DNA of 64,000 nucleotides from Pseudanabaena sp. FACHB-1998 (GTDB lineage: Bacteria; Cyanobacteriota; Cyanobacteriia; Pseudanabaenales; Pseudanabaenaceae). The notes under the pieces were generated by a model. It was not told the origin of the DNA. It did not search any database and saw only the letters and a list, made by a program, of their open reading frames with translations. Position 1 is the stretch's first letter, and every line of letters starts with the position of its first letter. Shown here piece after piece: positions 1 to 64,000 of the stretch. The stretch is from NCBI RefSeq assembly GCF_014696355.1, contig NZ_JACJQA010000004.1, positions 1 to 64,000 on the forward strand, in the 5' to 3' direction. The position numbers and the translations under genes were made by a program.

Positions 1-2
1 GG

Positions 3-107
3 ATCAAAACTAAACTCAATCACTTTGCTCTCAAGTCTAAACTCTACTTCAATGCTATTAGGGCTAGTTTCTCTCAACTCCAAAAACTGGCTATTCCTTC
101 CACGTAA
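3..107 (+). CDS. C-terminal end of an unidentified protein cut by the window edge
   Basis: An open frame enters from the left edge and runs 34 codons to a TAA at 105-107. The peptide is basic and helical-looking, with the segments LNHFALKSKLYFNAIRA and FSQLQKLAIPS. This style is compatible with the tail of a transposase, but no catalytic motif lies inside the window, so the family cannot be named. It ends 6 bases before the stop of the minus-strand DUF5615 gene, so the two are convergent. It may also be a chance open frame. Confidence 0.3.
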   Translation: MKTKLNHFALKSKLYFNAIRASFSQLQKLAIPST

Positions 108-113
108 CATCAG

Positions 114-455
114 TTATTTGAAAGCTTCAATCCGATCCAAGTAAACATTGATTAGCTTATGATCAGTGACTAAATCTTCAATCTGAGTCCAAACACTAGC
201 TAGAAATGAATGAAATACACTTTTTCGCATATTTCCAAAGCGTAGATGGACTACTTTGGGCGGAGATAAGTCGAGCATCAATCGATCTGAAAAGTCTACA
301 TCTTTGGTAACAATCACTAGTTTTTTATCTTTTGCGTATTGCCAAATTTGAGAATCGCTTGGACTATTGCCTAATGTTGAAACATGGATGATGGGCAAAG
401 ATGGGATAAATAGAACTTTAGCAGGTAAGTTCTCATCAAATAGAAACCCATTCAT
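114..455 (-). CDS. DUF5615 PIN-like toxin of a toxin-antitoxin pair
   Basis: This 113-residue protein has the compact DUF5615 layout, a PIN-like fold related to Mut7-C. An N-terminal FDENLP supplies acidic residues at about positions 7-8, and the central VTKDVDFSDR supplies the second acidic cluster near residues 51-56. PIN-like proteins are usually Mg-dependent RNases. The gene follows the DUF433 gene with a 4-base overlap (452-455), the usual antitoxin-first order, so the two are co-transcribed and probably translationally coupled. Family assignment comes from motif and neighbour; the RNase activity is inferred. Length is normal for the family and nothing looks truncated. Confidence 0.85.
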   Translation of the reverse strand: MNGFLFDENLPAKVLFIPSLPIIHVSTLGNSPSDSQIWQYAKDKKLVIVTKDVDFSDRLMLDLSPPKVVHLRFGNMRKSVFHSFLASVWTQIEDLVTDHKLINVYLDRIEAFK

Positions 456-676
456 GCGACTTTTCTCACTTCGTAGTGATTTGCCATTAATTTCGCTGCA
501 AATTGCATACAGGCATAAATATCTTCTCTTTTTAGGGATGGATATTCTTCAAGCACTTCTTCGATGGAGTCACCTGCGCCCAAAAACTCCATGATTGTTT
601 GCACGGTAATTCGAGTGTTGGCGATAATTGGTCTGCCGTTACAAATGTCTGGATGAATAGTTATTGGATTTTGCAT
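452..676 (-). CDS. DUF433 antitoxin
   Basis: This 74-residue protein carries the DUF433 signature: IHPDICNGRPIIANTRITV near the N-terminus, then a winged-helix-like segment with LEEYPSLKREDIYACMQFA. DUF433 proteins are small DNA-binding antitoxins paired with DUF5615 PIN-like toxins, which is exactly the neighbour here. A strong ribosome-binding site (AAGGAGA) lies about 9 bases upstream of the ATG on the minus strand. The antitoxin probably represses its own promoter in the roughly 100-base gap at 677-783; that is inferred from the family, as no operator was recognised. Confidence 0.88.
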   Translation of the reverse strand: MQNPITIHPDICNGRPIIANTRITVQTIMEFLGAGDSIEEVLEEYPSLKREDIYACMQFAAKLMANHYEVRKVA

Positions 677-783
677 AAAAATATTTCTCCTTTTAAAAAC
701 TTAGGATCGCCTAAAACACAACCCATCAAAAAGCGATCGCCTCCAACTCAATCTAAACAAATATTGATCGCCTCAACCATAAA

Positions 784-1221
784 CTATTGGCTTGAAGAAT
801 CACTCAAATTATACTCATCTTGAATATTTTTGATGCGAAAACTAGCATTAAACTTCTTTCTAAACTCAGTTTGCAATTTCTGTATGCTTGTTGTTTGTCT
901 AGGAACACGGGTCGATACTACAAAGCATAGTTTCTTGGTCTTTTGAGGGTTATCTGAGAGTAATTTGATAGATGATTCTATTTGCTTAACTGCATGTGGA
1001 ATATCACAACCCTTCAATTCCACGTATATTTCAATTTCATCAAACGTAACAAGAGCATAGTCACATCGCAAAGTTTCCTTATCCTTGATCGCGCACCCAT
1101 CAACCTCTAGTACCAGTATATTATTTTGGTTAGGGTTCAGAAAAGATATCTTACTTTTGTTTTCTTGTAAGACAATGATTTTGTCAATTTTATTTGCCTC
1201 ACACGCTGGAAATCTTTTCAT
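784..1221 (-). CDS. PD-(D/E)xK-like small nuclease candidate, partner of an AAA ATPase
   Basis: This 145-residue protein matches no named family that I recognise. Its central segment has a nuclease-like core: CDYALVTFDEIEIYVELKG. The D followed by a strand ending in E-x-K fits the D...ExK active site of the PD-(D/E)xK fold. The helical segment IPHAVKQIESSIKLL follows, and the C-terminal third is basic (RKKFNASFRIKN). The gene starts 6 bases after the stop of the ATPase gene and has almost no leader of its own, so it is an operon partner. An ATPase plus a small nuclease is the architecture of several anti-phage systems such as Septu and other OLD-like modules. Function is inferred; the motif is seen directly. 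Confidence 0.55.
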   Translation of the reverse strand: MKRFPACEANKIDKIIVLQENKSKISFLNPNQNNILVLEVDGCAIKDKETLRCDYALVTFDEIEIYVELKGCDIPHAVKQIESSIKLLSDNPQKTKKLCFVVSTRVPRQTTSIQKLQTEFRKKFNASFRIKNIQDEYNLSDSSSQ

Positions 1222-1227
1222 ATAAAT

Positions 1228-2520
1228 TCAAGAGAGGCTTAAAAGTTTGTCAAACTCAACCGCTAAGTCATCAGAAACAGAATCAATAACTTGTGCATCT
1301 ATCAAACCATTTTCTAAACACACAATACTACTGCACTTTCCATCCATTAAGACATATGCTGATAAATCAGAAATATCTAACGCTTTATATCTAGATATAA
1401 TTTTCTCTAACTGAGTCTGTATATCTGCACTCGATTCTTCATAAAGCAACCCAGCTTGAAGCAAATTATTCAATGCTGTTAAGACGTATGGACTATGAGT
1501 AGTTATAAAGAATTGTAATTGTTCTTTTCGATAGTTAAGTACGGTAGCAATTAGTTCAACAACATTACGTTGTGCGTTTGGGAATAAATGTGCTTCTGGT
1601 TCCTCTATGTATACCGTTTGTCCAGCAGTTGATGTAGATAGAAAAGGTAACGCAGCCAGCATAGTTGTTAGTGGCAAGGTTTCTTGCTGTCCAGATGAAG
1701 AATTTGCCACACTAATACGTCTTCCATCAGCGACTTCTAAAAAATCTTTTCCCTTTTCATGTATGTGCTTCCCACATAGAGACTTTTCTATCAATCTGTT
1801 TATCTCATCTTGGATATCTTTTGTATCTTTTTCTTCAATTCTACTTCTACTTCTAAACCTTACACGTTTTATGCTTTCATATGTTGAGCCGAATTCTCTA
1901 AGGAAGGGATCTAGTGCATTGTTACTTGAAAGAAAGGAAAAAATATTGCTTTGAAGATTAGCAAAGAAAGATCGACCAGCAGGAATAAACAGTTGGCTAA
2001 AAGCTGACTCCCGACAAACAGATTTGCTTAAAGACTCTATCAAGTGATCCATTAAAAATCTTCTAGTTAAATATAGCCTGTCAAAACTATCGTACTTAGC
2101 ATTTTTTTCAGAATTCTTCTCTCTTGATTTTTTTAATACATTTCTTAGATCTGCTAATTCTTTCTTAAAAAAATCCGAGTAATTTAGTGACAGTCTACTT
2201 TTTTTGTTTTCCTGTGTTCTAGTGACTTCTATAAAAACGTTAGATATTTCATATTTTATAGAAAAGTTTTGTTTCCCCCAAGAATCGGGAGGAAAATATT
2301 CCTCAAACTTTTTAGAATAATTTGAATCTAGGTTTCGCTTTGTTTGCTCATTTTCTGTAACTGATAAAATCTCCCATACAAAGCTCTTAAAGTAAAAAAG
2401 AAGTTTAGCACAAACACTTTTGCCACTAGCTTGAGGTCCAATCAGTATATTTACCTTCTTGATCTCGATTTCTAATTCTTTAATACCAGCAAAGTTTTTA
2501 ATTGTTAATTTTTCAGTCAT
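1228..2520 (-). CDS. AAA/ABC-type ATPase (OLD/RecF-like) of a putative defence pair
   Basis: The 430-residue product is an SMC/OLD-type ATPase without an attached TOPRIM domain. The Walker A motif is GPQASGKS near residues 30-37. A long, charged, helical insertion follows at about 90-270. An ABC-signature-like segment is seen in ANSSSGQQETLPL, then Walker B in VYIEEPEAHLFP and an H-loop-like TTHSPYVLTAL. A TTG 12 bases further upstream could also serve as start; the ATG at 2520 is preferred because the family normally begins a few residues before the first strand (KLTIKNFAGI). The downstream PD-(D/E)xK-like gene is the likely effector. A role in defence is inferred from architecture. Confidence 0.75.
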   Translation of the reverse strand: MTEKLTIKNFAGIKELEIEIKKVNILIGPQASGKSVCAKLLFYFKSFVWEILSVTENEQTKRNLDSNYSKKFEEYFPPDSWGKQNFSIKYEISNVFIEVTRTQENKKSRLSLNYSDFFKKELADLRNVLKKSREKNSEKNAKYDSFDRLYLTRRFLMDHLIESLSKSVCRESAFSQLFIPAGRSFFANLQSNIFSFLSSNNALDPFLREFGSTYESIKRVRFRSRSRIEEKDTKDIQDEINRLIEKSLCGKHIHEKGKDFLEVADGRRISVANSSSGQQETLPLTTMLAALPFLSTSTAGQTVYIEEPEAHLFPNAQRNVVELIATVLNYRKEQLQFFITTHSPYVLTALNNLLQAGLLYEESSADIQTQLEKIISRYKALDISDLSAYVLMDGKCSSIVCLENGLIDAQVIDSVSDDLAVEFDKLLSLS

Positions 2521-2717
2521 AGCCACACTCAACGTAAATGGCGAAAAAAGCCATTTGCCCTAATGTATTTTATCTTTAGATCTAACATTCTAGCCATATC
2601 TGCAATTAGGTTGAACAAATTATATCGCTACCATAATTTCCTCAGATTAGGATCAATGTCACGGTGGTGAATGTAAATTAGTAGTTAGAACCAAAAACAG
2701 CAAAAGCAAAACTAGAT

Positions 2718-4151
2718 ATGTTTGATGAAATCGCCGATAAATTTGAGGCGGCTTGGAAAAAGTTACGCGGACAGGACAAAATCTCTGACTCCAATATCCA
2801 AGGCGCGATTCGTGAGGTACGCAGGGCGCTATTAGAGGCAGATGTCAACTTACAAGTTGTCAAGGAATTTGTCGAAGAAATCTCCAAACAGGCTCAAGGC
2901 GCTGATGTGATCGCAGGTGTGCGCCCCGATCAGCAATTTATCAAGATCGTTTATGACGAATTGGTAAGGACGATGGGTGAGGCAAATGTGCCACTTGCTG
3001 AGGCTGCTAATGCGCCGACTGTAATTTTGATGGCGGGTTTGCAGGGTACGGGTAAAACGACGGCTACCGCCAAATTAGCCCTGCATTTACGCAAACTAGA
3101 GCGCACCGCGTTATTGGTAGCCACTGATGTATATCGTCCTGCGGCGATCGATCAGTTGATCACCCTTGGTAAACAAATCAATGTACCAGTCTTTGAAATG
3201 GGGACGGACGCTGACCCTGTGGAGATTGCCCGTCAAGGTTTGGCGAAGGCGAAGGAATTAGGCGTTAATACCGTGATCGTCGATACGGCAGGGCGCTTGC
3301 AGATCGATCGCGACATGATGGATGAACTCAAGCGCGTCAAGGATGCGATCAATCCCGATGAAGTGCTGCTGGTTGTCGATGCGATGACAGGGCAAGAGGC
3401 GGCGACTTTGACTCGAACTTTTCATGATGAGATTGGGGTTACGGGCGCAATCTTGACGAAGATGGATGGCGATACTCGTGGTGGTGCGGCGCTATCGGTG
3501 CGACAAATTTCGGGACAGCCGATTAAGTTTATCGGTGTCGGTGAAAAGGTTGAGGCACTGCAACCCTTCTATCCAGAACGCATGGCTTCGCGGATTTTGG
3601 GTATGGGCGACGTGCTGACGTTGGTGGAGAAAGCTCAAGAAGAGATTGACCTTACCGATGCCGCTAATCTCCAAGAAAAGATTCTGAGCGCTAAGTTCGA
3701 CTTTGACGACTTCCTGAAGAATACCCGCATGATGAAAAACATGGGTTCTTTCGGTGGAATGTTGAAGATGCTGCCAGGGATGAAAATCAATGATGCCCAA
3801 ATTCAAGAAGCTGAGAAGCAACTCAAGCGTTGTGAATCGATGATTTCTTCGATGACTAAACAGGAGCGCAAAGATCCCGATCTGATTTCTAAGAGTCCTA
3901 GCCGTAAACAACGAATTGCTAATGGGGCTGGTTATAAGCTTCAGGATGTGACTAAACTAGTTGCTGATTTCCAGAAGATGAGAGCTTTGATGCAGCAAAT
4001 GGGACAAGGCAAAATGCCCAACTTCCCAGGAATGCCCAACATGGGCGGCGGTGGATTCCCTGGAATGGGTGGCATGGGCAACCAAGCACCATCAGGCAAT
4101 CCCGTTTATGGCAAGAAGAAAAAAAAGAAAAAGGGATTTGGAGAACTATAG
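2718..4151 (+). CDS. ffh: Signal recognition particle protein Ffh (SRP54)
   Basis: This 477-residue GTPase binds SRP RNA and signal sequences and docks with FtsY to deliver ribosomes to the membrane. The N-domain helical bundle occupies about residues 1-90. The G-domain follows with the P-loop GLQGTGKTT at 107-115, the DTAGR motif and the TKMDGD segment. The M-domain covers roughly 320-440 and has the expected methionine-rich finger loop (residues such as MMKNMGSFGGMLKMLPGM). The C-terminus is a glycine/methionine-rich stretch ending in a lysine run. The next gene begins 4 bases after the stop, so the two are co-transcribed. Start and length are those of cyanobacterial Ffh. Confidence 0.97.
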   Translation: MFDEIADKFEAAWKKLRGQDKISDSNIQGAIREVRRALLEADVNLQVVKEFVEEISKQAQGADVIAGVRPDQQFIKIVYDELVRTMGEANVPLAEAANAPTVILMAGLQGTGKTTATAKLALHLRKLERTALLVATDVYRPAAIDQLITLGKQINVPVFEMGTDADPVEIARQGLAKAKELGVNTVIVDTAGRLQIDRDMMDELKRVKDAINPDEVLLVVDAMTGQEAATLTRTFHDEIGVTGAILTKMDGDTRGGAALSVRQISGQPIKFIGVGEKVEALQPFYPERMASRILGMGDVLTLVEKAQEEIDLTDAANLQEKILSAKFDFDDFLKNTRMMKNMGSFGGMLKMLPGMKINDAQIQEAEKQLKRCESMISSMTKQERKDPDLISKSPSRKQRIANGAGYKLQDVTKLVADFQKMRALMQQMGQGKMPNFPGMPNMGGGGFPGMGGMGNQAPSGNPVYGKKKKKKKGFGEL

Positions 4152-4155
4152 ATTT

Positions 4156-5028
4156 ATGCAACCAAAAATCATTATTCATGGCGGTGCGGGCAGCACTGTC
4201 GAAAGTAAAGGCGGCTATGAACCAGTCCGCAAATCTCTATTTGCAGTTTTGGAAACCGTTTATCCGATGCTGCTTAATGGCGCGAAGGCGATCGATGCTG
4301 TGGTCAAGGCTTGTCAAATGTTGGAAGATGATCCACGCTTTAATGCGGGGACTGGATCGGTTTTACAGTCTGATGGTCAGGTGCGGATGAGTGCCTCAAT
4401 TATGGACGGCGATCGCCAAAGTTTTAGTGGTGTCATCAATACCGCAAGAGTTAAAAATCCGATTGATCTCGCTAAACATTTGCAAACTAGTGACGATCGC
4501 GTTCTCTCTGATTATGGCTCGGCAGAACTCACTCGCGAACTGGGTATCCCGATTTACAATCCCCTCACCGATGAACGCCTTGCGGAATGGGTGGAGGAAC
4601 GCAAGACTAACTTCACTCGCAAAATGGCGGATGTGGCGATGGGAACAATCGGTGCGGTAGTTCTTGATCAATATGGCAGTATTTGTGTGGGAACTTCCAC
4701 AGGCGGACGAGGCTTTGAGCGCATCGGCAGAGTCAGTGACTCGGCAACCCCTGCGGGTAACTATGCCACCAAGTTTGCAGGCGTAAGCTGTACGGGTGTC
4801 GGTGAAGACATTCTCGATGAAGGCTTTGCTACCAGAGTGGTGGTGCGCGTTACTGATGGCATGACACTTCAGCAAGCGGTTGAAAAATCGATTAATGAGG
4901 CAAAAAGTCGCGATCGCGATTTTGGCGCAATTTGTCTGGATGCGACGGGGGCGATCTCATGGGGCAAAACCTGTCCCGTATTGTTCGCTGCATACCATGA
5001 TGGCGAAAAGATGCAAGATACACTTTAA
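4156..5028 (+). CDS. Isoaspartyl peptidase / plant-type L-asparaginase (Ntn hydrolase)
   Basis: The 290-residue product begins MQPKIIIHGGAG, with the HGGAG motif of the family. The autocleavage site is GTIGAVV, with nucleophilic Thr near residue 164; cleavage would give alpha and beta subunits. The segment GTSTGG after it lines the substrate pocket. The enzyme hydrolyses beta-aspartyl dipeptides and L-asparagine and serves in protein-damage turnover and nitrogen recovery. The open frame extends upstream into ffh, but the ATG at 4156, 4 bases after the ffh stop, gives the family N-terminus, so that start is chosen. The tight spacing implies co-transcription with ffh. Confidence 0.93.
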   Translation: MQPKIIIHGGAGSTVESKGGYEPVRKSLFAVLETVYPMLLNGAKAIDAVVKACQMLEDDPRFNAGTGSVLQSDGQVRMSASIMDGDRQSFSGVINTARVKNPIDLAKHLQTSDDRVLSDYGSAELTRELGIPIYNPLTDERLAEWVEERKTNFTRKMADVAMGTIGAVVLDQYGSICVGTSTGGRGFERIGRVSDSATPAGNYATKFAGVSCTGVGEDILDEGFATRVVVRVTDGMTLQQAVEKSINEAKSRDRDFGAICLDATGAISWGKTCPVLFAAYHDGEKMQDTL

Positions 5029-5096
5029 AGTTAAGGTGGGCTACGCCTATCTTAGAACCCATTTAAGAATTACTTTTTGCGGTCAAAAACTCAAAC

Positions 5097-5173
5097 AGAT
5101 CCCCCTCAATCCCCCTTAAAAAGGGGAAAGAATTTACTTCTCCTCTCTTTTTAAGTAGGGATGAGGGGGATCT
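5097..5173. repeat. 77-bp imperfect inverted repeat, MITE-like
   Basis: The arms are AGATCCCCCTCAATCCC on the left and GGGATGAGGGGGATCT on the right, with an inner CCCCTTAAAAAGGGG hairpin. This GATCCCCCT...AGGGGGATC form is a dispersed repeat style often seen in cyanobacterial genomes. It lies in the gap after the isoaspartyl peptidase gene and could also fold as a transcript-end structure. Confidence 0.6.
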
Positions 5174-5243
5174 AGAGGTTTCTTAACTTTAAAATCGCGA
5201 TCAAGATGAGCTAAGCTCTTCAAGAGACATGAACTGAAACATT

Positions 5244-6257
5244 ATGAAAGATGTAATCGTGATCGGCGCAGGGATCGCAGGCTTGATCTGCGCCCAGCAG
5301 CTAAAACAAGCAGGGCTAGATGTCACCATTGTGGAAAAATCCGCAGGATTGGGCGGACGTATGGCAACTAGACGCTTGCAAGGAACTTGGGTCGATCATG
5401 GCGCACAGCTAATTTCCGTAAAAAGTGACAATTTCGGTAGGTTTATTCGCAAGTTAGAAGAAAAGCAAATTGTCAAAGAATGGACTCGCCATGTCTATCA
5501 ACTATCCGCGACAGGCTTATTACCTCCCAATGCTGACGATCGCCATACGCGCTACTGTTGTCCTCTAGGTATGACGGCGATCGCTAAATACCTCGCCAAT
5601 GACCTCCCCATTATTACCAATACGCGCATCGTTACCGTCAATCATAACGACATCAAATGGCAGCTAATCACCGATCGCCAAGAAATCCTTGAAACTAAAG
5701 CGATCGTTTCCACCATCCCCGCACCCCAATTTTTGCCATTATTTGAAGAGGTGTTAGCCTCAGCCCCCAGTTTCTTGCAAGCTTTGCAATCGGTGAAATT
5801 TGCGCCCAGTGTCACCATCATGGCTGGGTATAACCCCAGTAACTCAATTCCTAACGAGTGGCAAGCAATTAGATGCCTTGATGACCCCATCCTTGATTGG
5901 ATTAGTTACGACAGCAGCAAACACCCTGATAAAGCTCTGCAACCTGTATTTGTGCTGCAAAGTACGGCAGAATTCGCCAAACAATCGATGGAGGAGTCCG
6001 ATCTAGAAATTGCTGGTAAGCCTTTACTAAATCAAGTCGGTAGGCTCCTTGCTAAATGGCTAGCCAGTCCTGAGTGGTGGCAAGTTCACCGTTGGCGCTA
6101 TGCGATCGCCCAAGATTCTCTAGGTGTTTCTTGTCTATCCACCTCTATTCCCCTATCTCTAGTTTGTGCGGGTGATTGGTGTGCTGGCAAAAATATTGAA
6201 GCTGCCTATAATTCAGGGCTTGCCGCCGCCGAATCAGCGATCGAGTTACTAAAGTAA
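5244..6257 (+). CDS. FAD-dependent amine-oxidase/renalase-like oxidoreductase
   Basis: The 337-residue protein opens with a Rossmann dinucleotide-binding motif, VIGAGIAGLICAQQL, followed by EKSAGLGGRMATRR, the GG doublet and arginine typical of the amine-oxidase/renalase superfamily. The C-terminus has the second FAD contact in VCAGDWCAGKNIEAAYNSG. Renalase-like bacterial proteins oxidise dihydronicotinamide isomers; the substrate here cannot be set from sequence. No signal peptide is present, so it is cytoplasmic. The gene stands alone, flanked upstream by a MITE-like repeat and downstream by a strong hairpin. Confidence 0.85.
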   Translation: MKDVIVIGAGIAGLICAQQLKQAGLDVTIVEKSAGLGGRMATRRLQGTWVDHGAQLISVKSDNFGRFIRKLEEKQIVKEWTRHVYQLSATGLLPPNADDRHTRYCCPLGMTAIAKYLANDLPIITNTRIVTVNHNDIKWQLITDRQEILETKAIVSTIPAPQFLPLFEEVLASAPSFLQALQSVKFAPSVTIMAGYNPSNSIPNEWQAIRCLDDPILDWISYDSSKHPDKALQPVFVLQSTAEFAKQSMEESDLEIAGKPLLNQVGRLLAKWLASPEWWQVHRWRYAIAQDSLGVSCLSTSIPLSLVCAGDWCAGKNIEAAYNSGLAAAESAIELLK

Positions 6258-6259
6258 AA

Positions 6260-6304
6260 CCCAAAATAATTTCGGTGGGCTTTGCCCACCGAAATTATTT
6301 TGGG
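6260..6304. terminator. 21-bp perfect hairpin after the oxidoreductase gene
   Basis: Two perfect 21-base arms (left begins CCCAAAATAATTTCGGTGGGC) are separated by a 3-base TTT loop. It starts 2 bases after the stop codon. The A/T-rich base of the stem allows intrinsic termination in either direction. Confidence 0.75.
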
Positions 6305-6422
6305 ACTTATTTCTAAGATTTACCCGTAAGACAAGAGCGGCGACGCAAAGCACCGCTGATCTCTTCTGCTTTTTTAACACAGGCGGCGAAATCTATAGCA
6401 ATGTAAGTTTTGCTTAGGACGT

Positions 6423-6477
6423 AAAAACCAAAAAGCGAGTTGCGGCGCTTTGCGCCGCAACTCGCTTTTTGGTTTTT
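6423..6477. repeat. 26-bp perfect hairpin between two genes
   Basis: The arms are 26 bases, perfectly complementary, with a TTT loop and the apex GCGGCGC-TTT-GCGCCGC. It sits mid-way in the gap upstream of purA. The rest of the gap (6305-6422 and 6478-6623) shows no gene. The apex matches those of other hairpins in the window (15488, 20264, 47363). Confidence 0.75.
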
Positions 6478-6611
6478 GGTTTGTACAGGCAAACTCTTGC
6501 TTTGCTATACAAGAAAGAAGAAGTTTGCCCAAACCCATAACTTTGCCTTTCTAGATTATTGACAATTGATACAATCTTTTGAGATGATTGATGATTGTGA
6601 GATTTTATTGA

Positions 6612-7937
<1,326 letters not shown>

Positions 7938-7958
7938 CTGTTAGCTAATCGCTATATA

Positions 7959-7983
7959 ACCAATTACCAATTACCAATTACCA
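7959..7983 (+). repeat. 7-nt direct repeat in the rplY leader
   Basis: The heptamer ACCAATT is repeated 3.5 times and ends 2 bases before the rplY ATG. It replaces the position where a Shine-Dalgarno sequence would lie. Confidence 0.7.
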
Positions 7984-7985
7984 AA

Positions 7986-8537
7986 ATGCTATTACAAGTA
8001 AACGCATCTACCCGTAAGCCTTCTAACAATCGTTCCCTGCGTCGTAACGGTCAAATTCCAGCGACTGTCTATGGACATAAAGGTGCTGATTCGATCTCGA
8101 TTACTCTAGACGAAAAAGAAGCAACTACTTTACTCCGCGAAGCCACGATCAATAACACAATGATCGAAGTAAATGTAACTGATGGTGACTTTAAGGGACG
8201 TACCCTATTGCGTGAAGTACAAAATCATCCTTACAAAAAAGAGATCTATCACCTTAGCTTCTTTGCGATCGAGTCTCAATCGAAAATTGAAGTAGATATT
8301 CCTCTCCACTTTGTAGGCGTACCTGTAGGCGTAAAAGTTGGCGGTGGTTCCGTTGATACGATCAAGAACTATGTACGTGTATCTTGCTCTCCTAACAATG
8401 TTCCTGAAAGCTTTGAGCTAGATATCGCTCCTCTGGAAATTGGCAAAGGTATCCACGTTAGCGAAATTGCTTATCCAGAAGGCGTTAAGCCCGTAACCGA
8501 AGGCACTGCTCTGGTAGTTACCATTCTCAAGAAATAA
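7986..8537 (+). CDS. rplY: Ribosomal protein bL25 (CTC-type, two-domain)
   Basis: The 183-residue protein is the longer TL5/CTC form of bL25, which binds 5S rRNA in the large subunit. The N-terminal domain carries the recognisable segment SLRRNGQIPATVYG near residues 18-31; the C-terminal beta domain begins around residue 95 with IPLHFVGVPVGVKVGGG. The start codon directly follows a heptamer repeat and lacks an SD sequence. The gene is followed by a strong bidirectional terminator shared with the convergent Crp/Fnr gene. It probably continues the purA transcript. Confidence 0.95.
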   Translation: MLLQVNASTRKPSNNRSLRRNGQIPATVYGHKGADSISITLDEKEATTLLREATINNTMIEVNVTDGDFKGRTLLREVQNHPYKKEIYHLSFFAIESQSKIEVDIPLHFVGVPVGVKVGGGSVDTIKNYVRVSCSPNNVPESFELDIAPLEIGKGIHVSEIAYPEGVKPVTEGTALVVTILKK

Positions 8538-8555
8538 AATCACCAAGTGATTTTC

Positions 8556-8598
8556 TGATATAAAAAAAGGGACGCTCAGCGTCCCTTTTTTTATATCA
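8556..8598. terminator. Bidirectional intrinsic terminator between rplY and the Crp/Fnr gene
   Basis: Perfect 20-base arms surround a TCA loop, with GC apex AGGGACGC/GCGTCCCT and A/T tracts on both sides. The right arm contains the last codons of the minus-strand regulator (stop at 8591-8593), so one structure ends both convergent genes. Confidence 0.85.
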
Positions 8599-9223
8599 AA
8601 ATGATGTGACGCTCGCGATCAACCTTAAGCCAGCCCTCATCTTGTAATAGCTTCATTGCTCTAGTTACAGTTACACGGGTACTGCTAATCGCACTAGCGA
8701 GATGCTGGTGAGTGAGCCGTACAGTTAAGCGTGTACCCCCACCATCAAGGGGAATACCCACCTCTTGCTTAAGTAAAAGTAGGATCTGACGAAGGCGCTC
8801 TTCTACTCGCTTATTGCTAACCAAGGCAAGTAAAGACTCAGTTTGCTGGAGGCGACGATTAAGATGTTGCAAAATGCCTTGGTAAAGCATTGGGGATTGC
8901 TCTAGCTCAATCAAGGTAAATCTCATTAAATCTACATCGGACAAGGAGATCGCTTGATACGGCTCCAAATTGGTTAAAGGTAACCCAAAAGGCATTGCTT
9001 GCACTGCAAAGCCTACTAGAACTTCATCACCTGATGGATGCAAAGTATTTAGCTGAACTACACCACGACAAACCACCCAAACTTCATGGGGATACATGGG
9101 AATGATTTGTCCACTTTTGTAAGTGTGCATGGTGCGACCGCGATAAATTTCTTCGAGCGATCGCCGCCAATCAGTTACAGAAGTTGTGGAGTTAAGATCG
9201 AAATTGGAAAACGTATATGTCAT
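8591..9223 (-). CDS. Crp/Fnr-family transcription regulator
   Basis: The 210-residue protein has an N-terminal cyclic-nucleotide-binding-like beta domain (about 30-110) and a C-terminal winged helix-turn-helix with LTHQHLASAISSTRVTVTR near 165-185, close to the recognition helix of NtcA and other cyanobacterial Crp proteins. The effector pocket does not show the usual cAMP phosphate-binding arginine-serine signature, so a different or no ligand is possible. It is shorter than NtcA and diverges in the sensor domain, so it is not called NtcA. It is convergent with rplY and stands alone. Target genes cannot be inferred. Confidence 0.85.
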   Translation of the reverse strand: MTYTFSNFDLNSTTSVTDWRRSLEEIYRGRTMHTYKSGQIIPMYPHEVWVVCRGVVQLNTLHPSGDEVLVGFAVQAMPFGLPLTNLEPYQAISLSDVDLMRFTLIELEQSPMLYQGILQHLNRRLQQTESLLALVSNKRVEERLRQILLLLKQEVGIPLDGGGTRLTVRLTHQHLASAISSTRVTVTRAMKLLQDEGWLKVDRERHIILI

Positions 9224-9349
9224 ATCAGCGTGAGGTACACATGTGCCATCTTATGTGTTTCTCGACACTATCGGGTTAAGCCTAGTTTATTAACTCAATA
9301 AGTTCTACTTAAATTCAGAGAGCGTTGCACCTAGTTAGAGCTTGCCAAA

Positions 9350-9401
9350 CCAAAACCCGTAAAGTTGCGCCCCCTAAGGGGTGCAACTTTACGGGTTTTG
9401 G
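9350..9401. repeat. Long hairpin between infB and the Crp/Fnr gene
   Basis: The arms CCAAAACCCGTAAAGTTGC and GCAACTTTACGGGTTTTGG pair fully, and the inner CCCC/GGGG extends the stem past one mismatch to a CTA loop. It lies upstream of the Crp/Fnr start and downstream of the infB terminator. Confidence 0.7.
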
Positions 9402-9417
9402 TAATTAAAATAGCAAT

Positions 9418-9445
9418 AAAAAAGCGCCCTTAAGGGCGCTTTTTT
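9418..9445. terminator. infB intrinsic terminator
   Basis: The palindrome AAAGCGCCCTTAAGGGCGCT is flanked by an A-tract and a T-tract. It lies 5 bases past the infB stop, read on the minus strand. Confidence 0.85.
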
Positions 9446-9450
9446 ATTGA

Positions 9451-12400
9451 TTAAGAAGTAGCTAAAGTACGACGCTTCGTGACCATCCGATATGCTTCGA
9501 TGATATCGCCCTCCTTCCAAGTCGAGAACTTAGCAAGAGATACACCGCACTCAAATCCAGAGGCGACTTCCTTAGCATCATCCTTAACTCGTCGTAGCGA
9601 TTCAAGTATGGCTGAATGTACGACTTCGTTACCACGCTTAACGCGGACATTACAGTTACGGAGCAGCTTACCATTTTGGACATAGCAACCAGCTACCGCA
9701 CCCTTACCAATCGTGAAGATGGCGCGAACCTCCGCTTGACCGAGGTATTCCTCAATCATTTCAGGATCGAGCAAGCCTTCCATCGCATCTTGGATATCTT
9801 CCAAGAGCTTGTAGATAACGTTGTAATCGCGGAAGTCAACACCGAGATCATCTGCCGCTTGTCTCGCGCCAGGAGCCATGGTTGTATTAAATCCTAGTAC
9901 TACCGCCGAGCTTGCGGCCGCCAAACTAATGTCGTTTTCGGTGATTTCTCCAGGAGCCGAGAGCAGGATGCGGAGTTGGACTTCGCGCTGAGGCAATTGC
10001 GCCAATGCTCCGAGAATTGCTTCGAGGGAGCCTTGAACGTCTGCTTTGAGGATGATATTGAGTTCCTTGAGATCGCCTTCTTTGACCTTTTCGGACAAAG
10101 TACCAAGGGTGACTCGTCGAGAAGCCATTGCTTGAACCAAGCGAGCTTGACGTTGATCCATCGTGCGTTGATCAGCGATCGCACGAGCTTGTTTTTCATC
10201 TAGATAGACTTCAAACTCATCACCTGCCGCAGGGACATCGCCCAGACCAAGGACTTCCACCGCAAAGGAGGGCGAAGCCTTGTCCACACGTACGCCGCGA
10301 TCGTCCACCATCGCCCGAACCTTACCAAAAGCAGCACCAGCAACGAAGATGTCACCGACGCGCAATGTTCCATTTTGGACAAGCAAGGTTGCCACAGGTC
10401 CTTTCGCCTTGTCGAGGTGAGCTTCGATAACTGTCCCCTTCGCTGTACGGTTGGGATTCGCTTGAAGATCTTCGACTTCGGCAACCAGCAAGATCATTTC
10501 GAGCAAGGTGTCGAGGTTCTCACGGCGGATGGCACTCACAGGAACCATGATCGTATCGCCGCCCCATTCTTCCGCAACGAGGGAGTACTCAGTTAACTCT
10601 TGGCGGATGCGATCGGGCTGAGCCTCAACCTTGTCTACCTTGTTAATGGCAACCACGATTGGTACTTTCGCAGCTCGAGCATGGCTAATTGCTTCGATGG
10701 TTTGTGGTTGGACTCCATCATCAGCAGCCACAACGAGTACGGCAATATCGGTGACCTTTGTACCACGCGCACGCATGGCGGTAAAGGCTTCGTGACCAGG
10801 GGTGTCAAGGAAGACGATCTGTTGTTTTAGACCATTATGTTCCACATCAACGTGGTATGCGCCGATATGTTGGGTAATCCCACCAGCTTCGCCTTGAGCA
10901 ACCTTACTCTTACGAATGGCATCCAGCAAGGTTGTTTTACCATGGTCTACGTGACCCATAATTGTGACCACTGGAGGACGACGTTGTAACTTGTCAAGGT
11001 CAGCCACCTCGATCATTTCCGTCTTCACCGCAAGCTCAACCACTTCAGGATCATGGACTTCATAGCCTAGATCGGTTGCTACCATTTTTGCCGTGCCGAC
11101 ATCAAGGGTCTGGTTGATATTCGCCATGATTCCCTTCATAAACAGGGTACGAATTACCTCAGTTTCCGAAAGAACTAGACGCTTAGCTAATACGGCTACG
11201 GTCATGCCCTCTTCAATTTCCACAGAGGTGGGCTTTTCGGGAACGATTTCCACCTGTTGATTGCGGCGATCGCGACTTGGAGCAGATCGTTTGCCTTTTT
11301 GGGTGGGTTTGATATCGGCTGCCATAGTTGGCTTCGATGGTACTGCTGCTGCCTTAGGACGTGCCGCAGGACGTGCTAGAGATAGACTGATCTGCGCGAG
11401 TTCAGCCGCCGCATCAAGATCGGCAGAATCATCATCATCATCCGCAAAGTCACGCAGATAGCGCTTGGGCTTGTTGAGACGATTCTTTTCTTTAAGTTCG
11501 AGTAGATCCTTTTCTTCTTCTTCTTTGGACTTACCCTTACGCTTATTCGCTTTGTTAGGCAGGGTTGGCTTTTCGAGCAACTCTGGCAAGTTGGGAGCAA
11601 ATCCGTTTGCACCAGCTTCAGGCTTCTTGCCACTCTTGTCAGCGATAACGGGCTTTTCGGGCGCACGCATCAAGGTGGGCATCGGTGGACGCAGGTTATG
11701 AGGTGGTTCTGTAGGCGCAGTGATCCCTCTTTCAATCAATACTGAGTCTTTAACCAGTTTTGGCCCGCGACTTTGAGGCTTGCCTGCCGCAGGCGCAGCT
11801 GGTGCTTCTGCGGGTTTATTGAGCTTGGGTCTTTCAGGTCGATTAGTTTTGAGTTGTTCTTGTTTTGGCGCAGTGCTTGTATCCGTGACAGCACGGCGAT
11901 CGCCTTTCAACTGTTCGCCATTGACTTGATCAATTTTCCCTTGATTAGCGGGAGAATTCACATCATCAGCCTTAGCTGCGGGAGGTTTGGGAGCAATAAT
12001 CGCTTTTGGCGTAGTGCTCACAGGAGGCTTGGGACGCTCTGGAGCAACGGGTTTATTTAACTTAACCTGTGGCGGCGATACACTCATCAAGGATTGTTTG
12101 GCAACAGGAGGGCGATCAGTTTTTTCAGATTGGGGACGCTCCGCTTTGGGATTGTCCTTACGAGATGCCTGTTGCTCTTTGGGAGCTTGTTCTTTGGGCG
12201 AATTGACATTGATCGGAGCAGTCTGAGCAGGCGTGGTCGCCTTTTCTGGATCGGCAACTTTGACCGAGTTAGTCACAACAATCTTGTCAGAGGACTTCGG
12301 TGGAGTAGGAGGTGTGATTAATTCTGGCTTGGTCGCTGGTTGCGAAGCGGGTTGAGACTCTTTGATCGCTTTGGGATTCACTGGTGGTGTCAATGCTGTT

Positions 12401-12936
12401 TCTGGGGGCAATTCGATTGTAGATGCAGGTGTGGTTTCGGACTTAGCGCTTTCTGAAGTAGAAGGGCGACTAGGAGGCTTGATTAATGATGAAGCAGAGG
12501 GCATGGGCGAAGAAGAAGGAGGGTTAACAACAGCAGTTTTAGCAGGAGGCTCTGAGCTAGGCTCAGCAATCTTACTAAGTGGATTAGGTGAGCTAGGAGG
12601 TGGTGTAGCTCCTACATTAACAGAGGCGGGCGGTGTGTGGAGACGAATTGTGGGTTTACTAACGGCAAGAATTTGCTGTTTGGCAATCCGCGCTTCGGAC
12701 TCTTTGTTTTTTGATGCTGAGGCAGCAGCTTTTTTTTCAGCAGCCTTGGGATCGGTAGTTTTGGGATGGGGTTGAGGCGCTTTGGTGCGTACCAAGTCCG
12801 CCTCTGATTCTGTGATCGTACTACTATGACTTTTTACAACTATATTTAGCTGCTCACACACTGCGATGACATCTTTAGTGTCAAGGTCTAGCTCTCGTGA
12901 GAGTTCATAGAGTCGAACTCGATTGCTTATACTCAT
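9451..12936 (-). CDS. infB: Translation initiation factor IF-2
   Basis: This 1161-residue GTPase recruits fMet-tRNA to the 30S subunit. The N-terminus has the IF2_N motif [19 protein letters not shown] very long low-complexity Pro/Ala/Lys-rich linker (about 50-560) precedes a second IF2_N module near 580-630. The G-domain begins around residue 650 with the P-loop [12 protein letters not shown], then [12 protein letters not shown] and NKVDK. Domains II, III and the fMet-tRNA-binding C-terminal barrel follow. The long linker is usual for cyanobacterial IF-2. Unlike the common nusA-ylxR-infB operon, no nusA lies upstream in this window: the gene has its own roughly 670-base leader shared divergently with lepA. 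Confidence 0.97.
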
Positions 12937-13605
12937 TGCTTACTCTGCCCTGCGTAACTGTTGTACACGATGATGTTGAATTTACATAGAAGTTGCTTCC
13001 TATCTTTTGCTAGGTTGAATTACATTGACTGAATTACATTGACCATAGTTAATCTTAGAAGCGCCTAGCTATTCCTGCTTGAGCAGGCTAGCCTAGATTT
13101 AGGTTTCAAGGTAGTTTCAATTTTTTAAGTGAAACTACTATAGCCATTATTACTCATGCAACCTAAGTAATATGAGTAGTTAAAAACTTAGCTCATAAAA
13201 TTTTGGCAAAATCTCATTCAGTTTACTAGCACTTGTACATTAACTTTACAGCAATTCCTATTTGTAGGATTCTGAAAAATGCACAATTTACCCCATTAAA
13301 GCTGAAATTTTTTAAATTGTTTCTATAAAATGCCAATTTAAAAGAAAATTATTGTTCTTTGTGGACAAGTTTTCCGCCAGACGATTTGTGTGAATCATCT
13401 TAATGGCATTTTTTCTATCGTTTACATTAATTTACTTTAGTGTACGATCGGATAGAGTCCGAGTGTTTTCAAAGGCACTCTTCACTCTTCTCTTCTTACC
13501 CCCTTCCCTTCCCCTCCAAAGAAGTTGAATAATTATTGGTATACCGCGAAGCCGCGCACCGATAATTATTCCAAATAATGTTTTGCCCTCAGTGTTTTGA
13601 TACCT
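12937..13605. other. Long divergent intergenic region infB-lepA
   Basis: About 670 bases without a supported gene separate the divergent infB and lepA. It holds a perfect 14-base tandem direct repeat (TGAATTACATTGAC twice, 13016-13043) and an imperfect hairpin at 13527-13571 close to lepA, whose arms are GAATAATTAT and ATAATTATTC. The middle (13050-13430) is A/T-rich and looks like promoter or leader DNA, but no promoter could be fixed by eye. Confidence 0.6.
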
Positions 13606-15417
13606 ATGACCAACGTACCTGTCTCTCGTATTCGTAACTTTTCGATCATTGCCCATATCGATCATGGCAAGTCTACGCTTGCCGATCGCTTGTTGCAATT
13701 TACAGGCACGGTGGCGGATCGGGATATGAAAGCTCAATTTCTCGACAATATGGACTTGGAGCGTGAACGGGGGATCACCATTAAGCTGCAAGCAGCAAGG
13801 ATGAAATATGAAGCCCTCAATGGCGAGGAATATACGATTAATCTGATCGATACCCCGGGGCATGTGGACTTTTCCTATGAGGTGTCGCGCAGTTTGGCGG
13901 CGTGCGAAGGGGCTTTGCTGGTGGTGGATGCGTCGCAGGGTGTGGAGGCGCAAACTTTGGCTAACGTCTATCTAGCCTTAGAAAACAATCTGGAAATTGT
14001 GCCTGTACTTAACAAGATTGATCTTCCGGGGGCTGATCCTGAGCGCATTGCCCATGAAATTGAAGAATTAATTGGTTTAGATTGTGTGGACGCGATCCGT
14101 GCTTCCGCGAAACAGGGAATCGGTATTCGGGAAATTTTGGAAGCGATCGTTTCTAAAGTGCCGCCTCCCGATGATACGGTCGATCAACCTTTGCGGGCTT
14201 TGATTTTTGATAGCTATTACGATGCCTATCGTGGGGTAATTGTTTATTTTCGGGTCATGGATGGCACGGTCAAAAAGGGCGATCGCATTAAGTTCATGGC
14301 TTCAGGTCAGGAATATGTAATTGATGAATTGGGCGTATTAGCACCAAGTCAAGTCCAAGTCGATGAACTACACGCGGGTGAGGTAGGTTATCTGGCGGCA
14401 GCGATTAAAACCGTAGCCCATGCGCGGGTTGGCGACACGATTACTTCCGCGATCGACTCGGCTCCTGAGCCATTTCCGGGCTATGAAGAAGCTAAGCCAA
14501 TGGTATTTTGCGGAATGTTCCCCACTGATGCCGATCAGTTTGAGGAGTTGCGGGAGGCTTTGACCAAACTCAAGCTCAATGATGCGGCTTTGAATTATGA
14601 GCCAGAAACCTCTAATGCGATGGGTTTTGGTTTCCGTTGTGGATTTTTGGGGATGCTGCACATGGAGATCGTGCAGGAACGGCTAGAACGGGAATACAAT
14701 CTTGATTTGATCGTGACTGCGCCATCCGTAGTTTATCGAGTGACGACAAACAACGATGAAATTTTGATGATTGACAATCCCAGCGAGTTACCGCCGCCCA
14801 ATTCTCGAAAGGAAATTGAGGAGCCTTATGTGAAATTGGAGATTATGACTCCCCAAATTTACATTGGGACATTGATGGAGCTTTGTGTGGCGAGACGGGG
14901 CGTATTTGTAGACACGAAATACATCACCACGGAACGCGCTACTTTGATTTATGAATTGCCTTTAGCGGAAATGGTCACGGACTTCTTTGATCAGATGAAG
15001 TCACGCACTAAGGGCTATGCCAGCATGGAATATCAAGTCATTGGCTACCGTCCGAATGATCTGGTGTTGGTGGATATTCTCGTGAATGAGGAACCTGTGG
15101 ATGCTCTAGCTTGTATTGTCCACCGTGATAAGGCTTATAACGTTGGTCGCGCTTTGGTTTCTAAACTTAGGGAGCTAATTCCCAAGCAACAGTTCCAGAT
15201 TCCGATTCAGGCGGCGATCGGTTCTAAGATTTTGGCGCGGGAAAATATCTCGGCATTGCGGAAGAATGTACTTAGCAAGTGTTATGGCGGCGATATTTCT
15301 CGTAAGAAGAAATTGCTAGAAAAGCAAAAGAAAGGTAAAAAGCGCATGAAGTCGATTGGTACGGTGGAAGTGCCACAGGCCGCATTTATGGCAATTTTGC
15401 AATTGAATGGCGATTAA
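13606..15417 (+). CDS. lepA: Elongation factor 4 (LepA)
   Basis: EF4 is a ribosome-bound GTPase that remodels or back-translocates stalled ribosomes. The 603-residue protein starts [20 protein letters not shown], with P-loop AHIDHGKST, switch [10 protein letters not shown] and NKIDLPGAD. It has the typical LepA-specific C-terminal domain ending in a lysine-rich stretch and the [10 protein letters not shown] segment. A TTG three codons upstream opens the same frame, but the ATG at 13606 matches the family N-terminus. A strong terminator hairpin overlaps the stop. Confidence 0.97.
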
Positions 15418-15452
15418 TAAAGAAGTCCGCCATTGGCGGACTTCTTTATTAA
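15414..15452. terminator. lepA terminator
   Basis: Near-perfect 19-base arms (AGAAGTCCGCCA/TGGCGGACTTCT core) close on a minimal loop. The first bases overlap the lepA stop codon and a T-rich tail follows. Confidence 0.85.
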
Positions 15453-15487
15453 TCACAAAATAGCTGTCGTCAGTTTTATTAGGACGC

Positions 15488-15540
15488 AAAACCAGAAGCG
15501 AGTGGCGGCGCGAAGCGCCGCCACTTGCTTCTGGGGTTTT
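15488..15540. repeat. Long hairpin with the GCGGCGC-GAA-GCGCCGC apex
   Basis: The arms run from AAAACCAGAAGC inward to GGCGGCGC, with loop GAA and only one or two mismatches near the base. It lies between the lepA terminator and cobA-hemD. The apex recurs at 20264 and 47363 with different stem bases. Confidence 0.75.
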
Positions 15541-15637
15541 GAATGGCGACAGCTATAAAAGAACAAACCCAGTAAAAGTTTTAAAAACAAAAAATGGCGT
15601 GTTTTTTGTTTTGGGATAAGCGCCAAGCGCTGTAATT

Positions 15638-17209
15638 ATGCAAGGAAAAGTTTTTATTGTTGGTGCAGGGATCGGTAGTGTTGAGTTTTTGACAGTTCGC
15701 GCTAGGGATTTGATCGCTCAAGCCGAAGTGATTATTAGTGATGCTTTAGTCGATCGCCAATTATTAGACCTAGCTCCAGCTAACGCCGATCGCATTGTGG
15801 CGGGTAAACGAGGCGGACAGGAAAGTTTTAAACAAGACGATATTAGCCAAATGCTCGTACAGCATTGCTTGCAAGGTAAGCAAGTGGTGCGCCTCAAAAG
15901 TGGTGATCCTTGGATATTTGGGCGATCGCTACCAGAAATTACGGCTTTAAAAGCTGCCAATTGCCAATGGGAAGTGGTCGCAGGTATTTCTAGCGCGATC
16001 GCTGCGCCCCTGTTGGTAGGTATTCCCCTGACGGAAGTATCCGCAAGTCCTTGTTTTGCGGTGATGACAGCCCATGATTTGAGCCTTTTGCCTTGGGCGG
16101 CGATCGCCGAAATCCCAACCCTAGTAATTTTGATGGGGACAAATAATTTAACGGCTTTGCTGACAAAGCTAAAAATTGGCAAATCGGCGGATACCGCGAT
16201 CGCGATCGTGCGGTGGTGTGGGCGACCAGAACAGCAAATCTGGATAGGAACTTTAGAAAATATTCAATCCCGACTGCCCGAAGGCTCCCTTTCGCCATCG
16301 GTGATCATTGTGGGCGAAGTGGTTAAGTTTCATGGACAAATATTTGGTCAGCAGGAAAATTTGTCGGCAAATTTATTAGAAAATTTGGGACAGCAAACTG
16401 ATCAAATACAGGAAAAACTAGCCTTGCAAGGTAAAAAAATTTTAGTAACCAGAGCCGCCACACAGGTGAGCCAATTTACAGATTTATTAGTTAGCCAAGG
16501 AGCCGAGGTAATTGAAATGCCTACCTTGGCGATTATTCCGCCCACAAGTTGGGAAATGCTTGATCGGGCGATCGCCAATCTGGCTGATTACGATTGGTTG
16601 ATCTTGACCTCAGCCAATGCTGTCGAAAGCTTTTTTAAGAGATTGCAACAATCAGGCAAAGATAGCCGTGCCTTGCATAGTCTCCAAGTAGCCGTAGTTG
16701 GGCGCAAAACTGCGGAAGTATTAGCCAACTATGGGATTAAGCCAGATTTAATTCCCAAGGACTTTGTGGCGGATGCCCTCATGGATGCATTTTTGGCAAT
16801 TCCTGACTACGTTTTAACTGATAAAAAAATGCTGTTTCCGCGAGTGGAGTCGGGTGGGCGCGAAATTTTAGTAGAGCAGTTACAGCAGCATGGCGCGATC
16901 GTCGAGCCAGTTCCCGCCTATGAGTCTGGCTGTCCTGAAGCGATCGCTCCCCTCGCTCTCGCTGCCATCCAAAGCCAAAATCTGGATGCGATCGCCTTTG
17001 CTAGCTCCAAAACCGTCAAACATTTTTGTCTCCTGCTTGATCGCATGGCTTCCCAAGCAACTTGGCAAAAATGGCTAGAACCGATCAAAATCGCCTCCAT
17101 TGGTCCCCAAACCTCAAAAACCTGTCATGAATTATTAGGGCGAGTTGACTGCGAAGCCGTGGAATATACCTTAGAAGGTTTAGCCGAAGCGATCGCGAAA
17201 GCTCTGTAA
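15638..17209 (+). CDS. cobA-hemD: Fused uroporphyrinogen-III C-methyltransferase / uroporphyrinogen-III synthase
   Basis: The 523-residue protein joins two tetrapyrrole enzymes. Residues 1-245 resemble CobA/SUMT, which methylates uroporphyrinogen III at C2 and C7 toward sirohaem and B12; visible are the N-terminal glycine loop, RLKSGDPWIFGR and a cyanobacterial-type SAM pocket. Residues about 262-523 are HemD, which cyclises hydroxymethylbilane; it begins GKKILVTRAATQVSQF and contains LTSANAVESFF. The SAM loop reads GAGIGSVEFLT where the family usually has GAGPGDPELLT, so the usual proline and aspartate are replaced. The fusion is known in several bacteria. The gene is monocistronic, with a hairpin upstream. 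Confidence 0.9.
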   Translation: MQGKVFIVGAGIGSVEFLTVRARDLIAQAEVIISDALVDRQLLDLAPANADRIVAGKRGGQESFKQDDISQMLVQHCLQGKQVVRLKSGDPWIFGRSLPEITALKAANCQWEVVAGISSAIAAPLLVGIPLTEVSASPCFAVMTAHDLSLLPWAAIAEIPTLVILMGTNNLTALLTKLKIGKSADTAIAIVRWCGRPEQQIWIGTLENIQSRLPEGSLSPSVIIVGEVVKFHGQIFGQQENLSANLLENLGQQTDQIQEKLALQGKKILVTRAATQVSQFTDLLVSQGAEVIEMPTLAIIPPTSWEMLDRAIANLADYDWLILTSANAVESFFKRLQQSGKDSRALHSLQVAVVGRKTAEVLANYGIKPDLIPKDFVADALMDAFLAIPDYVLTDKKMLFPRVESGGREILVEQLQQHGAIVEPVPAYESGCPEAIAPLALAAIQSQNLDAIAFASSKTVKHFCLLLDRMASQATWQKWLEPIKIASIGPQTSKTCHELLGRVDCEAVEYTLEGLAEAIAKAL

Positions 17210-17294
17210 CTAACTGCAAAGCGCGGTAAAATAAAGCTTAAAGTTAAAATAAATTTACAATTCTTCAAGACTTGTTTTTGGTGACTTATTCCTG

Positions 17295-18164
17295 ATGGCT
17301 AAATGTGTAATTAATCGCCGCGCTGAATTTTCTGCTAGTCATCGTTACTGGCTACCTGAAATTCCAGACGAGGAAAATCGCGCCAAATTTGGCGCTTGTA
17401 CCAACTTTCCTCCTCACGGGCATAACTATGTACTGTACGTGGGAATGCAAGGAGAAATCGATCATACTGGCATGGTGCTAAATCTCTCAGATGTTAAGCA
17501 CATCATCGCCCGCGAAGTCACCACTCAACTAAATTTTTCCTATCTCAATCAAGCTTGGGGAGAGTTTGACCAAACCCTCCCTACAACGGAAAATATGGCT
17601 CGTGTGATTTGGCAACGTTTAATCCCCCACTTGCCATTAGTCAATATTCGCTTATACGAACATCCTGAACTCTGGGCTGATTATCAAGGTAACGACATGC
17701 AAGCAAATTTAACGATTAGCACTCACTTCTCCGCCGCCCATCGCCTTGCTTTAGATAGCCTTTCTCTCGAAGAAAATAGTGCCATCTATGGCAAATGCGC
17801 TCGCGTTCATGGTCACGGGCATAACTATCATCTGGAAGTATCAATTTCTGGTGAAATCGATCCGCGTACTGGCATGATTGCCGATCTGAGCGATTTTCAA
17901 AAAGCCCTAAACCAGTATGTTCTCGATCCGATGGATCATACTTTTCTCAACAAAGACATTCCCTACTTTGCGGAAGTTGTACCCACTGCTGAAAATATTG
18001 CGGTCTATATCCAAAAAGTCCTCACTCAACCAATTCGCGAAATTGGCGCAAAGTTACACAGCATCAAACTTATCGAAAGCCCTAATAATTCCTGCGAGGT
18101 CTATGGCGAATATCAGCTATCAGACATTGAGCATTCATTAGAAGAAGCTTTAGCATCGGTCTAA
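17295..18164 (+). CDS. Tandem-domain 6-pyruvoyl-tetrahydropterin synthase / QueD-like protein
   Basis: The 289-residue protein contains two PTPS/QueD folds in a row. Domain 1 (1-130) has zinc-ligand-like His16, the HGHNY pair near 41-43 and Cys35. Domain 2 (about 135-280) has ISTHFSAAHR, then YGKCARVHGHGHNYHLE. Both keep the zinc histidines and a candidate catalytic cysteine, so both halves may be active or form a pseudo-dimer. PTPS converts dihydroneopterin triphosphate toward tetrahydropterins; QueD makes carboxytetrahydropterin for queuosine. Cyanobacteria make pterin glycosides, so either role is possible. It is followed by a strong terminator. Confidence 0.9.
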   Translation: MAKCVINRRAEFSASHRYWLPEIPDEENRAKFGACTNFPPHGHNYVLYVGMQGEIDHTGMVLNLSDVKHIIAREVTTQLNFSYLNQAWGEFDQTLPTTENMARVIWQRLIPHLPLVNIRLYEHPELWADYQGNDMQANLTISTHFSAAHRLALDSLSLEENSAIYGKCARVHGHGHNYHLEVSISGEIDPRTGMIADLSDFQKALNQYVLDPMDHTFLNKDIPYFAEVVPTAENIAVYIQKVLTQPIREIGAKLHSIKLIESPNNSCEVYGEYQLSDIEHSLEEALASV

Positions 18165-18165
18165 T

Positions 18166-18206
18166 AAAAAAATAGAGGTAGCGCAAAGTGCTACCTCTAT
18201 TTTTTT
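18166..18206. terminator. Terminator after the tandem PTPS gene
   Basis: The 17-base arms AAAAAAATAGAGGTAGC and its complement enclose the loop GCAAAGT, and the right arm ends in a T-tract. It begins 1 base after the stop codon. Confidence 0.88.
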
Positions 18207-18292
18207 TGAGCAATATCAGCATGAATGCTGTATACAAACGATCGCGATGATCGCTATACATGATTAATGATTACTCGAGCTAATGTATTTTC

Positions 18293-18805
18293 ATGTATAA
18301 GCTTTCAGAAAACGTGGATCGCATTCAAGATTTTAAAACTGATTTCAGAAAAGAAGCCAACTCTGATACTTGTCTAAAATTTGCGATCGATCCGCAAACT
18401 ATTGGCTTACTAGAAAGTGAGTTTACGCAAGAGGTATTGACGCTTAAAGCAAGTCTGGTCATGCCAGTCCCGAATAAACCATCCTGTGTTTTGGGGATTC
18501 TCAGCCGTCGTCGCCGCGTGTATTGGGCGATCGATTTAGCTATGCTACTAGGATTACAGCCTTTAGATCAAAATATTCGACTCTATGAAGTAATTCTGAC
18601 ATCCGTACAAGAGCTTTCACTGGCTTTGATTGTTCCGAAGATTTTTGGGGTGGTGCATTTAGATAGCGACCAAATTGAGCATGATATTTTTTCGGCTCCC
18701 GCGATATTAAAGCCTTACCTGAAAGGGTACTTTAGAGAAAAGGGGGAAACTGCTTATTTGTTAAGAGCCGAAAATATTTTGCGATCGACGATCTTGCACT
18801 CATAG
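18293..18805 (+). CDS. CheW-like scaffold protein (PilI type)
   Basis: The 170-residue protein has a CheW-like beta-barrel arrangement: FTQEVLTLKASLVMPVPNKP, then VLGILSRRRRVYWAIDLAMLLGL, the usual I-x-LRG...PVIDL region. CheW proteins couple receptors to the CheA kinase; in cyanobacteria such proteins often serve type IV pilus phototaxis. No other chemotaxis gene lies beside it, and the arginine run replaces the usual glycine-rich turn, so its partners are unknown. It is followed at once by a five-copy 50-bp tandem repeat. Confidence 0.75.
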   Translation: MYKLSENVDRIQDFKTDFRKEANSDTCLKFAIDPQTIGLLESEFTQEVLTLKASLVMPVPNKPSCVLGILSRRRRVYWAIDLAMLLGLQPLDQNIRLYEVILTSVQELSLALIVPKIFGVVHLDSDQIEHDIFSAPAILKPYLKGYFREKGETAYLLRAENILRSTILHS

Positions 18806-19055
18806 ACCGAGTAATACCAAATAAAGAAATGGCTACGCTATTTCTTTATTTAAAAACCGAGTAATACCAAATAAAGAAATGGCTACGCCGTTTCTTTATT
18901 TAAAAACCGAGTAATACCAAATAAAGAAATAGTTGCGCCGTTTCTTTACTTAAAAACCCTGTAATACCAACTTAAGAAATGGCTACGCCGTTTCTTTATT
19001 TAAAAAAACCTAATACCGAATAAAGAAATGGCGTAGCCATTTCTTTATTTAAAAA
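18806..19055 (+). repeat. Five tandem copies of a 50-bp palindromic unit
   Basis: Units begin at about 18806, 18856, 18906, 18956 and 19006. Each contains TAATACCAA followed by the imperfect palindrome AAATAAAGAAATGGC...TTTCTTTATTT. Copies differ by a few bases; the last has a fully symmetric apex (ATGGCGTAGCCAT). The array starts 1 base after the CheW-like stop. There are no unique spacers, so it is not CRISPR. The following 19056-19201 is A/T-rich leader DNA of the ComFB gene with no further feature seen. Confidence 0.9.
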
Positions 19056-19201
19056 CCCTTACTGGGTTTGGTTTTTAATTTACAAAAGTGTTGCTACGTT
19101 TTCGTGAATTGGTATACCCCAATTAAATATATTAAAAAATCCAATTACGATTTTTTAATTAGCCTTGGATAGAACTGGCAAATATATACGAAGTCAATCC
19201 C

Positions 19202-20218
19202 ATGGAATCTTGCCGAAATGTGATTATGGAATTTGTTTATAGGGAAGCAGATACCCAAATTAACAGTTTAGGTATGGGAATTAGAGATAAATATAATATT
19301 CATGAAGTCGTTGCTTATGCCTTAAATCGACTACCCCCTATGTTTGTCTCCACTGATGTAGATCTGCAAATCAAAAGACGAGAGTGTTTTTTAATGCAGG
19401 AAAATATTACTAAGATAACCCGTCAAGCACTTTTAGCGGTTCGTCGAGATCCTTTACGACGACCTCAACCACTAGAGGACATTGAATTAGCTAATGCGCC
19501 CTATGCCCTCCTAAAAACGCAGGAAATCTTGGGCTGGAAAAATCTGATGTGGTGTGATCTACCTGCGGCGATCGAAGATTGTCTAGAAACAGCGATCGGT
19601 AAATTTAATTCTGGCAATATCCATAATCTAAATAAGTATGCTTCTTTAGGACAAAGGAGGATAAACCCTAATGTTTATCTGAGTAAATCTAGTAAAGCAT
19701 TACAAAGGAAAAGTGTTGCTCCTGAAAATAAGCAAAAAGAATACGATACTTATATGCTTGAGTCCCATTACTTAGTTCATTCCTTGGAAAGACTAGTAAT
19801 GAAGATGGCTCAAAATCGCGCTCAAAATTTTCCACCTGCGGAGCTAAGATTTATTCGTTTAGAAGATGTTTTAGCAAGAACTTTAAATCGCTTACCGACT
19901 TTGTATGCAACTGCGGAAAAGGGAATTAATCATTTACGATATTATGCTCAAATGAATATTGGCTCTGAAGTAGCAATTATTGTTCATGAGTCAATGCTAG
20001 AGGTTCGTAAAATAAATTTTCATCGAATTGAACCTTTAATCTATTATCGAATTCGCCATGAAAGAGAGCAAGCTTTGCTTAAAGTAAGTAGCCTTTTGAA
20101 TCGCGATGTGAAATGGCAAAATTTGCGGGAAGTAGTAACGGAGTCGTTAGATCTTGCTACAAATGGGAAAGTTTGCTGGCAACGCTCTCAGGCTAAGACG
20201 GCAGTACCATTAACATAA
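19202..20218 (+). CDS. Double-domain ComFB protein
   Basis: The 338-residue protein has two ComFB domains joined by a linker. Domain 1 (about 1-130) has NVIMEFVYREADTQI and VVAYALNRLPPMFVST. Domain 2 (about 190-330) has LEDVLARTLNRLPTLYATAEKG. ComFB domains bind cyclic di-GMP in cyanobacteria and affect natural competence, pili and cell size, according to recent work on the family. Most family members have one domain; here domain 1 keeps the AYALNRLPP signature best, while domain 2 is more divergent. A soluble signalling role is inferred. The gene stands alone between the 50-bp repeat array and two hairpins. Confidence 0.85.
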   Translation: MESCRNVIMEFVYREADTQINSLGMGIRDKYNIHEVVAYALNRLPPMFVSTDVDLQIKRRECFLMQENITKITRQALLAVRRDPLRRPQPLEDIELANAPYALLKTQEILGWKNLMWCDLPAAIEDCLETAIGKFNSGNIHNLNKYASLGQRRINPNVYLSKSSKALQRKSVAPENKQKEYDTYMLESHYLVHSLERLVMKMAQNRAQNFPPAELRFIRLEDVLARTLNRLPTLYATAEKGINHLRYYAQMNIGSEVAIIVHESMLEVRKINFHRIEPLIYYRIRHEREQALLKVSSLLNRDVKWQNLREVVTESLDLATNGKVCWQRSQAKTAVPLT

Positions 20219-20220
20219 AC

Positions 20221-20260
20221 GAAAGGGAGTTGCGGCACGATGATGTTGCAACTCCCTTTC
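20221..20260. terminator. Terminator after the ComFB gene
   Basis: The arms GAAAGGGAGTTGC and GCAACTCCCTTTC form a 13-base perfect stem, 2 bases after the stop codon, with a 14-base loop. Confidence 0.65.
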
Positions 20261-20263
20261 CAC

Positions 20264-20310
20264 CCAAGAATAAGCTATGCGGCGCGAAGCGCCGCATAGC
20301 TTATTCTTGG
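20264..20310. terminator. 22-bp perfect hairpin before ftrC stop
   Basis: Perfect 22-base arms meet at the apex GCGGCGC-GAA-GCGCCGC, and the right side is followed by TTTTTT. It lies between the convergent ComFB and ftrC genes and can end both transcripts. Confidence 0.8.
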
Positions 20311-20325
20311 TTTTTTGCAGAATGA

Positions 20326-20697
20326 CTAGGCATCATAAACAATGTCTATAATTTCCAATTCTTGCTTTGTGCCAGCAAAAGGATTGTCTGGAGTTAGAAA
20401 CAGCATACAGTGACATTCTTTGCGCTCACGCATTGGTACACAGGGGCAATTCCAGTAGGTATCCTTGACCTCAGCTTCCTTATCTTCATAATATCGGCAA
20501 GGGCAAAGTGGAGAACCTAGTTCTTCTTTATGCTTTGCTAGACCTTCAATGACGGCATTAGTTACGCTCGGATCGACACAAAAAAATGTACTTGTGTTTT
20601 TTGCGTATTTTTCGGAAAATTTCCGCATTGCCTCAAAACTTTTGGAGGAAGCTTTATTTTTCCCACGATCTGACTCTGACTCTGGGTTAAGGGACAT
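20326..20697 (-). CDS. ftrC: Ferredoxin:thioredoxin reductase catalytic subunit
   Basis: The 123-residue protein is the 4Fe-4S catalytic subunit that passes electrons from photosynthetic ferredoxin to thioredoxin. The characteristic cysteines are present: CPCR at 65-68, CPC at 84-86 and CHC at 95-97. Together they provide the redox disulfide and cluster ligands, and a further cysteine lies near residue 40. It acts with a variable subunit (FtrV) encoded elsewhere. Length is normal. The gene is convergent with the ComFB gene across two hairpins. Confidence 0.96.
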   Translation of the reverse strand: MSLNPESESDRGKNKASSKSFEAMRKFSEKYAKNTSTFFCVDPSVTNAVIEGLAKHKEELGSPLCPCRYYEDKEAEVKDTYWNCPCVPMRERKECHCMLFLTPDNPFAGTKQELEIIDIVYDA

Positions 20698-20971
20698 AAA
20701 CTAAAAAAATTGCAAAGAAACGGCTAATTATAACCTATAGCATGAAACTGCTACGCTAAGGTGACGACCAAAGCAAAACCAAAGATTAAAAAAGATTAAA
20801 GTTGTTGTCCTTGGTATCAAGGAGAGGGGCGACGTTTAGCATCACCATTTTCACATCATCGCCATTATTTAGGGTCTCTTGAGGATTTGTCGGGTTTAGT
20901 CGTTTTAAACAAGAACTTTTGCTAAGGTAATATAAAGAAAATTTCAAAATGTCAGCCGTATCAGTAAATGT

Positions 20972-21637
20972 ATGGCAACTAATTTCAATCTCTGTGTGTT
21001 TTCTGGATTGGCGATCGCGGTAGTCATGGTGGAGATGATTGCTGGTGGATATGTGGCGCAAGCAAATAATTCGGAAGATGCTAATGAAAAGTTAGGTACG
21101 GTCAGGACTTTGCCTAGCTTGCAGACAAGAGCGCGTCCACCTTTACAGCCTTCTACGTTGCATCTTGGGATGCTGGAGGCGCAGTTTTTTGAATATGCTA
21201 AGGATAATAACTGGGCGGCGATCGCCACTATTCGTCGTGATGAGTTTACGGTGCATCAGTTACAACCAGGGGGAGAAGGGCTGTATGCGTTGCCCGATCG
21301 CCAGTTAGTTTATGTCAGAGGCTTTACGGCAAATATTTATTTTGAAGGCGATCGCTTGGTGGGCATCCGCTTAACTCCCGATAATCGCGATCGCCCCTTG
21401 ACGGCTTCGGAGCTATTGACTTTAGTGAGGGCTTGGTTTCCCGATGATGTGTTGAGCGTGATTTATCAGGTCGCCCCATCTGATCCGCGTAAGAGTGTAG
21501 TCGAAACGCTAATTGGTACAATACCTAAAGCTTTTGAACGGGATTTAGGAAAGGTAAGTTTGCCTTTTTGCCGCACCATTGTTTTCCCTTCCCCCGTTCC
21601 TGTAAATACATTATCGACCTGTAATCTCAATATCTAA
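20972..21637 (+). CDS. Secreted hypothetical protein upstream of trpS
   Basis: The 221-residue protein starts with a hydrophobic segment (GLAIAVVMVEMIAGGYVAQA) that looks like a signal peptide with an AQA-type cleavage site near residue 31. The mature part is mixed alpha/beta with no motif I can name; short segments such as GEGLYALPDRQLVYVRGF suggest a beta-rich domain. It ends 9 bases before trpS, so the two are co-transcribed. A periplasmic or thylakoid-lumen location is inferred. No function is proposed. Confidence 0.75.
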   Translation: MATNFNLCVFSGLAIAVVMVEMIAGGYVAQANNSEDANEKLGTVRTLPSLQTRARPPLQPSTLHLGMLEAQFFEYAKDNNWAAIATIRRDEFTVHQLQPGGEGLYALPDRQLVYVRGFTANIYFEGDRLVGIRLTPDNRDRPLTASELLTLVRAWFPDDVLSVIYQVAPSDPRKSVVETLIGTIPKAFERDLGKVSLPFCRTIVFPSPVPVNTLSTCNLNI

Positions 21638-21646
21638 TCACTTTCC

Positions 21647-22645
21647 ATGCAAAAACGAGTTCTATCTGGTGTACAACCAACTGGCAATCTCCATATTGGC
21701 AACTATTTGGGGGCTATTCGTAACTGGGTAGAGACTCAGGCTGATTACGAAAATTTCTTTTGTGTTGTTGATCTGCACGCGATTACTGTCCCTCACGATC
21801 CAAAAACCTTAGCTAGCAATACTCGCGATATTGCGGCGTTATATATCGCCTGTGGCATCGATCCCAGTATTTCCACAATTTTTGTGCAGTCCCATGTTTC
21901 GGCACATGCGGAGTTAACATGGCTTCTCAATTGCATTACGCCGCTAAATTGGTTGGAGCGAATGATCCAATTTAAAGAGAAGGCAGTCAAGCAAGGCGAA
22001 AATGTGGGCGTGGGTCTGCTGGACTATCCCGTATTAATGGCAGCAGATATTTTGCTATATCAAGCGGATTTAGTTCCTGTTGGTGAAGATCAGAAGCAGC
22101 ATTTAGAACTAACGCGAGATATTGCGGGAAGGTTTAATGATCAGTTTGCACCAGTTTTGAAAGTGCCGAATCCCTTAATTCGGAAAGAAGGCGCAAGGGT
22201 AATGAGTCTCACGGATGGAACTAAAAAAATGTCGAAGTCCGATCCTTCAGAAATGAGTCGAATTCATTTGCTCGATAAGCCTGATGAGATTGTGAAGAAA
22301 ATCAAGAAGTGTAAAACCGATGCAGTGCGCGAGTTAGCTTTTGATGATAGCGATCGCCCTGAAGCAAATAATCTTCTCGGTCTATACGCGATTTTTGCAA
22401 ATAAAACCAAGGAAGAAGTCCAATCCGAGGCGGCGACATGGCGTGGTTGGGGTGATTTTAAGACTGTGCTGACTGATGCAGCGATCGCGCATCTTGAGCC
22501 AATTCAAACTAAGTATGATGAAGTGGTAAAAGAGTCAGGCTATCTTGATCGCGTATTAAAAGAAGGTCGTGAAAAAGCATCTGAAACTGCTTTTAAAACC
22601 CTAAATGCTGTCAAAGATGCAATGGGTTATTTACCACCTTTATAA
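21647..22645 (+). CDS. trpS: Tryptophanyl-tRNA synthetase
   Basis: The 332-residue class I synthetase charges tRNA-Trp. The HIGH-type motif is HIGN near residues 17-20, after SGVQPTGNL, and the KMSKS motif appears as KKMSKSD near 196-202. The ARxQDQ-like segment LVPVGEDQKQHLEL lies between them. Length is normal for the bacterial enzyme. The gene follows a secreted hypothetical protein by 9 bases and ends before a perfect 20-base hairpin. Confidence 0.97.
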   Translation: MQKRVLSGVQPTGNLHIGNYLGAIRNWVETQADYENFFCVVDLHAITVPHDPKTLASNTRDIAALYIACGIDPSISTIFVQSHVSAHAELTWLLNCITPLNWLERMIQFKEKAVKQGENVGVGLLDYPVLMAADILLYQADLVPVGEDQKQHLELTRDIAGRFNDQFAPVLKVPNPLIRKEGARVMSLTDGTKKMSKSDPSEMSRIHLLDKPDEIVKKIKKCKTDAVRELAFDDSDRPEANNLLGLYAIFANKTKEEVQSEAATWRGWGDFKTVLTDAAIAHLEPIQTKYDEVVKESGYLDRVLKEGREKASETAFKTLNAVKDAMGYLPPL

Positions 22646-22669
22646 ATCTGGGATCACCTAAAAGAAAAT

Positions 22670-22712
22670 AAAATCTTTGAAATCTTTGCTTCGCAAAGAT
22701 TTCAAAGATTTT
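22670..22712. terminator. trpS terminator hairpin
   Basis: Perfect 20-base arms, AAAATCTTTGAAATCTTTGC and complement, close on a TTC loop 25 bases after the trpS stop. Confidence 0.8.
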
Positions 22713-22768
22713 ACTAGTTTGGCTCATTACTTGCTCTCAAAATCCAAAATTTCAAAGCAACTTAACTA

Positions 22769-23698
22769 ATGGCAACTTTCTCAAACCTCATTACGAGATT
22801 AATTAATAAGCCCCAGCCGCTCGCTAAAGTATTCACCTATTGCATCGCTATGGGACTATTGGGATTATTAGTTAGTTGCAATAATAGCGATCGCGCTACA
22901 AGTGTTAGTGACCAAAAGTTAATGGGAACTTGGGCTTTTCAGAACGCCGATGGTAGTAAATCTGGGACGGCAATTTTTGAGCCTAAGAGTGAAGTTAATG
23001 GCAATATTGAAGGGAATATCTACTTGCTGACGAATGACTTAGCGACGGGGCGAACAGCGATCGCTGGTAAATATAGGATTAATGCTGGTAATAGCCCACC
23101 ACAGTTAGATTTAGTATTTGAGGATTTAACTACTCGAACTATTTATGAAATTGATCGGGATGGCAAACTCAAAATCGCTAATGCCTTGCCAGAACAAAAT
23201 CGCCCTAACAATATTGATGAGCAAGCGCAGCAGTTAACGAAAATTTCTGAAAGTACGGTTCTGGACAAAGATATCAAAGTCCTCAAATCACAGGATTTAC
23301 TTAATGCATCTGCCTTAGTACGTCAAACTGAGAGTAAATCCTATATTCGAGCCATCTTGCGATCGCAGCAGCAAATATTTCAGGAGAAAGGACAATTTAG
23401 TAATGAGCTAACTCAAGTCACATCAGGCTTAAAGCTAAATACAGATTTTTATAATTACACCATTAATTTATCTACCAATAATCCTGTGGAACTAATGGTG
23501 CAGAATAATGCAATTCCCTTAAAAGATGGCTTAAAGGCTTATACGGGAATTGTCTATGCGATCGCTAATGAGTCCAATGAAAAGGCAACTAAAGCCTTAA
23601 TTTGTGAGAGTAATACCACAACTAAAGAACTTCCATCTACTCCCAAAAAGCTTGAGCAAGAATATATCTGTCCAGATGGATATACCTCAACAAATTAA
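22769..23698 (+). CDS. Lipoprotein with a C-terminal pilin-like domain
   Basis: The 309-residue protein has an N-terminal hydrophobic segment ending in the lipobox LLVSC (Cys near residue 37), so it is likely lipid-anchored. Residues 45-140 form a beta-rich module around LMGTWAFQNADGS. Residues about 195-290 resemble the type IV pilin-like GspH region common in cyanobacterial secreted proteins: SYIRAILRSQQQIFQEKGQF near the start and YAIANES later. No pilin prepeptide is present. A surface or periplasmic role is inferred; the ligand is unknown. It is monocistronic between two hairpins. Confidence 0.65.
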   Translation: MATFSNLITRLINKPQPLAKVFTYCIAMGLLGLLVSCNNSDRATSVSDQKLMGTWAFQNADGSKSGTAIFEPKSEVNGNIEGNIYLLTNDLATGRTAIAGKYRINAGNSPPQLDLVFEDLTTRTIYEIDRDGKLKIANALPEQNRPNNIDEQAQQLTKISESTVLDKDIKVLKSQDLLNASALVRQTESKSYIRAILRSQQQIFQEKGQFSNELTQVTSGLKLNTDFYNYTINLSTNNPVELMVQNNAIPLKDGLKAYTGIVYAIANESNEKATKALICESNTTTKELPSTPKKLEQEYICPDGYTSTN

Positions 23699-23702
23699 TA
23701 GA

Positions 23703-23749
23703 AAAAGATAAAGCGCAAAATGGCATAGCCATTTTGCGCTTTATCTTTT
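23703..23749. terminator. 22-bp perfect hairpin after the lipoprotein gene
   Basis: Perfect 22-base arms (apex AATGGC-ATA-GCCATT) begin 5 bases after the stop codon and end in a short T-run. It lies between convergent genes and can act on both strands. Confidence 0.82.
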
Positions 23750-23770
23750 AAGCCAAAATCAAATCTTGGA

Positions 23771-23803
23771 TTTGATTGGCGACACTTCGTGCCGCCAATC
23801 AAA
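23771..23803. terminator. Hairpin downstream of the phosphatase gene
   Basis: The arms TTTGATTGGCG and CGCCAATCAAA, 11 bases each with an 11-base loop, sit 5 bases past the stop of the minus-strand phosphatase gene. Confidence 0.6.
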
Positions 23804-23807
23804 AAGA

Positions 23808-26800
23808 TTAACCCAGCTTAACTTTTACGATGATGTCGTTATAGTCTAAGTCTCCACCGCTAGGCAAATCCTCAAAGCCAAAGGTATTATCTCCAAGCAA
23901 GCGAATGTGATCTACTCCATCGGAATTTGCTCCTAAATAAGAGAAATACACCTGATTACTTTGACCACTCAAAACTTGATCGACCGTAGCATTGCTAATA
24001 ATGAAAGGAGCGAAAATGCTACCACCGATTAGCTCTTTGCCATTAAACTGTGCAGTACCTTGATTGGTCACAGTGAGATCGATCGCCGCCACACGACGTT
24101 GAACTGCCGCTAAAGTGTAACCACTTTGTCCGGGCAGAATATCCGCAACTCCATCATTGTTCGTGTCGATGCCACCATTAATATCCGCAACTCGATAGAA
24201 GCCAACAAAATTATTAAAAGCGGCTTCGCGATTAACAGTGAAGTTAGCATTAATCTTACCTGCGAGATCTCGAAGATCGATCGCTTCGCCTTGCTGATTA
24301 TCTTGTAGGGAAACACCAAGAGAACGGACAACATTAGAAGTTGTGACATCCACAACTAAACCTTCAAAACTAATTTTGAAGCTATCGGTTGTGACATTGG
24401 AAATGAAATTGCTAGTCGAGGTTGAGAAAACAATCTCTTTAGATTGACCAGCTAAAACTTGATCGGCTGTTCCATTTTTGATCAAAGCAAATCCAAGTTT
24501 AGCATTAGGGGCAAAGCCTAAAATCCGAGGCTCACTGCTAAATCCATTGGGTTGATTGCTGAGGATTGAGGAAACTACCCGACCTTTGCCAGTTTCCAAA
24601 AGCTGTTTAAGATTAACGGTACTTCCATCAACCTCAAATACAACTAATTCATTAACCGTAGTACTAGAGTTAATGGAATTGATTTTGAATGAAAGTTGTG
24701 TTAATGCATTATCTCCAGTAAAGCCAATCACACCTGTAGAAATCTGGGTGAGACTAGATTTACTGAGAACACCATCATTCCGCACACTTAGATTTTGAAT
24801 CCGTGTATCCTTGCTTGCGCCTACATCAGTGAGATTGTAAGCGGTGGTGCTGAACTGACCTGCTAGGTATTCAGCTAAGGCATCCTGCTCGGAACCTGCG
24901 GCGGCAAAGGTAAATTTACCTGCATTGAGGTTGAGGGCTGTATCGACCTTCCCATTGCCATTTAAATCAATGGTTTCACCACGCAAGTCAACACGATTGG
25001 CTAAGGTCGCATTTTTCTTGACAAAAGCAGGGAATGGATAGTTATCTCCACCTAAAGCATTGGTTGAGCTTGTGCCAGCGAGGAAACTGAGCGTTACTAG
25101 ACGGAAAGTGCGATCGCTATTTCCGACAAGAACGCCATCCTTAACAATGGTGTCTCGCAATGAGCCATCTTCATTAAGTACCACAAGGTTGCGAACTCTC
25201 TCGCCTTCGGTTGTAACTTCACCAGTAGTCGAGTTAAAGGCGATCGCCTTCTTCGTGGCATCGAAGCTAAAGGATAAACCACTAATCTGAGGAAACTGCC
25301 CGGGTGTTGCACCAGCCGCAGTCCCAGCGACAGCGTGTTCGATGACCCAACGCAGTTGTTGAGCGGTGACCGTAACTAGAGAGAGGTCATTGTTAAACCG
25401 CAAAGAGTTCTCAATGTCTAGTTGAGAAATATCTCCTTCCTTCTTGTTTGGAGCAAGAGGGTTAGGCTGAGTAGGCAACTTCACCACATCAGATTCATTG
25501 ACTGCTCCTGACGCTGCTGCTACAGCTCCAATGTTATCTCGGATACCGCCACCATTTTTGATTGAAATCAGTACGGTAGGATCGATCTGGCGAGCTAAAG
25601 CTAAATTCGCATCGGCTGAGAGGTTGCCTAGGTTAGTTTCTTGAGTACGAACATCACCGCGATTTCCGTTCAAAAAGACATTTGCCTTACCAACAATTAG
25701 ATTGTCTTTAGAAGAAATGACATTTCTAATTCCGTCAGTAATTGCCACAACATTTGGGTTAGCGACATCCCGAGGATTTACATCAGCGCCATAGACGCGA
25801 TCGACACCCGCCTCATCAGTGGCATAGGCTCCATTGATCTTGTTATCTAGCCGATCAACAAGGAGAACTCCATTCTCATCAAACTCAGTAACTAAGCGCC
25901 CGACGTACTTGTAGTTACCATCGGTATTGACCACCAGAATTGGTTTGCCATCAATACCAGTTTTGATAATCGGATAGTCACCAGCCTTGGTATCTCCAGC
26001 ACGGAGAATATCATTTTCATCAGCCAGCAAGGTATTAGAACCACCACCGATGATGATATCGACATCTCTCAATCGAGGGGCAATCTCATCGCGTTCGATC
26101 GCAAATTGTTGGAAGTGCGAAAGGAGAACGATCTTATTGATGCCTTGAGCTTTGAGAATATCAACTGTCGCTTGGATTTCTGCGGCTAGGGCGGCGTAGT
26201 CAGTGGGATTATTAGGCGTAACAATGATGCTGCCAGAGGAAGTGATGTTAGGCAGGGTGGGCGTTGTTGCACCGACAATGCCGATCTTTTGATCATCGGT
26301 ATTCCCCGCAATTCCATCATTACCTGCAACTGTAATTACGGTGCTTTTGGCAAGCTTACCTTTGATCGAATTTGCTTCGGCGGTAGTTTGATTAGTGGCA
26401 AGATCGCTACTTCCCAGATTTCCAGCCGTAATTTCGGGTTGAAAATTGAGATTAGTACTGAGATAGGGAAAAGCTGTACCAGGGTTACCGCTACCAGTGC
26501 GAATAATATCGCGAACTTGTCTAACGCCTAAATCAAATTCGTGATTGCCCAAAGCCGAGGCTTGAATGCCGATCGCATTGAGAATCCCGATATCACCACG
26601 TCCGATCACTGGTTGGGCGTTGTTGGCGGTAGGAGTTACAGGAAGTCCACCCACACCGTCAAGGCTGCGATCGCTAGAGGCATTTAAAAATGCTCCCGGA
26701 ATGTAATTATCTCCCGAAGAGAGAATCAGGGTGTTGGCTTTGTAGTTCGGATCATCTTTCAGTTTATTGACAATGGCTGAAAAGCGCACTGCATCATCAA

Positions 26801-28418
26801 CGGCAGGAATACCCGCTTCAAAATCCGAAGCATGGAGAATCTGCAATTTGAAGGTTGGGGTTGATTCAAATACAGAAACTGTATTACTGACTTCGCTAGC
26901 TGTAATCACTAAGGATTTGCCTGTGGGACTATCACCCGCCGAAACAAAGGTCACCCCTTCAACGGAACGATCTTCGGGGGTATTGAGATATTGGACAAAA
27001 CTAGGTTTAATTGGGTCGGTGACATCGTAAACAATTACATCGCCCACACGCTCAAGCCCAATAAAAGCATAGGTACGTCCGTTAATTACACCAGTAGTCA
27101 CGCCTTCTGGTTCTGGCCCCTTATTATCACTACGGGTATCAAAAGTACCCGTAGTACCGTCACTGTTAAATAAAGTCGGTGCAAATTTGGCGGTGATTTG
27201 CTCTAGTTGATCGCCGCTATCAAACACGATTCTGCCAGTAGAGTCCAAAATTGAGAAGGAGCGACCTCCAAAAGCAACAATTTGATCGAAGTCACCATCA
27301 CCATCGGTATCGCCCGATTTGTTGGTTACAGTCAAACGCCCAAGATTTTCTGGCTTCTTCAGATCAGCCGCATTGGGGAATAATGTTGTATCGAGGTTAA
27401 GACTAGCAACACGGGTTTCTTCATTAAAAACGCCACCTTCTCCAGTGCCACTAATGATACCAGCGGCTGTGGGGCGCACTCGCGAGTCACCTTCATTAGC
27501 AATCACATAATAGGTCTGACCGTTAGCTGTGTAACTGGCGATCGCATCGGGTTGGTAGGCTCCAAAAACGGGCCAGTTTTTAATATTAATTTTGCCGCCT
27601 CCCGCCGAAGTGCCATTGACATCGCGATCGCTAGCATCAATACCATTCCCCGCTAGATTAAAATTCTTGAGTCCGAGGGGCGTAATACCTGTAATCGTGG
27701 CACTGGCGATGTCTAAAGTGGCGATCGCATTGGCTTCTTGCAGAGTAACTTTCGCCGTGAGTCCATCGGGTGCTACCGCGATATATTCAGGCTCTACATC
27801 TTGAGAAACTGTTGTCAAAACTGGAGAGCCAGAGATTATTCTATCTCCAATAATGCGGACACCAGATGCTTTTAGAGTCGCGATTTGGCTATCAAAGCTA
27901 TTAAAATTAGCTTCTTGAACCGTTGCGTTCAGAGTTCCATTAGTTAGGTCAACACTGTTAATCGTAATAACACTGACGGAGCCTTCAGGATCAACGGTGT
28001 AATTTTCGTTGGGTTCACCCTCATTAGCGACCAAAACCTTAGTCCCATCAGGGGTAAAGGTCAGCATGTCGGGCAAGAATCCCACTTCAACGGAGTTTAA
28101 AAAATTTCCGTCTGACGCTCTAAAGAAGCTCACGCGACCTCTCAGGTTAGTAGCGAGAGCCTCTTTAATTTCATAGGCAACCGCCACGATGCCATTTTTG
28201 ATGGCGATGCTGTTGGGAGCCGCCACACCAGAAGCGGGAGTAAATCCGGGAGATAAGGTTCCCGCAGAAGTAAGAGCGCCTGTGTTGCTAACGGAGTAAA
28301 CATCAACTTTACTAGCGGCAACGACATAGAGGCGATCGCTGGCTGGATCGAATGCAGGAATCTCTGAAGCGGTCGTACTAGTAGCACTACCACTCAACTT
28401 ATTTAGAAGTATCGACAT
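23808..28418 (-). CDS. Large extracellular-type 5'-nucleotidase/phosphatase with choice-of-anchor I and DUF4114 domains
   Basis: The 1536-residue protein is a mosaic. Residues about 20-520 form a beta-propeller-like choice-of-anchor I region (RLYVVAASKVDVYSVS; FTPDGTKVLVANEGEPNENY). Residues about 522-830 are a calcineurin-type metallophosphatase with LQILHASDFEAG, SSGDN and LGNHEFD. Residues about 850-1110 match a 5'-nucleotidase C-terminal domain. Repeated beta modules follow, and the C-terminus is DUF4114-like, ending GFEDLPSGGDLDYNDIIVKV with calcium-type aspartates. There is no classical signal peptide, which suits type I secretion of many cyanobacterial phosphatases. It probably releases phosphate from organic esters outside the cell. 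The activity is inferred from domains. Confidence 0.88.
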   Translation of the reverse strand: MSILLNKLSGSATSTTASEIPAFDPASDRLYVVAASKVDVYSVSNTGALTSAGTLSPGFTPASGVAAPNSIAIKNGIVAVAYEIKEALATNLRGRVSFFRASDGNFLNSVEVGFLPDMLTFTPDGTKVLVANEGEPNENYTVDPEGSVSVITINSVDLTNGTLNATVQEANFNSFDSQIATLKASGVRIIGDRIISGSPVLTTVSQDVEPEYIAVAPDGLTAKVTLQEANAIATLDIASATITGITPLGLKNFNLAGNGIDASDRDVNGTSAGGGKINIKNWPVFGAYQPDAIASYTANGQTYYVIANEGDSRVRPTAAGIISGTGEGGVFNEETRVASLNLDTTLFPNAADLKKPENLGRLTVTNKSGDTDGDGDFDQIVAFGGRSFSILDSTGRIVFDSGDQLEQITAKFAPTLFNSDGTTGTFDTRSDNKGPEPEGVTTGVINGRTYAFIGLERVGDVIVYDVTDPIKPSFVQYLNTPEDRSVEGVTFVSAGDSPTGKSLVITASEVSNTVSVFESTPTFKLQILHASDFEAGIPAVDDAVRFSAIVNKLKDDPNYKANTLILSSGDNYIPGAFLNASSDRSLDGVGGLPVTPTANNAQPVIGRGDIGILNAIGIQASALGNHEFDLGVRQVRDIIRTGSGNPGTAFPYLSTNLNFQPEITAGNLGSSDLATNQTTAEANSIKGKLAKSTVITVAGNDGIAGNTDDQKIGIVGATTPTLPNITSSGSIIVTPNNPTDYAALAAEIQATVDILKAQGINKIVLLSHFQQFAIERDEIAPRLRDVDIIIGGGSNTLLADENDILRAGDTKAGDYPIIKTGIDGKPILVVNTDGNYKYVGRLVTEFDENGVLLVDRLDNKINGAYATDEAGVDRVYGADVNPRDVANPNVVAITDGIRNVISSKDNLIVGKANVFLNGNRGDVRTQETNLGNLSADANLALARQIDPTVLISIKNGGGIRDNIGAVAAASGAVNESDVVKLPTQPNPLAPNKKEGDISQLDIENSLRFNNDLSLVTVTAQQLRWVIEHAVAGTAAGATPGQFPQISGLSFSFDATKKAIAFNSTTGEVTTEGERVRNLVVLNEDGSLRDTIVKDGVLVGNSDRTFRLVTLSFLAGTSSTNALGGDNYPFPAFVKKNATLANRVDLRGETIDLNGNGKVDTALNLNAGKFTFAAAGSEQDALAEYLAGQFSTTAYNLTDVGASKDTRIQNLSVRNDGVLSKSSLTQISTGVIGFTGDNALTQLSFKINSINSSTTVNELVVFEVDGSTVNLKQLLETGKGRVVSSILSNQPNGFSSEPRILGFAPNAKLGFALIKNGTADQVLAGQSKEIVFSTSTSNFISNVTTDSFKISFEGLVVDVTTSNVVRSLGVSLQDNQQGEAIDLRDLAGKINANFTVNREAAFNNFVGFYRVADINGGIDTNNDGVADILPGQSGYTLAAVQRRVAAIDLTVTNQGTAQFNGKELIGGSIFAPFIISNATVDQVLSGQSNQVYFSYLGANSDGVDHIRLLGDNTFGFEDLPSGGDLDYNDIIVKVKLG

Positions 28419-28521
28419 GAAACTTGTTTTTCCGATTCACTTTTCTCCAAGATTTTACGAGTAGTCCATAAGCGATCTAGATAAGGTATAGATAAGCTTT
28501 CTTTAAGATATGGTTAACAAA

Positions 28522-28562
28522 AAAGGAGTTGCAGGTGCTAAGCACCCGCAACTCCTTTTTAC
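28522..28562. terminator. Terminator after the aminotransferase gene
   Basis: The arms AAAAAGGAGTTGC and GCAACTCCTTTTT extend inward to GGTGC/GCACC with one mismatch and loop TAA. It lies 17 bases past the stop of the minus-strand aminotransferase gene. Confidence 0.82.
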
Positions 28563-28579
28563 TTTTGATGGCGAAGCTC

Positions 28580-29734
28580 TTAACTATTGAGAACTTCGAT
28601 CGCTGCTTTCACACCAGCACCGTAGGTGAAATTTGTATAGCCGAGAGCAGCAATTGACGCTTCGAGAGCGCTAATTGCTGTCAAAATATCGCGATCGCCG
28701 ACAAAGCCGAGATGTCCAATACGGAAGATCTTGCCATTGAGGTGATCTTGACCACCCGCCATGACAATATCGAACTTTTTCTTGATGGTGGCGCGAATCT
28801 TTTCTGCTTCTAAGCCTTCGGGAGGCACTACGGCGGTAATCGAATGGCTAGCAGCCTCATCGGGAGCTAATAGTCCCAAGTTCATCGCCTTGACTGCGGC
28901 GCGGGTCGCATCACGATGGCGCAGGTGACGAGCAAAGATATTCTCCAAGCCTTCTCTTTGCATGATTTCTAAGGAAGCTTGCAAAGCCATGACCATATTC
29001 ACGGAAGTCGTGAAAGGAGTGGAATTTTTCGCCGCATCCTTACGAGCCTTGCCCAAATCTAGATAGAAGCGAGGTAAATCCGCAGTTTTATAGGCTTCCC
29101 AAGCTTTGGGGCTAACGGCTACAAATCCCAATCCGGGGGGGATCATATAGCCCTTTTGCGAACCAGAGCCAACCACATCTAAACCAAGTTCATCAATGGG
29201 AATATTAATTGCCCCTAAACTGGTTACCGCATCAACGATCATCAAAGCCTTTTCATGGGCTTTGACATGGCGGTTAATCGCAACTAAATCGTTTAAAACC
29301 CCCGTCGAGGTTTCACTGTGGGTGATGATTACAGCTTTGATTTCCTTATTGGTGTCCGCCTCTAACTTGGCACGGAAATCTTCAGGATCAAGAGCTTTGC
29401 CCCATTCTGCTTTGATGACTTCGGCATTGATACCATAGGCTTGACAGACTTCGACCCAACGCTCGCCAAACTTGCCGTTATCGCCAACTAGAACGCGATC
29501 GCCTTTGCTTAAGAAATTAATGATGCCCGCTTCCATCGCACCAGTTCCGCTTGCGGTGAGGATTAATACATCATTTGTTGTTTGGTGTAGCCACTTGAGC
29601 TTGGCGGTCACATCTGCCATGACCTTGCTAAAATCGCCGCTACGGTGTCCGATGGGAGCCTTTGCCAGTGCCAACAGCGCCTGTTCTGGCACTGGTGTTG
29701 GACCTGGGATCATTAACATCAACTTGTCTTCCAT
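28580..29734 (-). CDS. Alanine-glyoxylate / serine-pyruvate-type aminotransferase
   Basis: The 384-residue class V PLP enzyme starts with MIPGPTPVPEQALLA and has ASGTGAMEAGI for the phosphate-binding loop, THSETSTGVLND, and the PLP lysine in GSGSQKGYMIPPGLGF. Family members transfer amino groups to glyoxylate in photorespiration; some cyanobacterial copies are annotated as a soluble hydrogenase small subunit homologue for historical reasons. A photorespiratory role is the simplest reading. The gene is monocistronic, with the EACC1-like gene divergent from it. Confidence 0.92.
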   Translation of the reverse strand: MEDKLMLMIPGPTPVPEQALLALAKAPIGHRSGDFSKVMADVTAKLKWLHQTTNDVLILTASGTGAMEAGIINFLSKGDRVLVGDNGKFGERWVEVCQAYGINAEVIKAEWGKALDPEDFRAKLEADTNKEIKAVIITHSETSTGVLNDLVAINRHVKAHEKALMIVDAVTSLGAINIPIDELGLDVVGSGSQKGYMIPPGLGFVAVSPKAWEAYKTADLPRFYLDLGKARKDAAKNSTPFTTSVNMVMALQASLEIMQREGLENIFARHLRHRDATRAAVKAMNLGLLAPDEAASHSITAVVPPEGLEAEKIRATIKKKFDIVMAGGQDHLNGKIFRIGHLGFVGDRDILTAISALEASIAALGYTNFTYGAGVKAAIEVLNS

Positions 29735-29863
29735 GAGTCGAAATCTTTTAATGCTTGGTTAAATAATAGATCTAGTATTGTATAGCAATTGAGATGTTAG
29801 GGACTCGAAGTGAAATAAAGGATGCGATACAATATCGAAAAGTTACCGAAATTTCCCGCAGTC

Positions 29864-30253
29864 ATGACTTCAGAAAATAGTAAAAACCAGTTTGCTTTGA
29901 CGATCGCCTTTACCGATCCAGATTTGACAAATGAGGAGCGTGATGAGGAGGTGGTGCAGTTATTAGATGAGCTAAGCGATCGCTCTGATATCGAGTCCGT
30001 TGACCGCGTGCGCGATCCCAATCCTCCTGATGGCAATAAAAGTATTGGTGGTTTTTTTGTAGGAGTTTTGGCTGCGGAAGTGAGCGCAGCAAATGCTAAG
30101 AAAGTTTTAGGATTTTTGGGCGATCGCCTTGGCAATAAACCGATCTCCTTAAAGGCGGAGAAAAACGGCAAAAAGCTAGAAGTGACAGCTAATAGCCGAG
30201 AAGAGTTAGAGTTTTTGATTCAGAAAGCCAATGAATTTTTTGAGACTGCATAA
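29864..30253 (+). CDS. EACC1-like small protein of a caspase conflict system
   Basis: The 129-residue protein (143 if translated from the ATG at 29822) begins a strand FALTIAFTDPDLTNEERDEE, continues with a helix and LDELSDRSDIESVDRV, then a glycine-rich hydrophobic turn (SIGGFFVGVLAAEV), and ends KKLEVTANSREELEFLIQKA. This order matches effector-associated constant component 1 (EACC1), a small alpha/beta protein linked to caspase-type and other effectors in bacterial conflict systems. The ATG at 29864 is preferred because the ATG at 29822 has an AAGG directly abutting it with no spacing. The stop overlaps the caspase start by one base (TAATG), so the two are translationally coupled. Confidence 0.75.
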   Translation: MTSENSKNQFALTIAFTDPDLTNEERDEEVVQLLDELSDRSDIESVDRVRDPNPPDGNKSIGGFFVGVLAAEVSAANAKKVLGFLGDRLGNKPISLKAEKNGKKLEVTANSREELEFLIQKANEFFETA

Positions 30254-32469
30254 TGGGACGTTACGCATTACTGGTTGGGGTTAGTAATTACATAACAGAT
30301 CTCAATCCTTTGCCCAGTGCGGTGAAGGATGTAGCTGCATTGAAGGAAATTTTAATCGATCCTACGATTGGTGGTTTTGCCGCCAGCGATGTAGAGGTGT
30401 TGACTGATGTTGACGAAACTGCGATCCGCAGAGGGATATCTCGACTTTTTGCTAATCGTAAAAATGATGACTTGGTGCTGTTGTATTTTTCTGGACATGG
30501 TGTGACTGATAGCCGCAATGATTTTTATTTGTCGGGTATCTCAACAGACAAGAATGATTTGTTGTCTACGGCAGTCTCTTCTGATTTTGTGCAGAAGGCA
30601 ATGAACCAACGCGGATCTAAGCGTCAGGTGTTAATTTTGGACTGTTGCCATAGTGGGGCTTTTCCGAAGGGGATGACTGCTAAGGATATTGGCAAGGTAA
30701 ACCTATCGCCTAAGCTAGGTGGGGAAGGTCGAGCAATTTTGACGGCTTCGGATTCGACTCAATATGCTTTTGAACAAGAAGGATTTGAGTTGTCTCTCTA
30801 TACACATTTTTTGGTAGAAGGATTGCGAACAGGTGCGGCGGATCGTGATGATGATGGGGATGTGACGGTTGATGAGTTGTATGAGTATGTACGGGATAAG
30901 GTGAAGAGTGTCAACGATCTGATGTCTCCAGAGTTTTATCCTGTCAAGGAAGGACATCGGATTGTTTTAGCAAAGGCAGTGCAGGATGATCCTAAGCTGA
31001 AGTTTCGGAAGGAGGTTGAGAACGTTGTTCGTGATAGCAATGGTAAAATCTCAACTTTTGCTAAGCGGGGTTTAGGAATACATTCGCAAGATTTGGGATT
31101 ATCTCAATTAGAATCTGAGTCAATTATAAATGAAGTTATTCGTCCTTATGAGGAATATGATAAAAAGCTTACACAATACGAACAAGATTTATTGTCAGAA
31201 GTTTCTCAGGGATTCCCTTTTAGTAAATATGTGGAATCACAGTTAGAATATTACGAAAAGCGCTTAGGTTTGCGTGATGCCGATTTGCAGGAAATTAAAA
31301 GTCGGATAATCGGTAATAAGCAAGTTGAGTACGAGCAGAGGTTGCAACAAGAACAAAGACAAGCGGAAGCTGTACGTCTGAAGCGTCAGCAAGAAGATGC
31401 TGAACGGTTAAGGCTGCAACAAGTTGCTGAAGCGGAGAGGCAGAAACAAGAAAGCGATCGGCTAGAACGTTTGAGGACACAGGCTGAGGAGGAAGATCGG
31501 CTAAAACGGCTACAGGAAGAAGCGGAACGAGTCAAAAAACAGCAACAGAGTAAGCCTGCTCAACCTGAGTTTGAGTTTGAAGTTGTTAAAGTTAGATTGG
31601 TAAAAGAGAGTGGTTTCCTTGGAATTGGTGGTGGTACGAAAATTGAGTTAGATCGTAAAAATGGAAAAGCACAATATATCCGTGAAAATCTAGGTAATGG
31701 CGTAACTCTTGATCTAGTAAAGATTCCTGCGGGGAAATTTATGATGGGAATGCCAGCAGATGAGCGAAAGATTGCGCTTGAGAATGCTAAGAAATATGAT
31801 TGGAATGGGGCAGAAGCATATTTGGATCGGTCAACGCCACAGCATGAAGTAAAGGTTCCTTCTTTTTTGATGGGGAAATATACTGTAACCAATGCTCAAT
31901 GGCAAGCAGTGATGGGAACGAAGCCATCGGAAAGCTCTGATGTTAAGTTTCAAGGCGAAAACCAGCCAGTAATCAATGTTTCGTGGGATAATTGTAGGGA
32001 GTTTTGTAAAAAGCTCTCTGAAAAAATCAACAAGAATGTCAGGTTGCCTAGCGAAGCCGAATGGGAGTATGCTTGTCGCGCTGGAACCACTACCGCCTTT
32101 CATTTTGGAGAAACCATAACCACTGAACTCGTCAACTATGATGGTAACTATCCCTATGTAGATGCACCAAAGGGAGAATATCGACAGAAGACAGTTGATG
32201 TCAATTTTGATAGGTTTAGCCCGAATGCATGGGGTTTATATCAAATGCATGGCAATGTTTGGGAATGGTGCGAAGATGTATGGCATGAAAATTATAATGG
32301 TGCGCCCACCGATGGCTCTGCATGGCTAACTGGTGGCGAACAAAATAGACGCGCTCTGCGGGGTGGCTCGTGGTTCTGCGATGCGATCAATTGTCGTTCG
32401 GCGTTTCGCATCAGGAACCCTGCGGACTATAGCGACGACTTTATCGGTTTTCGGGTGGTTGTCGCCTGA
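30253..32469 (+). CDS. DGR target: caspase-coiled coil-FGE/C-type-lectin effector with a variable C-terminus
   Basis: The 738-residue protein has three parts. Residues 1-235 are a caspase-like peptidase with catalytic His82 in FSGHG and Cys132 in LDCCHSG. Residues about 240-360 hold helical repeats (LGLSQLESESIINEV; YVESQLEYYEKRLGL), then a charged coiled coil at 360-440. Residues about 478-738 are an FGE-sulfatase/C-type-lectin fold: IPAGKFMMG, PSEAEWEYACRAGT, MHGNVWEWCED and RALRGGSW. The last 39 codons lie in the variable repeat. Residues 708-710, 718, 720, 723, 726 and 728-730 differ from the template, all through adenine changes. The architecture suggests ligand recognition by the variable lectin face triggers the peptidase. 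It is coupled to the EACC1-like gene. Confidence 0.95.
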   Translation: MGRYALLVGVSNYITDLNPLPSAVKDVAALKEILIDPTIGGFAASDVEVLTDVDETAIRRGISRLFANRKNDDLVLLYFSGHGVTDSRNDFYLSGISTDKNDLLSTAVSSDFVQKAMNQRGSKRQVLILDCCHSGAFPKGMTAKDIGKVNLSPKLGGEGRAILTASDSTQYAFEQEGFELSLYTHFLVEGLRTGAADRDDDGDVTVDELYEYVRDKVKSVNDLMSPEFYPVKEGHRIVLAKAVQDDPKLKFRKEVENVVRDSNGKISTFAKRGLGIHSQDLGLSQLESESIINEVIRPYEEYDKKLTQYEQDLLSEVSQGFPFSKYVESQLEYYEKRLGLRDADLQEIKSRIIGNKQVEYEQRLQQEQRQAEAVRLKRQQEDAERLRLQQVAEAERQKQESDRLERLRTQAEEEDRLKRLQEEAERVKKQQQSKPAQPEFEFEVVKVRLVKESGFLGIGGGTKIELDRKNGKAQYIRENLGNGVTLDLVKIPAGKFMMGMPADERKIALENAKKYDWNGAEAYLDRSTPQHEVKVPSFLMGKYTVTNAQWQAVMGTKPSESSDVKFQGENQPVINVSWDNCREFCKKLSEKINKNVRLPSEAEWEYACRAGTTTAFHFGETITTELVNYDGNYPYVDAPKGEYRQKTVDVNFDRFSPNAWGLYQMHGNVWEWCEDVWHENYNGAPTDGSAWLTGGEQNRRALRGGSWFCDAINCRSAFRIRNPADYSDDFIGFRVVVA

Positions 32470-32500
32470 GTTCCGTTCTTTTCTTTCTCGCGCTCGTGAG
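32351..32500 (+). repeat. DGR variable repeat (VR)
   Basis: This 150-base segment aligns without gaps to the template repeat at 34230-34379. Differences fall only between 32374 and 32441: 15 substitutions, each opposite an A in the template (to T, G or C). Before them lie 23 identical bases (coding RALRGGSW), after them 59 identical bases that serve as the initiation-of-homology side. The VR covers codons 700-738 of the effector, its stop codon and 31 bases beyond. Twelve template codons are AAY, which cannot become stop codons by A changes; ten of them now encode another residue. Confidence 0.98.
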
Positions 32501-32551
32501 GGCTTCTTCTTTGCTCTTTAGCCCTTTTGCGCTTTATATTTTGCACTAACC

Positions 32552-32574
32552 AAGTGCCTTTGGCACTTTTTTTT
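32552..32574 (+). terminator. Intrinsic terminator between the DGR target gene and avd
   Basis: A 7-base stem AAGTGCC/GGCACTT with a TTT loop runs straight into a T8 tract. It lies 82 bases after the effector stop and 28 bases before avd, so avd, RT and TR are partly uncoupled from the target transcript. Confidence 0.85.
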
Positions 32575-32602
32575 ATTTCTTAATATTAATAATGAAAATT
32601 AA

Positions 32603-32950
32603 ATGAACGAACTGCCAGTAATTCAAAAAACCTACGATCTCATTAAATGGACAGTGCCAATTCTTAATAAGTTATCTCGCGATCATAAATACTTGTTAGG
32701 CAACAGAATTATTACTTCACTTTACGATCTACTTGATAAATTAATCATAGCACGCTATCACAAAAATAAACTTCCTATCTTAGAAGAACTTAACTCCAAT
32801 ATTGATATATTACGCTATCAAATTCGCCTATTACATGACTTTGAATTATTACTAAATAATCGTTACGAATATTTCAATAAAGAATTACAAGAAATCGGTT
32901 CCGAAATTGGTGGATGGACAAAATCCTGTAGGGGCAAAGCATTACCGTAG
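32603..32950 (+). CDS. avd: DGR accessory protein Avd
   Basis: The 115-residue basic protein has the four-helix Avd layout: VIQKTYDLIKWTVPILNKL at the start, a central GNRIITSLYDLLDKLI, ILRYQIRLLHDFELL, and a C-terminal IGSEIGGWTKS. Avd forms a barrel-shaped pentamer that binds the reverse transcriptase and template RNA and is needed for mutagenic cDNA synthesis. The last six residues (CRGKALP region) are encoded by the left arm of a MITE-like repeat that starts at 32928, so the tail has probably been replaced by insertion; the conserved GGW is intact. Avd sits between the target gene and the RT gene as in many DGRs. Confidence 0.93.
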   Translation: MNELPVIQKTYDLIKWTVPILNKLSRDHKYLLGNRIITSLYDLLDKLIIARYHKNKLPILEELNSNIDILRYQIRLLHDFELLLNNRYEYFNKELQEIGSEIGGWTKSCRGKALP

Positions 32951-33111
32951 AGATTTACAAATTTTGCAATTATTTAAATTCGGTAATGCTTTGCCCAAAA
33001 CCTCACAACATAGGGACAATTTATCTTTAAATAGCGAAAAGGGTTTAGCATTTGCAAATTTAGATAGTGGTGAAGAGTTTAGAGATAGTCCCGCAAATGC
33101 TAAACCCCTAC
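32928..33111. mobile_element. MITE-like element between avd and the RT gene
   Basis: The 184-base segment is bounded by GTAGGGG and CCCCTAC. Inside are two perfect inverted repeats: GGGCAAAGCATTACCG (32932-32947 with 32981-32996, 16 bp) and GGGTTTAGCATTTGC (33041-33055 with 33093-33107, 15 bp). No transposase is encoded. It covers the 3' end of avd. Repeats starting GTAGGGG with AGCATT inside are widespread in filamentous cyanobacteria; that is recalled, not searched. Confidence 0.65.
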
Positions 33112-33139
33112 GATTATTTGTATATAAATCAATAAAAAT

Positions 33140-34207
33140 ATGAAACGGGCTGGTAATCTTTGGGGACAAATAATTACTTTTGAAAATATTTTATTGGCAA
33201 CTAAAAACGCTCAAAAAGGTAAACGCTTTCGACCTAATGTTTTAGAGTTTAATTTTAATCTGGAAAACGAAATAATTACACTACAAAAAGAGCTGGTTTC
33301 CCAAACATATCAACCATCAGAATACACAGTATTTAAAATCATCGACCCCCAACCTCGCCAAATCTCCGCAGCACCCTATCGCGACAGAGTAGTTCATCAC
33401 GCCCTTTGCAACATCATCGCTCCCATCTTTGAGCGTTCCTACATCTACGACTCCTACGCCAATCGCATCGGATTTGGCACACACAAAGCCCTCAAAAGAT
33501 TTACCGAATTTACCCGTTCTAGTCGCTATATTTTGCAATGCGATATCAGCAAATATTTCCCCACGATTGACCATGAAATTCTCAAAAAAATTATCCGTAA
33601 AAAAATTAAATGCCCAAATACACTTTGGCTAATCGACACAATTATTGATCGCAGTAATTTACAAGAACCATTTGAGCATTACTTTCCTGATGACGATCCG
33701 CTTTTACCCCTCACCAGACGCAAAGGCTTGCCCCTCGGCAATTTAACCAGTCAATTTTTTGCCAATATTTACCTCAATGAATTCGATCGCTTTATCAAAG
33801 AAACCCTAAAGATCAAAAAATATTTACGCTATGTTGATGATTTCGCATTGTTTAGTGATGACAAAGATACTCTAGAAAATGCTCGTCAAGAAATTCAAAA
33901 ATTTTTAACAGATTTACGCCTAGTCCTTCATCCTAAAAAAACGCAACTATTCGCCACCAAACTCAGCACTAATTTTGTCGGATTTCGCATTCTTCCATCA
34001 GAAATTCGAGTTCTTTCAAAAAACATCCGTCGTGGCAGAAAGAGAATTCGCTGCATCTGCAAAAATGTGAGTAAAGGGAAGTATGATCTTAATTATCTTC
34101 TCAACTCCTTACAAGCTTGGAGGGGACATCTGCAACATGGCAATACATGGCACTTGCAGCAACAGTTATTTGGTGATCTTGATTTAGCGATTAGCGCGAT
34201 CAAGTAG
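33140..34207 (+). CDS. DGR-type reverse transcriptase
   Basis: The 355-residue RT shows all DGR hallmarks. RT motif 3 has [13 protein letters not shown] near 133-145. Motif 4 reads [14 protein letters not shown] at about 196-209; the SQ after the conserved glycine marks DGR enzymes, whereas group II intron RTs have SP. The catalytic YVDD is at 231-234, and the thumb contains FVGFRILP. There is no maturase or endonuclease domain. With Avd it reverse-transcribes the template RNA and misincorporates at adenines. The TR starts 22 bases after its stop codon. A weak leader is seen upstream, after the MITE-like element. Confidence 0.97.
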
Positions 34208-34229
34208 CCAGAGAAGGTATAGATCGACA

Positions 34230-34379
34230 GCGCTCTGCGGGGTGGCTCGTGGAACAACAATGCGATCAATTGTCGTTCGGCGAATCGCAACAGGAACAAT
34301 GCGGACAATAGCAACAACAATATCGGTTTTCGGGTGGTTGTCGCCTGAGTTCCGTTCTTTTCTTTCTCGCGCTCGTGAG
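34230..34379 (+). repeat. DGR template repeat (TR)
   Basis: This 150-base non-coding copy of the VR is adenine-rich in its core, with AAC and AAT triplets in frame with the VR (twelve AAY codons from 34253 to 34321). It is the template for mutagenic reverse transcription and is preserved because cDNA replaces the VR, not the TR. It lies just downstream of the RT gene in the same orientation. Both TR and VR end in the same small hairpin, CTCGC-GCTC-GTGAG (34366-34379). Confidence 0.98.
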
Positions 34380-34645
34380 TACTGCCCAAGGTCAGAATTG
34401 ATTTATGGGAATGAATCGAGTGTACGTTATGGGAGTCCAGATCTGTGCCTGTGGTGCGACAGCATCCAAATATAAAACTGAGTCAGTTATTTTAGTAGGG
34501 AAACCGAAAGGTTAACTGACTTAACTTGCTCGAACAACATCTACCCTAAAAACAGTAATTCGTTAGCATTGCGTCAGTCCTAAAATTCTTAAATGGTTTC
34601 TTAGATCTGTGTTGAAACCGCAATTTTTGCTAAGATTAATAATTG
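34380..34645 (+). other. Unexplained region after the TR with a hairpin
   Basis: No gene is supported here. At 34481-34521 the arms AGTCAGTTA and TAACTGACT (9 bp) enclose an inner ACC-GAAA-GGT tetraloop stem, a shape typical of structured RNA. It could be the 3' flank of the TR transcript, which in the Bordetella phage DGR is needed for priming; that link is inferred. Confidence 0.35.
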
Positions 34646-34699
34646 GCAACAACCTATAAGAAAAATTTTTGACTTAAAATTTTTCTTATAGGTTGTTGC
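34646..34699. repeat. 24-bp perfect inverted repeat upstream of the SNF2 gene
   Basis: The arms GCAACAACCTATAAGAAAAA... (34646-34669) and its exact complement (34676-34699) are separated by TGACTT. It ends 60 bases before the SNF2 start and could end the DGR transcript or act as an operator. Confidence 0.7.
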
Positions 34700-34759
34700 T
34701 AATGAGTTAACGCCGATCGCAAACTCTTCTGATCATCTAGTCATAATACAAATCTTGAT

Positions 34760-37700
34760 ATGCCTGACTCTCTCGCTGATGCTGCCAAAATCCAAGAAAA
34801 ACTGGCAATTCAATATTATAAATTGCCAGCACTAGAGCGCCAGATGATCCAAGTATTAGCGATCGCCTATGAGCCAACTAATCGCAGCGTTTTTTTTGAT
34901 TGCCTATTGCAGTATGGACTCAAGGATAAGGATGATCGGCATTTTACGGTAGGGGGATTAAAAGTCTATGTCGATCGCTTTTTAAAAATTGGGCTACTGA
35001 TACAGGAGCGATCGCAGGGTTTGCAATGCAATCCCTATTTGATCGATATTGCGATAAGAGATGCCGTGAAGGCGGGTAACTTCGAGAAAATTGTCAAAGC
35101 GATCGAAGCCCAACTTCCTGTGCCTAGCTACGGCAAGCTAGAATCCCGCAGTTTTAGAAGTGAATCCCAATTTGTGCGCGAGGTGAGAATTGGCATCTAT
35201 CGCCAAGATCTTACATTTGTCACAAAGCAATTTGAAGATTTTTATCGCTATGGTTATCCTCAGCAACGGATCACACTAGAAACCGTTTTACATCAAATCT
35301 GTACCAATCCCTTTGATGTTAATTGGTTTAAAAAATTAAAATCAGAGTTCTATGAGATGGCTCTCAGCACGATTTTAAATAGCAGTGTTATAAAGTTAAA
35401 GCCCAATCATGAGGCTTTTACGTTGCTCCAAAATGCCTTTCAGGAGCAGTTTCTCAATCCCACTTCAAAGAATTCCTCAGAGGATGCAGAACTTTCAAGC
35501 GATCGCTGCACCGATATGTTGCTTTTGATCTTGATCGAACAAAGCTTGTTAAGAGCAGATTTAGAAACGGCTCAGGCTGCCTATGATCACCTTGGGGAAG
35601 ATTATAAAGTGGCGGGGGATTCTTTCATTGCTTGGCTGAACTTTATTAAGGGAAATCGGGAATTAGCGATCGCCCAGTTCCGCCAATCCCTCAAGATGAT
35701 CAAAAAGGCAACGGGCAAGCGACAGATTTACTTCAGTGGCGAGGCTGGGTTATTTTTTATACTTGCCCTCATTCAAGAGGGAACTGCTGAGAGTATGCGC
35801 GAAGCGGAAAGCTATGCAGCTCTCATGACTAAGCAGACTAACCACTGGCTGCAAGTGACCTATAGCCGTTTTCAGAAGTTACTCAAGTTTCAACTGGGTG
35901 ATATTCCTCAAAAGGAACTGCTTAGTGCTGAGTATATTCATGATCACACCAATAGTCATACCCTAGAAGCTTTTTTTAGTGCGCTCTGTCTCTACTGGAT
36001 TAATCCCGAAAAAGCAAGAATTGAACTATCGCGGATTCTCGAACCTTTACTCAAGCAGTCCGTAGCCGCAGGTTATCACTGGTTATCAATGGAAGCTGCC
36101 GAATTACTAGGGCAAATCTCTCCTAATTCCATTCATCAAAAGCACGCTCAGAAATTACGTCAAGCCAATCAAATTCCGACAATCGTTAATTTAATTCGTC
36201 CACAGGAAACTTGGGAACTTAGCCTCAATGCCCTACTTAATCTCAGTAAGTCTCCACAGGAGCAAAGTAAGGCGGCAACTAACTCTCCGCAACGTTTAGT
36301 CTGGTTTATCACCTTTAATAAGGGAACCTGCACCATCCAACCAAGGGAGCAGAAGATTAATGCCAAAGGGGTGTGGAGTGCAGGACGAAATATTGCAGTC
36401 AAGCGCCTTAAGGATAGTGTCCATGAGTTTCCCTACATGACTCCGCAGGATATTATCGTTTGTTCTCATATCCAGATTTATTCCTTTCATGGCTATTATG
36501 GACAGAGCCAATATGAATTTGATGAAGATACCATCTGTGCTTTGATCGGACATCCCTTTGTGTTTTGGGAAGATTCGCCGACAACTCGCGTCGAGATTGT
36601 CAAGGGTGAGCCTGAGCTATTGGTGAAGACAGGAAGAGGCGATCGCCTAATTTTAGAATTTTCGCCCCAGCTAAAGGATGGACAGAATTTTGTCGTGGAA
36701 AAGGAAAGTCCCACTAGACTGAAGGTCACACTAGTCAATGAATCCCATCGCCGCATTACGGAAATTATTGGCAGAAAAAATCGCCTCGAGATTCCTGTAG
36801 CTGCTAAGGAGAGAGTGTTAGCGGCGATTCATGGTATTTCTTCGATTGTGACGGTACATTCCGATATTGGTGGAGTTGTGAGCAATGCCGAGGAAGTTCC
36901 ATCGGATAGCAAGCCCCATGTGCATATTTTGCCATCGGGTGATGGGCTGAAGGTGGCGGTGTTAGCTCGACCCTTTGCCAATGCGGGGGCTTACTATCGT
37001 CCGGGAACTGGTGGCGCGACCGTATTAGCCGAAATTGATGGAAAGCGCTTACAAGCAACGCGCAATTTAAAGGAAGAGAAAAAGCTCGCTAATGAGGCGA
37101 TCGCCGCTTGCCTTACCCTCGGCAACTATGAGGAAAATGATAGCGAATGGATCATTGATGATCCTGAGTTTTGCCTAGAGCTATTATTGGAACTGCAAGC
37201 ATTAGGCGATCGCATTGTCTTGGAATGGCCTGAAGGCGAAAAGATGCGAATCAGTCATCGGGCTGGGTTTGGCGATTTTAGGATGTCGATTAATCAGAGT
37301 CGCGATTGGTTTGCTGCTGAAGGTGAGTTACAGCTTGGCGATGACAAGGTGCTAGATATGCAGCGACTTCTAGAACTTCTGGATAAAACCCCTAGTCGAT
37401 TTATTCCCCTTGGCGATGGTCAGTTTTTGGCGCTTACGCAACAGTTTCGCAAGCGCCTCGATGAATTTCGCCGCCTCTCCGAAAAACATGGCAGTGGCAC
37501 TAGATTTCATCCCTTAGCCGCCTTAGCCCTTGAGGATTTTGTCGATGAAATTGGCGACCTCAAAGTTGATAAGCATTGGAAAGCCCATGTCAAAAAAATT
37601 AAGGAAATGCGAAACTTTGAGCCCCAATTTCCCACCACCTTGCAAGCGGACTTGCGTGATTATCAAATCGAAGGTTTCCAATGGTTAGCTAGATTGGCGC

Positions 37701-39028
37701 ATTGGGGAGTTGGGGCTTGCTTAGCCGATGACATGGGCTTGGGCAAAACCCTGCAATCTCTTGCTTTGATTCTTACCCGCGCCCCTCACGGTGCGACGCT
37801 GATTGTCGCGCCTACTTCCGTTTGTATGAACTGGATTGGTGAAGCTGCTAAGTTTGCGCCGACGTTAAATGTGATTGTCTTTGGTACAGGCGATCGCCAA
37901 AAAGTTCTAGACAATCTTCAGCCCTTTGATATGGTGATCTGTAGCTATGGCTTAATGCAGCAGGAGGAAGTAGGCGAAATGCTTGCTAAGGTGCAATGGC
38001 AAACGATTGTGCTGGATGAGGCACAGGCGATTAAGAATACTGCAACTAAGCGATCGCAGGCAGCGATGAATCTACAAAGTAGTTTCAAAATGATTACCAC
38101 GGGTACACCTATCGAAAATCATCTGGGTGAACTCTGGAATCTGTTCCGCTTTATTAATCCGGGGCTACTTGGTTCCCTTGATAACTTTAATACTAACTAT
38201 GCTAATCCCATCGAGCGATCGCAGGATCGAGAGGCTCGCAATCAACTTAAAAAGCTAATTCAGCCCTTTATTCTGCGGCGCACCAAAAATCAAGTTCTGC
38301 AAGAACTTCCATCACGTACTGAAGTGACTCTCCAAGTGGAACTTAGCAAAGAGGAACTTGCCTTTTATGAAGCGCTACGACGAGAGGCGATCGCTAAACT
38401 TACGGATACTCCCGCCAATGCAGGACAGAAGCACTTACAGGTTCTTGCGGAAATTATGAAACTGCGCCGTGCTTGCTGCAATACCAAGCTCGTCCGTCCC
38501 GATATCCCTCTGCCAAGCTCCAAGCTCCAGCTTTTTGGAGAAGTGGTCAATGAATTACTGGACAACAAACACAAGGCTTTAGTCTTTAGTCAATTTGTCG
38601 ATCATTTACATATCATTCGCGATTATCTCGATTCTCAAAAAATTAGCTATCAATATCTCGATGGCAGTACTCCCGCTAAGGAGCGCAAAAAACGAGTGGA
38701 AGCTTTTCAAGCAGGGGAAGGCGATGTCTTTTTGATCAGCCTCAAAGCTGGCGGTACGGGTTTAAATCTGACGGCGGCTGACTATGTCATCCACATGGAC
38801 CCTTGGTGGAATCCTGCGGTCGAAGATCAAGCCAGCGATCGCGCCCATCGCATCGGTCAAAAACGCCCTGTGACGATCTATCGCCTCGTAGCTAAGGGAA
38901 CGATCGAAGAGAAAATTGTCGATCTACACCATCACAAGCGCGATCTTGCAGATAGTTTGCTAGAGGGTACGGATATGAGTGGCAAGGTCACCACCGATGC
39001 CTTGCTACAATTGATCAACGAAATTTAA
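34760..39028 (+). CDS. SNF2-family helicase, long cyanobacterial form
   Basis: The 1422-residue protein is a Swi2/Snf2 ATPase. The N-terminal roughly 950 residues are alpha-helical with no clear catalytic motif; a beta-rich stretch lies near 520-690. The helicase core starts about residue 965 with DYQIEGFQWLARL, motif I ADDMGLGKTLQS, motif II DEAQ (in VLDEAQAIKN), TGTPIENHLGELW, and the C-terminal lobe with VFSQFVDHL, GGTGLNLTAADYV and QASDRAHRIGQ. These proteins remodel or translocate on double-stranded DNA. The gene lies beside the DGR but is not a known DGR component, so the link is doubtful. Reading frame is intact. Confidence 0.93.
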   Translation: MPDSLADAAKIQEKLAIQYYKLPALERQMIQVLAIAYEPTNRSVFFDCLLQYGLKDKDDRHFTVGGLKVYVDRFLKIGLLIQERSQGLQCNPYLIDIAIRDAVKAGNFEKIVKAIEAQLPVPSYGKLESRSFRSESQFVREVRIGIYRQDLTFVTKQFEDFYRYGYPQQRITLETVLHQICTNPFDVNWFKKLKSEFYEMALSTILNSSVIKLKPNHEAFTLLQNAFQEQFLNPTSKNSSEDAELSSDRCTDMLLLILIEQSLLRADLETAQAAYDHLGEDYKVAGDSFIAWLNFIKGNRELAIAQFRQSLKMIKKATGKRQIYFSGEAGLFFILALIQEGTAESMREAESYAALMTKQTNHWLQVTYSRFQKLLKFQLGDIPQKELLSAEYIHDHTNSHTLEAFFSALCLYWINPEKARIELSRILEPLLKQSVAAGYHWLSMEAAELLGQISPNSIHQKHAQKLRQANQIPTIVNLIRPQETWELSLNALLNLSKSPQEQSKAATNSPQRLVWFITFNKGTCTIQPREQKINAKGVWSAGRNIAVKRLKDSVHEFPYMTPQDIIVCSHIQIYSFHGYYGQSQYEFDEDTICALIGHPFVFWEDSPTTRVEIVKGEPELLVKTGRGDRLILEFSPQLKDGQNFVVEKESPTRLKVTLVNESHRRITEIIGRKNRLEIPVAAKERVLAAIHGISSIVTVHSDIGGVVSNAEEVPSDSKPHVHILPSGDGLKVAVLARPFANAGAYYRPGTGGATVLAEIDGKRLQATRNLKEEKKLANEAIAACLTLGNYEENDSEWIIDDPEFCLELLLELQALGDRIVLEWPEGEKMRISHRAGFGDFRMSINQSRDWFAAEGELQLGDDKVLDMQRLLELLDKTPSRFIPLGDGQFLALTQQFRKRLDEFRRLSEKHGSGTRFHPLAALALEDFVDEIGDLKVDKHWKAHVKKIKEMRNFEPQFPTTLQADLRDYQIEGFQWLARLAHWGVGACLADDMGLGKTLQSLALILTRAPHGATLIVAPTSVCMNWIGEAAKFAPTLNVIVFGTGDRQKVLDNLQPFDMVICSYGLMQQEEVGEMLAKVQWQTIVLDEAQAIKNTATKRSQAAMNLQSSFKMITTGTPIENHLGELWNLFRFINPGLLGSLDNFNTNYANPIERSQDREARNQLKKLIQPFILRRTKNQVLQELPSRTEVTLQVELSKEELAFYEALRREAIAKLTDTPANAGQKHLQVLAEIMKLRRACCNTKLVRPDIPLPSSKLQLFGEVVNELLDNKHKALVFSQFVDHLHIIRDYLDSQKISYQYLDGSTPAKERKKRVEAFQAGEGDVFLISLKAGGTGLNLTAADYVIHMDPWWNPAVEDQASDRAHRIGQKRPVTIYRLVAKGTIEEKIVDLHHHKRDLADSLLEGTDMSGKVTTDALLQLINEI

Positions 39029-39127
39029 CCCCCCCATAATAGAAAGCCGACATTCCGCTAAGCCACTTAAGGGGTTTAGCGGTGCTGGAATTTTGATAGA
39101 TTAGCGATCGCTACATCAGACAATTAA

Positions 39128-39163
39128 AAACATAGGAGCAATTCATGAATTGCTCCTATGTTT
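39128..39163. terminator. Perfect palindrome at the RM gene 3' end
   Basis: A 36-base perfect palindrome centred at 39145/39146 (ACATAGGAGCAATTC arm) overlaps the last codons of the minus-strand RM gene and has T/A tails. It lies between convergent genes. Confidence 0.75.
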
Positions 39164-42100
39164 CAGGGTTTTTCTTAACTCGCTTTTTCTGCTCAACTTT
39201 GAGTAATGGCGCACTTAGGGCTTCATAGAGGTTAAATAAATACTCGATGCGGTTTAGTTCGCTAACGAAGGGTTGGGGACGGTAACAAAGGTCTACAGCT
39301 TTGTCTAGGATTTGATGTACTTTTACCAAGTCGGGCGGCATGGTGAGAGGATCGTAAAGATCGGCGAGGCTACTATCGGGATATTTTACTCTTGTGTCTA
39401 ATACCGCTTGCGCGGCAGTTTCCACTTTTTGCTTTTGTTTGTCGCTGAAGTTTTCAGGGAATGGATAGTTGTTGTAAACGATTGTATTGGAATAGCGGAA
39501 ATCACTCTTTAATCTTCCACATACATATCTCACCCAAGTCATGTGCATTTCAGAGGTCAAAATACCGAAAATATAAAGGTTAGCGTCAGGAACGCAACTA
39601 CAGCTATTCGCAACAATATTATCTTTACCAAACAAGCTAATTGGAATATATTTCCTGTTTTCAGAAGAGTGAAGTGGAAGAATTATATAGTCGCTATTAG
39701 GTTGTCTAATCTCAGTAAAAAGAGTTGGAAATTGCGCCCATTGGACTGTGGAGCTTTTAGTGCTTGCCAGACGAAATTTTTTAACAGCTTCTACTTTGTT
39801 CGTTAATAGAGGTAAACTTTTAAATTCATTAGGTTGTATATCTTTAAGCCAGAAACACCAACGTTTTTTATTGTTTAAAAATTCATCTGCGGATATAAAA
39901 GGTTTAACGAATTTTTCTCCGTAGGGTTCTTGTTGGACATATTCGGTTTTCTCTGAGTCAGTCATTAAAAGATTGCCATCATCTGTAGGTTTACTTCCAT
40001 AAACCATTGCAGGAATATTACAAATTGGCTTTGTTCTTTTCAAAATAACTAAATCATTCCCTCCCACTAAATAGGGATTAATATTTTTGGCTTTCTGCTC
40101 CGTTGGCTCTCCTTTGATATCTGCATAATCAAAAATTCTTTTATTTTCAACTTCCTGTAAACCAAATCCAATAATTACACAATGCACAGCCGCATTACCT
40201 TTTGCCTCATTACTCCAGCTAAAAGTCCGATGGGCAAAATGAATTTTAATCTTGTATTTATTGTAAAGCTCTTGCCAGAGAATCCCTACCTGTTCACCTT
40301 GAGAAATAGAACTTGTACTCACAAAAGCACATTTAACCTCCCCTAGCCCCTCCTTGGAAGGAGGGGAACAAGAGTTTAGATATTGGGCAGCTTTCAAGTA
40401 CCAAGCACAAACATAGTCCAATACACCAGCCCCATTCACCCCAGCAAAAATCATCTCCATATCCGACTTCTGCTCAGCGCTTTGCAAATGCTTACCCACA
40501 AAAGGGGGATTTCCTAAAATATAGTCAAATACCACCCCCTGCCCCTCCTTGAAAGGAGGGGAGTAAGACTTCTTATCTTGTCCTCCTCCTAACTCCTGTC
40601 CTCCTCCTAACTCTTGTTCCCCTCCTTTTAAGCAGGGGCTAGGGGAGGTTCTTAAATGCTCTCTAACATCCTCTAACACTCCCTCTAAATTTTCAAAAAT
40701 TAAATTATTCGCATAACGCAACACTGTAATTCCCACACTCCATAAAAATTTATCCCTAACCGCATCATATTCCCTACCCTCCTGCGTAAAATGCTGACCA
40801 CCATCCAACTCGATCGCCAAATTAGCACTTGGGCAAAAGAAATCTAAAATGTAATGACCAATTGAATGCTGTCTCCTAAACTTAAACCCATCCAACTGCT
40901 TACCTTGCAAAGCTTTCCATAAAGTCACCTCCGCAGGAGTCGCATTATTCCGTAACTCTCGCCTAAACTCTTTCTTGCTAGCAAGATTACTAATCGCCTT
41001 ATAAGGAACTTGTTCTCCTAACTCTTGTCCCCCTCCTAACTCTTGTCCCCCTCCTTGCAAGGAGGGGCTAGGGGAGGTTCTTAATCTTTCTCCTTGCACA
41101 GAAAAATTAGAAGAGGTTTTAGATACTCTCGGAACCACCCCTAGCCCCTCCTTTGAAGGAGGGGAACAAAATCGCCAATCAATCCGCAACGAATTGCCAT
41201 GCACAATCCTCGCCGCTTTCTTCAATGGCAAGCGTACAAAATATTGTCCAAACTCATTACTCACCTTCACATTCATCTGATGATCGATCAACCACATTGC
41301 CACCTCGGCAACCCGCACCGCAAACTCATCATACTCAATCCCCGCAAACTGATCCACATCCACCTGAATAATTGAGCTAATATCTGTCACCAACTGCCCA
41401 TTCTTATTCAACTCCAACAAAATCACAATCTCTAAATCTCGTAACTCTCGATAAGTGATAATCAAGAAATTACCGCAACCGCAAGCAGGATCGAGAAAAT
41501 GCAAATCTGCAATCTTTTGATGTAACTCCTCTAGCTTATTGCGATTACCCTTCGCTTTCTCAAACTCAACATACAAATCATCCAAAAAAAGCGGTCTAAT
41601 CAACTTTTGAATATTCTTTTCAGAAGTATAATGCGCCCCCAAATTACGCCGTTCCGTCTGATTCATCACCGCCTGAAACATCGACCCAAAAATTGCAGGA
41701 GAAATCAACGACCAGTTAAAAGCACAAGCTTCAAGCAACTGCAATCGCATATCCTTATCAAATTCCGCACTGGGTAAAGGTTCCTCAAATAACTTTCCAT
41801 TAATATAAGGGAACTGCGCTCGATTCTCATCCAAATTTTTTAAACGCTTCTCATTTGGCGTATTCAAAACTCGAAAGATTGAATCAAGATGCATTGCCAA
41901 ATCACTGCCATCTTCCTTTGTATGCAGATCGATATATTCCCAAAAAATACCATTTTTATCAAAAATCCCCGTATCATCCGCAAACAGACAAAACAACAAC
42001 CGCACCAGATAAACTTCCAAGTCATGCCCCGTATAGCCAATCTCCTTGAGGCGATCGTGCAGTTTCCCCATCAACTCCGCCGCCTCAATATTGACAGGTG

Positions 42101-42560
42101 CTTCATCCTTATAAATACGCTTCTGATAACCAGCGATCGCCCCAAATAGTTCAACTCGATTAACAAAATCCTTTAGCTCAAACTCCGTAGTCTCATCGGT
42201 ATCCAAATCATAGAGCCTGAATTTCTGAAAATCCGACACCAAAATATATTTCGGTAACTCATGCTCTTTTAAATTGGGAAAATAATCCTTAGCCTGTTGT
42301 GTCGCTTTATCTAAGTCCTTGCCCCTAGACTTATGCTCCACCAAAATCATCCCTTTCCACAGCAAATCGATAAAACCTTGCTTGTTATCTGCCTTTTTAA
42401 TCGGTAGCTCAAAACTCCCCACCCGCCGCCGTGAAATGCCAAACACATTAAAAAATTCATTCCAAAAAGATTGCGATTCCGACTTCTCTGAAGTCTCACT
42501 TTCCCACTCCTTAGAAAAGGCGATCGCCCTTTGCTTAATCTCATTCCAACTTAGCGGCAT
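39156..42560 (-). CDS. MmeI-like type IIL restriction-modification protein interrupted by a DUF559 insertion
   Basis: The 1134-residue protein has an N-terminal PD-(D/E)xK nuclease (FIDLLWKG, then VEHKSRG with D65, E75 and K77), a helical linker, and an adenine methyltransferase with motif I DPACGCGNFLI near 355-365 and motif IV GNPPF near 680. A target-recognition and C-terminal part follow. MmeI-type enzymes cut DNA at a distance and methylate one strand. Between the methyltransferase motifs lies an in-frame 213-residue insertion with a DUF559 nuclease (FKFRRQHSIGHYILDF; IELDGGQHF). Without it the length would be about 920, the family norm. A second short in-frame repeat lies near 40340. 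Activity may be lost or altered. Confidence 0.85.
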   Translation of the reverse strand: MPLSWNEIKQRAIAFSKEWESETSEKSESQSFWNEFFNVFGISRRRVGSFELPIKKADNKQGFIDLLWKGMILVEHKSRGKDLDKATQQAKDYFPNLKEHELPKYILVSDFQKFRLYDLDTDETTEFELKDFVNRVELFGAIAGYQKRIYKDEAPVNIEAAELMGKLHDRLKEIGYTGHDLEVYLVRLLFCLFADDTGIFDKNGIFWEYIDLHTKEDGSDLAMHLDSIFRVLNTPNEKRLKNLDENRAQFPYINGKLFEEPLPSAEFDKDMRLQLLEACAFNWSLISPAIFGSMFQAVMNQTERRNLGAHYTSEKNIQKLIRPLFLDDLYVEFEKAKGNRNKLEELHQKIADLHFLDPACGCGNFLIITYRELRDLEIVILLELNKNGQLVTDISSIIQVDVDQFAGIEYDEFAVRVAEVAMWLIDHQMNVKVSNEFGQYFVRLPLKKAARIVHGNSLRIDWRFCSPPSKEGLGVVPRVSKTSSNFSVQGERLRTSPSPSLQGGGQELGGGQELGEQVPYKAISNLASKKEFRRELRNNATPAEVTLWKALQGKQLDGFKFRRQHSIGHYILDFFCPSANLAIELDGGQHFTQEGREYDAVRDKFLWSVGITVLRYANNLIFENLEGVLEDVREHLRTSPSPCLKGGEQELGGGQELGGGQDKKSYSPPFKEGQGVVFDYILGNPPFVGKHLQSAEQKSDMEMIFAGVNGAGVLDYVCAWYLKAAQYLNSCSPPSKEGLGEVKCAFVSTSSISQGEQVGILWQELYNKYKIKIHFAHRTFSWSNEAKGNAAVHCVIIGFGLQEVENKRIFDYADIKGEPTEQKAKNINPYLVGGNDLVILKRTKPICNIPAMVYGSKPTDDGNLLMTDSEKTEYVQQEPYGEKFVKPFISADEFLNNKKRWCFWLKDIQPNEFKSLPLLTNKVEAVKKFRLASTKSSTVQWAQFPTLFTEIRQPNSDYIILPLHSSENRKYIPISLFGKDNIVANSCSCVPDANLYIFGILTSEMHMTWVRYVCGRLKSDFRYSNTIVYNNYPFPENFSDKQKQKVETAAQAVLDTRVKYPDSSLADLYDPLTMPPDLVKVHQILDKAVDLCYRPQPFVSELNRIEYLFNLYEALSAPLLKVEQKKRVKKNPET
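40532..41172 (-). mobile_element. In-frame DUF559 endonuclease insertion bounded by palindromic repeats
   Basis: The insertion splits RIDW from DYILGNPPF of the methyltransferase. The DUF559 core spans about 40650-41010. Both sides carry the G/C palindrome family CCCCTCCTT-AAGGAGGGG (copies near 40540, 40615, 41045 and 41140; a fifth outside at 40340), each translatable. Free-standing DUF559 genes have a similar sequence, so this looks like a repeat-carried gene that jumped into the methyltransferase gene without breaking the frame. Confidence 0.7.
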
Positions 42561-42659
42561 ATTTGGAAACGCTACGACATAATTTTAGGTAATATTTATA
42601 CTACCATTTGTTTTCTAAAGTTACCTCCTTGGGCGCAGTCACCATTTTGCTAAAACTAG

Positions 42660-42683
42660 AACAAGGGGCTTAAGCCCCTTGTT
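42660..42683. repeat. Short perfect palindrome upstream of the RM gene
   Basis: The 24-base palindrome has arm AACAAGGGGCTT and no loop. It lies between the RM start and the M16 protease terminator. Confidence 0.55.
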
Positions 42684-42733
42684 TTTATCAAATGTTCCAA
42701 AGTGAGATGTTCTCTAAGACAAACGCAGTTTGA

Positions 42734-42770
42734 CTAATTCTCAAAATGGCTTTGCCATTTTGAGAATTAG
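42734..42770. terminator. M16 protease terminator
   Basis: The 17-base perfect arms, CTAATTCTCAAAATGGC and complement, have loop TTT. It lies 3 bases past the minus-strand protease stop. Confidence 0.82.
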
Positions 42771-42772
42771 AA

Positions 42773-45643
42773 TTACTTATCAGTTTTAGGAACTACGGAA
42801 ACAATCAACATATTGTCAGGTTGCAATAATTCCTTTGCGGCTCGGTTGACTTGTTCTAGGGTAATAGATTGAATACGCTGGGGGAACTTATAAAAATCAC
42901 CAACGGGCAAGCCATAGATTTCATCACTTAGCAAGGCGCTAGTAATGCTATCAGGATCAGCAAATTCGGTAGTGAAATTATTAATTAAGCTCTTTTTCGC
43001 GACATCAAATTCCGCTTGGGTAATTCCCTTATCGCGGACATCCCTTAACAAAGCAAGGGTAGCGGCGATCGCCTTTTGAGTATCCTTGCCGCTAGTCTGC
43101 ATTTGGACGATAAAAGCACCCTGTGGAGGTCTCCCTGCTTGGAAGAAGCTATAAATGCCATAGGTCAAGCCAAGGCGATCGCGAATTTCTGAACCTAAAC
43201 GACTAGATAGAGTATCACCACCTAAGACCTGATTGAGAAAGATGGCAGGATAGTATTGTGGATCGGAACGGGAAATACTGGAATGACCCATCAGCGTCAC
43301 TGCTTGAGTTTTTCCAGCGAGAGTTGCTTGTTTCTCGGTAGTTGCCGCTAATTTGACCATCTTCGGAAATTGGAATTTTGGAGCTTTGCCTGTGGCTTGC
43401 CAACTCCCTAGTTTCTCTTCGAGTAGCATTCTCACTGTAGCAGGCTCAAAATCTCCTGTAATCGTGAGAATTGTGTTGTCAGGTCGATAATAAGTGCGAT
43501 AGAACTGGGCTAAATCTTCGCGAGTTAAGGACTTGATCGATTCTTCCGTTCGCATCGCACTAAAGGGATGTCCTTGAGGATAAATCGCGGATTGGAAGAT
43601 GCGACGAGCTAGGGAATTAGGATTGTCTAACTCGGATTTTAGAGATAGTAAATTGCGCTGACGATTCAGTTCAAATTCTTTCTCTGGGAAAGTCGCATTT
43701 TGTAATAGATCCGCCAATTGATCGATCACCGTAGGCAAATCCTTAGAAAGAGAAATACCTGAAATACCCACACTTTCACGTCCTGCGGAAAATCCTAATC
43801 TTGCACCTAGATTTTCGAGTCTGGAGGCAAGGGTGAGGGCATCTTTAGTGGTAGTGCCATTGGTAAGGTTTTGGGCGGTAAGCCCTGCTAACCCTGCTTT
43901 AGCTAGGGAGTCAAATCCTGATCCCGCTTTTATTTCGCCCACAAGATTGACCGTTGGAGTACTGCGATCGCGCAATAGCAAAACCTTCAATCCGTTGGAT
44001 AGAGTAAATTTATCGGGATTTACCGCAGTGGGTATTTCTGATTTGGATACTAAAGCGCTTTCTGGTAGATATTTGGCGACTTCCGCAGGATCAACAGGAG
44101 CGCTAGGTTTAAAAGCTTCGGAGGAATGGGCATTGCTGGGAGTCGTACCTGCACCTGCGGTAATTACCGAAGGCTCGAAGTATCCCACCACGCGGCGATC
44201 GCTAGCTAAATATTGCTTCGCCACCCGCTTAACATCGGCAATAGTCACCTTATCGACGGCTTGCAAATAGCGATCGCTATAGCGATAGTCTTGAGCCAAG
44301 GTTTGGTTATAGCCAATTTGAATCGCCTGTGAATTGATATCGCGATTGCCGAGAATGTAGCTTGCTCGCATATTAGTTTTGGCGCGATCGAGTTCCTCTT
44401 GGCTAATGGACTGAGTTTGCAACTTGTCTATTTCCGCAAGCAGTAGGCGATCGAGATCTTCAAGGGATTTGCCCTGCGTGGGAGTTGCACTAAGCAAATA
44501 CCAGCCCGTGCCAATTTGTGAGGCAGAACTACCACTCACCCCACTTGCCAAGCCTGTCTCCACAAGAGCTTGATAAAGACGAGAACTTCTCCCAGAGGTC
44601 AAGACGCTATCCATCACATCGATCGCCGCCACATCAGGATCATTAACCTTGGGCAAATTAGGATAAAGCGATTGCAGAAAAGGCACACTACCTGGTTCTT
44701 TTAAACGAATTGGCTCCTTAGCGGATTTTGGTGCTGGTGGCTTGGGCTTTTTCTGCTGCGCTTCCGCCGTAATTAAAACTTTAGGCTTAGGGGGAGCCGA
44801 AATTGTGCCAAAAATCTCTTGGACTTTTTTGATTGTCTCCTCTGTGTCGATATTGCCCACAATGACTAGGGTGGCGTTATCAGGACGATAAAAATTATGG
44901 TAGTAATTTTGAATATCCTCGACGGTGAAATTTTCTACATCAGGTCGATAGCCAATCACTGGCCAGCCATAGGGACTATCGGGATAAGCCGCTAGCATTA
45001 CCTGACGATATAGTCTCGTCCCGGGGCTATTATTGCCGCCATCTAGCTCGGATAAAACGACCGTACGCTCACTCTTGAGTTCTTTCTCGCCAGCAACCGT
45101 ATTCACCATGCGATCGGCTTCTAATCGGAGCATTGCGTCGAGCTTGTCGCTACCTGCTGTGCCAACATAGGCAGTCATGTCATAGCTGGTAAAGGCATTG
45201 GAGTTACTGCCCAAAGCACTAAATAAGCGTCCAAACTGAATGGGACGTTCTTTAGTGCCTTTAAACATCAAGTGTTCGAGTTGGTGAGAAATACCCGTGA
45301 TTCCTTTGGTCTCATTTTGGGAGCCAACACGATACCAAACCTGCACACTGACTACAGGAGCCGTATTGACTTGCTTGGTTAAAACCGTTAGTCCATTATC
45401 TAAAACAGTTTTAACGACATCTGCTGTCAGTGAATTATCAGTTTTACGAATGGGTTGGGGTAAAGGTTTGGTAGAAGTTTGGGCAACCAGATCGGTTTGG
45501 GCAGCAAAAGCCTGACTTCCTAAAAATTTTGAAATTGATTGCGGTACTATTGACAAGCTAATTGGCAAATTGCCAAGCATTACCACAGCGATCGCTGCGG
45601 CTAAGCCACGACTCAAAAAAGAGAGCATAAAATTACGCTTCAC
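42773..45643 (-). CDS. Secreted M16-family zinc protease, two-domain (pitrilysin-like)
   Basis: The 956-residue protein has a signal-peptide-like N-terminus (LAAAIAVVMLGNLPISLS). The first half carries the inverted zinc motif HQLEH near residue 119 of the mature-frame count, with a downstream acidic region; the second half repeats the fold (GLTAQNLTNGTTT) without the zinc motif, as in pitrilysin/MPP-like pairs. A GTG at 45643 is chosen as start because GGAG precedes it by 6 bases; a TTG at 45664 and an ATG at 45628 are alternatives. It probably processes peptides in the periplasm or outside the cell. The gene is monocistronic. Confidence 0.88.
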   Translation of the reverse strand: MKRNFMLSFLSRGLAAAIAVVMLGNLPISLSIVPQSISKFLGSQAFAAQTDLVAQTSTKPLPQPIRKTDNSLTADVVKTVLDNGLTVLTKQVNTAPVVSVQVWYRVGSQNETKGITGISHQLEHLMFKGTKERPIQFGRLFSALGSNSNAFTSYDMTAYVGTAGSDKLDAMLRLEADRMVNTVAGEKELKSERTVVLSELDGGNNSPGTRLYRQVMLAAYPDSPYGWPVIGYRPDVENFTVEDIQNYYHNFYRPDNATLVIVGNIDTEETIKKVQEIFGTISAPPKPKVLITAEAQQKKPKPPAPKSAKEPIRLKEPGSVPFLQSLYPNLPKVNDPDVAAIDVMDSVLTSGRSSRLYQALVETGLASGVSGSSASQIGTGWYLLSATPTQGKSLEDLDRLLLAEIDKLQTQSISQEELDRAKTNMRASYILGNRDINSQAIQIGYNQTLAQDYRYSDRYLQAVDKVTIADVKRVAKQYLASDRRVVGYFEPSVITAGAGTTPSNAHSSEAFKPSAPVDPAEVAKYLPESALVSKSEIPTAVNPDKFTLSNGLKVLLLRDRSTPTVNLVGEIKAGSGFDSLAKAGLAGLTAQNLTNGTTTKDALTLASRLENLGARLGFSAGRESVGISGISLSKDLPTVIDQLADLLQNATFPEKEFELNRQRNLLSLKSELDNPNSLARRIFQSAIYPQGHPFSAMRTEESIKSLTREDLAQFYRTYYRPDNTILTITGDFEPATVRMLLEEKLGSWQATGKAPKFQFPKMVKLAATTEKQATLAGKTQAVTLMGHSSISRSDPQYYPAIFLNQVLGGDTLSSRLGSEIRDRLGLTYGIYSFFQAGRPPQGAFIVQMQTSGKDTQKAIAATLALLRDVRDKGITQAEFDVAKKSLINNFTTEFADPDSITSALLSDEIYGLPVGDFYKFPQRIQSITLEQVNRAAKELLQPDNMLIVSVVPKTDK

Positions 45644-45727
45644 CGAGATCTCCACGAAATACAAACTTTATTATAGTTGCGTCTTAGGAATTGCACTCTA
45701 AGCCTATCCCAACACAACATTTTTTTT

Positions 45728-45778
45728 AATTCATAAAATAAGAAGAGGCGCAAAGTGCCTCTTCTTATTTCATGAATT
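45728..45778. repeat. Hairpin in the divergent gap M16-DUF3318
   Basis: The arms AATTCAT and AAATAAGAAGAGGC pair with one mismatch around loop GCAAAGT. The remainder of the 326-base gap (45644-45969) is A/T-rich promoter-like DNA without another recognised feature. Confidence 0.7.
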
Positions 45779-45969
45779 GAAATATTACGGCGATCGCTAA
45801 ATTTATGTCGTCACCCAAGAGAGCATATAATCGTAAAATAACTTTTTAGTTGTATCTAGTTAACAAAAGTTTTAGAACATTAGGTCATATACTGCCTAAC
45901 TGACTAGCTTGAGCCATTAACTAGCTTTAGCAATAAATCCTCTGAAATACTGAACTTTGACGAAGATTC

Positions 45970-46599
45970 ATGCCATCTCCTACTTCTTCCCTCCGAAATA
46001 CCTTTGCTAGAACTGAGATCCGTCGGCTGCAAGATCTGCTGCCGCCAGAGTTACAGGCATGGGTAAAAGTGCTTAACGCCGATGGTGTCCGCCCTCCCCT
46101 AATTAGCTGCGAAGAAGCTGGCGGCGATGAGGTGGTGATTTTAGTTGATATGGTGCGCTGGGAACGGATGGCAGAGGATCAGCGCAATCTCTTGTTTTGG
46201 CACGAAGTAGCCCGCATCCAAAACGATGCTGTCCCCAAAGATGGCTGGGAAGTAGCCGCCCTCGCGATCGGGCTGGGTGGTGCTGTCGGCGAACTCTGGG
46301 TACAAAATGGTTTACTGTTTGTGCTTGCCCTTGGTATTTGCGGGGTAGCTGGGTTTCAGCTATGGCGCAAAGGTACGAGCAAAAAAGATATTCGCAATTT
46401 GATCGAAGCGGATCAGGGGGCAATTCGCCTCGCTGTACGCAATGGCTATCCTTTGCCAGCCGCTTACAAGAGTTTGGGTAGTGCGCTAAAAATTATGCTC
46501 AGTGATGTATCCAAGGGGCGATCGCGTACATTGATTGAAAAGCGTCTGGATGCCCTTCGCAATGAGGCGAATAAGGCTCGACGCAATTACGAAAACTAA
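45970..46599 (+). CDS. DUF3318 membrane-associated protein
   Basis: The 209-residue protein is of the cyanobacterial DUF3318 family. It has an N-terminal LRNTFARTEIRRLQDLLP helix, a central LLFWHEVARIQND and then hydrophobic segments (about 95-135, including LFVLALGICGVAGFQLW) that would form one or two membrane helices. The basic C-terminal tail ends NEANKARRNYEN. The HEVAR segment resembles a degenerate metalloprotease-like motif, but this is weak. Function is unknown. A perfect 27-base hairpin overlaps the stop codon. Confidence 0.8.
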   Translation: MPSPTSSLRNTFARTEIRRLQDLLPPELQAWVKVLNADGVRPPLISCEEAGGDEVVILVDMVRWERMAEDQRNLLFWHEVARIQNDAVPKDGWEVAALAIGLGGAVGELWVQNGLLFVLALGICGVAGFQLWRKGTSKKDIRNLIEADQGAIRLAVRNGYPLPAAYKSLGSALKIMLSDVSKGRSRTLIEKRLDALRNEANKARRNYEN

Positions 46600-46649
46600 A
46601 AAAGAGGGGTGATTGTTGCACAGCAACAATCACCCCTCTTTTTTAGTTT
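46593..46649. terminator. 27-bp perfect hairpin shared by DUF3318 and carbonic anhydrase genes
   Basis: Perfect 27-base arms (core AAAGAGGGGTGATTGTTGC) flank the loop ACA. It overlaps the DUF3318 stop and ends 2 bases before the carbonic anhydrase stop, so it terminates both convergent genes. Confidence 0.88.
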
Positions 46650-46651
46650 GT

Positions 46652-47266
46652 TTAAAGAAATTCGACTTTGCCCGTTGCTAATCGGTAATAGGCGGGTACA
46701 ACTTTTAAAGAGCTATTTTTTACTTCATGGGACAAAATTGGCTCTGTGGATTGGATTTGCTTGACCATCAGATGCACATGAGCCTTGACCGTATCACTAA
46801 CCACACAGTCGCCATTGGCTTCTCTTCCCGCCTTGATTGCAGGCTCAATATAGCTAATCAACGAATTAAGTTTACCTTCAGAAAATGCGTGATTGATCGC
46901 TGCCATTACTGCCCCACAGCGCTCATGCCCTAAGACTACTACTAACCTTGTTCCTAGATGTTCCACGGCAAACTCAATACTGGCGAGTACAGCCTCATCA
47001 GCCACATTTCCCGCCACCCTAAGCACAAACAAATCTCCAACGCCTTGATCGAAAATTAGCTCAGGTACTACGCGGGAATCTGCACAGCCTAAGATAATGG
47101 CAAAAGGATGCTGAGCCACCGAAAGATCGACTCGCCGTTGTGAACCTTCATGGGGATGCTCCACATGATCGAGGGCGTAGCGTTGATTACCATCTAGCAA
47201 CTCCTGTAACGCAGCTTCAGCGCTTAGGTTTTCGACTGTGTAGTAGGAATGGTTTGCGGCGAGCAT
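46652..47266 (-). CDS. Beta-carbonic anhydrase
   Basis: The 204-residue protein converts CO2 and bicarbonate. The zinc ligands are present: Cys61, Asp63 and Arg65 in CADSR, then His114 and Cys117 in GHERCGAV. No signal peptide or carboxysomal C-terminal extension is visible, so it is shorter than CcaA and likely cytoplasmic. A role in the CO2-concentrating mechanism is possible but not shown by the context. It is convergent with the DUF3318 gene. Confidence 0.93.
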   Translation of the reverse strand: MLAANHSYYTVENLSAEAALQELLDGNQRYALDHVEHPHEGSQRRVDLSVAQHPFAIILGCADSRVVPELIFDQGVGDLFVLRVAGNVADEAVLASIEFAVEHLGTRLVVVLGHERCGAVMAAINHAFSEGKLNSLISYIEPAIKAGREANGDCVVSDTVKAHVHLMVKQIQSTEPILSHEVKNSSLKVVPAYYRLATGKVEFL

Positions 47267-47362
47267 GGCTTTACGATTTGAATATGCTCAAATTTAGCCA
47301 TATTTTGGGGTTGAGAAAGTAATGAATGTGACTTTACAGCGCTTTGCGCTTATTTGAAACCC

Positions 47363-47411
47363 AGAAATATTTTTGAAAGCGGCGCGAAGCGCCGCTTTCA
47401 AAAATATTTCT
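47363..47411. repeat. 23-bp perfect hairpin with the GCGGCGC-GAA-GCGCCGC apex
   Basis: The arms start AGAAATATTTTTGAAAGC and meet at the shared apex with a GAA loop. It lies in the gap upstream of the carbonic anhydrase gene. Confidence 0.75.
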
Positions 47412-47428
47412 GTAGCATCAATAGGCTA

Positions 47429-47460
47429 ATAAGTGGTGGCGCTTCGCGCCCACCACTTAT
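47429..47460. terminator. Terminator after the GT2 gene
   Basis: The arms ATAAGTGGTGG and CCACCACTTAT, with an inner CGC-TTC-GCG and one bulge, lie 5 bases past the minus-strand GT2 stop. Confidence 0.7.
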
Positions 47461-47465
47461 CTTGG

Positions 47466-48488
47466 TTAGGACGTTTGACTTTTGCCGATCGCCTTACGTT
47501 GTTTTTTAGCAGTAATGCTAAGGGCAAAATTCTCAAGGGTGTTATAGAAACTGCGGGGCAAAATCCAGATTAGGTAAGCCGCAAAAAGGGTTTGTAGCGA
47601 TCGCTTGGGTTCGTAGATCAGAATTTTCCAATTTGAGGCGAGGGCGCGGTTGACTAATTGGACGGCGGCTTTACCATCCTGATTGCGAATCGCACGACGA
47701 GAGAGATAGCGATATTGATAGGCACGGGCAAGGCTTTCCCATTTGGCTAATAACTGGGGGGCATAGGCGCGAGTTTTGGCAATTACTTTTTCCCATGAGT
47801 CGAGTTGCTTCATCATGTTTGCCGAAAGCCCACCAGAATTAACGCGATAAAGCGTGAGAGGTTCGGGAATACCTGCGATTTGCCAATTAGTTTGGATGGC
47901 GATTCTCAACCAGCATTCAATGTCTTCCGATTGGCGAAACTGGTCATCAAAATAAAAGTCTTCTATTTCTCCATAGAAATTATTTTGGAACTTAATTTCG
48001 TCGAGAGCTTCTCGGCGAATTACAGGCGCAGAGCCATTGCCAATGGGATTACGACAAAGAATTATTTCGGGAGTAATATCTTTAAGCTGAGGGATTTGAT
48101 AAATTCCCAGTGACTGACTCTCATCATTGATAAATTCAGAACTGCAATAACTAATTCCTAAGGATGGATTTTGATCAAGATGTTGGATATGCTTTTCTAG
48201 CTTTGACGATCGCCACACATCATCAGAATCCAAAAGGGCTAAATATTCACCCTGAGCATGGCGAATTCCTGTATTTCTTGCTCCCGCTAGTCCGCGATTT
48301 TTTTGATGGATAATTTTAATTCTCGAATCCGTAAAACTTTTGCAAATTTCAATACTGCGATCCTTCGATTCGTCATCAACGATAATTAGTTCAAAGTCCG
48401 TAAAGGTTTGAGAGAGAACTGAACGAATAGTTTCCTCAATATATTTCTCCACATTATAAACAGGAACAATTACAGAAACCTTTGGCAT
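47466..48488 (-). CDS. Glycosyltransferase family 2
   Basis: The 340-residue enzyme starts PKVSVIVPVYNVEKYIEETI, has the DDES acidic pair and DSDD in YLALLDSDDVWR, the GT-A nucleotide-sugar and metal motifs. The ATG at 48488 has GAGG 8 bases upstream and gives the family N-terminus, so it is preferred over the TTG at 48503. It is the last gene of a minus-strand glycan operon with a Wzx-like flippase; it likely adds a sugar to a lipid-linked oligosaccharide. The sugar cannot be set. Confidence 0.88.
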   Translation of the reverse strand: MPKVSVIVPVYNVEKYIEETIRSVLSQTFTDFELIIVDDESKDRSIEICKSFTDSRIKIIHQKNRGLAGARNTGIRHAQGEYLALLDSDDVWRSSKLEKHIQHLDQNPSLGISYCSSEFINDESQSLGIYQIPQLKDITPEIILCRNPIGNGSAPVIRREALDEIKFQNNFYGEIEDFYFDDQFRQSEDIECWLRIAIQTNWQIAGIPEPLTLYRVNSGGLSANMMKQLDSWEKVIAKTRAYAPQLLAKWESLARAYQYRYLSRRAIRNQDGKAAVQLVNRALASNWKILIYEPKRSLQTLFAAYLIWILPRSFYNTLENFALSITAKKQRKAIGKSQTS

Positions 48489-48559
48489 AATAACCTCAAA
48501 CAATGAGTGAATATCCTTTCTTTTTGAGAAACCGATATGAGATGTCCTCTATCAGTTCC

Positions 48560-49507
48560 TTATTTTATGGCGAAGCCCCTACTTAACAACCATTTCCCGT
48601 AGGTTGCCAATATTGTTAAAAAAGTTCGGCGTGGTTCTCGGAAAAAAATGTGCCAATCGGAAGCGATCGCCCGATGCATAAAGTCTAAACCCACCTCTGG
48701 GGGTAAACCTAGACGATAAGCGCGACGGGCTAAATAGCGTAGATGGACGGCTCTAGCCAGAGCATAGTGGCGACTAACTAGGGCAGGAGCGTACTTTTTA
48801 GCTCTCTCAATTAATAAATCCCATCCTGCCTCCATGCGGTAGAGCGATGACGACAATCCAGAGAGGCTAGCGCGATAATAAACTAAAATGCGATCGACTC
48901 CTTCTATTTGCCAAAATGTACCATCTTCTCTTTGGGAACAAATTACCCGAAATAGCCATTCTAAATCTTCGGAATAGCTCATGTCTTCCGCAAATCCTCC
49001 TACTTGGGCGCATACCTCTGCACGCACGACGGGATTTGACATGGTGCTAGTAGGATTTTCGTAGAGGAAGTCTTCGGGCTGGAGATTAACTAGTCTCGCT
49101 GTCGAAATCTGCCCTGTCGGTTCCCCTTCGGAAGTCATAAATTCAATGCGGCTAAAGCTAATTGCTAAGCTGGGATTGGCTCGAAAATGCTCGATATGGG
49201 TCGCCAGCTTTTCAGGAAACCACAGATCATCAGCATCGAGAAAAGCGATAAATTTACCCTTGGCTAATTGGATGCCATGATTGCGAGTCGCTGATACGCC
49301 TTGATTAGTTTGGGAAATAACTTGAATTCGGCGATCGCCTAAAGCATATTGATTAGCAATTTCTAAGGTGTTATCCATTGAGCCATCATCAATAATTAAT
49401 AGCTCAAAATCTATAAATGTTTGATTGAGAACTGATTGGATGGTCTGCTCAATAAAGTTTGCAGCATTATAGGCGGGTAGAACTACGGATATGATGGGAG
49501 CGCTCAT
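48560..49507 (-). CDS. Glycosyltransferase family 2
   Basis: The 315-residue enzyme begins APIISVVLPAYNAANFIEQT and contains DDGS and FLDADDLWFPEKL. The start is the ATG at 49507 with GGAGG upstream; its first bases overlap the flippase stop as ATGA, showing translational coupling. It resembles its downstream GT2 neighbour in the C-terminal helical part (HYALARAVHLRYLARRAYR), so the two may be duplicates. Confidence 0.88.
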   Translation of the reverse strand: MSAPIISVVLPAYNAANFIEQTIQSVLNQTFIDFELLIIDDGSMDNTLEIANQYALGDRRIQVISQTNQGVSATRNHGIQLAKGKFIAFLDADDLWFPEKLATHIEHFRANPSLAISFSRIEFMTSEGEPTGQISTARLVNLQPEDFLYENPTSTMSNPVVRAEVCAQVGGFAEDMSYSEDLEWLFRVICSQREDGTFWQIEGVDRILVYYRASLSGLSSSLYRMEAGWDLLIERAKKYAPALVSRHYALARAVHLRYLARRAYRLGLPPEVGLDFMHRAIASDWHIFFREPRRTFLTILATYGKWLLSRGFAIK

Positions 49508-50805
49508 GGATTGACCTCCACTGGGCTGAGTACATTTTGCGATCGCATAATTTTTGGCATATTGCGAGTTACCCAAATCGAATACATCGGTAAAGCTAAC
49601 CCATGTGCTAGCAATACGGCTGCTGCTACGCCGATAATGCCCCAGTTAACTCCGATGAGAAGCGCGATCGCAAAGAAAGCTGTAAAAAAGGCATTCCAAC
49701 GCAGATCCCAATGGGGTTTGTCGAGCGCCCAGAGGACTCTAGAAGCGGCATTGGCAAAAGGACGGGGGATTGCGGAGATACAAATTAGAATCAAGATAGG
49801 AATTGCAGGGAGCCACTTTTGACCGAAGATGATTGGCACATAAAATGGAGCGAGGGTCGATTGTAAAAGTACGAGGGGGAACACAATCCAAGCGATCGTT
49901 TTCAGGCTGCTAAAGTATCGGTCTTTGAATTGTTCGGGATCGGAACGGGCGGCGCATAAATGCGGAAATAGAGCAGAATCTACAGCATTGATCGCACTCA
50001 TACTGATTCCTAATCCTGCATTAAAGGCGAAGTAATAAATTCCTAAAGCTTCCACTCCGAGAAATCTTCCTGCAATTAGATAATCGAGATTATTTCTGAG
50101 AGTATTCATTAACTTTACCCCCAAAATATTGCGTCCAAAGCGCATAATTTCCTGCCAATTAATCAATGTAAATTCTCGGGACGGTCGCCAAGGATTGTTG
50201 ACATAATGCACAATTACCCAGATTGGCGCAACGATGACCTTGGGTAAGACGATCGCCCACATTCCCCAACCGAGAAACGCTAAAATGATCGTCAAAACAT
50301 TATCGATGGAAACCTGTAAACCGTTAGCCAGAGCCATCACATGGAGTCGGTTCTCACGCTGAGTTAGGGAAGCCTGTACTAGGGAAATGGGAATCATCAG
50401 ATAAACCAAAGCCATGATGCAAATGGGAAAAATAATCTGATTGTCTTGATAGAATAGAGCGACAGGGACAGAAATGAGGCACTGAATAATAAATAGAGAG
50501 CCACAAACCATCCAGTTTAGACAGTAGGCGGTTTGACAAAGTTGGTTTAAATCGCGCTCATCGGATTGAATGAGCTTGTCCCAAACTCCATTTTGAGTAA
50601 AGACATTCACAAACTCGTTGGTTGTCAGGACTAGCGCCGCCAATCCATAGTCATATTTCGAGAGCAGTCTGGCTAATACAACAGTCGCCGCCAAGCGCGA
50701 AATCCGAATAAATAGTTCCGATAAGCCTAGCCAGCCAAGATTGCGAAGAAAGCGATCGGCTAATTTCTGTTTGACTTTATCGATTATTTTGCCAATAGCT
50801 GACAT
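49504..50805 (-). CDS. Wzx-like polysaccharide flippase
   Basis: The 433-residue membrane protein has about 12 hydrophobic segments and an N-terminal LAATVVLARLLSKYDYGLAALVL, typical of the polysaccharide transporter (MOP) family that flips lipid-linked sugars. The ATG at 50805 has GGGAGGAC upstream and lies inside the end of the preceding GT4 gene (22-base overlap). The operon order GT4-GT4-flippase-GT2-GT2 fits O-antigen or exopolysaccharide synthesis. Confidence 0.87.
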   Translation of the reverse strand: MSAIGKIIDKVKQKLADRFLRNLGWLGLSELFIRISRLAATVVLARLLSKYDYGLAALVLTTNEFVNVFTQNGVWDKLIQSDERDLNQLCQTAYCLNWMVCGSLFIIQCLISVPVALFYQDNQIIFPICIMALVYLMIPISLVQASLTQRENRLHVMALANGLQVSIDNVLTIILAFLGWGMWAIVLPKVIVAPIWVIVHYVNNPWRPSREFTLINWQEIMRFGRNILGVKLMNTLRNNLDYLIAGRFLGVEALGIYYFAFNAGLGISMSAINAVDSALFPHLCAARSDPEQFKDRYFSSLKTIAWIVFPLVLLQSTLAPFYVPIIFGQKWLPAIPILILICISAIPRPFANAASRVLWALDKPHWDLRWNAFFTAFFAIALLIGVNWGIIGVAAAVLLAHGLALPMYSIWVTRNMPKIMRSQNVLSPVEVNP

Positions 50806-51791
50806 AGTAAGTCCTCCCATGCGTTTAAGTGTTCTTCCCAAGCATTTCTGACCGATTCCCTTGCTTCTTTCCCCCAACTGCTTAGAGATTCGGCATTTAC
50901 TTCCTGACAAAATTGCGCGATCGCCTGTGCCAGAATCTGAGGATCGTTAGGTAAGACACAAATGCCACAGCCAATTCCCCGCACCTGCTCGATCAAGCCG
51001 TCTACAGCACTGACAATGACGGGTTTATGGGCTGCCTTTGCCTCTAAACAAACATTCCCCCAAGGTTCCCAACGTGATGGAATAATCACCACATCGCTTT
51101 GTTCTAGAAATGCTGGTACATCATCAACTTTGCCCACAAATTGAATTTGTGCAAGTCCTTGGGCTAATTGTTGAAGGGAAGTTTCATCTTCGCCATAACC
51201 TGCGATTAGTAAACGAAAGTTAACATGAGGAATTAATTGGATGGCTTGGAGCAGAATGTCAAAGCCTTTCTGTTCGTTAAAGCGTCCATAGGCTGCAAAA
51301 ACAGGCAGATTCCCCCTTGCTTTAGGACGTAGCGAGAGAAAGCGATCGCAATTTAAGCTCTGCTGAATTACAGTTACTTTTTTGCGTCTCACTAGTTGAT
51401 ATTTTGCCATCCATTCAGATTGGGCGAAGGAAACTAATAACAGGCGATCGCAACACCAATGACTAAGCCTTAACATCAGTCTAAATCTCTGAAGATTGGG
51501 AACTTTGAGTCGTTCAAAAGCTTCGGAATAGTGATGATCTTGAATGATTAGTTTTGCTTTCCCTTTGAGCAATTTAAGCATCAATAAATTGGGCAGGATT
51601 CTCCAAGAGCAAGCATCGTGAACGATAATAATGTCGGGCTTTAGGTTTTTAATGCTAGCTTTGACGCGATTAAAGGGGGCGATCGCGAATTCAAATTTTT
51701 CCTGTAAGTGCGAATTCGCGAGGCTATTAAGACTAGTCTTAACTCCCCCCATCCGTTCATCACTAAGTAAATTGAGTATTTTCAGTTTCAT
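50784..51791 (-). CDS. Glycosyltransferase family 4
   Basis: The 335-residue GT-B enzyme begins KLKILNLLSDERMGGVKTSL and has PVFAAYGRFNEQKGFDILLQA and the donor-site segment VVIIPSRWEPWGNVCLEAKA. It is clearly a paralogue of the next upstream gene (51819-52808), with the same N-terminal LLSD-x-x-GGV and SRWEPWGNVCLEAKAA motifs. Tandem duplication followed by divergence is likely. Confidence 0.9.
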   Translation of the reverse strand: MKLKILNLLSDERMGGVKTSLNSLANSHLQEKFEFAIAPFNRVKASIKNLKPDIIIVHDACSWRILPNLLMLKLLKGKAKLIIQDHHYSEAFERLKVPNLQRFRLMLRLSHWCCDRLLLVSFAQSEWMAKYQLVRRKKVTVIQQSLNCDRFLSLRPKARGNLPVFAAYGRFNEQKGFDILLQAIQLIPHVNFRLLIAGYGEDETSLQQLAQGLAQIQFVGKVDDVPAFLEQSDVVIIPSRWEPWGNVCLEAKAAHKPVIVSAVDGLIEQVRGIGCGICVLPNDPQILAQAIAQFCQEVNAESLSSWGKEARESVRNAWEEHLNAWEDLLCQLLAK

Positions 51792-51818
51792 GAATATAGT
51801 TTCATATGTTTGCTGATG

Positions 51819-52808
51819 TTATTTAGCCAAAACTTCCCATAGTAAAGATTCCCAAGCATTAAAATAATCATCGCTAGACGATCGCACTGCTTCACGACCA
51901 TTCTGCCCCCAATTGGCTAGAGTTTCATCGGGAAGATTGCTGATTTGGGCGATCGCCTTGGCTAGGGCTTGGGGATTTTCCGCAGGTACAACGATTCCGC
52001 AATCTTGAACTTGTTCGACTAGTCCATCAACAGCCGTGACAATTACGGGTTTACCAGCCGCCTTTGCTTCTAAACAGACATTGCCCCAAGGTTCCCAACG
52101 GGAAGGAATAATCACCACATCGCAGGTGGATAGAAAAGCAGGAACATCGCTAATCGAGCCTAAAAACCGCACATTTTCCATGCCCTCCGCTAATTGTTTG
52201 AGCATTGCTTCATCCGCGCCATAACCACCCAAAATAAGTTGCACTTGTCTAGATGGAACTAGCCGCATGGCTTTGATGAGAATATCAAAACCTTTTTGCT
52301 GGCTGAATCTGCCATAGGCTCCCAAGGTTAAAGGGCGATCGCATGGTTTAAAAGGAACCTCTAGAAATTTAGCGATCGGTGGTGATTGTTGAATTACCGA
52401 TAACTTATTTGGGCTTGCCAATTGATAATCGCGCATCCATTGCCCCTGTGCATGGGACACCGCCACCACGCGATGAGCAGTCCCATAGGTAAGTTTTAGC
52501 ATCAGTCGAAACCTCGCTTTAGAAGGAACCTGATACTGCTCGAATCCCTGTGAATAATGGTGATCGTGAATAATCAAACGGGTTTGTTTAGCGATCGCCC
52601 ACAATGCTGTTAAGTTTCGCCAACTACAGGGATCATGAAAAATTGTCAATTCAGGTTTTAGCGCTTTCAAAGCTGATTTACTGTCACTTACAGGTGCGGT
52701 CAGAAATTCAAACTTTTCGCCTAGAGGCGAATTCATTAATCCCTCCATTGTCTTGTTAACTCCCCCCAGATTGCGATCGCTCAATAGTTTTAGTACTTTA
52801 ATTTTCAT
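51819..52808 (-). CDS. Glycosyltransferase family 4, first gene of the glycan operon
   Basis: The 329-residue GT-B enzyme begins KIKVLKLLSDRNLGGVNKTM and has TLGAYGRFSQQKGFDILIKA and VVIIPSRWEPWGNVCLEAKA. An AGGAGGATC ribosome-binding site precedes the ATG. It is the paralogue of the next gene. The promoter must lie in the short gap before the divergent antitoxin-like gene. Confidence 0.9.
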   Translation of the reverse strand: MKIKVLKLLSDRNLGGVNKTMEGLMNSPLGEKFEFLTAPVSDSKSALKALKPELTIFHDPCSWRNLTALWAIAKQTRLIIHDHHYSQGFEQYQVPSKARFRLMLKLTYGTAHRVVAVSHAQGQWMRDYQLASPNKLSVIQQSPPIAKFLEVPFKPCDRPLTLGAYGRFSQQKGFDILIKAMRLVPSRQVQLILGGYGADEAMLKQLAEGMENVRFLGSISDVPAFLSTCDVVIIPSRWEPWGNVCLEAKAAGKPVIVTAVDGLVEQVQDCGIVVPAENPQALAKAIAQISNLPDETLANWGQNGREAVRSSSDDYFNAWESLLWEVLAK

Positions 52809-53014
52809 TGCTAGATCCTCCTATGTTTTTTATACAGCAATCCGAAATCATTTGTAACTGGATAACGATTATCTTGAACGGTTTTAGATTTATTGAAGTT
52901 TTGTGTAATACAGCAGTAGATTATGTCACTAATTGGTTTTGCAAAAGATACAATCAAAATCATTGGCGATATTGTCCAACCCACATCAAACCTTGTTCCA
53001 TGGGATCTAGTGTC

Positions 53015-53221
53015 ATGATACAAACAATCAAGCAAATCAAAATTAGCGAAATAGTCGAAGCAATTCAACGCATGGGAGTTAATCAAGACACTCTCATAAA
53101 TCTGACTATTGAAACTATTGAAGAAGATATCCTGACCGTCTTTAATCGAATTGGTAAAGAAGCTCAATCTAAAGGATTAACTGAAGAAATCTTAGAAGAG
53201 CTACTAGCCGATGAATCCTAA
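53015..53221 (+). CDS. Small antitoxin-like protein of a broken toxin-antitoxin locus
   Basis: The 68-residue acidic helical protein begins MIQTIKQIKISEIVEAIQRM and ends EILEELLADES. Its length, helical composition and overlap with a PIN-domain start (53211) match an antitoxin of the VapB-like or RHH-like helical kind. The frame could extend upstream to 52808, but an ATG at 53015 gives the compact form. The toxin downstream is truncated. Confidence 0.6.
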   Translation: MIQTIKQIKISEIVEAIQRMGVNQDTLINLTIETIEEDILTVFNRIGKEAQSKGLTEEILEELLADES

Positions 53222-53351
53222 ATTTATTGTCATTGACACTAATGCTTTAATTAGTGCAGTTCTTAGCCCCAATGGAATTGCCTATTTACAATTTGTAATT
53301 ACTATAGCCGCATCTCTCACAATCCTTCTTATTGGTCACCTGATGCCTTAG
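53211..53351 (+). pseudogene. Truncated PIN-domain toxin
   Basis: The frame begins NPKFIVIDTNALISAVLSPN, the N-terminal strand and first acidic residue (D in VIDTN) of a PIN-domain RNase, and overlaps the antitoxin by 11 bases. After GIAYLQF near 53295 the sequence no longer resembles a PIN domain and it stops at 53351, giving 46 residues rather than about 130. The other catalytic aspartates are lost, so no RNase activity is expected. Confidence 0.75.
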
Positions 53352-53566
53352 TTGGAAAAGATAATTATCAGAATGTTTTGAACCATTTGAGAATTGCACT
53401 TTTAACGCTCGACTTTACCAATACATACTCTTCTCCATATCGTCAGGAAGATTCTCAGGTTGTGATAGAGAATTTTATAAAAGAAGTTTATCAAGAAAAC
53501 TATAAATCTTCATCTAATAATTTTAATTTTGATGAAATTCGATCTCTAAAGCAACTCTTGAATTAA
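53297..53566 (+). pseudogene. Orphan C-terminal fragment of an unknown protein
   Basis: In another frame an open stretch encodes NYYSRISHNPSYWSPDALVG, then LNHLRIALLTLDFTNTYSSP, and ends [10 protein letters not shown] at a TAA. It has no start codon of its own near its beginning and abuts the truncated PIN gene. It looks like the 3' remnant of a gene joined here by deletion. The last 21 bases overlap the convergent hybrid kinase. Confidence 0.5.
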
Positions 53567-56329
53567 TAGAGCTAATTGTTTGAGTTTAATAGGTTTGCTG
53601 ATGTACTCATTAGCTCCAGCCGCTAGACAGCGATCGCGATCGCCTTCCATCGCTAAGGCGGTTAAAGCAATAATCGGCAGATCAACCAAATCAGGATCGA
53701 GGCGAATTTGCTTAGTGGCTTCTAACCCATCCATAACTGGCAGTTGGATATCCATGAGGATTAAGTCGGGCTGATGAGATTTAGCTGAGGCGATCGCCTC
53801 TTGACCATTTTTGGCGACTATGATGCGATAGCCTTTTGCTTCCAGATAGCTAGAAATCGTTAAAATATTTTCCTCATTGTCCTCTGCTAAAAGGATCAAG
53901 GGTGGTGCTAACGCTGTGGAGGGGATGGATTGAAGGGGAGAATCTGGGTTGAATTGGGACTCAGGTTTAGGAGTAGGAAGAACGGCGTTTCCACAGGGTA
54001 GCTCGATTGTAAAGCAACTGCCCACGCCCAACTCGCTGGTTAAACTCACAGTGCCATGATGCATTTCCACGATCCGTTTTACGAGGGCAAGCCCTAATCC
54101 TGTCCCTTCATATTTTCGATTTAAGGCGCTATCAATTTGGATAAACGGCTGGAATAGTTTTTTGATGTGTTCTGGAGCAATGCCAATGCCTGTATCCTGT
54201 ATCGCAATCCGTAGAAAAGGCTTTTCTTTATACTCTGCTTCTGACAACAGCGTGACTGCCAAAGTGATGTTCCCTCCTACCTCGGTAAATTTGACAGCAT
54301 TATTGAGTAGGTTAATCAAGACTTGGCGGATACGCCTCTCATCTAGGAGCAGTTCGGGTAGATTTTGAGGAATCTGTTCGATGATCTGGATTTGTTTGCG
54401 TAGTGCTAGTTGACTGACAAAGACAATGCTCGATTTACAGAGATTTTGAACGGAGGTGGCACTTAAATCTAGGATCATTTGTCCAGACTCGATTTTTGCA
54501 ACATCGAGAATGTCATTAATCAGTGACAAGAGATGATTACCGCTATTTTCCACAGTTTGCAGAGCCTTGATCTGCCGATCGCTAACTTCTCCAAACACTC
54601 CCGCCTGTAGTCCCTCAGTCATTCCTAAAATTACATTGAGGGGAGTACGCAGTTCGTGGCTCATGCTAGCGAGAAACTCATCCTTGAGGCGAGTGGCGCG
54701 CATCAGTTCTTCATTGGTTTGTTGCAATTGAAGTTCAGTTAACTTGCGATCGCTAATATCGCGAATAAAAAAGACAGCTTCATTATTGCCACAGGGAGCA
54801 ACACGCACTTCTTCATGAACTGGTTTACCCTCAAGCAAAACTAGCTGTTCTTGAATCTGGGTCGTTTGGGTAGCTAGGGCTTGCTGCATCAAACAGGATT
54901 GAGTTTCAGCGAGGTCGTAGGGCAGAACTTCGTAAAGAGATTTGCCAATTACCTGCTGCGGATCGACGAGATTTTTGCCCTGAGGCGATACCAAAAAATC
55001 GACATACTGACTATTGCTATTAATCCGATAAACGATATCAGGCAAAGCTAAAAGAGAGGCGCGAGAACGTTCTTCACTGCGTTTAAGAGCTTCTTGAATA
55101 GCTTTGCGATCGCTGATATCCATGAGAATTCCAAATAGTCGAGTTACCTGTCCCCCTTCATTGGCGATCGCTTCCGCTTTGACAAAAATATACCCCAAAG
55201 AACCATCGGCGCAAATAATCTGTAAATCTGTTTCAAAGGTTTCTCCGAGCTGAATGGCTCTATCGATGAGTTGAAGAAATCGTCTGCGATCGTCTATGGG
55301 AAAATATGCCAGCATCTCTTCATAGTTTGGCTCAGGGCAATCAGGATCGAGCCTGAAGATCCTAAAAACTTCCGTTGACCAAGAATTCTTTCTGGTTGAT
55401 ACATCTAACTCCCAACTACCGAGATGGGCAATTTGCTGAGCTTCACGCAACTGGTTTTCACTTCTTTTTAAATCAGCCGTTCGCGCCTGTACTTTTTTTT
55501 CTAAGGTTTCATTAAGCTTTTGCAACATCTCAACGGATTGCTTGCGTCCACTGATATCAAGATGAGTCCCTGTCATGCGTAGGGGCTTTCCATCCTTATC
55601 CCACTCCACCACCTTGCCACTCGCCAAAACCCACACCCACCCGCCGAGCTTGTGACACATCCTCATTTCACATTCGTAAGTCTCCTTTTCTTGGCGAAAA
55701 TGTTTTTCTAGAGCCAAGATAGCGATCTGAAGATCATCAGGATGGATCTTTTGCCGCACTGTTTCCGCATTGAGAAATTCCAGTTCTTCGATGCTGTAGC
55801 CGATTATCTCTGCCCAGCGTTCGTTAAAAATCAAATTTCCAGATGGAACATCCCAATCCCATAAGCCAATACCCGATCCTGCGATCGCCAGTTGTAGGCG
55901 TTCTTTGGTGCGAGCAAGTTCTAGCGCCGATTGCTGACGCTCTAGACGGATTTCGGCTTCTCTAAGTTCTCGGCGTACCACTTCTGCGAGTCGGATTAGT
56001 TTTCCCTTCATCAGATAGTCATTGGCTCCCTGCCGCATTAGTTCGACTGCCGAGGCTTCGCCAATTGTGCCTGATATGACCACAAAGGGTAGATTGGGAT
56101 TGATTTGTTTGACAATTTCGAGAGCCATAGGCGCGTTAAAGCTGGGGGGGAGGTTGTAATCTGAAAGCACAATATCCCAAGGACGGCTTAACAAAACCGT
56201 GCGAAGGGTTTCCGCAGTTTCCACACGCTCCCAAACAACATTAAAACCACCACGCTTTAGCTCTCGCAGGGTTAACAGCGCATCATCTTCCGAATCTTCA
56301 ATGAGCAAAGCATTGAGTGGCTCACTCAT
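53546..56329 (-). CDS. Hybrid sensor histidine kinase (REC-PAS-PAS-PAS-HisKA-HATPase-REC)
   Basis: The 927-residue protein opens with a receiver domain (EDSEDDALL; phosphoacceptor Asp57 in VLSDYNLPP). Three PAS domains follow at about 135-270, 300-415 and 420-530, then a short coiled coil, HisKA with phospho-His near 558 in [11 protein letters not shown], an HATPase_c with [12 protein letters not shown], and a C-terminal receiver with Asp in [13 protein letters not shown] near 857. It is cytoplasmic with no membrane segment. Its start overlaps the response regulator stop by 4 bases (ATGA), so the three genes form one signalling operon. The signal is unknown. Confidence 0.93.
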
Positions 56330-56754
56330 GGGTTATTAACTCCTGTTGGCAAGGATTCATTGATTAAAGCCCAGTAAAGCCCCAGTTGGCTCACGGCTTC
56401 GGTAAAGAGAGAGAACTCAACGGGTTTGCGAACATAGCTGTTAGCACCCAAATTATAGCTCTCAATAATATCGCGATCTTCACTTGAAGATGTCAGCACC
56501 ACGATTGGTAAAAGGCGAGTGCGTTCGTTGGCTCTGATCTGTCGCAAGACTTCTAAACCGCTGATTTTGGGCAGCTTTAGGTCGAGGAGGATGACGCTTG
56601 GTAGGGGATTGGCGTTAAACACCATCGTCAGAGCCTCTTCACCATTACGGGCGACGAGAATTTCATTGGCAACCTTAGCCTTTCGGAGCGCCCGTAGCGT
56701 GAGTCTTTCATCATCGGGGTTGTCTTCAACTAAGATAATCTTACTCATATTCAT
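56326..56754 (-). CDS. Single-domain response regulator, Rcp1-like
   Basis: The 142-residue protein is a stand-alone receiver with the acidic pair in [12 protein letters not shown], phosphoacceptor Asp58 in ILLDLKLPK, Thr/Ser in [10 protein letters not shown] and the conserved Lys in VRKPVEF. Proteins of this kind (Rcp1 type) relay phosphate from phytochrome-like kinases. A second in-frame ATG lies two codons in. It sits between a GAF/PAS kinase (3 bases upstream) and a hybrid kinase (4-base overlap), its likely partners. Confidence 0.93.
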
Positions 56755-56757
56755 TTT

Positions 56758-59730
56758 CTATGCTCCTTTCTTGATAGATGTATTGGGCACAGTAAAATAA
56801 ATAGTTGCCCCTTGTTCCACCACTCCTTCAGCCCACACTCTGCCACCATGACGGTGAATAGCGCGTTGAACGGTGGCTAAACCAATGCCCGTTCCTGGAA
56901 ATTCGTTAGTGTTATGCAAGCGCTGGAAAACACCAAATAACATATTGGCAAAGGTCATATTAAAACCTGCACCATCATCGCGCATAAAGTAGATTAAACG
57001 ATCTTCTTGTTGCAAAACTCCAAACTCGATCAGGGCTGAGTCATGGTGGCTGGTAAATTTCCAAGCATTTTGCACCAGATTGCTGATCACAACCTGCATC
57101 AATGTCCGATCAGCAGAGACGATAATATTAGGGGCAATCACAATTTTAACCTGCCGTTCAGGGTTTATTGCTTGCAATTCATCGATTTGATCTTGTACCA
57201 AGGCACTCAGGTTAACATCGCCATATTGTATTTCCGATCGCGACACGCGGGAGAGGCGCAATAGGTCATCGATGAGCATCCCCATGCGTTGAATGTTACG
57301 ACGGATGCGATCGAAGTAATCTCGAGCGTCATCATCAAAGAGATCGCCATAGTCCTCAATCAAGGCATTACTAAAGCCATCGATCGCCCGTAAAGGCGAT
57401 CGCAGATCGTGAGATACAGAATAAGCAAAGGCTTCTAGCTCTTGATTGGAGGCTTCTAATTGAGCGGCAGTTTGTTGTAGTTGTCTTTCCGCCTCTTTGC
57501 GGGCGGAAACATCGCGACAGACACAAATCAGTAAGTTGTCTTCGGTCAGTGTGAGGGATAACCCCTCTGTAAATGTAGTTCCATCTTTACGGATCGCGAT
57601 CGCTTCACCTTCCCAATGTCTATGCTCTCCTAAAACGGGGAAAACTTCGCGCTCAATCCGTTGTAGTTCTTCTGGAGAGTAGAGTGTTGTCCAACTTTTG
57701 CCCAATAAATCCTGTGGGTGATCGTAGCCAAATAGATGAACATGGGACGAGTTTAAGTAAACATAACAATCGTCTTTGAGGATCGCGATGCCATCCACAG
57801 CAGATTCGATCGCCGTGAGGTGTTGTTTGAGTTGCTGCTCTGCTAGCTTGCGATCAGTAATATCTAAAACTGTACCGATCAGTTGCGTTAATTGACCTGT
57901 AGCATCCACAATTGGTTCTCCCCTTGCCATGAAGTAACCGAATGAGCCGTCACAGCGATAGAATCGAACCTCAAGGTCATAGGGTTGGATAGTAGTAATA
58001 GCTGTTTGTACTACTTGCAGATGATGGACTCGATCATCGGGATGGATCTGCTCTTGGATTGTATCAAAACTAGGCGTTCCCATTGCGGGATCGCGACCAA
58101 AGATGCGAAATACCTCGTCAGACCAAATAACTTGGTCGGTATATGGATTGAACTCCCAACTGCCCAATTTACTGATGCGTTGAGCAGTTTTTAGGTGAAT
58201 ATCTCTCTTCCGTAACTTTTCTTCCGATAGCTTGCGATCGCTAATATCTTGAGCGATACCTAAAAAGCCAATAATTTGCTGATTGGCATCTTTGAGAGTC
58301 GTAATAGATAGCAACACAGGAAAACGAGAACCATCTTTGCGAATGTAAGTCCATTCGTTTTCACTAGCCAGACCTAGACGCGCTTTGGCGGCAAATACCT
58401 CAAAGCCAATGGGAATATTTTGCCCCAGTTCTAAAGAGATGATGGCAGCTCTATCAATTACCTCCTGCGGTTCGTGAATAATTTCTGGAGTGCATTGACC
58501 AACTACTTCAGAGGCGCTGTAGCCTAACATTCTCTCCGCAGCTTTGTTAAAGGTCTGAATTACGCCATTTAAATCGGTGGATATCAATGCATAATCAGCA
58601 CCATCCAGAATAGCCCGTTGTAAACTATTGACTCGCCAGAGTTCTTGGGTACGTTCTTCGACCTTGGTTTCTAGTTCTTGGTGGAGTTGCTGACGTTCTG
58701 CCATGGCATCGGCTTGCTGGATCGCGATCGCAATCTGCACTGTTATCTCATCCATCAGTACCAAATCGGTATTCTGCCATTCCCGATAACTCATACATTG
58801 CTGTCCCTCTAGAAATCCCCACAACTGCCCAGATACTAGCAACGGGACAACTAGATTAGACTTGACTTGATAGGCTGCTAACCACTGAAGGTAGTCATCA
58901 GCATAACCATCAATAAAAATGTTTTCCTTGGCGATCGCTCGACCATCTGGATGCAGCAGGGCAATATCTTCACGGAAATTAGGATTCTTGATTGCCTCAT
59001 TTAGCGCTACTCGCCAATCTTCGCCCACCGATTCAGCAATGACTAATCCGCTACCATCAGACTGAAACTGCCAAACTATTAGGCGATCGCAACCAAGAAG
59101 CGATCGCAGTTTCTTCACAGCAGTTTCCAAGATTTCTGGCAAAGGCAATGAAGTGGCTGTCTTGTTGGCGATCATGGTGACCAGTTGCTCCCGTTCGACC
59201 CTTGCCTTGAGGTTGGCGGTACGCTTTACGAGTTCTTCACCGCTTAGCCTTAACTCTAGTTGTCCGACTGCCAAACGGCTTAGGGCTTGAAGTTGCTGAA
59301 TTTGCTTTGGAGTAAGGATTCTCGGTTGGCGATCAATCACACACAAAGTCCCTAAGGCATAGAGATCTGGGGTAATTAAGGGGATACCAGCATAAAATCG
59401 AATACTAGGATCTTGAAGTACCAATGGGTTATCGGCAAAACGATCATCTTGAGTAGCGTCAGAAATATTTAAGATCTCACCATCAGCGATCACATGACCA
59501 CAAAAGGAAATATCGCGAGGGGTTTCCGTGGCATCTAGCCCAACACGCGATTTAAACCACTGGCGATCTTTGTCAACTAAGGAGATAAGGGCGATCGGGG
59601 TTCCGCAGATATCCGCAGCAAGTTGGGTCAAGTCGTCATAGACCTGTTCTGGAAGGGTATCGAGAATTTTATAGCGATCGAGCGCAACTAGGCGATCGCT
59701 TTCATTGACGGGAATTTCAGGCTTTAGCAT
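56758..59730 (-). CDS. GAF-GAF-PAS-PAS-PAS histidine kinase
   Basis: The 990-residue kinase has a GAF at 25-165 (FCGHVI; FYAGIPL), a second phytochrome-style GAF at about 195-340 (LLGCDRLIVWQF; VKSNLVVPLL), three PAS domains at about 370-750, HisKA with His in YSVSHDLRSPLRA near 773 and an HATPase_c with GTGIGLATVQRA near the end. The second GAF resembles cyanobacteriochrome GAFs but the chromophore Cys-His pair is absent: the segment before VKSNLV reads YADDYLQWLAAYQ. It thus probably binds no bilin covalently. It is the first gene of the signalling operon. Confidence 0.92.
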   Translation of the reverse strand: MLKPEIPVNESDRLVALDRYKILDTLPEQVYDDLTQLAADICGTPIALISLVDKDRQWFKSRVGLDATETPRDISFCGHVIADGEILNISDATQDDRFADNPLVLQDPSIRFYAGIPLITPDLYALGTLCVIDRQPRILTPKQIQQLQALSRLAVGQLELRLSGEELVKRTANLKARVEREQLVTMIANKTATSLPLPEILETAVKKLRSLLGCDRLIVWQFQSDGSGLVIAESVGEDWRVALNEAIKNPNFREDIALLHPDGRAIAKENIFIDGYADDYLQWLAAYQVKSNLVVPLLVSGQLWGFLEGQQCMSYREWQNTDLVLMDEITVQIAIAIQQADAMAERQQLHQELETKVEERTQELWRVNSLQRAILDGADYALISTDLNGVIQTFNKAAERMLGYSASEVVGQCTPEIIHEPQEVIDRAAIISLELGQNIPIGFEVFAAKARLGLASENEWTYIRKDGSRFPVLLSITTLKDANQQIIGFLGIAQDISDRKLSEEKLRKRDIHLKTAQRISKLGSWEFNPYTDQVIWSDEVFRIFGRDPAMGTPSFDTIQEQIHPDDRVHHLQVVQTAITTIQPYDLEVRFYRCDGSFGYFMARGEPIVDATGQLTQLIGTVLDITDRKLAEQQLKQHLTAIESAVDGIAILKDDCYVYLNSSHVHLFGYDHPQDLLGKSWTTLYSPEELQRIEREVFPVLGEHRHWEGEAIAIRKDGTTFTEGLSLTLTEDNLLICVCRDVSARKEAERQLQQTAAQLEASNQELEAFAYSVSHDLRSPLRAIDGFSNALIEDYGDLFDDDARDYFDRIRRNIQRMGMLIDDLLRLSRVSRSEIQYGDVNLSALVQDQIDELQAINPERQVKIVIAPNIIVSADRTLMQVVISNLVQNAWKFTSHHDSALIEFGVLQQEDRLIYFMRDDGAGFNMTFANMLFGVFQRLHNTNEFPGTGIGLATVQRAIHRHGGRVWAEGVVEQGATIYFTVPNTSIKKGA

Positions 59731-60010
59731 GGCACAAGTTACAGTGAGTTGTTAAATACAAAGGCTTAATAGGTTAGGTAGGGAAGTAAGAAAAAGGAAT
59801 AAATGGATACTATATTAGCGAAATTACGCCAAGGTACTGACCAAAGCAAGCCTAAGGCAAAAAAGGAATTCGGGGGCAGAGGACTTTTGAAAAGGAAAAG
59901 CTACCCATTTTCGGCAGGATTCAACGCGGTAGTGAAGTGGTAATTCGGATGTTATAGCAATGAGAAGGAGTAAAGCTTTGCTCAGGACTTGGTTGCAATC
60001 TCTAATTTCT

Positions 60011-61345
60011 TCACTTCCCCACAACTTCTCTTGAGTCAATCTTTTGTGCTGTTAGAGATGGAATATTCTCCACTACTCGATCCTTAGCATTAAACCCAAT
60101 TCCCATCATCACCAACCCTGGCCAAAAAAGATAAGCAAGAATTTCCAGATTTTCGCCAAAGGTATAGAACATCAATACCAAAACCATACTTAAGCCCACC
60201 TTCGCTGATTCACTCTTTTGAGCCTTAGCCGTGAGATCGATAAAACTCCAAGCCATTGGTATTGCCAGAGCATAAAACCCCACAATTCCCTTCACATATA
60301 GCAGTCCATACCAACTGTGATGGGAGCCAATGGGCATATGCTCAACAAGGTGCGGTCCCTTCTCCACCACTCCATGTCCCCAAATTGGTGCTTCCTTTTC
60401 CCATCGGTAGCGAGCAATTCTTCCGAGGGCAGCTCGCACCCTCGAAGAATCCTTTCGTGCCGCCGTAAATTTTTCATTAAACGTTTCTACTGCTTCGATA
60501 ATGTCATTCAAAGTAATACTCCCTACTAAACTAGTAATACCTAAGCCAATCAGGGTTAATGGACGACTTAGTTTGGATAAAAACAAAGTAATTAGCCACA
60601 CCGCAGGCATTGCAATCAAAGCCAAACGAGAAGCCGAAATCTGGCACATCACCACACATCCCGCCATGCCTAACCAACGTAACTTGCGATCGCGTTCTTG
60701 CAAAATCATAAAGAAATAGATATTGGCTACAAAACCTAACGCAGGAGCCCAAGGTGTAAACAATCGCCAACGCGGTTTCCCTTCTCCGGGATCGATTTCA
60801 TATAACATCACCTCAAAAAAATCGGGTCCCGGCCCTCCCACCGCCCGAAGCGGAGACACATAGAGTTTTTGTGGCAACCGTAAATAAAAGGCAAGAACAA
60901 ATGGAACTGAAATGGCAAGGGTAAAAGCACAAATCCTCGAAGCCGCACGATACATTAACTGCGGTCTGATTTTCAGACAGCCAATCAGAGGATATAGAGC
61001 TAGTAAAGCCCAACCTTTAGCCCAACCAATTGTAGATTTAATAATTTCTCCCAAGCTCAGATCAAAGTCCAAATGTCCCATCACCAGAGCTACTTGCATC
61101 ACCAACATACTTACAATCCAAATCCATACTCCCCAAGGAATCGTAATGCGCTCTTCTTCTGGCGTATCTTTATTCTGTTGCCACAGCTTCATACAAAGAT
61201 GTCCAAAGAGAACCCAAGCCAAAACTGCCCCTAAAATATATAGCCCACCGATAAAATAAAAAGCATAAGTCCAGATAATCGAAATCCAGATGGCTTTTTC
61301 AGCAAAGTTTTGGGGTTCAAGCTTAGGCGATGTAGCTTTCTTCAT
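60011..61345 (-). CDS. O-antigen ligase/polymerase-like membrane protein
   Basis: The 444-residue protein has about 10 membrane segments and a conserved periplasmic loop with WGHGVVEKGPHLVEHMPIG, then SHHSWYGLLYVKG, typical of the Wzy/WaaL family that polymerises or ligates lipid-linked glycans. Upstream lie a Wzz-like and a Wza-like gene in the same direction, so it most likely polymerises an exopolysaccharide. No gene was found in the roughly 280 bases after it (59731-60010). Confidence 0.82.
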   Translation of the reverse strand: MKKATSPKLEPQNFAEKAIWISIIWTYAFYFIGGLYILGAVLAWVLFGHLCMKLWQQNKDTPEEERITIPWGVWIWIVSMLVMQVALVMGHLDFDLSLGEIIKSTIGWAKGWALLALYPLIGCLKIRPQLMYRAASRICAFTLAISVPFVLAFYLRLPQKLYVSPLRAVGGPGPDFFEVMLYEIDPGEGKPRWRLFTPWAPALGFVANIYFFMILQERDRKLRWLGMAGCVVMCQISASRLALIAMPAVWLITLFLSKLSRPLTLIGLGITSLVGSITLNDIIEAVETFNEKFTAARKDSSRVRAALGRIARYRWEKEAPIWGHGVVEKGPHLVEHMPIGSHHSWYGLLYVKGIVGFYALAIPMAWSFIDLTAKAQKSESAKVGLSMVLVLMFYTFGENLEILAYLFWPGLVMMGIGFNAKDRVVENIPSLTAQKIDSREVVGK

Positions 61346-61387
61346 GGGGTTTCATTTCTTCTCAATTTTCTCAATCGATGACTTAAT

Positions 61388-62848
61388 TTATGAATCTAAA
61401 ATTTGGTCAGGGGATGATTTTATTTTGGCTTTAATGTAATTGGCGGTTTCCTTGCGCCACCACAGCATGACTAAGCCAGTAGTAATCAAGACGGAGGCAA
61501 TACCAGCGCCCACAAAGACAATGGAAGGCTTGGGTGAGGTTTTTTCATCGGGAAGTGTTGGCTCGGCAATTATCTGGGTCATGGGATAGGAGATAAAAAT
61601 ATCGGACTTTCCGAGATCTAGCTTGGCTAACGTAGAAGCAAAAACTGCTTCCGCTATTTGTAATTCCCTTTGTAATTTATCGAGTTTGGCTTGCTTCTGG
61701 ACAAGTCCCTGTAAACGATCTTCTAATTCTCCAATTTGATTGGTTAGGGCTTGATTTTGAGCGACAATTCCCTGTTGTTCAGATTGTAGAGCGACTAAAT
61801 CACGAAATAGACTTTCGCGACTAGACCCTGATTCCGTCTTGATTAATAGTTTCTGTAGGGTTACTAAAGTAATTTTACGCCCGACTAAAGAACTAGCCCG
61901 ACCCAGCAAAGCCGTTCGCGCCGCATCTCTTCTAGTCGCTTCCTTTACTACAAAAGGATGGTTATCCCCCCATTTTGCTTGGATGACTACTAGAGTAGAG
62001 CTAGATTCGTTGTAATCCTTTAGATACTGTTGAAACAATTGATCAGCTTGTAAGAGGAAAGCCTGAGATGCTTCGGGAACTTCTACATCAAGGTCGGAAG
62101 AAAGCTGTTCTAAGCGAGCAGTGGACTGTTGCGCTTGAGCATAGCTTTCGGCTCTTTGTTTGCGAAGTTGTTCAATATTGTTTGATAAATCCTTAACTTG
62201 ATCGCCTGAACTCAGCCCCGATTGAGCTTTATATTCTGAGAGATTGTTTTGCGCTTGTTGCAATTTTTCCCTAGAAGAAACAAGGGTTCCTTGGCTACCT
62301 TGTTCTCGCTTGGCTACTTCTTCTAAACGCAGGCGCGTAAGTTTACTTTGAAAGGCATTATAAATAGCATTCGATCGCATTTGGGCATCTTTTGCCGTTG
62401 GTCCAGTGACTTCAAATTCCATAATTGAAGTATTATCCACCAGTTTCACTTTGGGTTTGCCGAGTTGCTTGGCGGGAATCTTCAATTCGATCGCGGCTTC
62501 TTCTAAGACTGATTCATTGGTAATCAAAAATTGATAGTTGGCTCTGGGGTCCATCGAAGCGCTACCAAAGGGTGAACTACTCGAAGAGCTAGCCTGTCCA
62601 ATTTCAGGCAAATTCACACTGACTCCCGAACCCGCCCCCGGGACGATGATTGCCCAACCACTCGTATAGACTGGTTTTGCAGTTTTGAGATAAGTCAAAG
62701 TCATTCCCCACAGCACCACATTAGTCGCCAACCCGATCGCTGCATATCGGGCATAACGCCAAAACTGATTCCTTTTTTCCTTTGCAGGATCTTCAGATTC
62801 GTCATCAATATTTACTGTCAATTGGGAACTGGGGGGATTGATAGTCAT
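61388..62848 (-). CDS. Wzz/GumC-type polysaccharide co-polymerase
   Basis: The 486-residue protein has a membrane helix near 32-55 (YAAIGLATNVVLWGMTL), a Wzz domain, long coiled coils at about 170-410, and a second membrane helix near 440-465 (IVFVGAGIASVLITTGLVML). There is no C-terminal tyrosine kinase, so it is the short PCP type. It controls chain length and links the polymerase to the export channel. It starts 3 bases after the Wza-like gene stop. Confidence 0.9.
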   Translation of the reverse strand: MTINPPSSQLTVNIDDESEDPAKEKRNQFWRYARYAAIGLATNVVLWGMTLTYLKTAKPVYTSGWAIIVPGAGSGVSVNLPEIGQASSSSSSPFGSASMDPRANYQFLITNESVLEEAAIELKIPAKQLGKPKVKLVDNTSIMEFEVTGPTAKDAQMRSNAIYNAFQSKLTRLRLEEVAKREQGSQGTLVSSREKLQQAQNNLSEYKAQSGLSSGDQVKDLSNNIEQLRKQRAESYAQAQQSTARLEQLSSDLDVEVPEASQAFLLQADQLFQQYLKDYNESSSTLVVIQAKWGDNHPFVVKEATRRDAARTALLGRASSLVGRKITLVTLQKLLIKTESGSSRESLFRDLVALQSEQQGIVAQNQALTNQIGELEDRLQGLVQKQAKLDKLQRELQIAEAVFASTLAKLDLGKSDIFISYPMTQIIAEPTLPDEKTSPKPSIVFVGAGIASVLITTGLVMLWWRKETANYIKAKIKSSPDQILDS

Positions 62849-62851
62849 GCC

Positions 62852-63970
62852 TCATTTACCCCGAAAGATCAAGTTAAAAGGCGTAAAGAAAATATCCGTA
62901 ATCGCCCGTACTGCATCTCGAACATCGGTTACGGTGGAATCATAGCAACCTACTCCATCTTCAGGCATCAAAAAAGGATTATTCTTGTCATCAGTGGAAT
63001 TGCGAATCAAGTCCTCTACAGACCGATCAAAGGTTTTTGTTTCTCCTGTTTGGCGATCAGTTCGCACTAAAACGGCATGACGTGAAGAATTTGTAGTGGC
63101 GGTTCCACCCAGACAGTTAGCTGAAATAACGGCTTGAGAAAATCTCGCGCCATAGGGGAATGAGGCTCCATCGGATTTAATTGAAGAAGTGGCATTACTG
63201 GGCGCAGGAATTGTCAAATTAGAAAGAAATACGCGAATCCCGGGGGGGGTAATTTGGGAAGGACGCACTAGCATATTTTGCTGCTCGGGCAATTCAGGAA
63301 CGATAATGCGATCGCCTGCAATCAAAGCCACATCCTGCACTTCTTCGCCCGTAAACACACCTGAAAGATCGACAATTTGCTCCAATCCTTTGCGAATAAT
63401 CCGAATTGACTTTACATTTGCCCTTGGTGTAACGCCGCCAGCCGCACGCAAGGCGGTGGTCAAGTAACGTTCGGGAGGATTATCGCCTGAAGATTGGTTT
63501 TGTTGTAAATTACGTTCTTCTGCCGAGCGATTGTTAATTGATACTCTTCCTGCTTGAAAGGTTGCTCCTGATACATTTACCTGCACGGCAGACCATTGCA
63601 AGATAGTCACATTTACCTGTAAAAACTGGGGCTGAAATAATTTGCGATCGATTAAGGTGTAATAGATTAATCGCTTTACTTCATGTAACTCTAGCCCTTT
63701 TACAGGTAATGGATCGAGGTAAGGAATTTGGATATTGCCATCCACATTCACCTCATAGACTCCGTTAAATAATTCGCCTTCAGGGATTAATACTCGAAAG
63801 CGATCGCCAACCGATAGAGGCAGGGCAACGGCTGGATCGGCGATCGCCACAGATAAGATGCAGCATTTTGCCATCAAAAGTACCCCAAATGGCAAAAAGG
63901 AATTTCGGAATGTTTTGCCAAGTAAAACATTCCGAAATTCCTTTAATTTAAGTGGTTTAGACTGCACCAT
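62852..63970 (-). CDS. Wza-like polysaccharide export outer-membrane protein
   Basis: The 372-residue protein has a hydrophobic N-terminal segment (SFLPFGVLLMAKCCILSVA) ending near AVALP and then the Poly_export/SLBB arrangement: LSVGDRFRVLIPEGELFNG, VNVDGNIQIPYLDPLPVKG and a later SLBB-like VNVTILQWSAVQVNVSG. It would form the outer-membrane channel for the exopolysaccharide. The ATG at 63970 has GAGAG upstream and is chosen over a TTG at 63982. A 21-bp perfect inverted repeat lies inside its first codons. The window edge is 30 bases away. Confidence 0.88.
   Translation of the reverse strand: MVQSKPLKLKEFRNVLLGKTFRNSFLPFGVLLMAKCCILSVAIADPAVALPLSVGDRFRVLIPEGELFNGVYEVNVDGNIQIPYLDPLPVKGLELHEVKRLIYYTLIDRKLFQPQFLQVNVTILQWSAVQVNVSGATFQAGRVSINNRSAEERNLQQNQSSGDNPPERYLTTALRAAGGVTPRANVKSIRIIRKGLEQIVDLSGVFTGEEVQDVALIAGDRIIVPELPEQQNMLVRPSQITPPGIRVFLSNLTIPAPSNATSSIKSDGASFPYGARFSQAVISANCLGGTATTNSSRHAVLVRTDRQTGETKTFDRSVEDLIRNSTDDKNNPFLMPEDGVGCYDSTVTDVRDAVRAITDIFFTPFNLIFRGK
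63896..63944. repeat. 21-bp perfect inverted repeat inside the Wza-like coding region
   Basis: The arms AAGGAATTTCGGAATGTTTT and its exact complement enclose GCCAAGT, plus one more A-T pair. Translated, it encodes the segment around EFRNVLLGKTFRNS, ahead of the signal-peptide core. Confidence 0.8.
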
Positions 63971-64000
63971 TGTTACTCTCAAATAGCACTGTGACAGTTT

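Follow-up and report, generated by a model that had tools for sequence, protein, structure and literature searches.

The window, a stretch of 64,000 nucleotides, contains a MmeI-type restriction-methyltransferase gene with an in-frame insert that encodes a DUF559 nuclease, and we consider it probable that this insert is a compact, homing-like mobile element made of the nuclease and triplex repeats, which has palindromic ends and spreads among MmeI alleles. We infer that the DUF559 nuclease itself would catalyse the movement. The components of the gene and its insert are listed in Table 1.

Table 1 Host gene, insert and palindromic ends in the window
Feature	Position	Strand	Basis
MmeI-type restriction-methyltransferase gene with in-frame DUF559 insert, 1134 aa	39156-42560	-	Pfam, PADLOC, 5HR4 alignment
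Host part 1, aa 1-463: MmeI N-terminal nuclease, helical spacer, MTase motif I	41172-42560	-	aligned to 5HR4 residues 1-467
Insert, in place of the loop ESVVAKEKLN of empty alleles	40530-41171	-	filled/empty alignment
End E1: hairpin CCCCTCCTTCAAAGGAGGGG + CTA + third tract GGGGTGGTT, perfect triplex code	41133-41164	-	
End E2, inverted to E1: hairpin + CTA + GGGGAGGTT	41048-41079	+	
70-nt direct repeat, left copy, 91% identical to 40586-40655	41015-41084	-	
DUF559 domain, Vsr/EDxHD-like PD-(D/E)XK nuclease	40653-40976	-	Pfam, conserved residues, fold
70-nt direct repeat, right copy	40586-40655	-	
End E3: one arm mismatch, + CTA + GGGGAGGTT	40619-40650	+	
End E4: hairpin + CAG + GGGGTGGTA	40530-40561	-	
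Host part 2, from aa 678: motif IV NPPF, TRD, C-terminal domain	39156-40529	-	aligned to 5HR4 residues 477-914
E5, palindrome-only in-frame insertion NSCSPPSKEGLGEVKC replacing a short loop	40335-40366	-	allele alignment
Third insertion site, empty in the window genome (KY-PD-SSLADL)	39375-39380	-	allele alignment

A preliminary description of this DNA had claimed an in-frame DUF559 insertion inside the methyltransferase of an MmeI-like protein, with the frame intact over 3.4 kb, and had proposed an alignment to the MmeI family. All of this is borne out. The open reading frame runs without interruption over 1134 aa, and Pfam places MmeI_N at aa 11-173, MmeI_hel at 179-258, MmeI_TRD at 834-1036 and MmeI_C at 1039-1119, with MmeI_Mtase split (second part at 679-811) and DUF559 (PF04480) at aa 529-636 (E 6e-33). 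The MmeI N, helical, MTase, TRD and C domains are present in the order of a Type IIG enzyme, and PADLOC calls the gene REase_MTase_IIG (Type IIG; 1207.8 bits). In the alignment to the MmeI crystal chain 5HR4, residues 1-467 correspond to aa 1-463 and residues 477-914 to aa 680-1130, flanking the insert; because these two blocks meet at 467/477, the insert replaces a loop of ~10 residues (MmeI residues 468-476). The insertion point lies just before catalytic motif IV, where empty relatives read RIDW-ESVVAKEKLN-FILGNPPF. As had been described, ~213 residues separate RIDW from NPPF and comprise the DUF559 nuclease between repeat-derived linkers, which we can now identify as palindromes of the type CCCCTCCTTnnAAGGAGGGG. 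Both enzymes keep their conserved motifs: the D..ExK nuclease and motifs I and IV of the host are intact (FIDLLWKGMILVEHK, DPACGCGNF and NPPF are all present), and the invariant residues of DUF559 are all kept, i.e. E (TPAE), D (LDFFC), E and D (IELDG), H (GQH) and D (EYD).

Homologues with an empty site, which the preliminary description had suggested looking for, exist in the same genus and elsewhere. They are 80-90% identical to the window protein over aa 1-464 and 923-937 aa long, in agreement with the length near 920 predicted for a protein lacking the insert. The site is empty in about half of the close homologues, and a domain order common to all of them, named beforehand as the observation that would speak against a recent insertion, is therefore not what we find. 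Purifying selection is strong on DUF559 (dN/dS 0.05-0.08) and on the neighbouring MTase of the host (0.04-0.05) and far weaker on the linker (0.37), supporting that both proteins have been kept working. We rejected an intein, because the Pfam scan contained no Hint or intein model and the ends of the insert are palindrome-coded peptides, and also a group I or group II intron, because no Rfam family passes its gathering threshold in positions 39100-42700, no intron model scores there up to E 1, and the frame is open throughout.

The palindromes are specific to filled alleles. At up to 2 mismatches, the window palindrome occurs five times in the 4.8-Mb genome, always in the MmeI gene and nowhere else (the reversed-pattern control gave 0); at up to 1 mismatch, it was detected among 38 related genomes in exactly the 8 with a filled MmeI gene and in 0/30 others, and every copy among the matches listed in these 8 genomes lies inside the MmeI gene. 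In addition to the ends that flank the nuclease, where a 70-nt direct repeat (91%) brackets DUF559, palindromes occupy two further sites of the host gene. E5 lies ~80 codons downstream of the insert, carries no nuclease and is present in 8/8 filled alleles and in no empty one; the third site holds an in-frame palindrome pair in 6/8 filled relatives, and the window gene keeps a plain PD dipeptide there. The window genome has a second embedded DUF559, on contig C50, which is accompanied by a different palindrome family of the CCCTCNCCC type. The idea that palindromes with a pyrimidine arm and a purine arm (Y-arm and R-arm) are unusually free of stop codons and in this way made for coding regions was discarded, as 3.08 of 6 frames are open compared with 3.16 in shuffled sequences.

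Each palindrome is a hairpin of a pyrimidine arm and a purine arm, and 3 nt later a third tract mirrors the purine arm, with A answered by either A or T (as in AGGGGGAGGG-ttg-GGGTGGGGGT). In some families, a short hairpin-like linker sits between the purine arm and the third tract. The third tract is present in 248/295 palindromes near DUF559; 131 tracts point inwards and 113 outwards, a near balance that counts against the mobile-element reading. Arm and third tract (at +3 nt) change together: across distinct families, 317/379 positions fit the code compared with 209 (sd 9.5) when tracts were re-dealt among ends. Judged by sequence, the pairing code is that of an antiparallel purine-motif triplex and has the same architecture as the published intrastrand triplex motif, 5'-CCCTCNCCCN3-6GGGNGAGGGN3GGGNGAGGG, described by Holder et al. 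2015 (PMC4666352). The definition of such motifs, i.e. Y-arm, loop, R-arm, ~3-nt loop and a third tract antiparallel to the R-arm (G:G, A:T/A), describes the window ends E1-E5 at the sequence level (class II purine motif). A G-quadruplex or a protein-binding site could be an alternative meaning of the mirror tract. The G-quadruplex reading is possible for some families; families with two long G-runs only (GGGGGG-ATTT type) appear to fit the triplex code better. Single-strand DNA folding energies, calculated with a program that has no triplex model, are only moderately low (z about -1.9 to -2.4).

In a tree of the 1.1 kb upstream of the insert, filled and empty alleles are intermixed with strong support, and a single filled clade is rejected (AU p 8.2e-5, delta lnL 106.6); in the 450 nt downstream, all filled alleles form one clade (support 99/99). 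Therefore, the insert was transferred together with a downstream block into several MmeI backbones. The block begins sharply at the insert, which is found in at least four backbones. Such a mosaic is expected of homing with co-conversion, and ordinary recombination could give the same pattern. We have accordingly considered that one insertion spread among MmeI alleles by homologous recombination only, as TRDs do and with no homing involved, and we regard this explanation as rather unlikely, even though filled and empty alleles also swap TRDs and the MmeI-embedded copies always sit in the same gene. The sharp start of the block and the number of recipient backbones argue against it, as does the movement of the same nuclease family to other loci and genes; for the MmeI gene alone, recombination may still be the explanation.

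The association between the nuclease and the palindromes extends far beyond this gene. A search of 38 cyanobacterial genomes identified DUF559 in 32, often in frames of 500-1800 aa and with palindrome-coded peptides in both flanks, and a scan of genome contigs gave 80 DUF559 loci from about 20 phyla. Across 138 distinct DUF559 loci from about 20 phyla, the density of Y-arm/R-arm palindromes is 5.52/kb within 150 nt of the domain compared with ~0.1/kb at 1.5-4 kb, a >50-fold enrichment. Palindromes flank DUF559 on both sides at 80/125 loci (64%) as opposed to 1/2760 control positions. Any such palindrome was found at 45/53 DUF559 loci but at none of 74 loci for other proteins in the same genomes (HNH 0/28, Uma2 0/25, RAYT 0/21), and at 66/72 DUF559 loci of other phyla. 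Distances between DUF559 proteins and between palindrome arms correlate (r 0.22; r 0.14 between phyla only), with 0/2000 permutations as high, in a test that removes gene relatedness only partly. Among 145 cyanobacteria, at least five copies of one common palindrome family are present in 44/69 genomes with DUF559 and in 16/76 without it, an odds ratio of 6.6 that falls to 3.3 when genomes of at least 3.5 Mb are compared. Thus, a strict genome-level dependence of the palindromes on DUF559 was not found in cyanobacteria, given the 16/76 genomes that lack a strong DUF559 match and have at least five palindromes; loss, other families or another helper are possible reasons. Both the association of DUF559 with palindromes and the mobility of the element are well supported.

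These palindromes might instead be moved by another agent, such as replication slippage or a transposase, with DUF559 being cargo or a structure-specific host nuclease that gathers nearby. The palindrome-bearing genomes free of DUF559 would be explained in this way, intrastrand triplex motifs have been tied to genome instability (PMC4666352) and RAYT/REPIN is a precedent for a different enzyme. Nevertheless, we find this improbable: the 21 RAYT loci that share a genome with DUF559 lack such palindromes, DUF559 lies between the ends at 64% of loci in about 20 phyla, and the DUF559 phylogeny tracks palindrome sequence. RAYT/REPIN as the driver was separately rejected, as 30 Y1 (PF01797) loci have no such palindromes.

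Acidobacterium has 593 palindrome copies and Hymenobacter 75, and in both the common ends bound DUF559 elements of 463-498 bp as well as inverted pairs of ~110-120 bp, in which the third tracts face inwards. Standalone DUF559 genes that are 82-88% identical have unrelated flanks, and two of them are in one genome. Insertions replace a few host residues; no clear target-site duplication was seen at MmeI site 3 or at E. coli hrpB-mrcB, which are few sites.

In-frame DUF559 has at least 13 host sites, nearly all in R-M genes. The MmeI family alone provides three positions (the MTase loop, the helical spacer and after the TRD), and the other hosts are HsdR (cyanobacteria and Bacteroidota), HsdM, Type ISP, Eco57I/DrmMI-like, HmaB and further Type IIG enzymes, with PrmA as the exception. 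A SpoU methylase follows DUF559 within one frame. A tree of DUF559 places the window type with standalone genes of Bacteroidota and Chlorobiota, and other R-M-embedded copies fall into separate clades that mix host sites; therefore, the MmeI insertion is one of several independent invasions of R-M genes. The overwhelming share of R-M genes among in-frame hosts, a conservation of DUF559 as strong as that of the MTase and one cyanobacterial DUF559 clade consisting of R-M-embedded copies would also suit a beneficial accessory nuclease domain, gained by fusion and held by linkers that are mere flexible tethers. We think this quite improbable, because MmeI has its own nuclease already, members of the MmeI family alone differ in insertion position, DUF559 is missing from about half of the close alleles, most DUF559 genes are standalone with the same palindromes around them, and a non-R-M host exists in PrmA. 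Thus, among the three options left by the preliminary description, a new fused nuclease as an R-M function is disfavoured and a homing-like mobile gene is best supported (by the empty alleles, moved standalone copies, many host sites, the homing-endonuclease fold and repeated transfer among MmeI backbones); a tolerated insertion holds as well, given the strong purifying selection on MTase and DUF559 and the much weaker selection on the linkers. That description had recognised neither the linkers as intrastrand-triplex palindromes nor the pairing of DUF559 with such palindromes in many phyla.

By fold, DUF559 matches 3HRL (Z 15.5), the homing endonuclease I-Bth0305I (Z 11.1) and Vsr (Z 10.1). 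The EDxHD/Vsr-type I-Bth0305I (PDB 3R3P) shares the catalytic-domain fold and sequence similarity (E 1.8e-4), and is likewise a small single-domain nuclease with empty and filled alleles and co-transfer of flanking sequence; it differs in that the window element has no intron or intein, remains part of the mature protein and comes with palindromic ends and short inverted-pair derivatives of its own. Because of the Vsr fold, DUF559 could also be pictured as a Vsr-like mismatch-repair nuclease that serves methyltransferases and lies near repeats incidentally. This we hold to be very improbable, as the palindromes on both sides would be left unexplained and the host MTases are of N6-adenine-type families, with no T:G mismatch problem. 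In its favour, the Caulobacter DUF559 protein VsrA elicits an SOS response in cells lacking its partner cytosine methyltransferase (PMC12907096); therefore, the DUF559 family can damage DNA in living cells.

The element resembles RAYT/REP-REPIN in having a single-domain nuclease gene between inverted palindromes and ~100-bp inverted pairs scattered in the genome, but its enzyme is PD-(D/E)XK rather than HUH (Y1), and its ends have a mirrored purine tract and no GTAG/CGTC tag. To our knowledge, the rickettsial palindromic elements are unrelated in sequence to the window palindromes. They too are palindromes in frame in functional protein genes (discussed in PMC3733652), with no partner nuclease described in that context. 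The intrastrand triplex motifs (TM/PIT) likewise have three tracts, a 3-nt second loop, inverted pairs and between-strain polymorphism, and are abundant in cyanobacteria and Enterobacteria. They are reported to form triplexes in vitro, and according to the same paper neither a transposase nor an integrase has turned up near them (PMC4666352); the CCCTCNCCC type at the second DUF559 of the window genome is of this kind. What the published account does not contain is DUF559 between or next to the palindromes across phyla and palindromes inside coding genes. In the open-access literature, where DUF559 is named in 14 papers, our searches found no earlier link between DUF559 and triplex repeats.

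Our working hypothesis is that the element landed in frame in a surface loop of MmeI, leaving host enzyme and nuclease intact, and then would have spread among MmeI alleles with a stretch of downstream host sequence, as homing endonucleases do and with no intein or intron splicing. The DUF559 protein would recognise the palindromic ends by structure, sequence or both, perhaps as a hairpin or triplex, and nick or cut at or near these ends or at the empty target, and repair from the element-bearing copy would insert the element; the ~100-bp inverted end pairs would be non-autonomous derivatives that are mobilised in trans. A preference for R-M genes as hosts may arise because these genes travel between genomes and because large multidomain enzymes tolerate loop insertions. 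More tentatively, and with a little less than even confidence, we suggest that DUF559 nucleases in general are the mobility enzymes of intrastrand-triplex repeats, forming phylum-spanning minimal elements (~460 bp autonomous, ~100 bp non-autonomous) that recognise a hairpin/triplex DNA end, with one branch specialised for in-frame life in R-M genes. If true, this would assign a role to a nuclease family that occurs in many bacterial phyla and still bears the name 'of unknown function', and would explain the spread between genomes of PIT/TM repeats, familiar for 25 years and investigated in E. coli; it would also describe selfish DNA whose end is a structure instead of a fixed sequence, and a parasite hidden inside its host's own defence genes in a form that the enzyme tolerates.

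E. coli K-12 offers an immediate test case in ycjD. Two candidates from this species were set aside: a clean empty site for ycjD, because genomes lacking the gene carry an efflux operon there instead, and the longer alx-sstT allele of E. coli B as a DUF559 element, because it has no DUF559 match. The hrpB-mrcB inverted pair is missing in some E. coli genomes (102 bp shorter), and one palindrome is left in another. Published triplex motif no. 9 is 168 bp away from ycjD, the only DUF559 gene found in K-12, and the YcjD protein ends in SPSP at a degenerate palindrome.

The target recognition domain (TRD) of the MmeI gene is 91% identical to that of an empty gene, lacking the DUF559 insert, from another family (compared with stretch L082), and the insert block matches filled, insert-carrying relatives. 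Because this TRD derives from an allele resembling an empty gene of another family while the insert block is like that of filled relatives, we conclude that TRD and insert were exchanged separately. Between the MmeI gene and the convergent helicase gene lies a perfect inverted repeat, which resembles a two-way terminator.

A second DUF559 in the same genome (contig C50) is inserted ahead of motif I of its host methyltransferase and is flanked by the CCCTCNCCC triplex-motif family; later in this gene, there is an additional palindrome-only insertion, LAPLSPIGRGAGGEGL. The 3' end of the gene is overlapped by an IS-type transposase. Elsewhere in the window, a solitary palindrome of a different family, followed on the minus strand by TTG-AGGGGGATC, lies between ORFs 4051-5028 and 5244-6257 and looks like a lone triplex-type end.

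Coordinates of the features described
Feature	Location	Remark
Large SNF2-type helicase gene	window 34760-39028	convergent with MmeI gene
Perfect inverted repeat	window 39128-39163
MmeI gene	window 39156-42560(-)
Solitary palindrome TCCCCCTT..AAGGGGAA	window 5110-5128
DUF559 in-frame in DrmMI/Eco57I-like DNA methyltransferase	L003:1037-4594	contig C50
ycjD (DUF559), E. coli	L263:8218-8761 (K-12 1351204-1351760)	close to published triplex motif no. 9 (PMC4666352)
DUF559 in-frame in prmA (ribosomal protein L11 methyltransferase)	L121:3290-4669	Acinetobacter MAG; palindrome-like peptides

Among E. coli genomes, 3365 of 5426 have ycjD, and in the ycjD-less ones examined an RND efflux operon occupies its site. 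The Acinetobacter prmA is a non-defence host of DUF559, of a rare kind. Acidobacterium G248 (stretches L112 and L217) carries a very heavy element load: its ~590 palindromes are arranged as inverted pairs, and the spacer from purine arm to third tract is itself hairpin-like (GCCGAGCGAAGCGAGGC).
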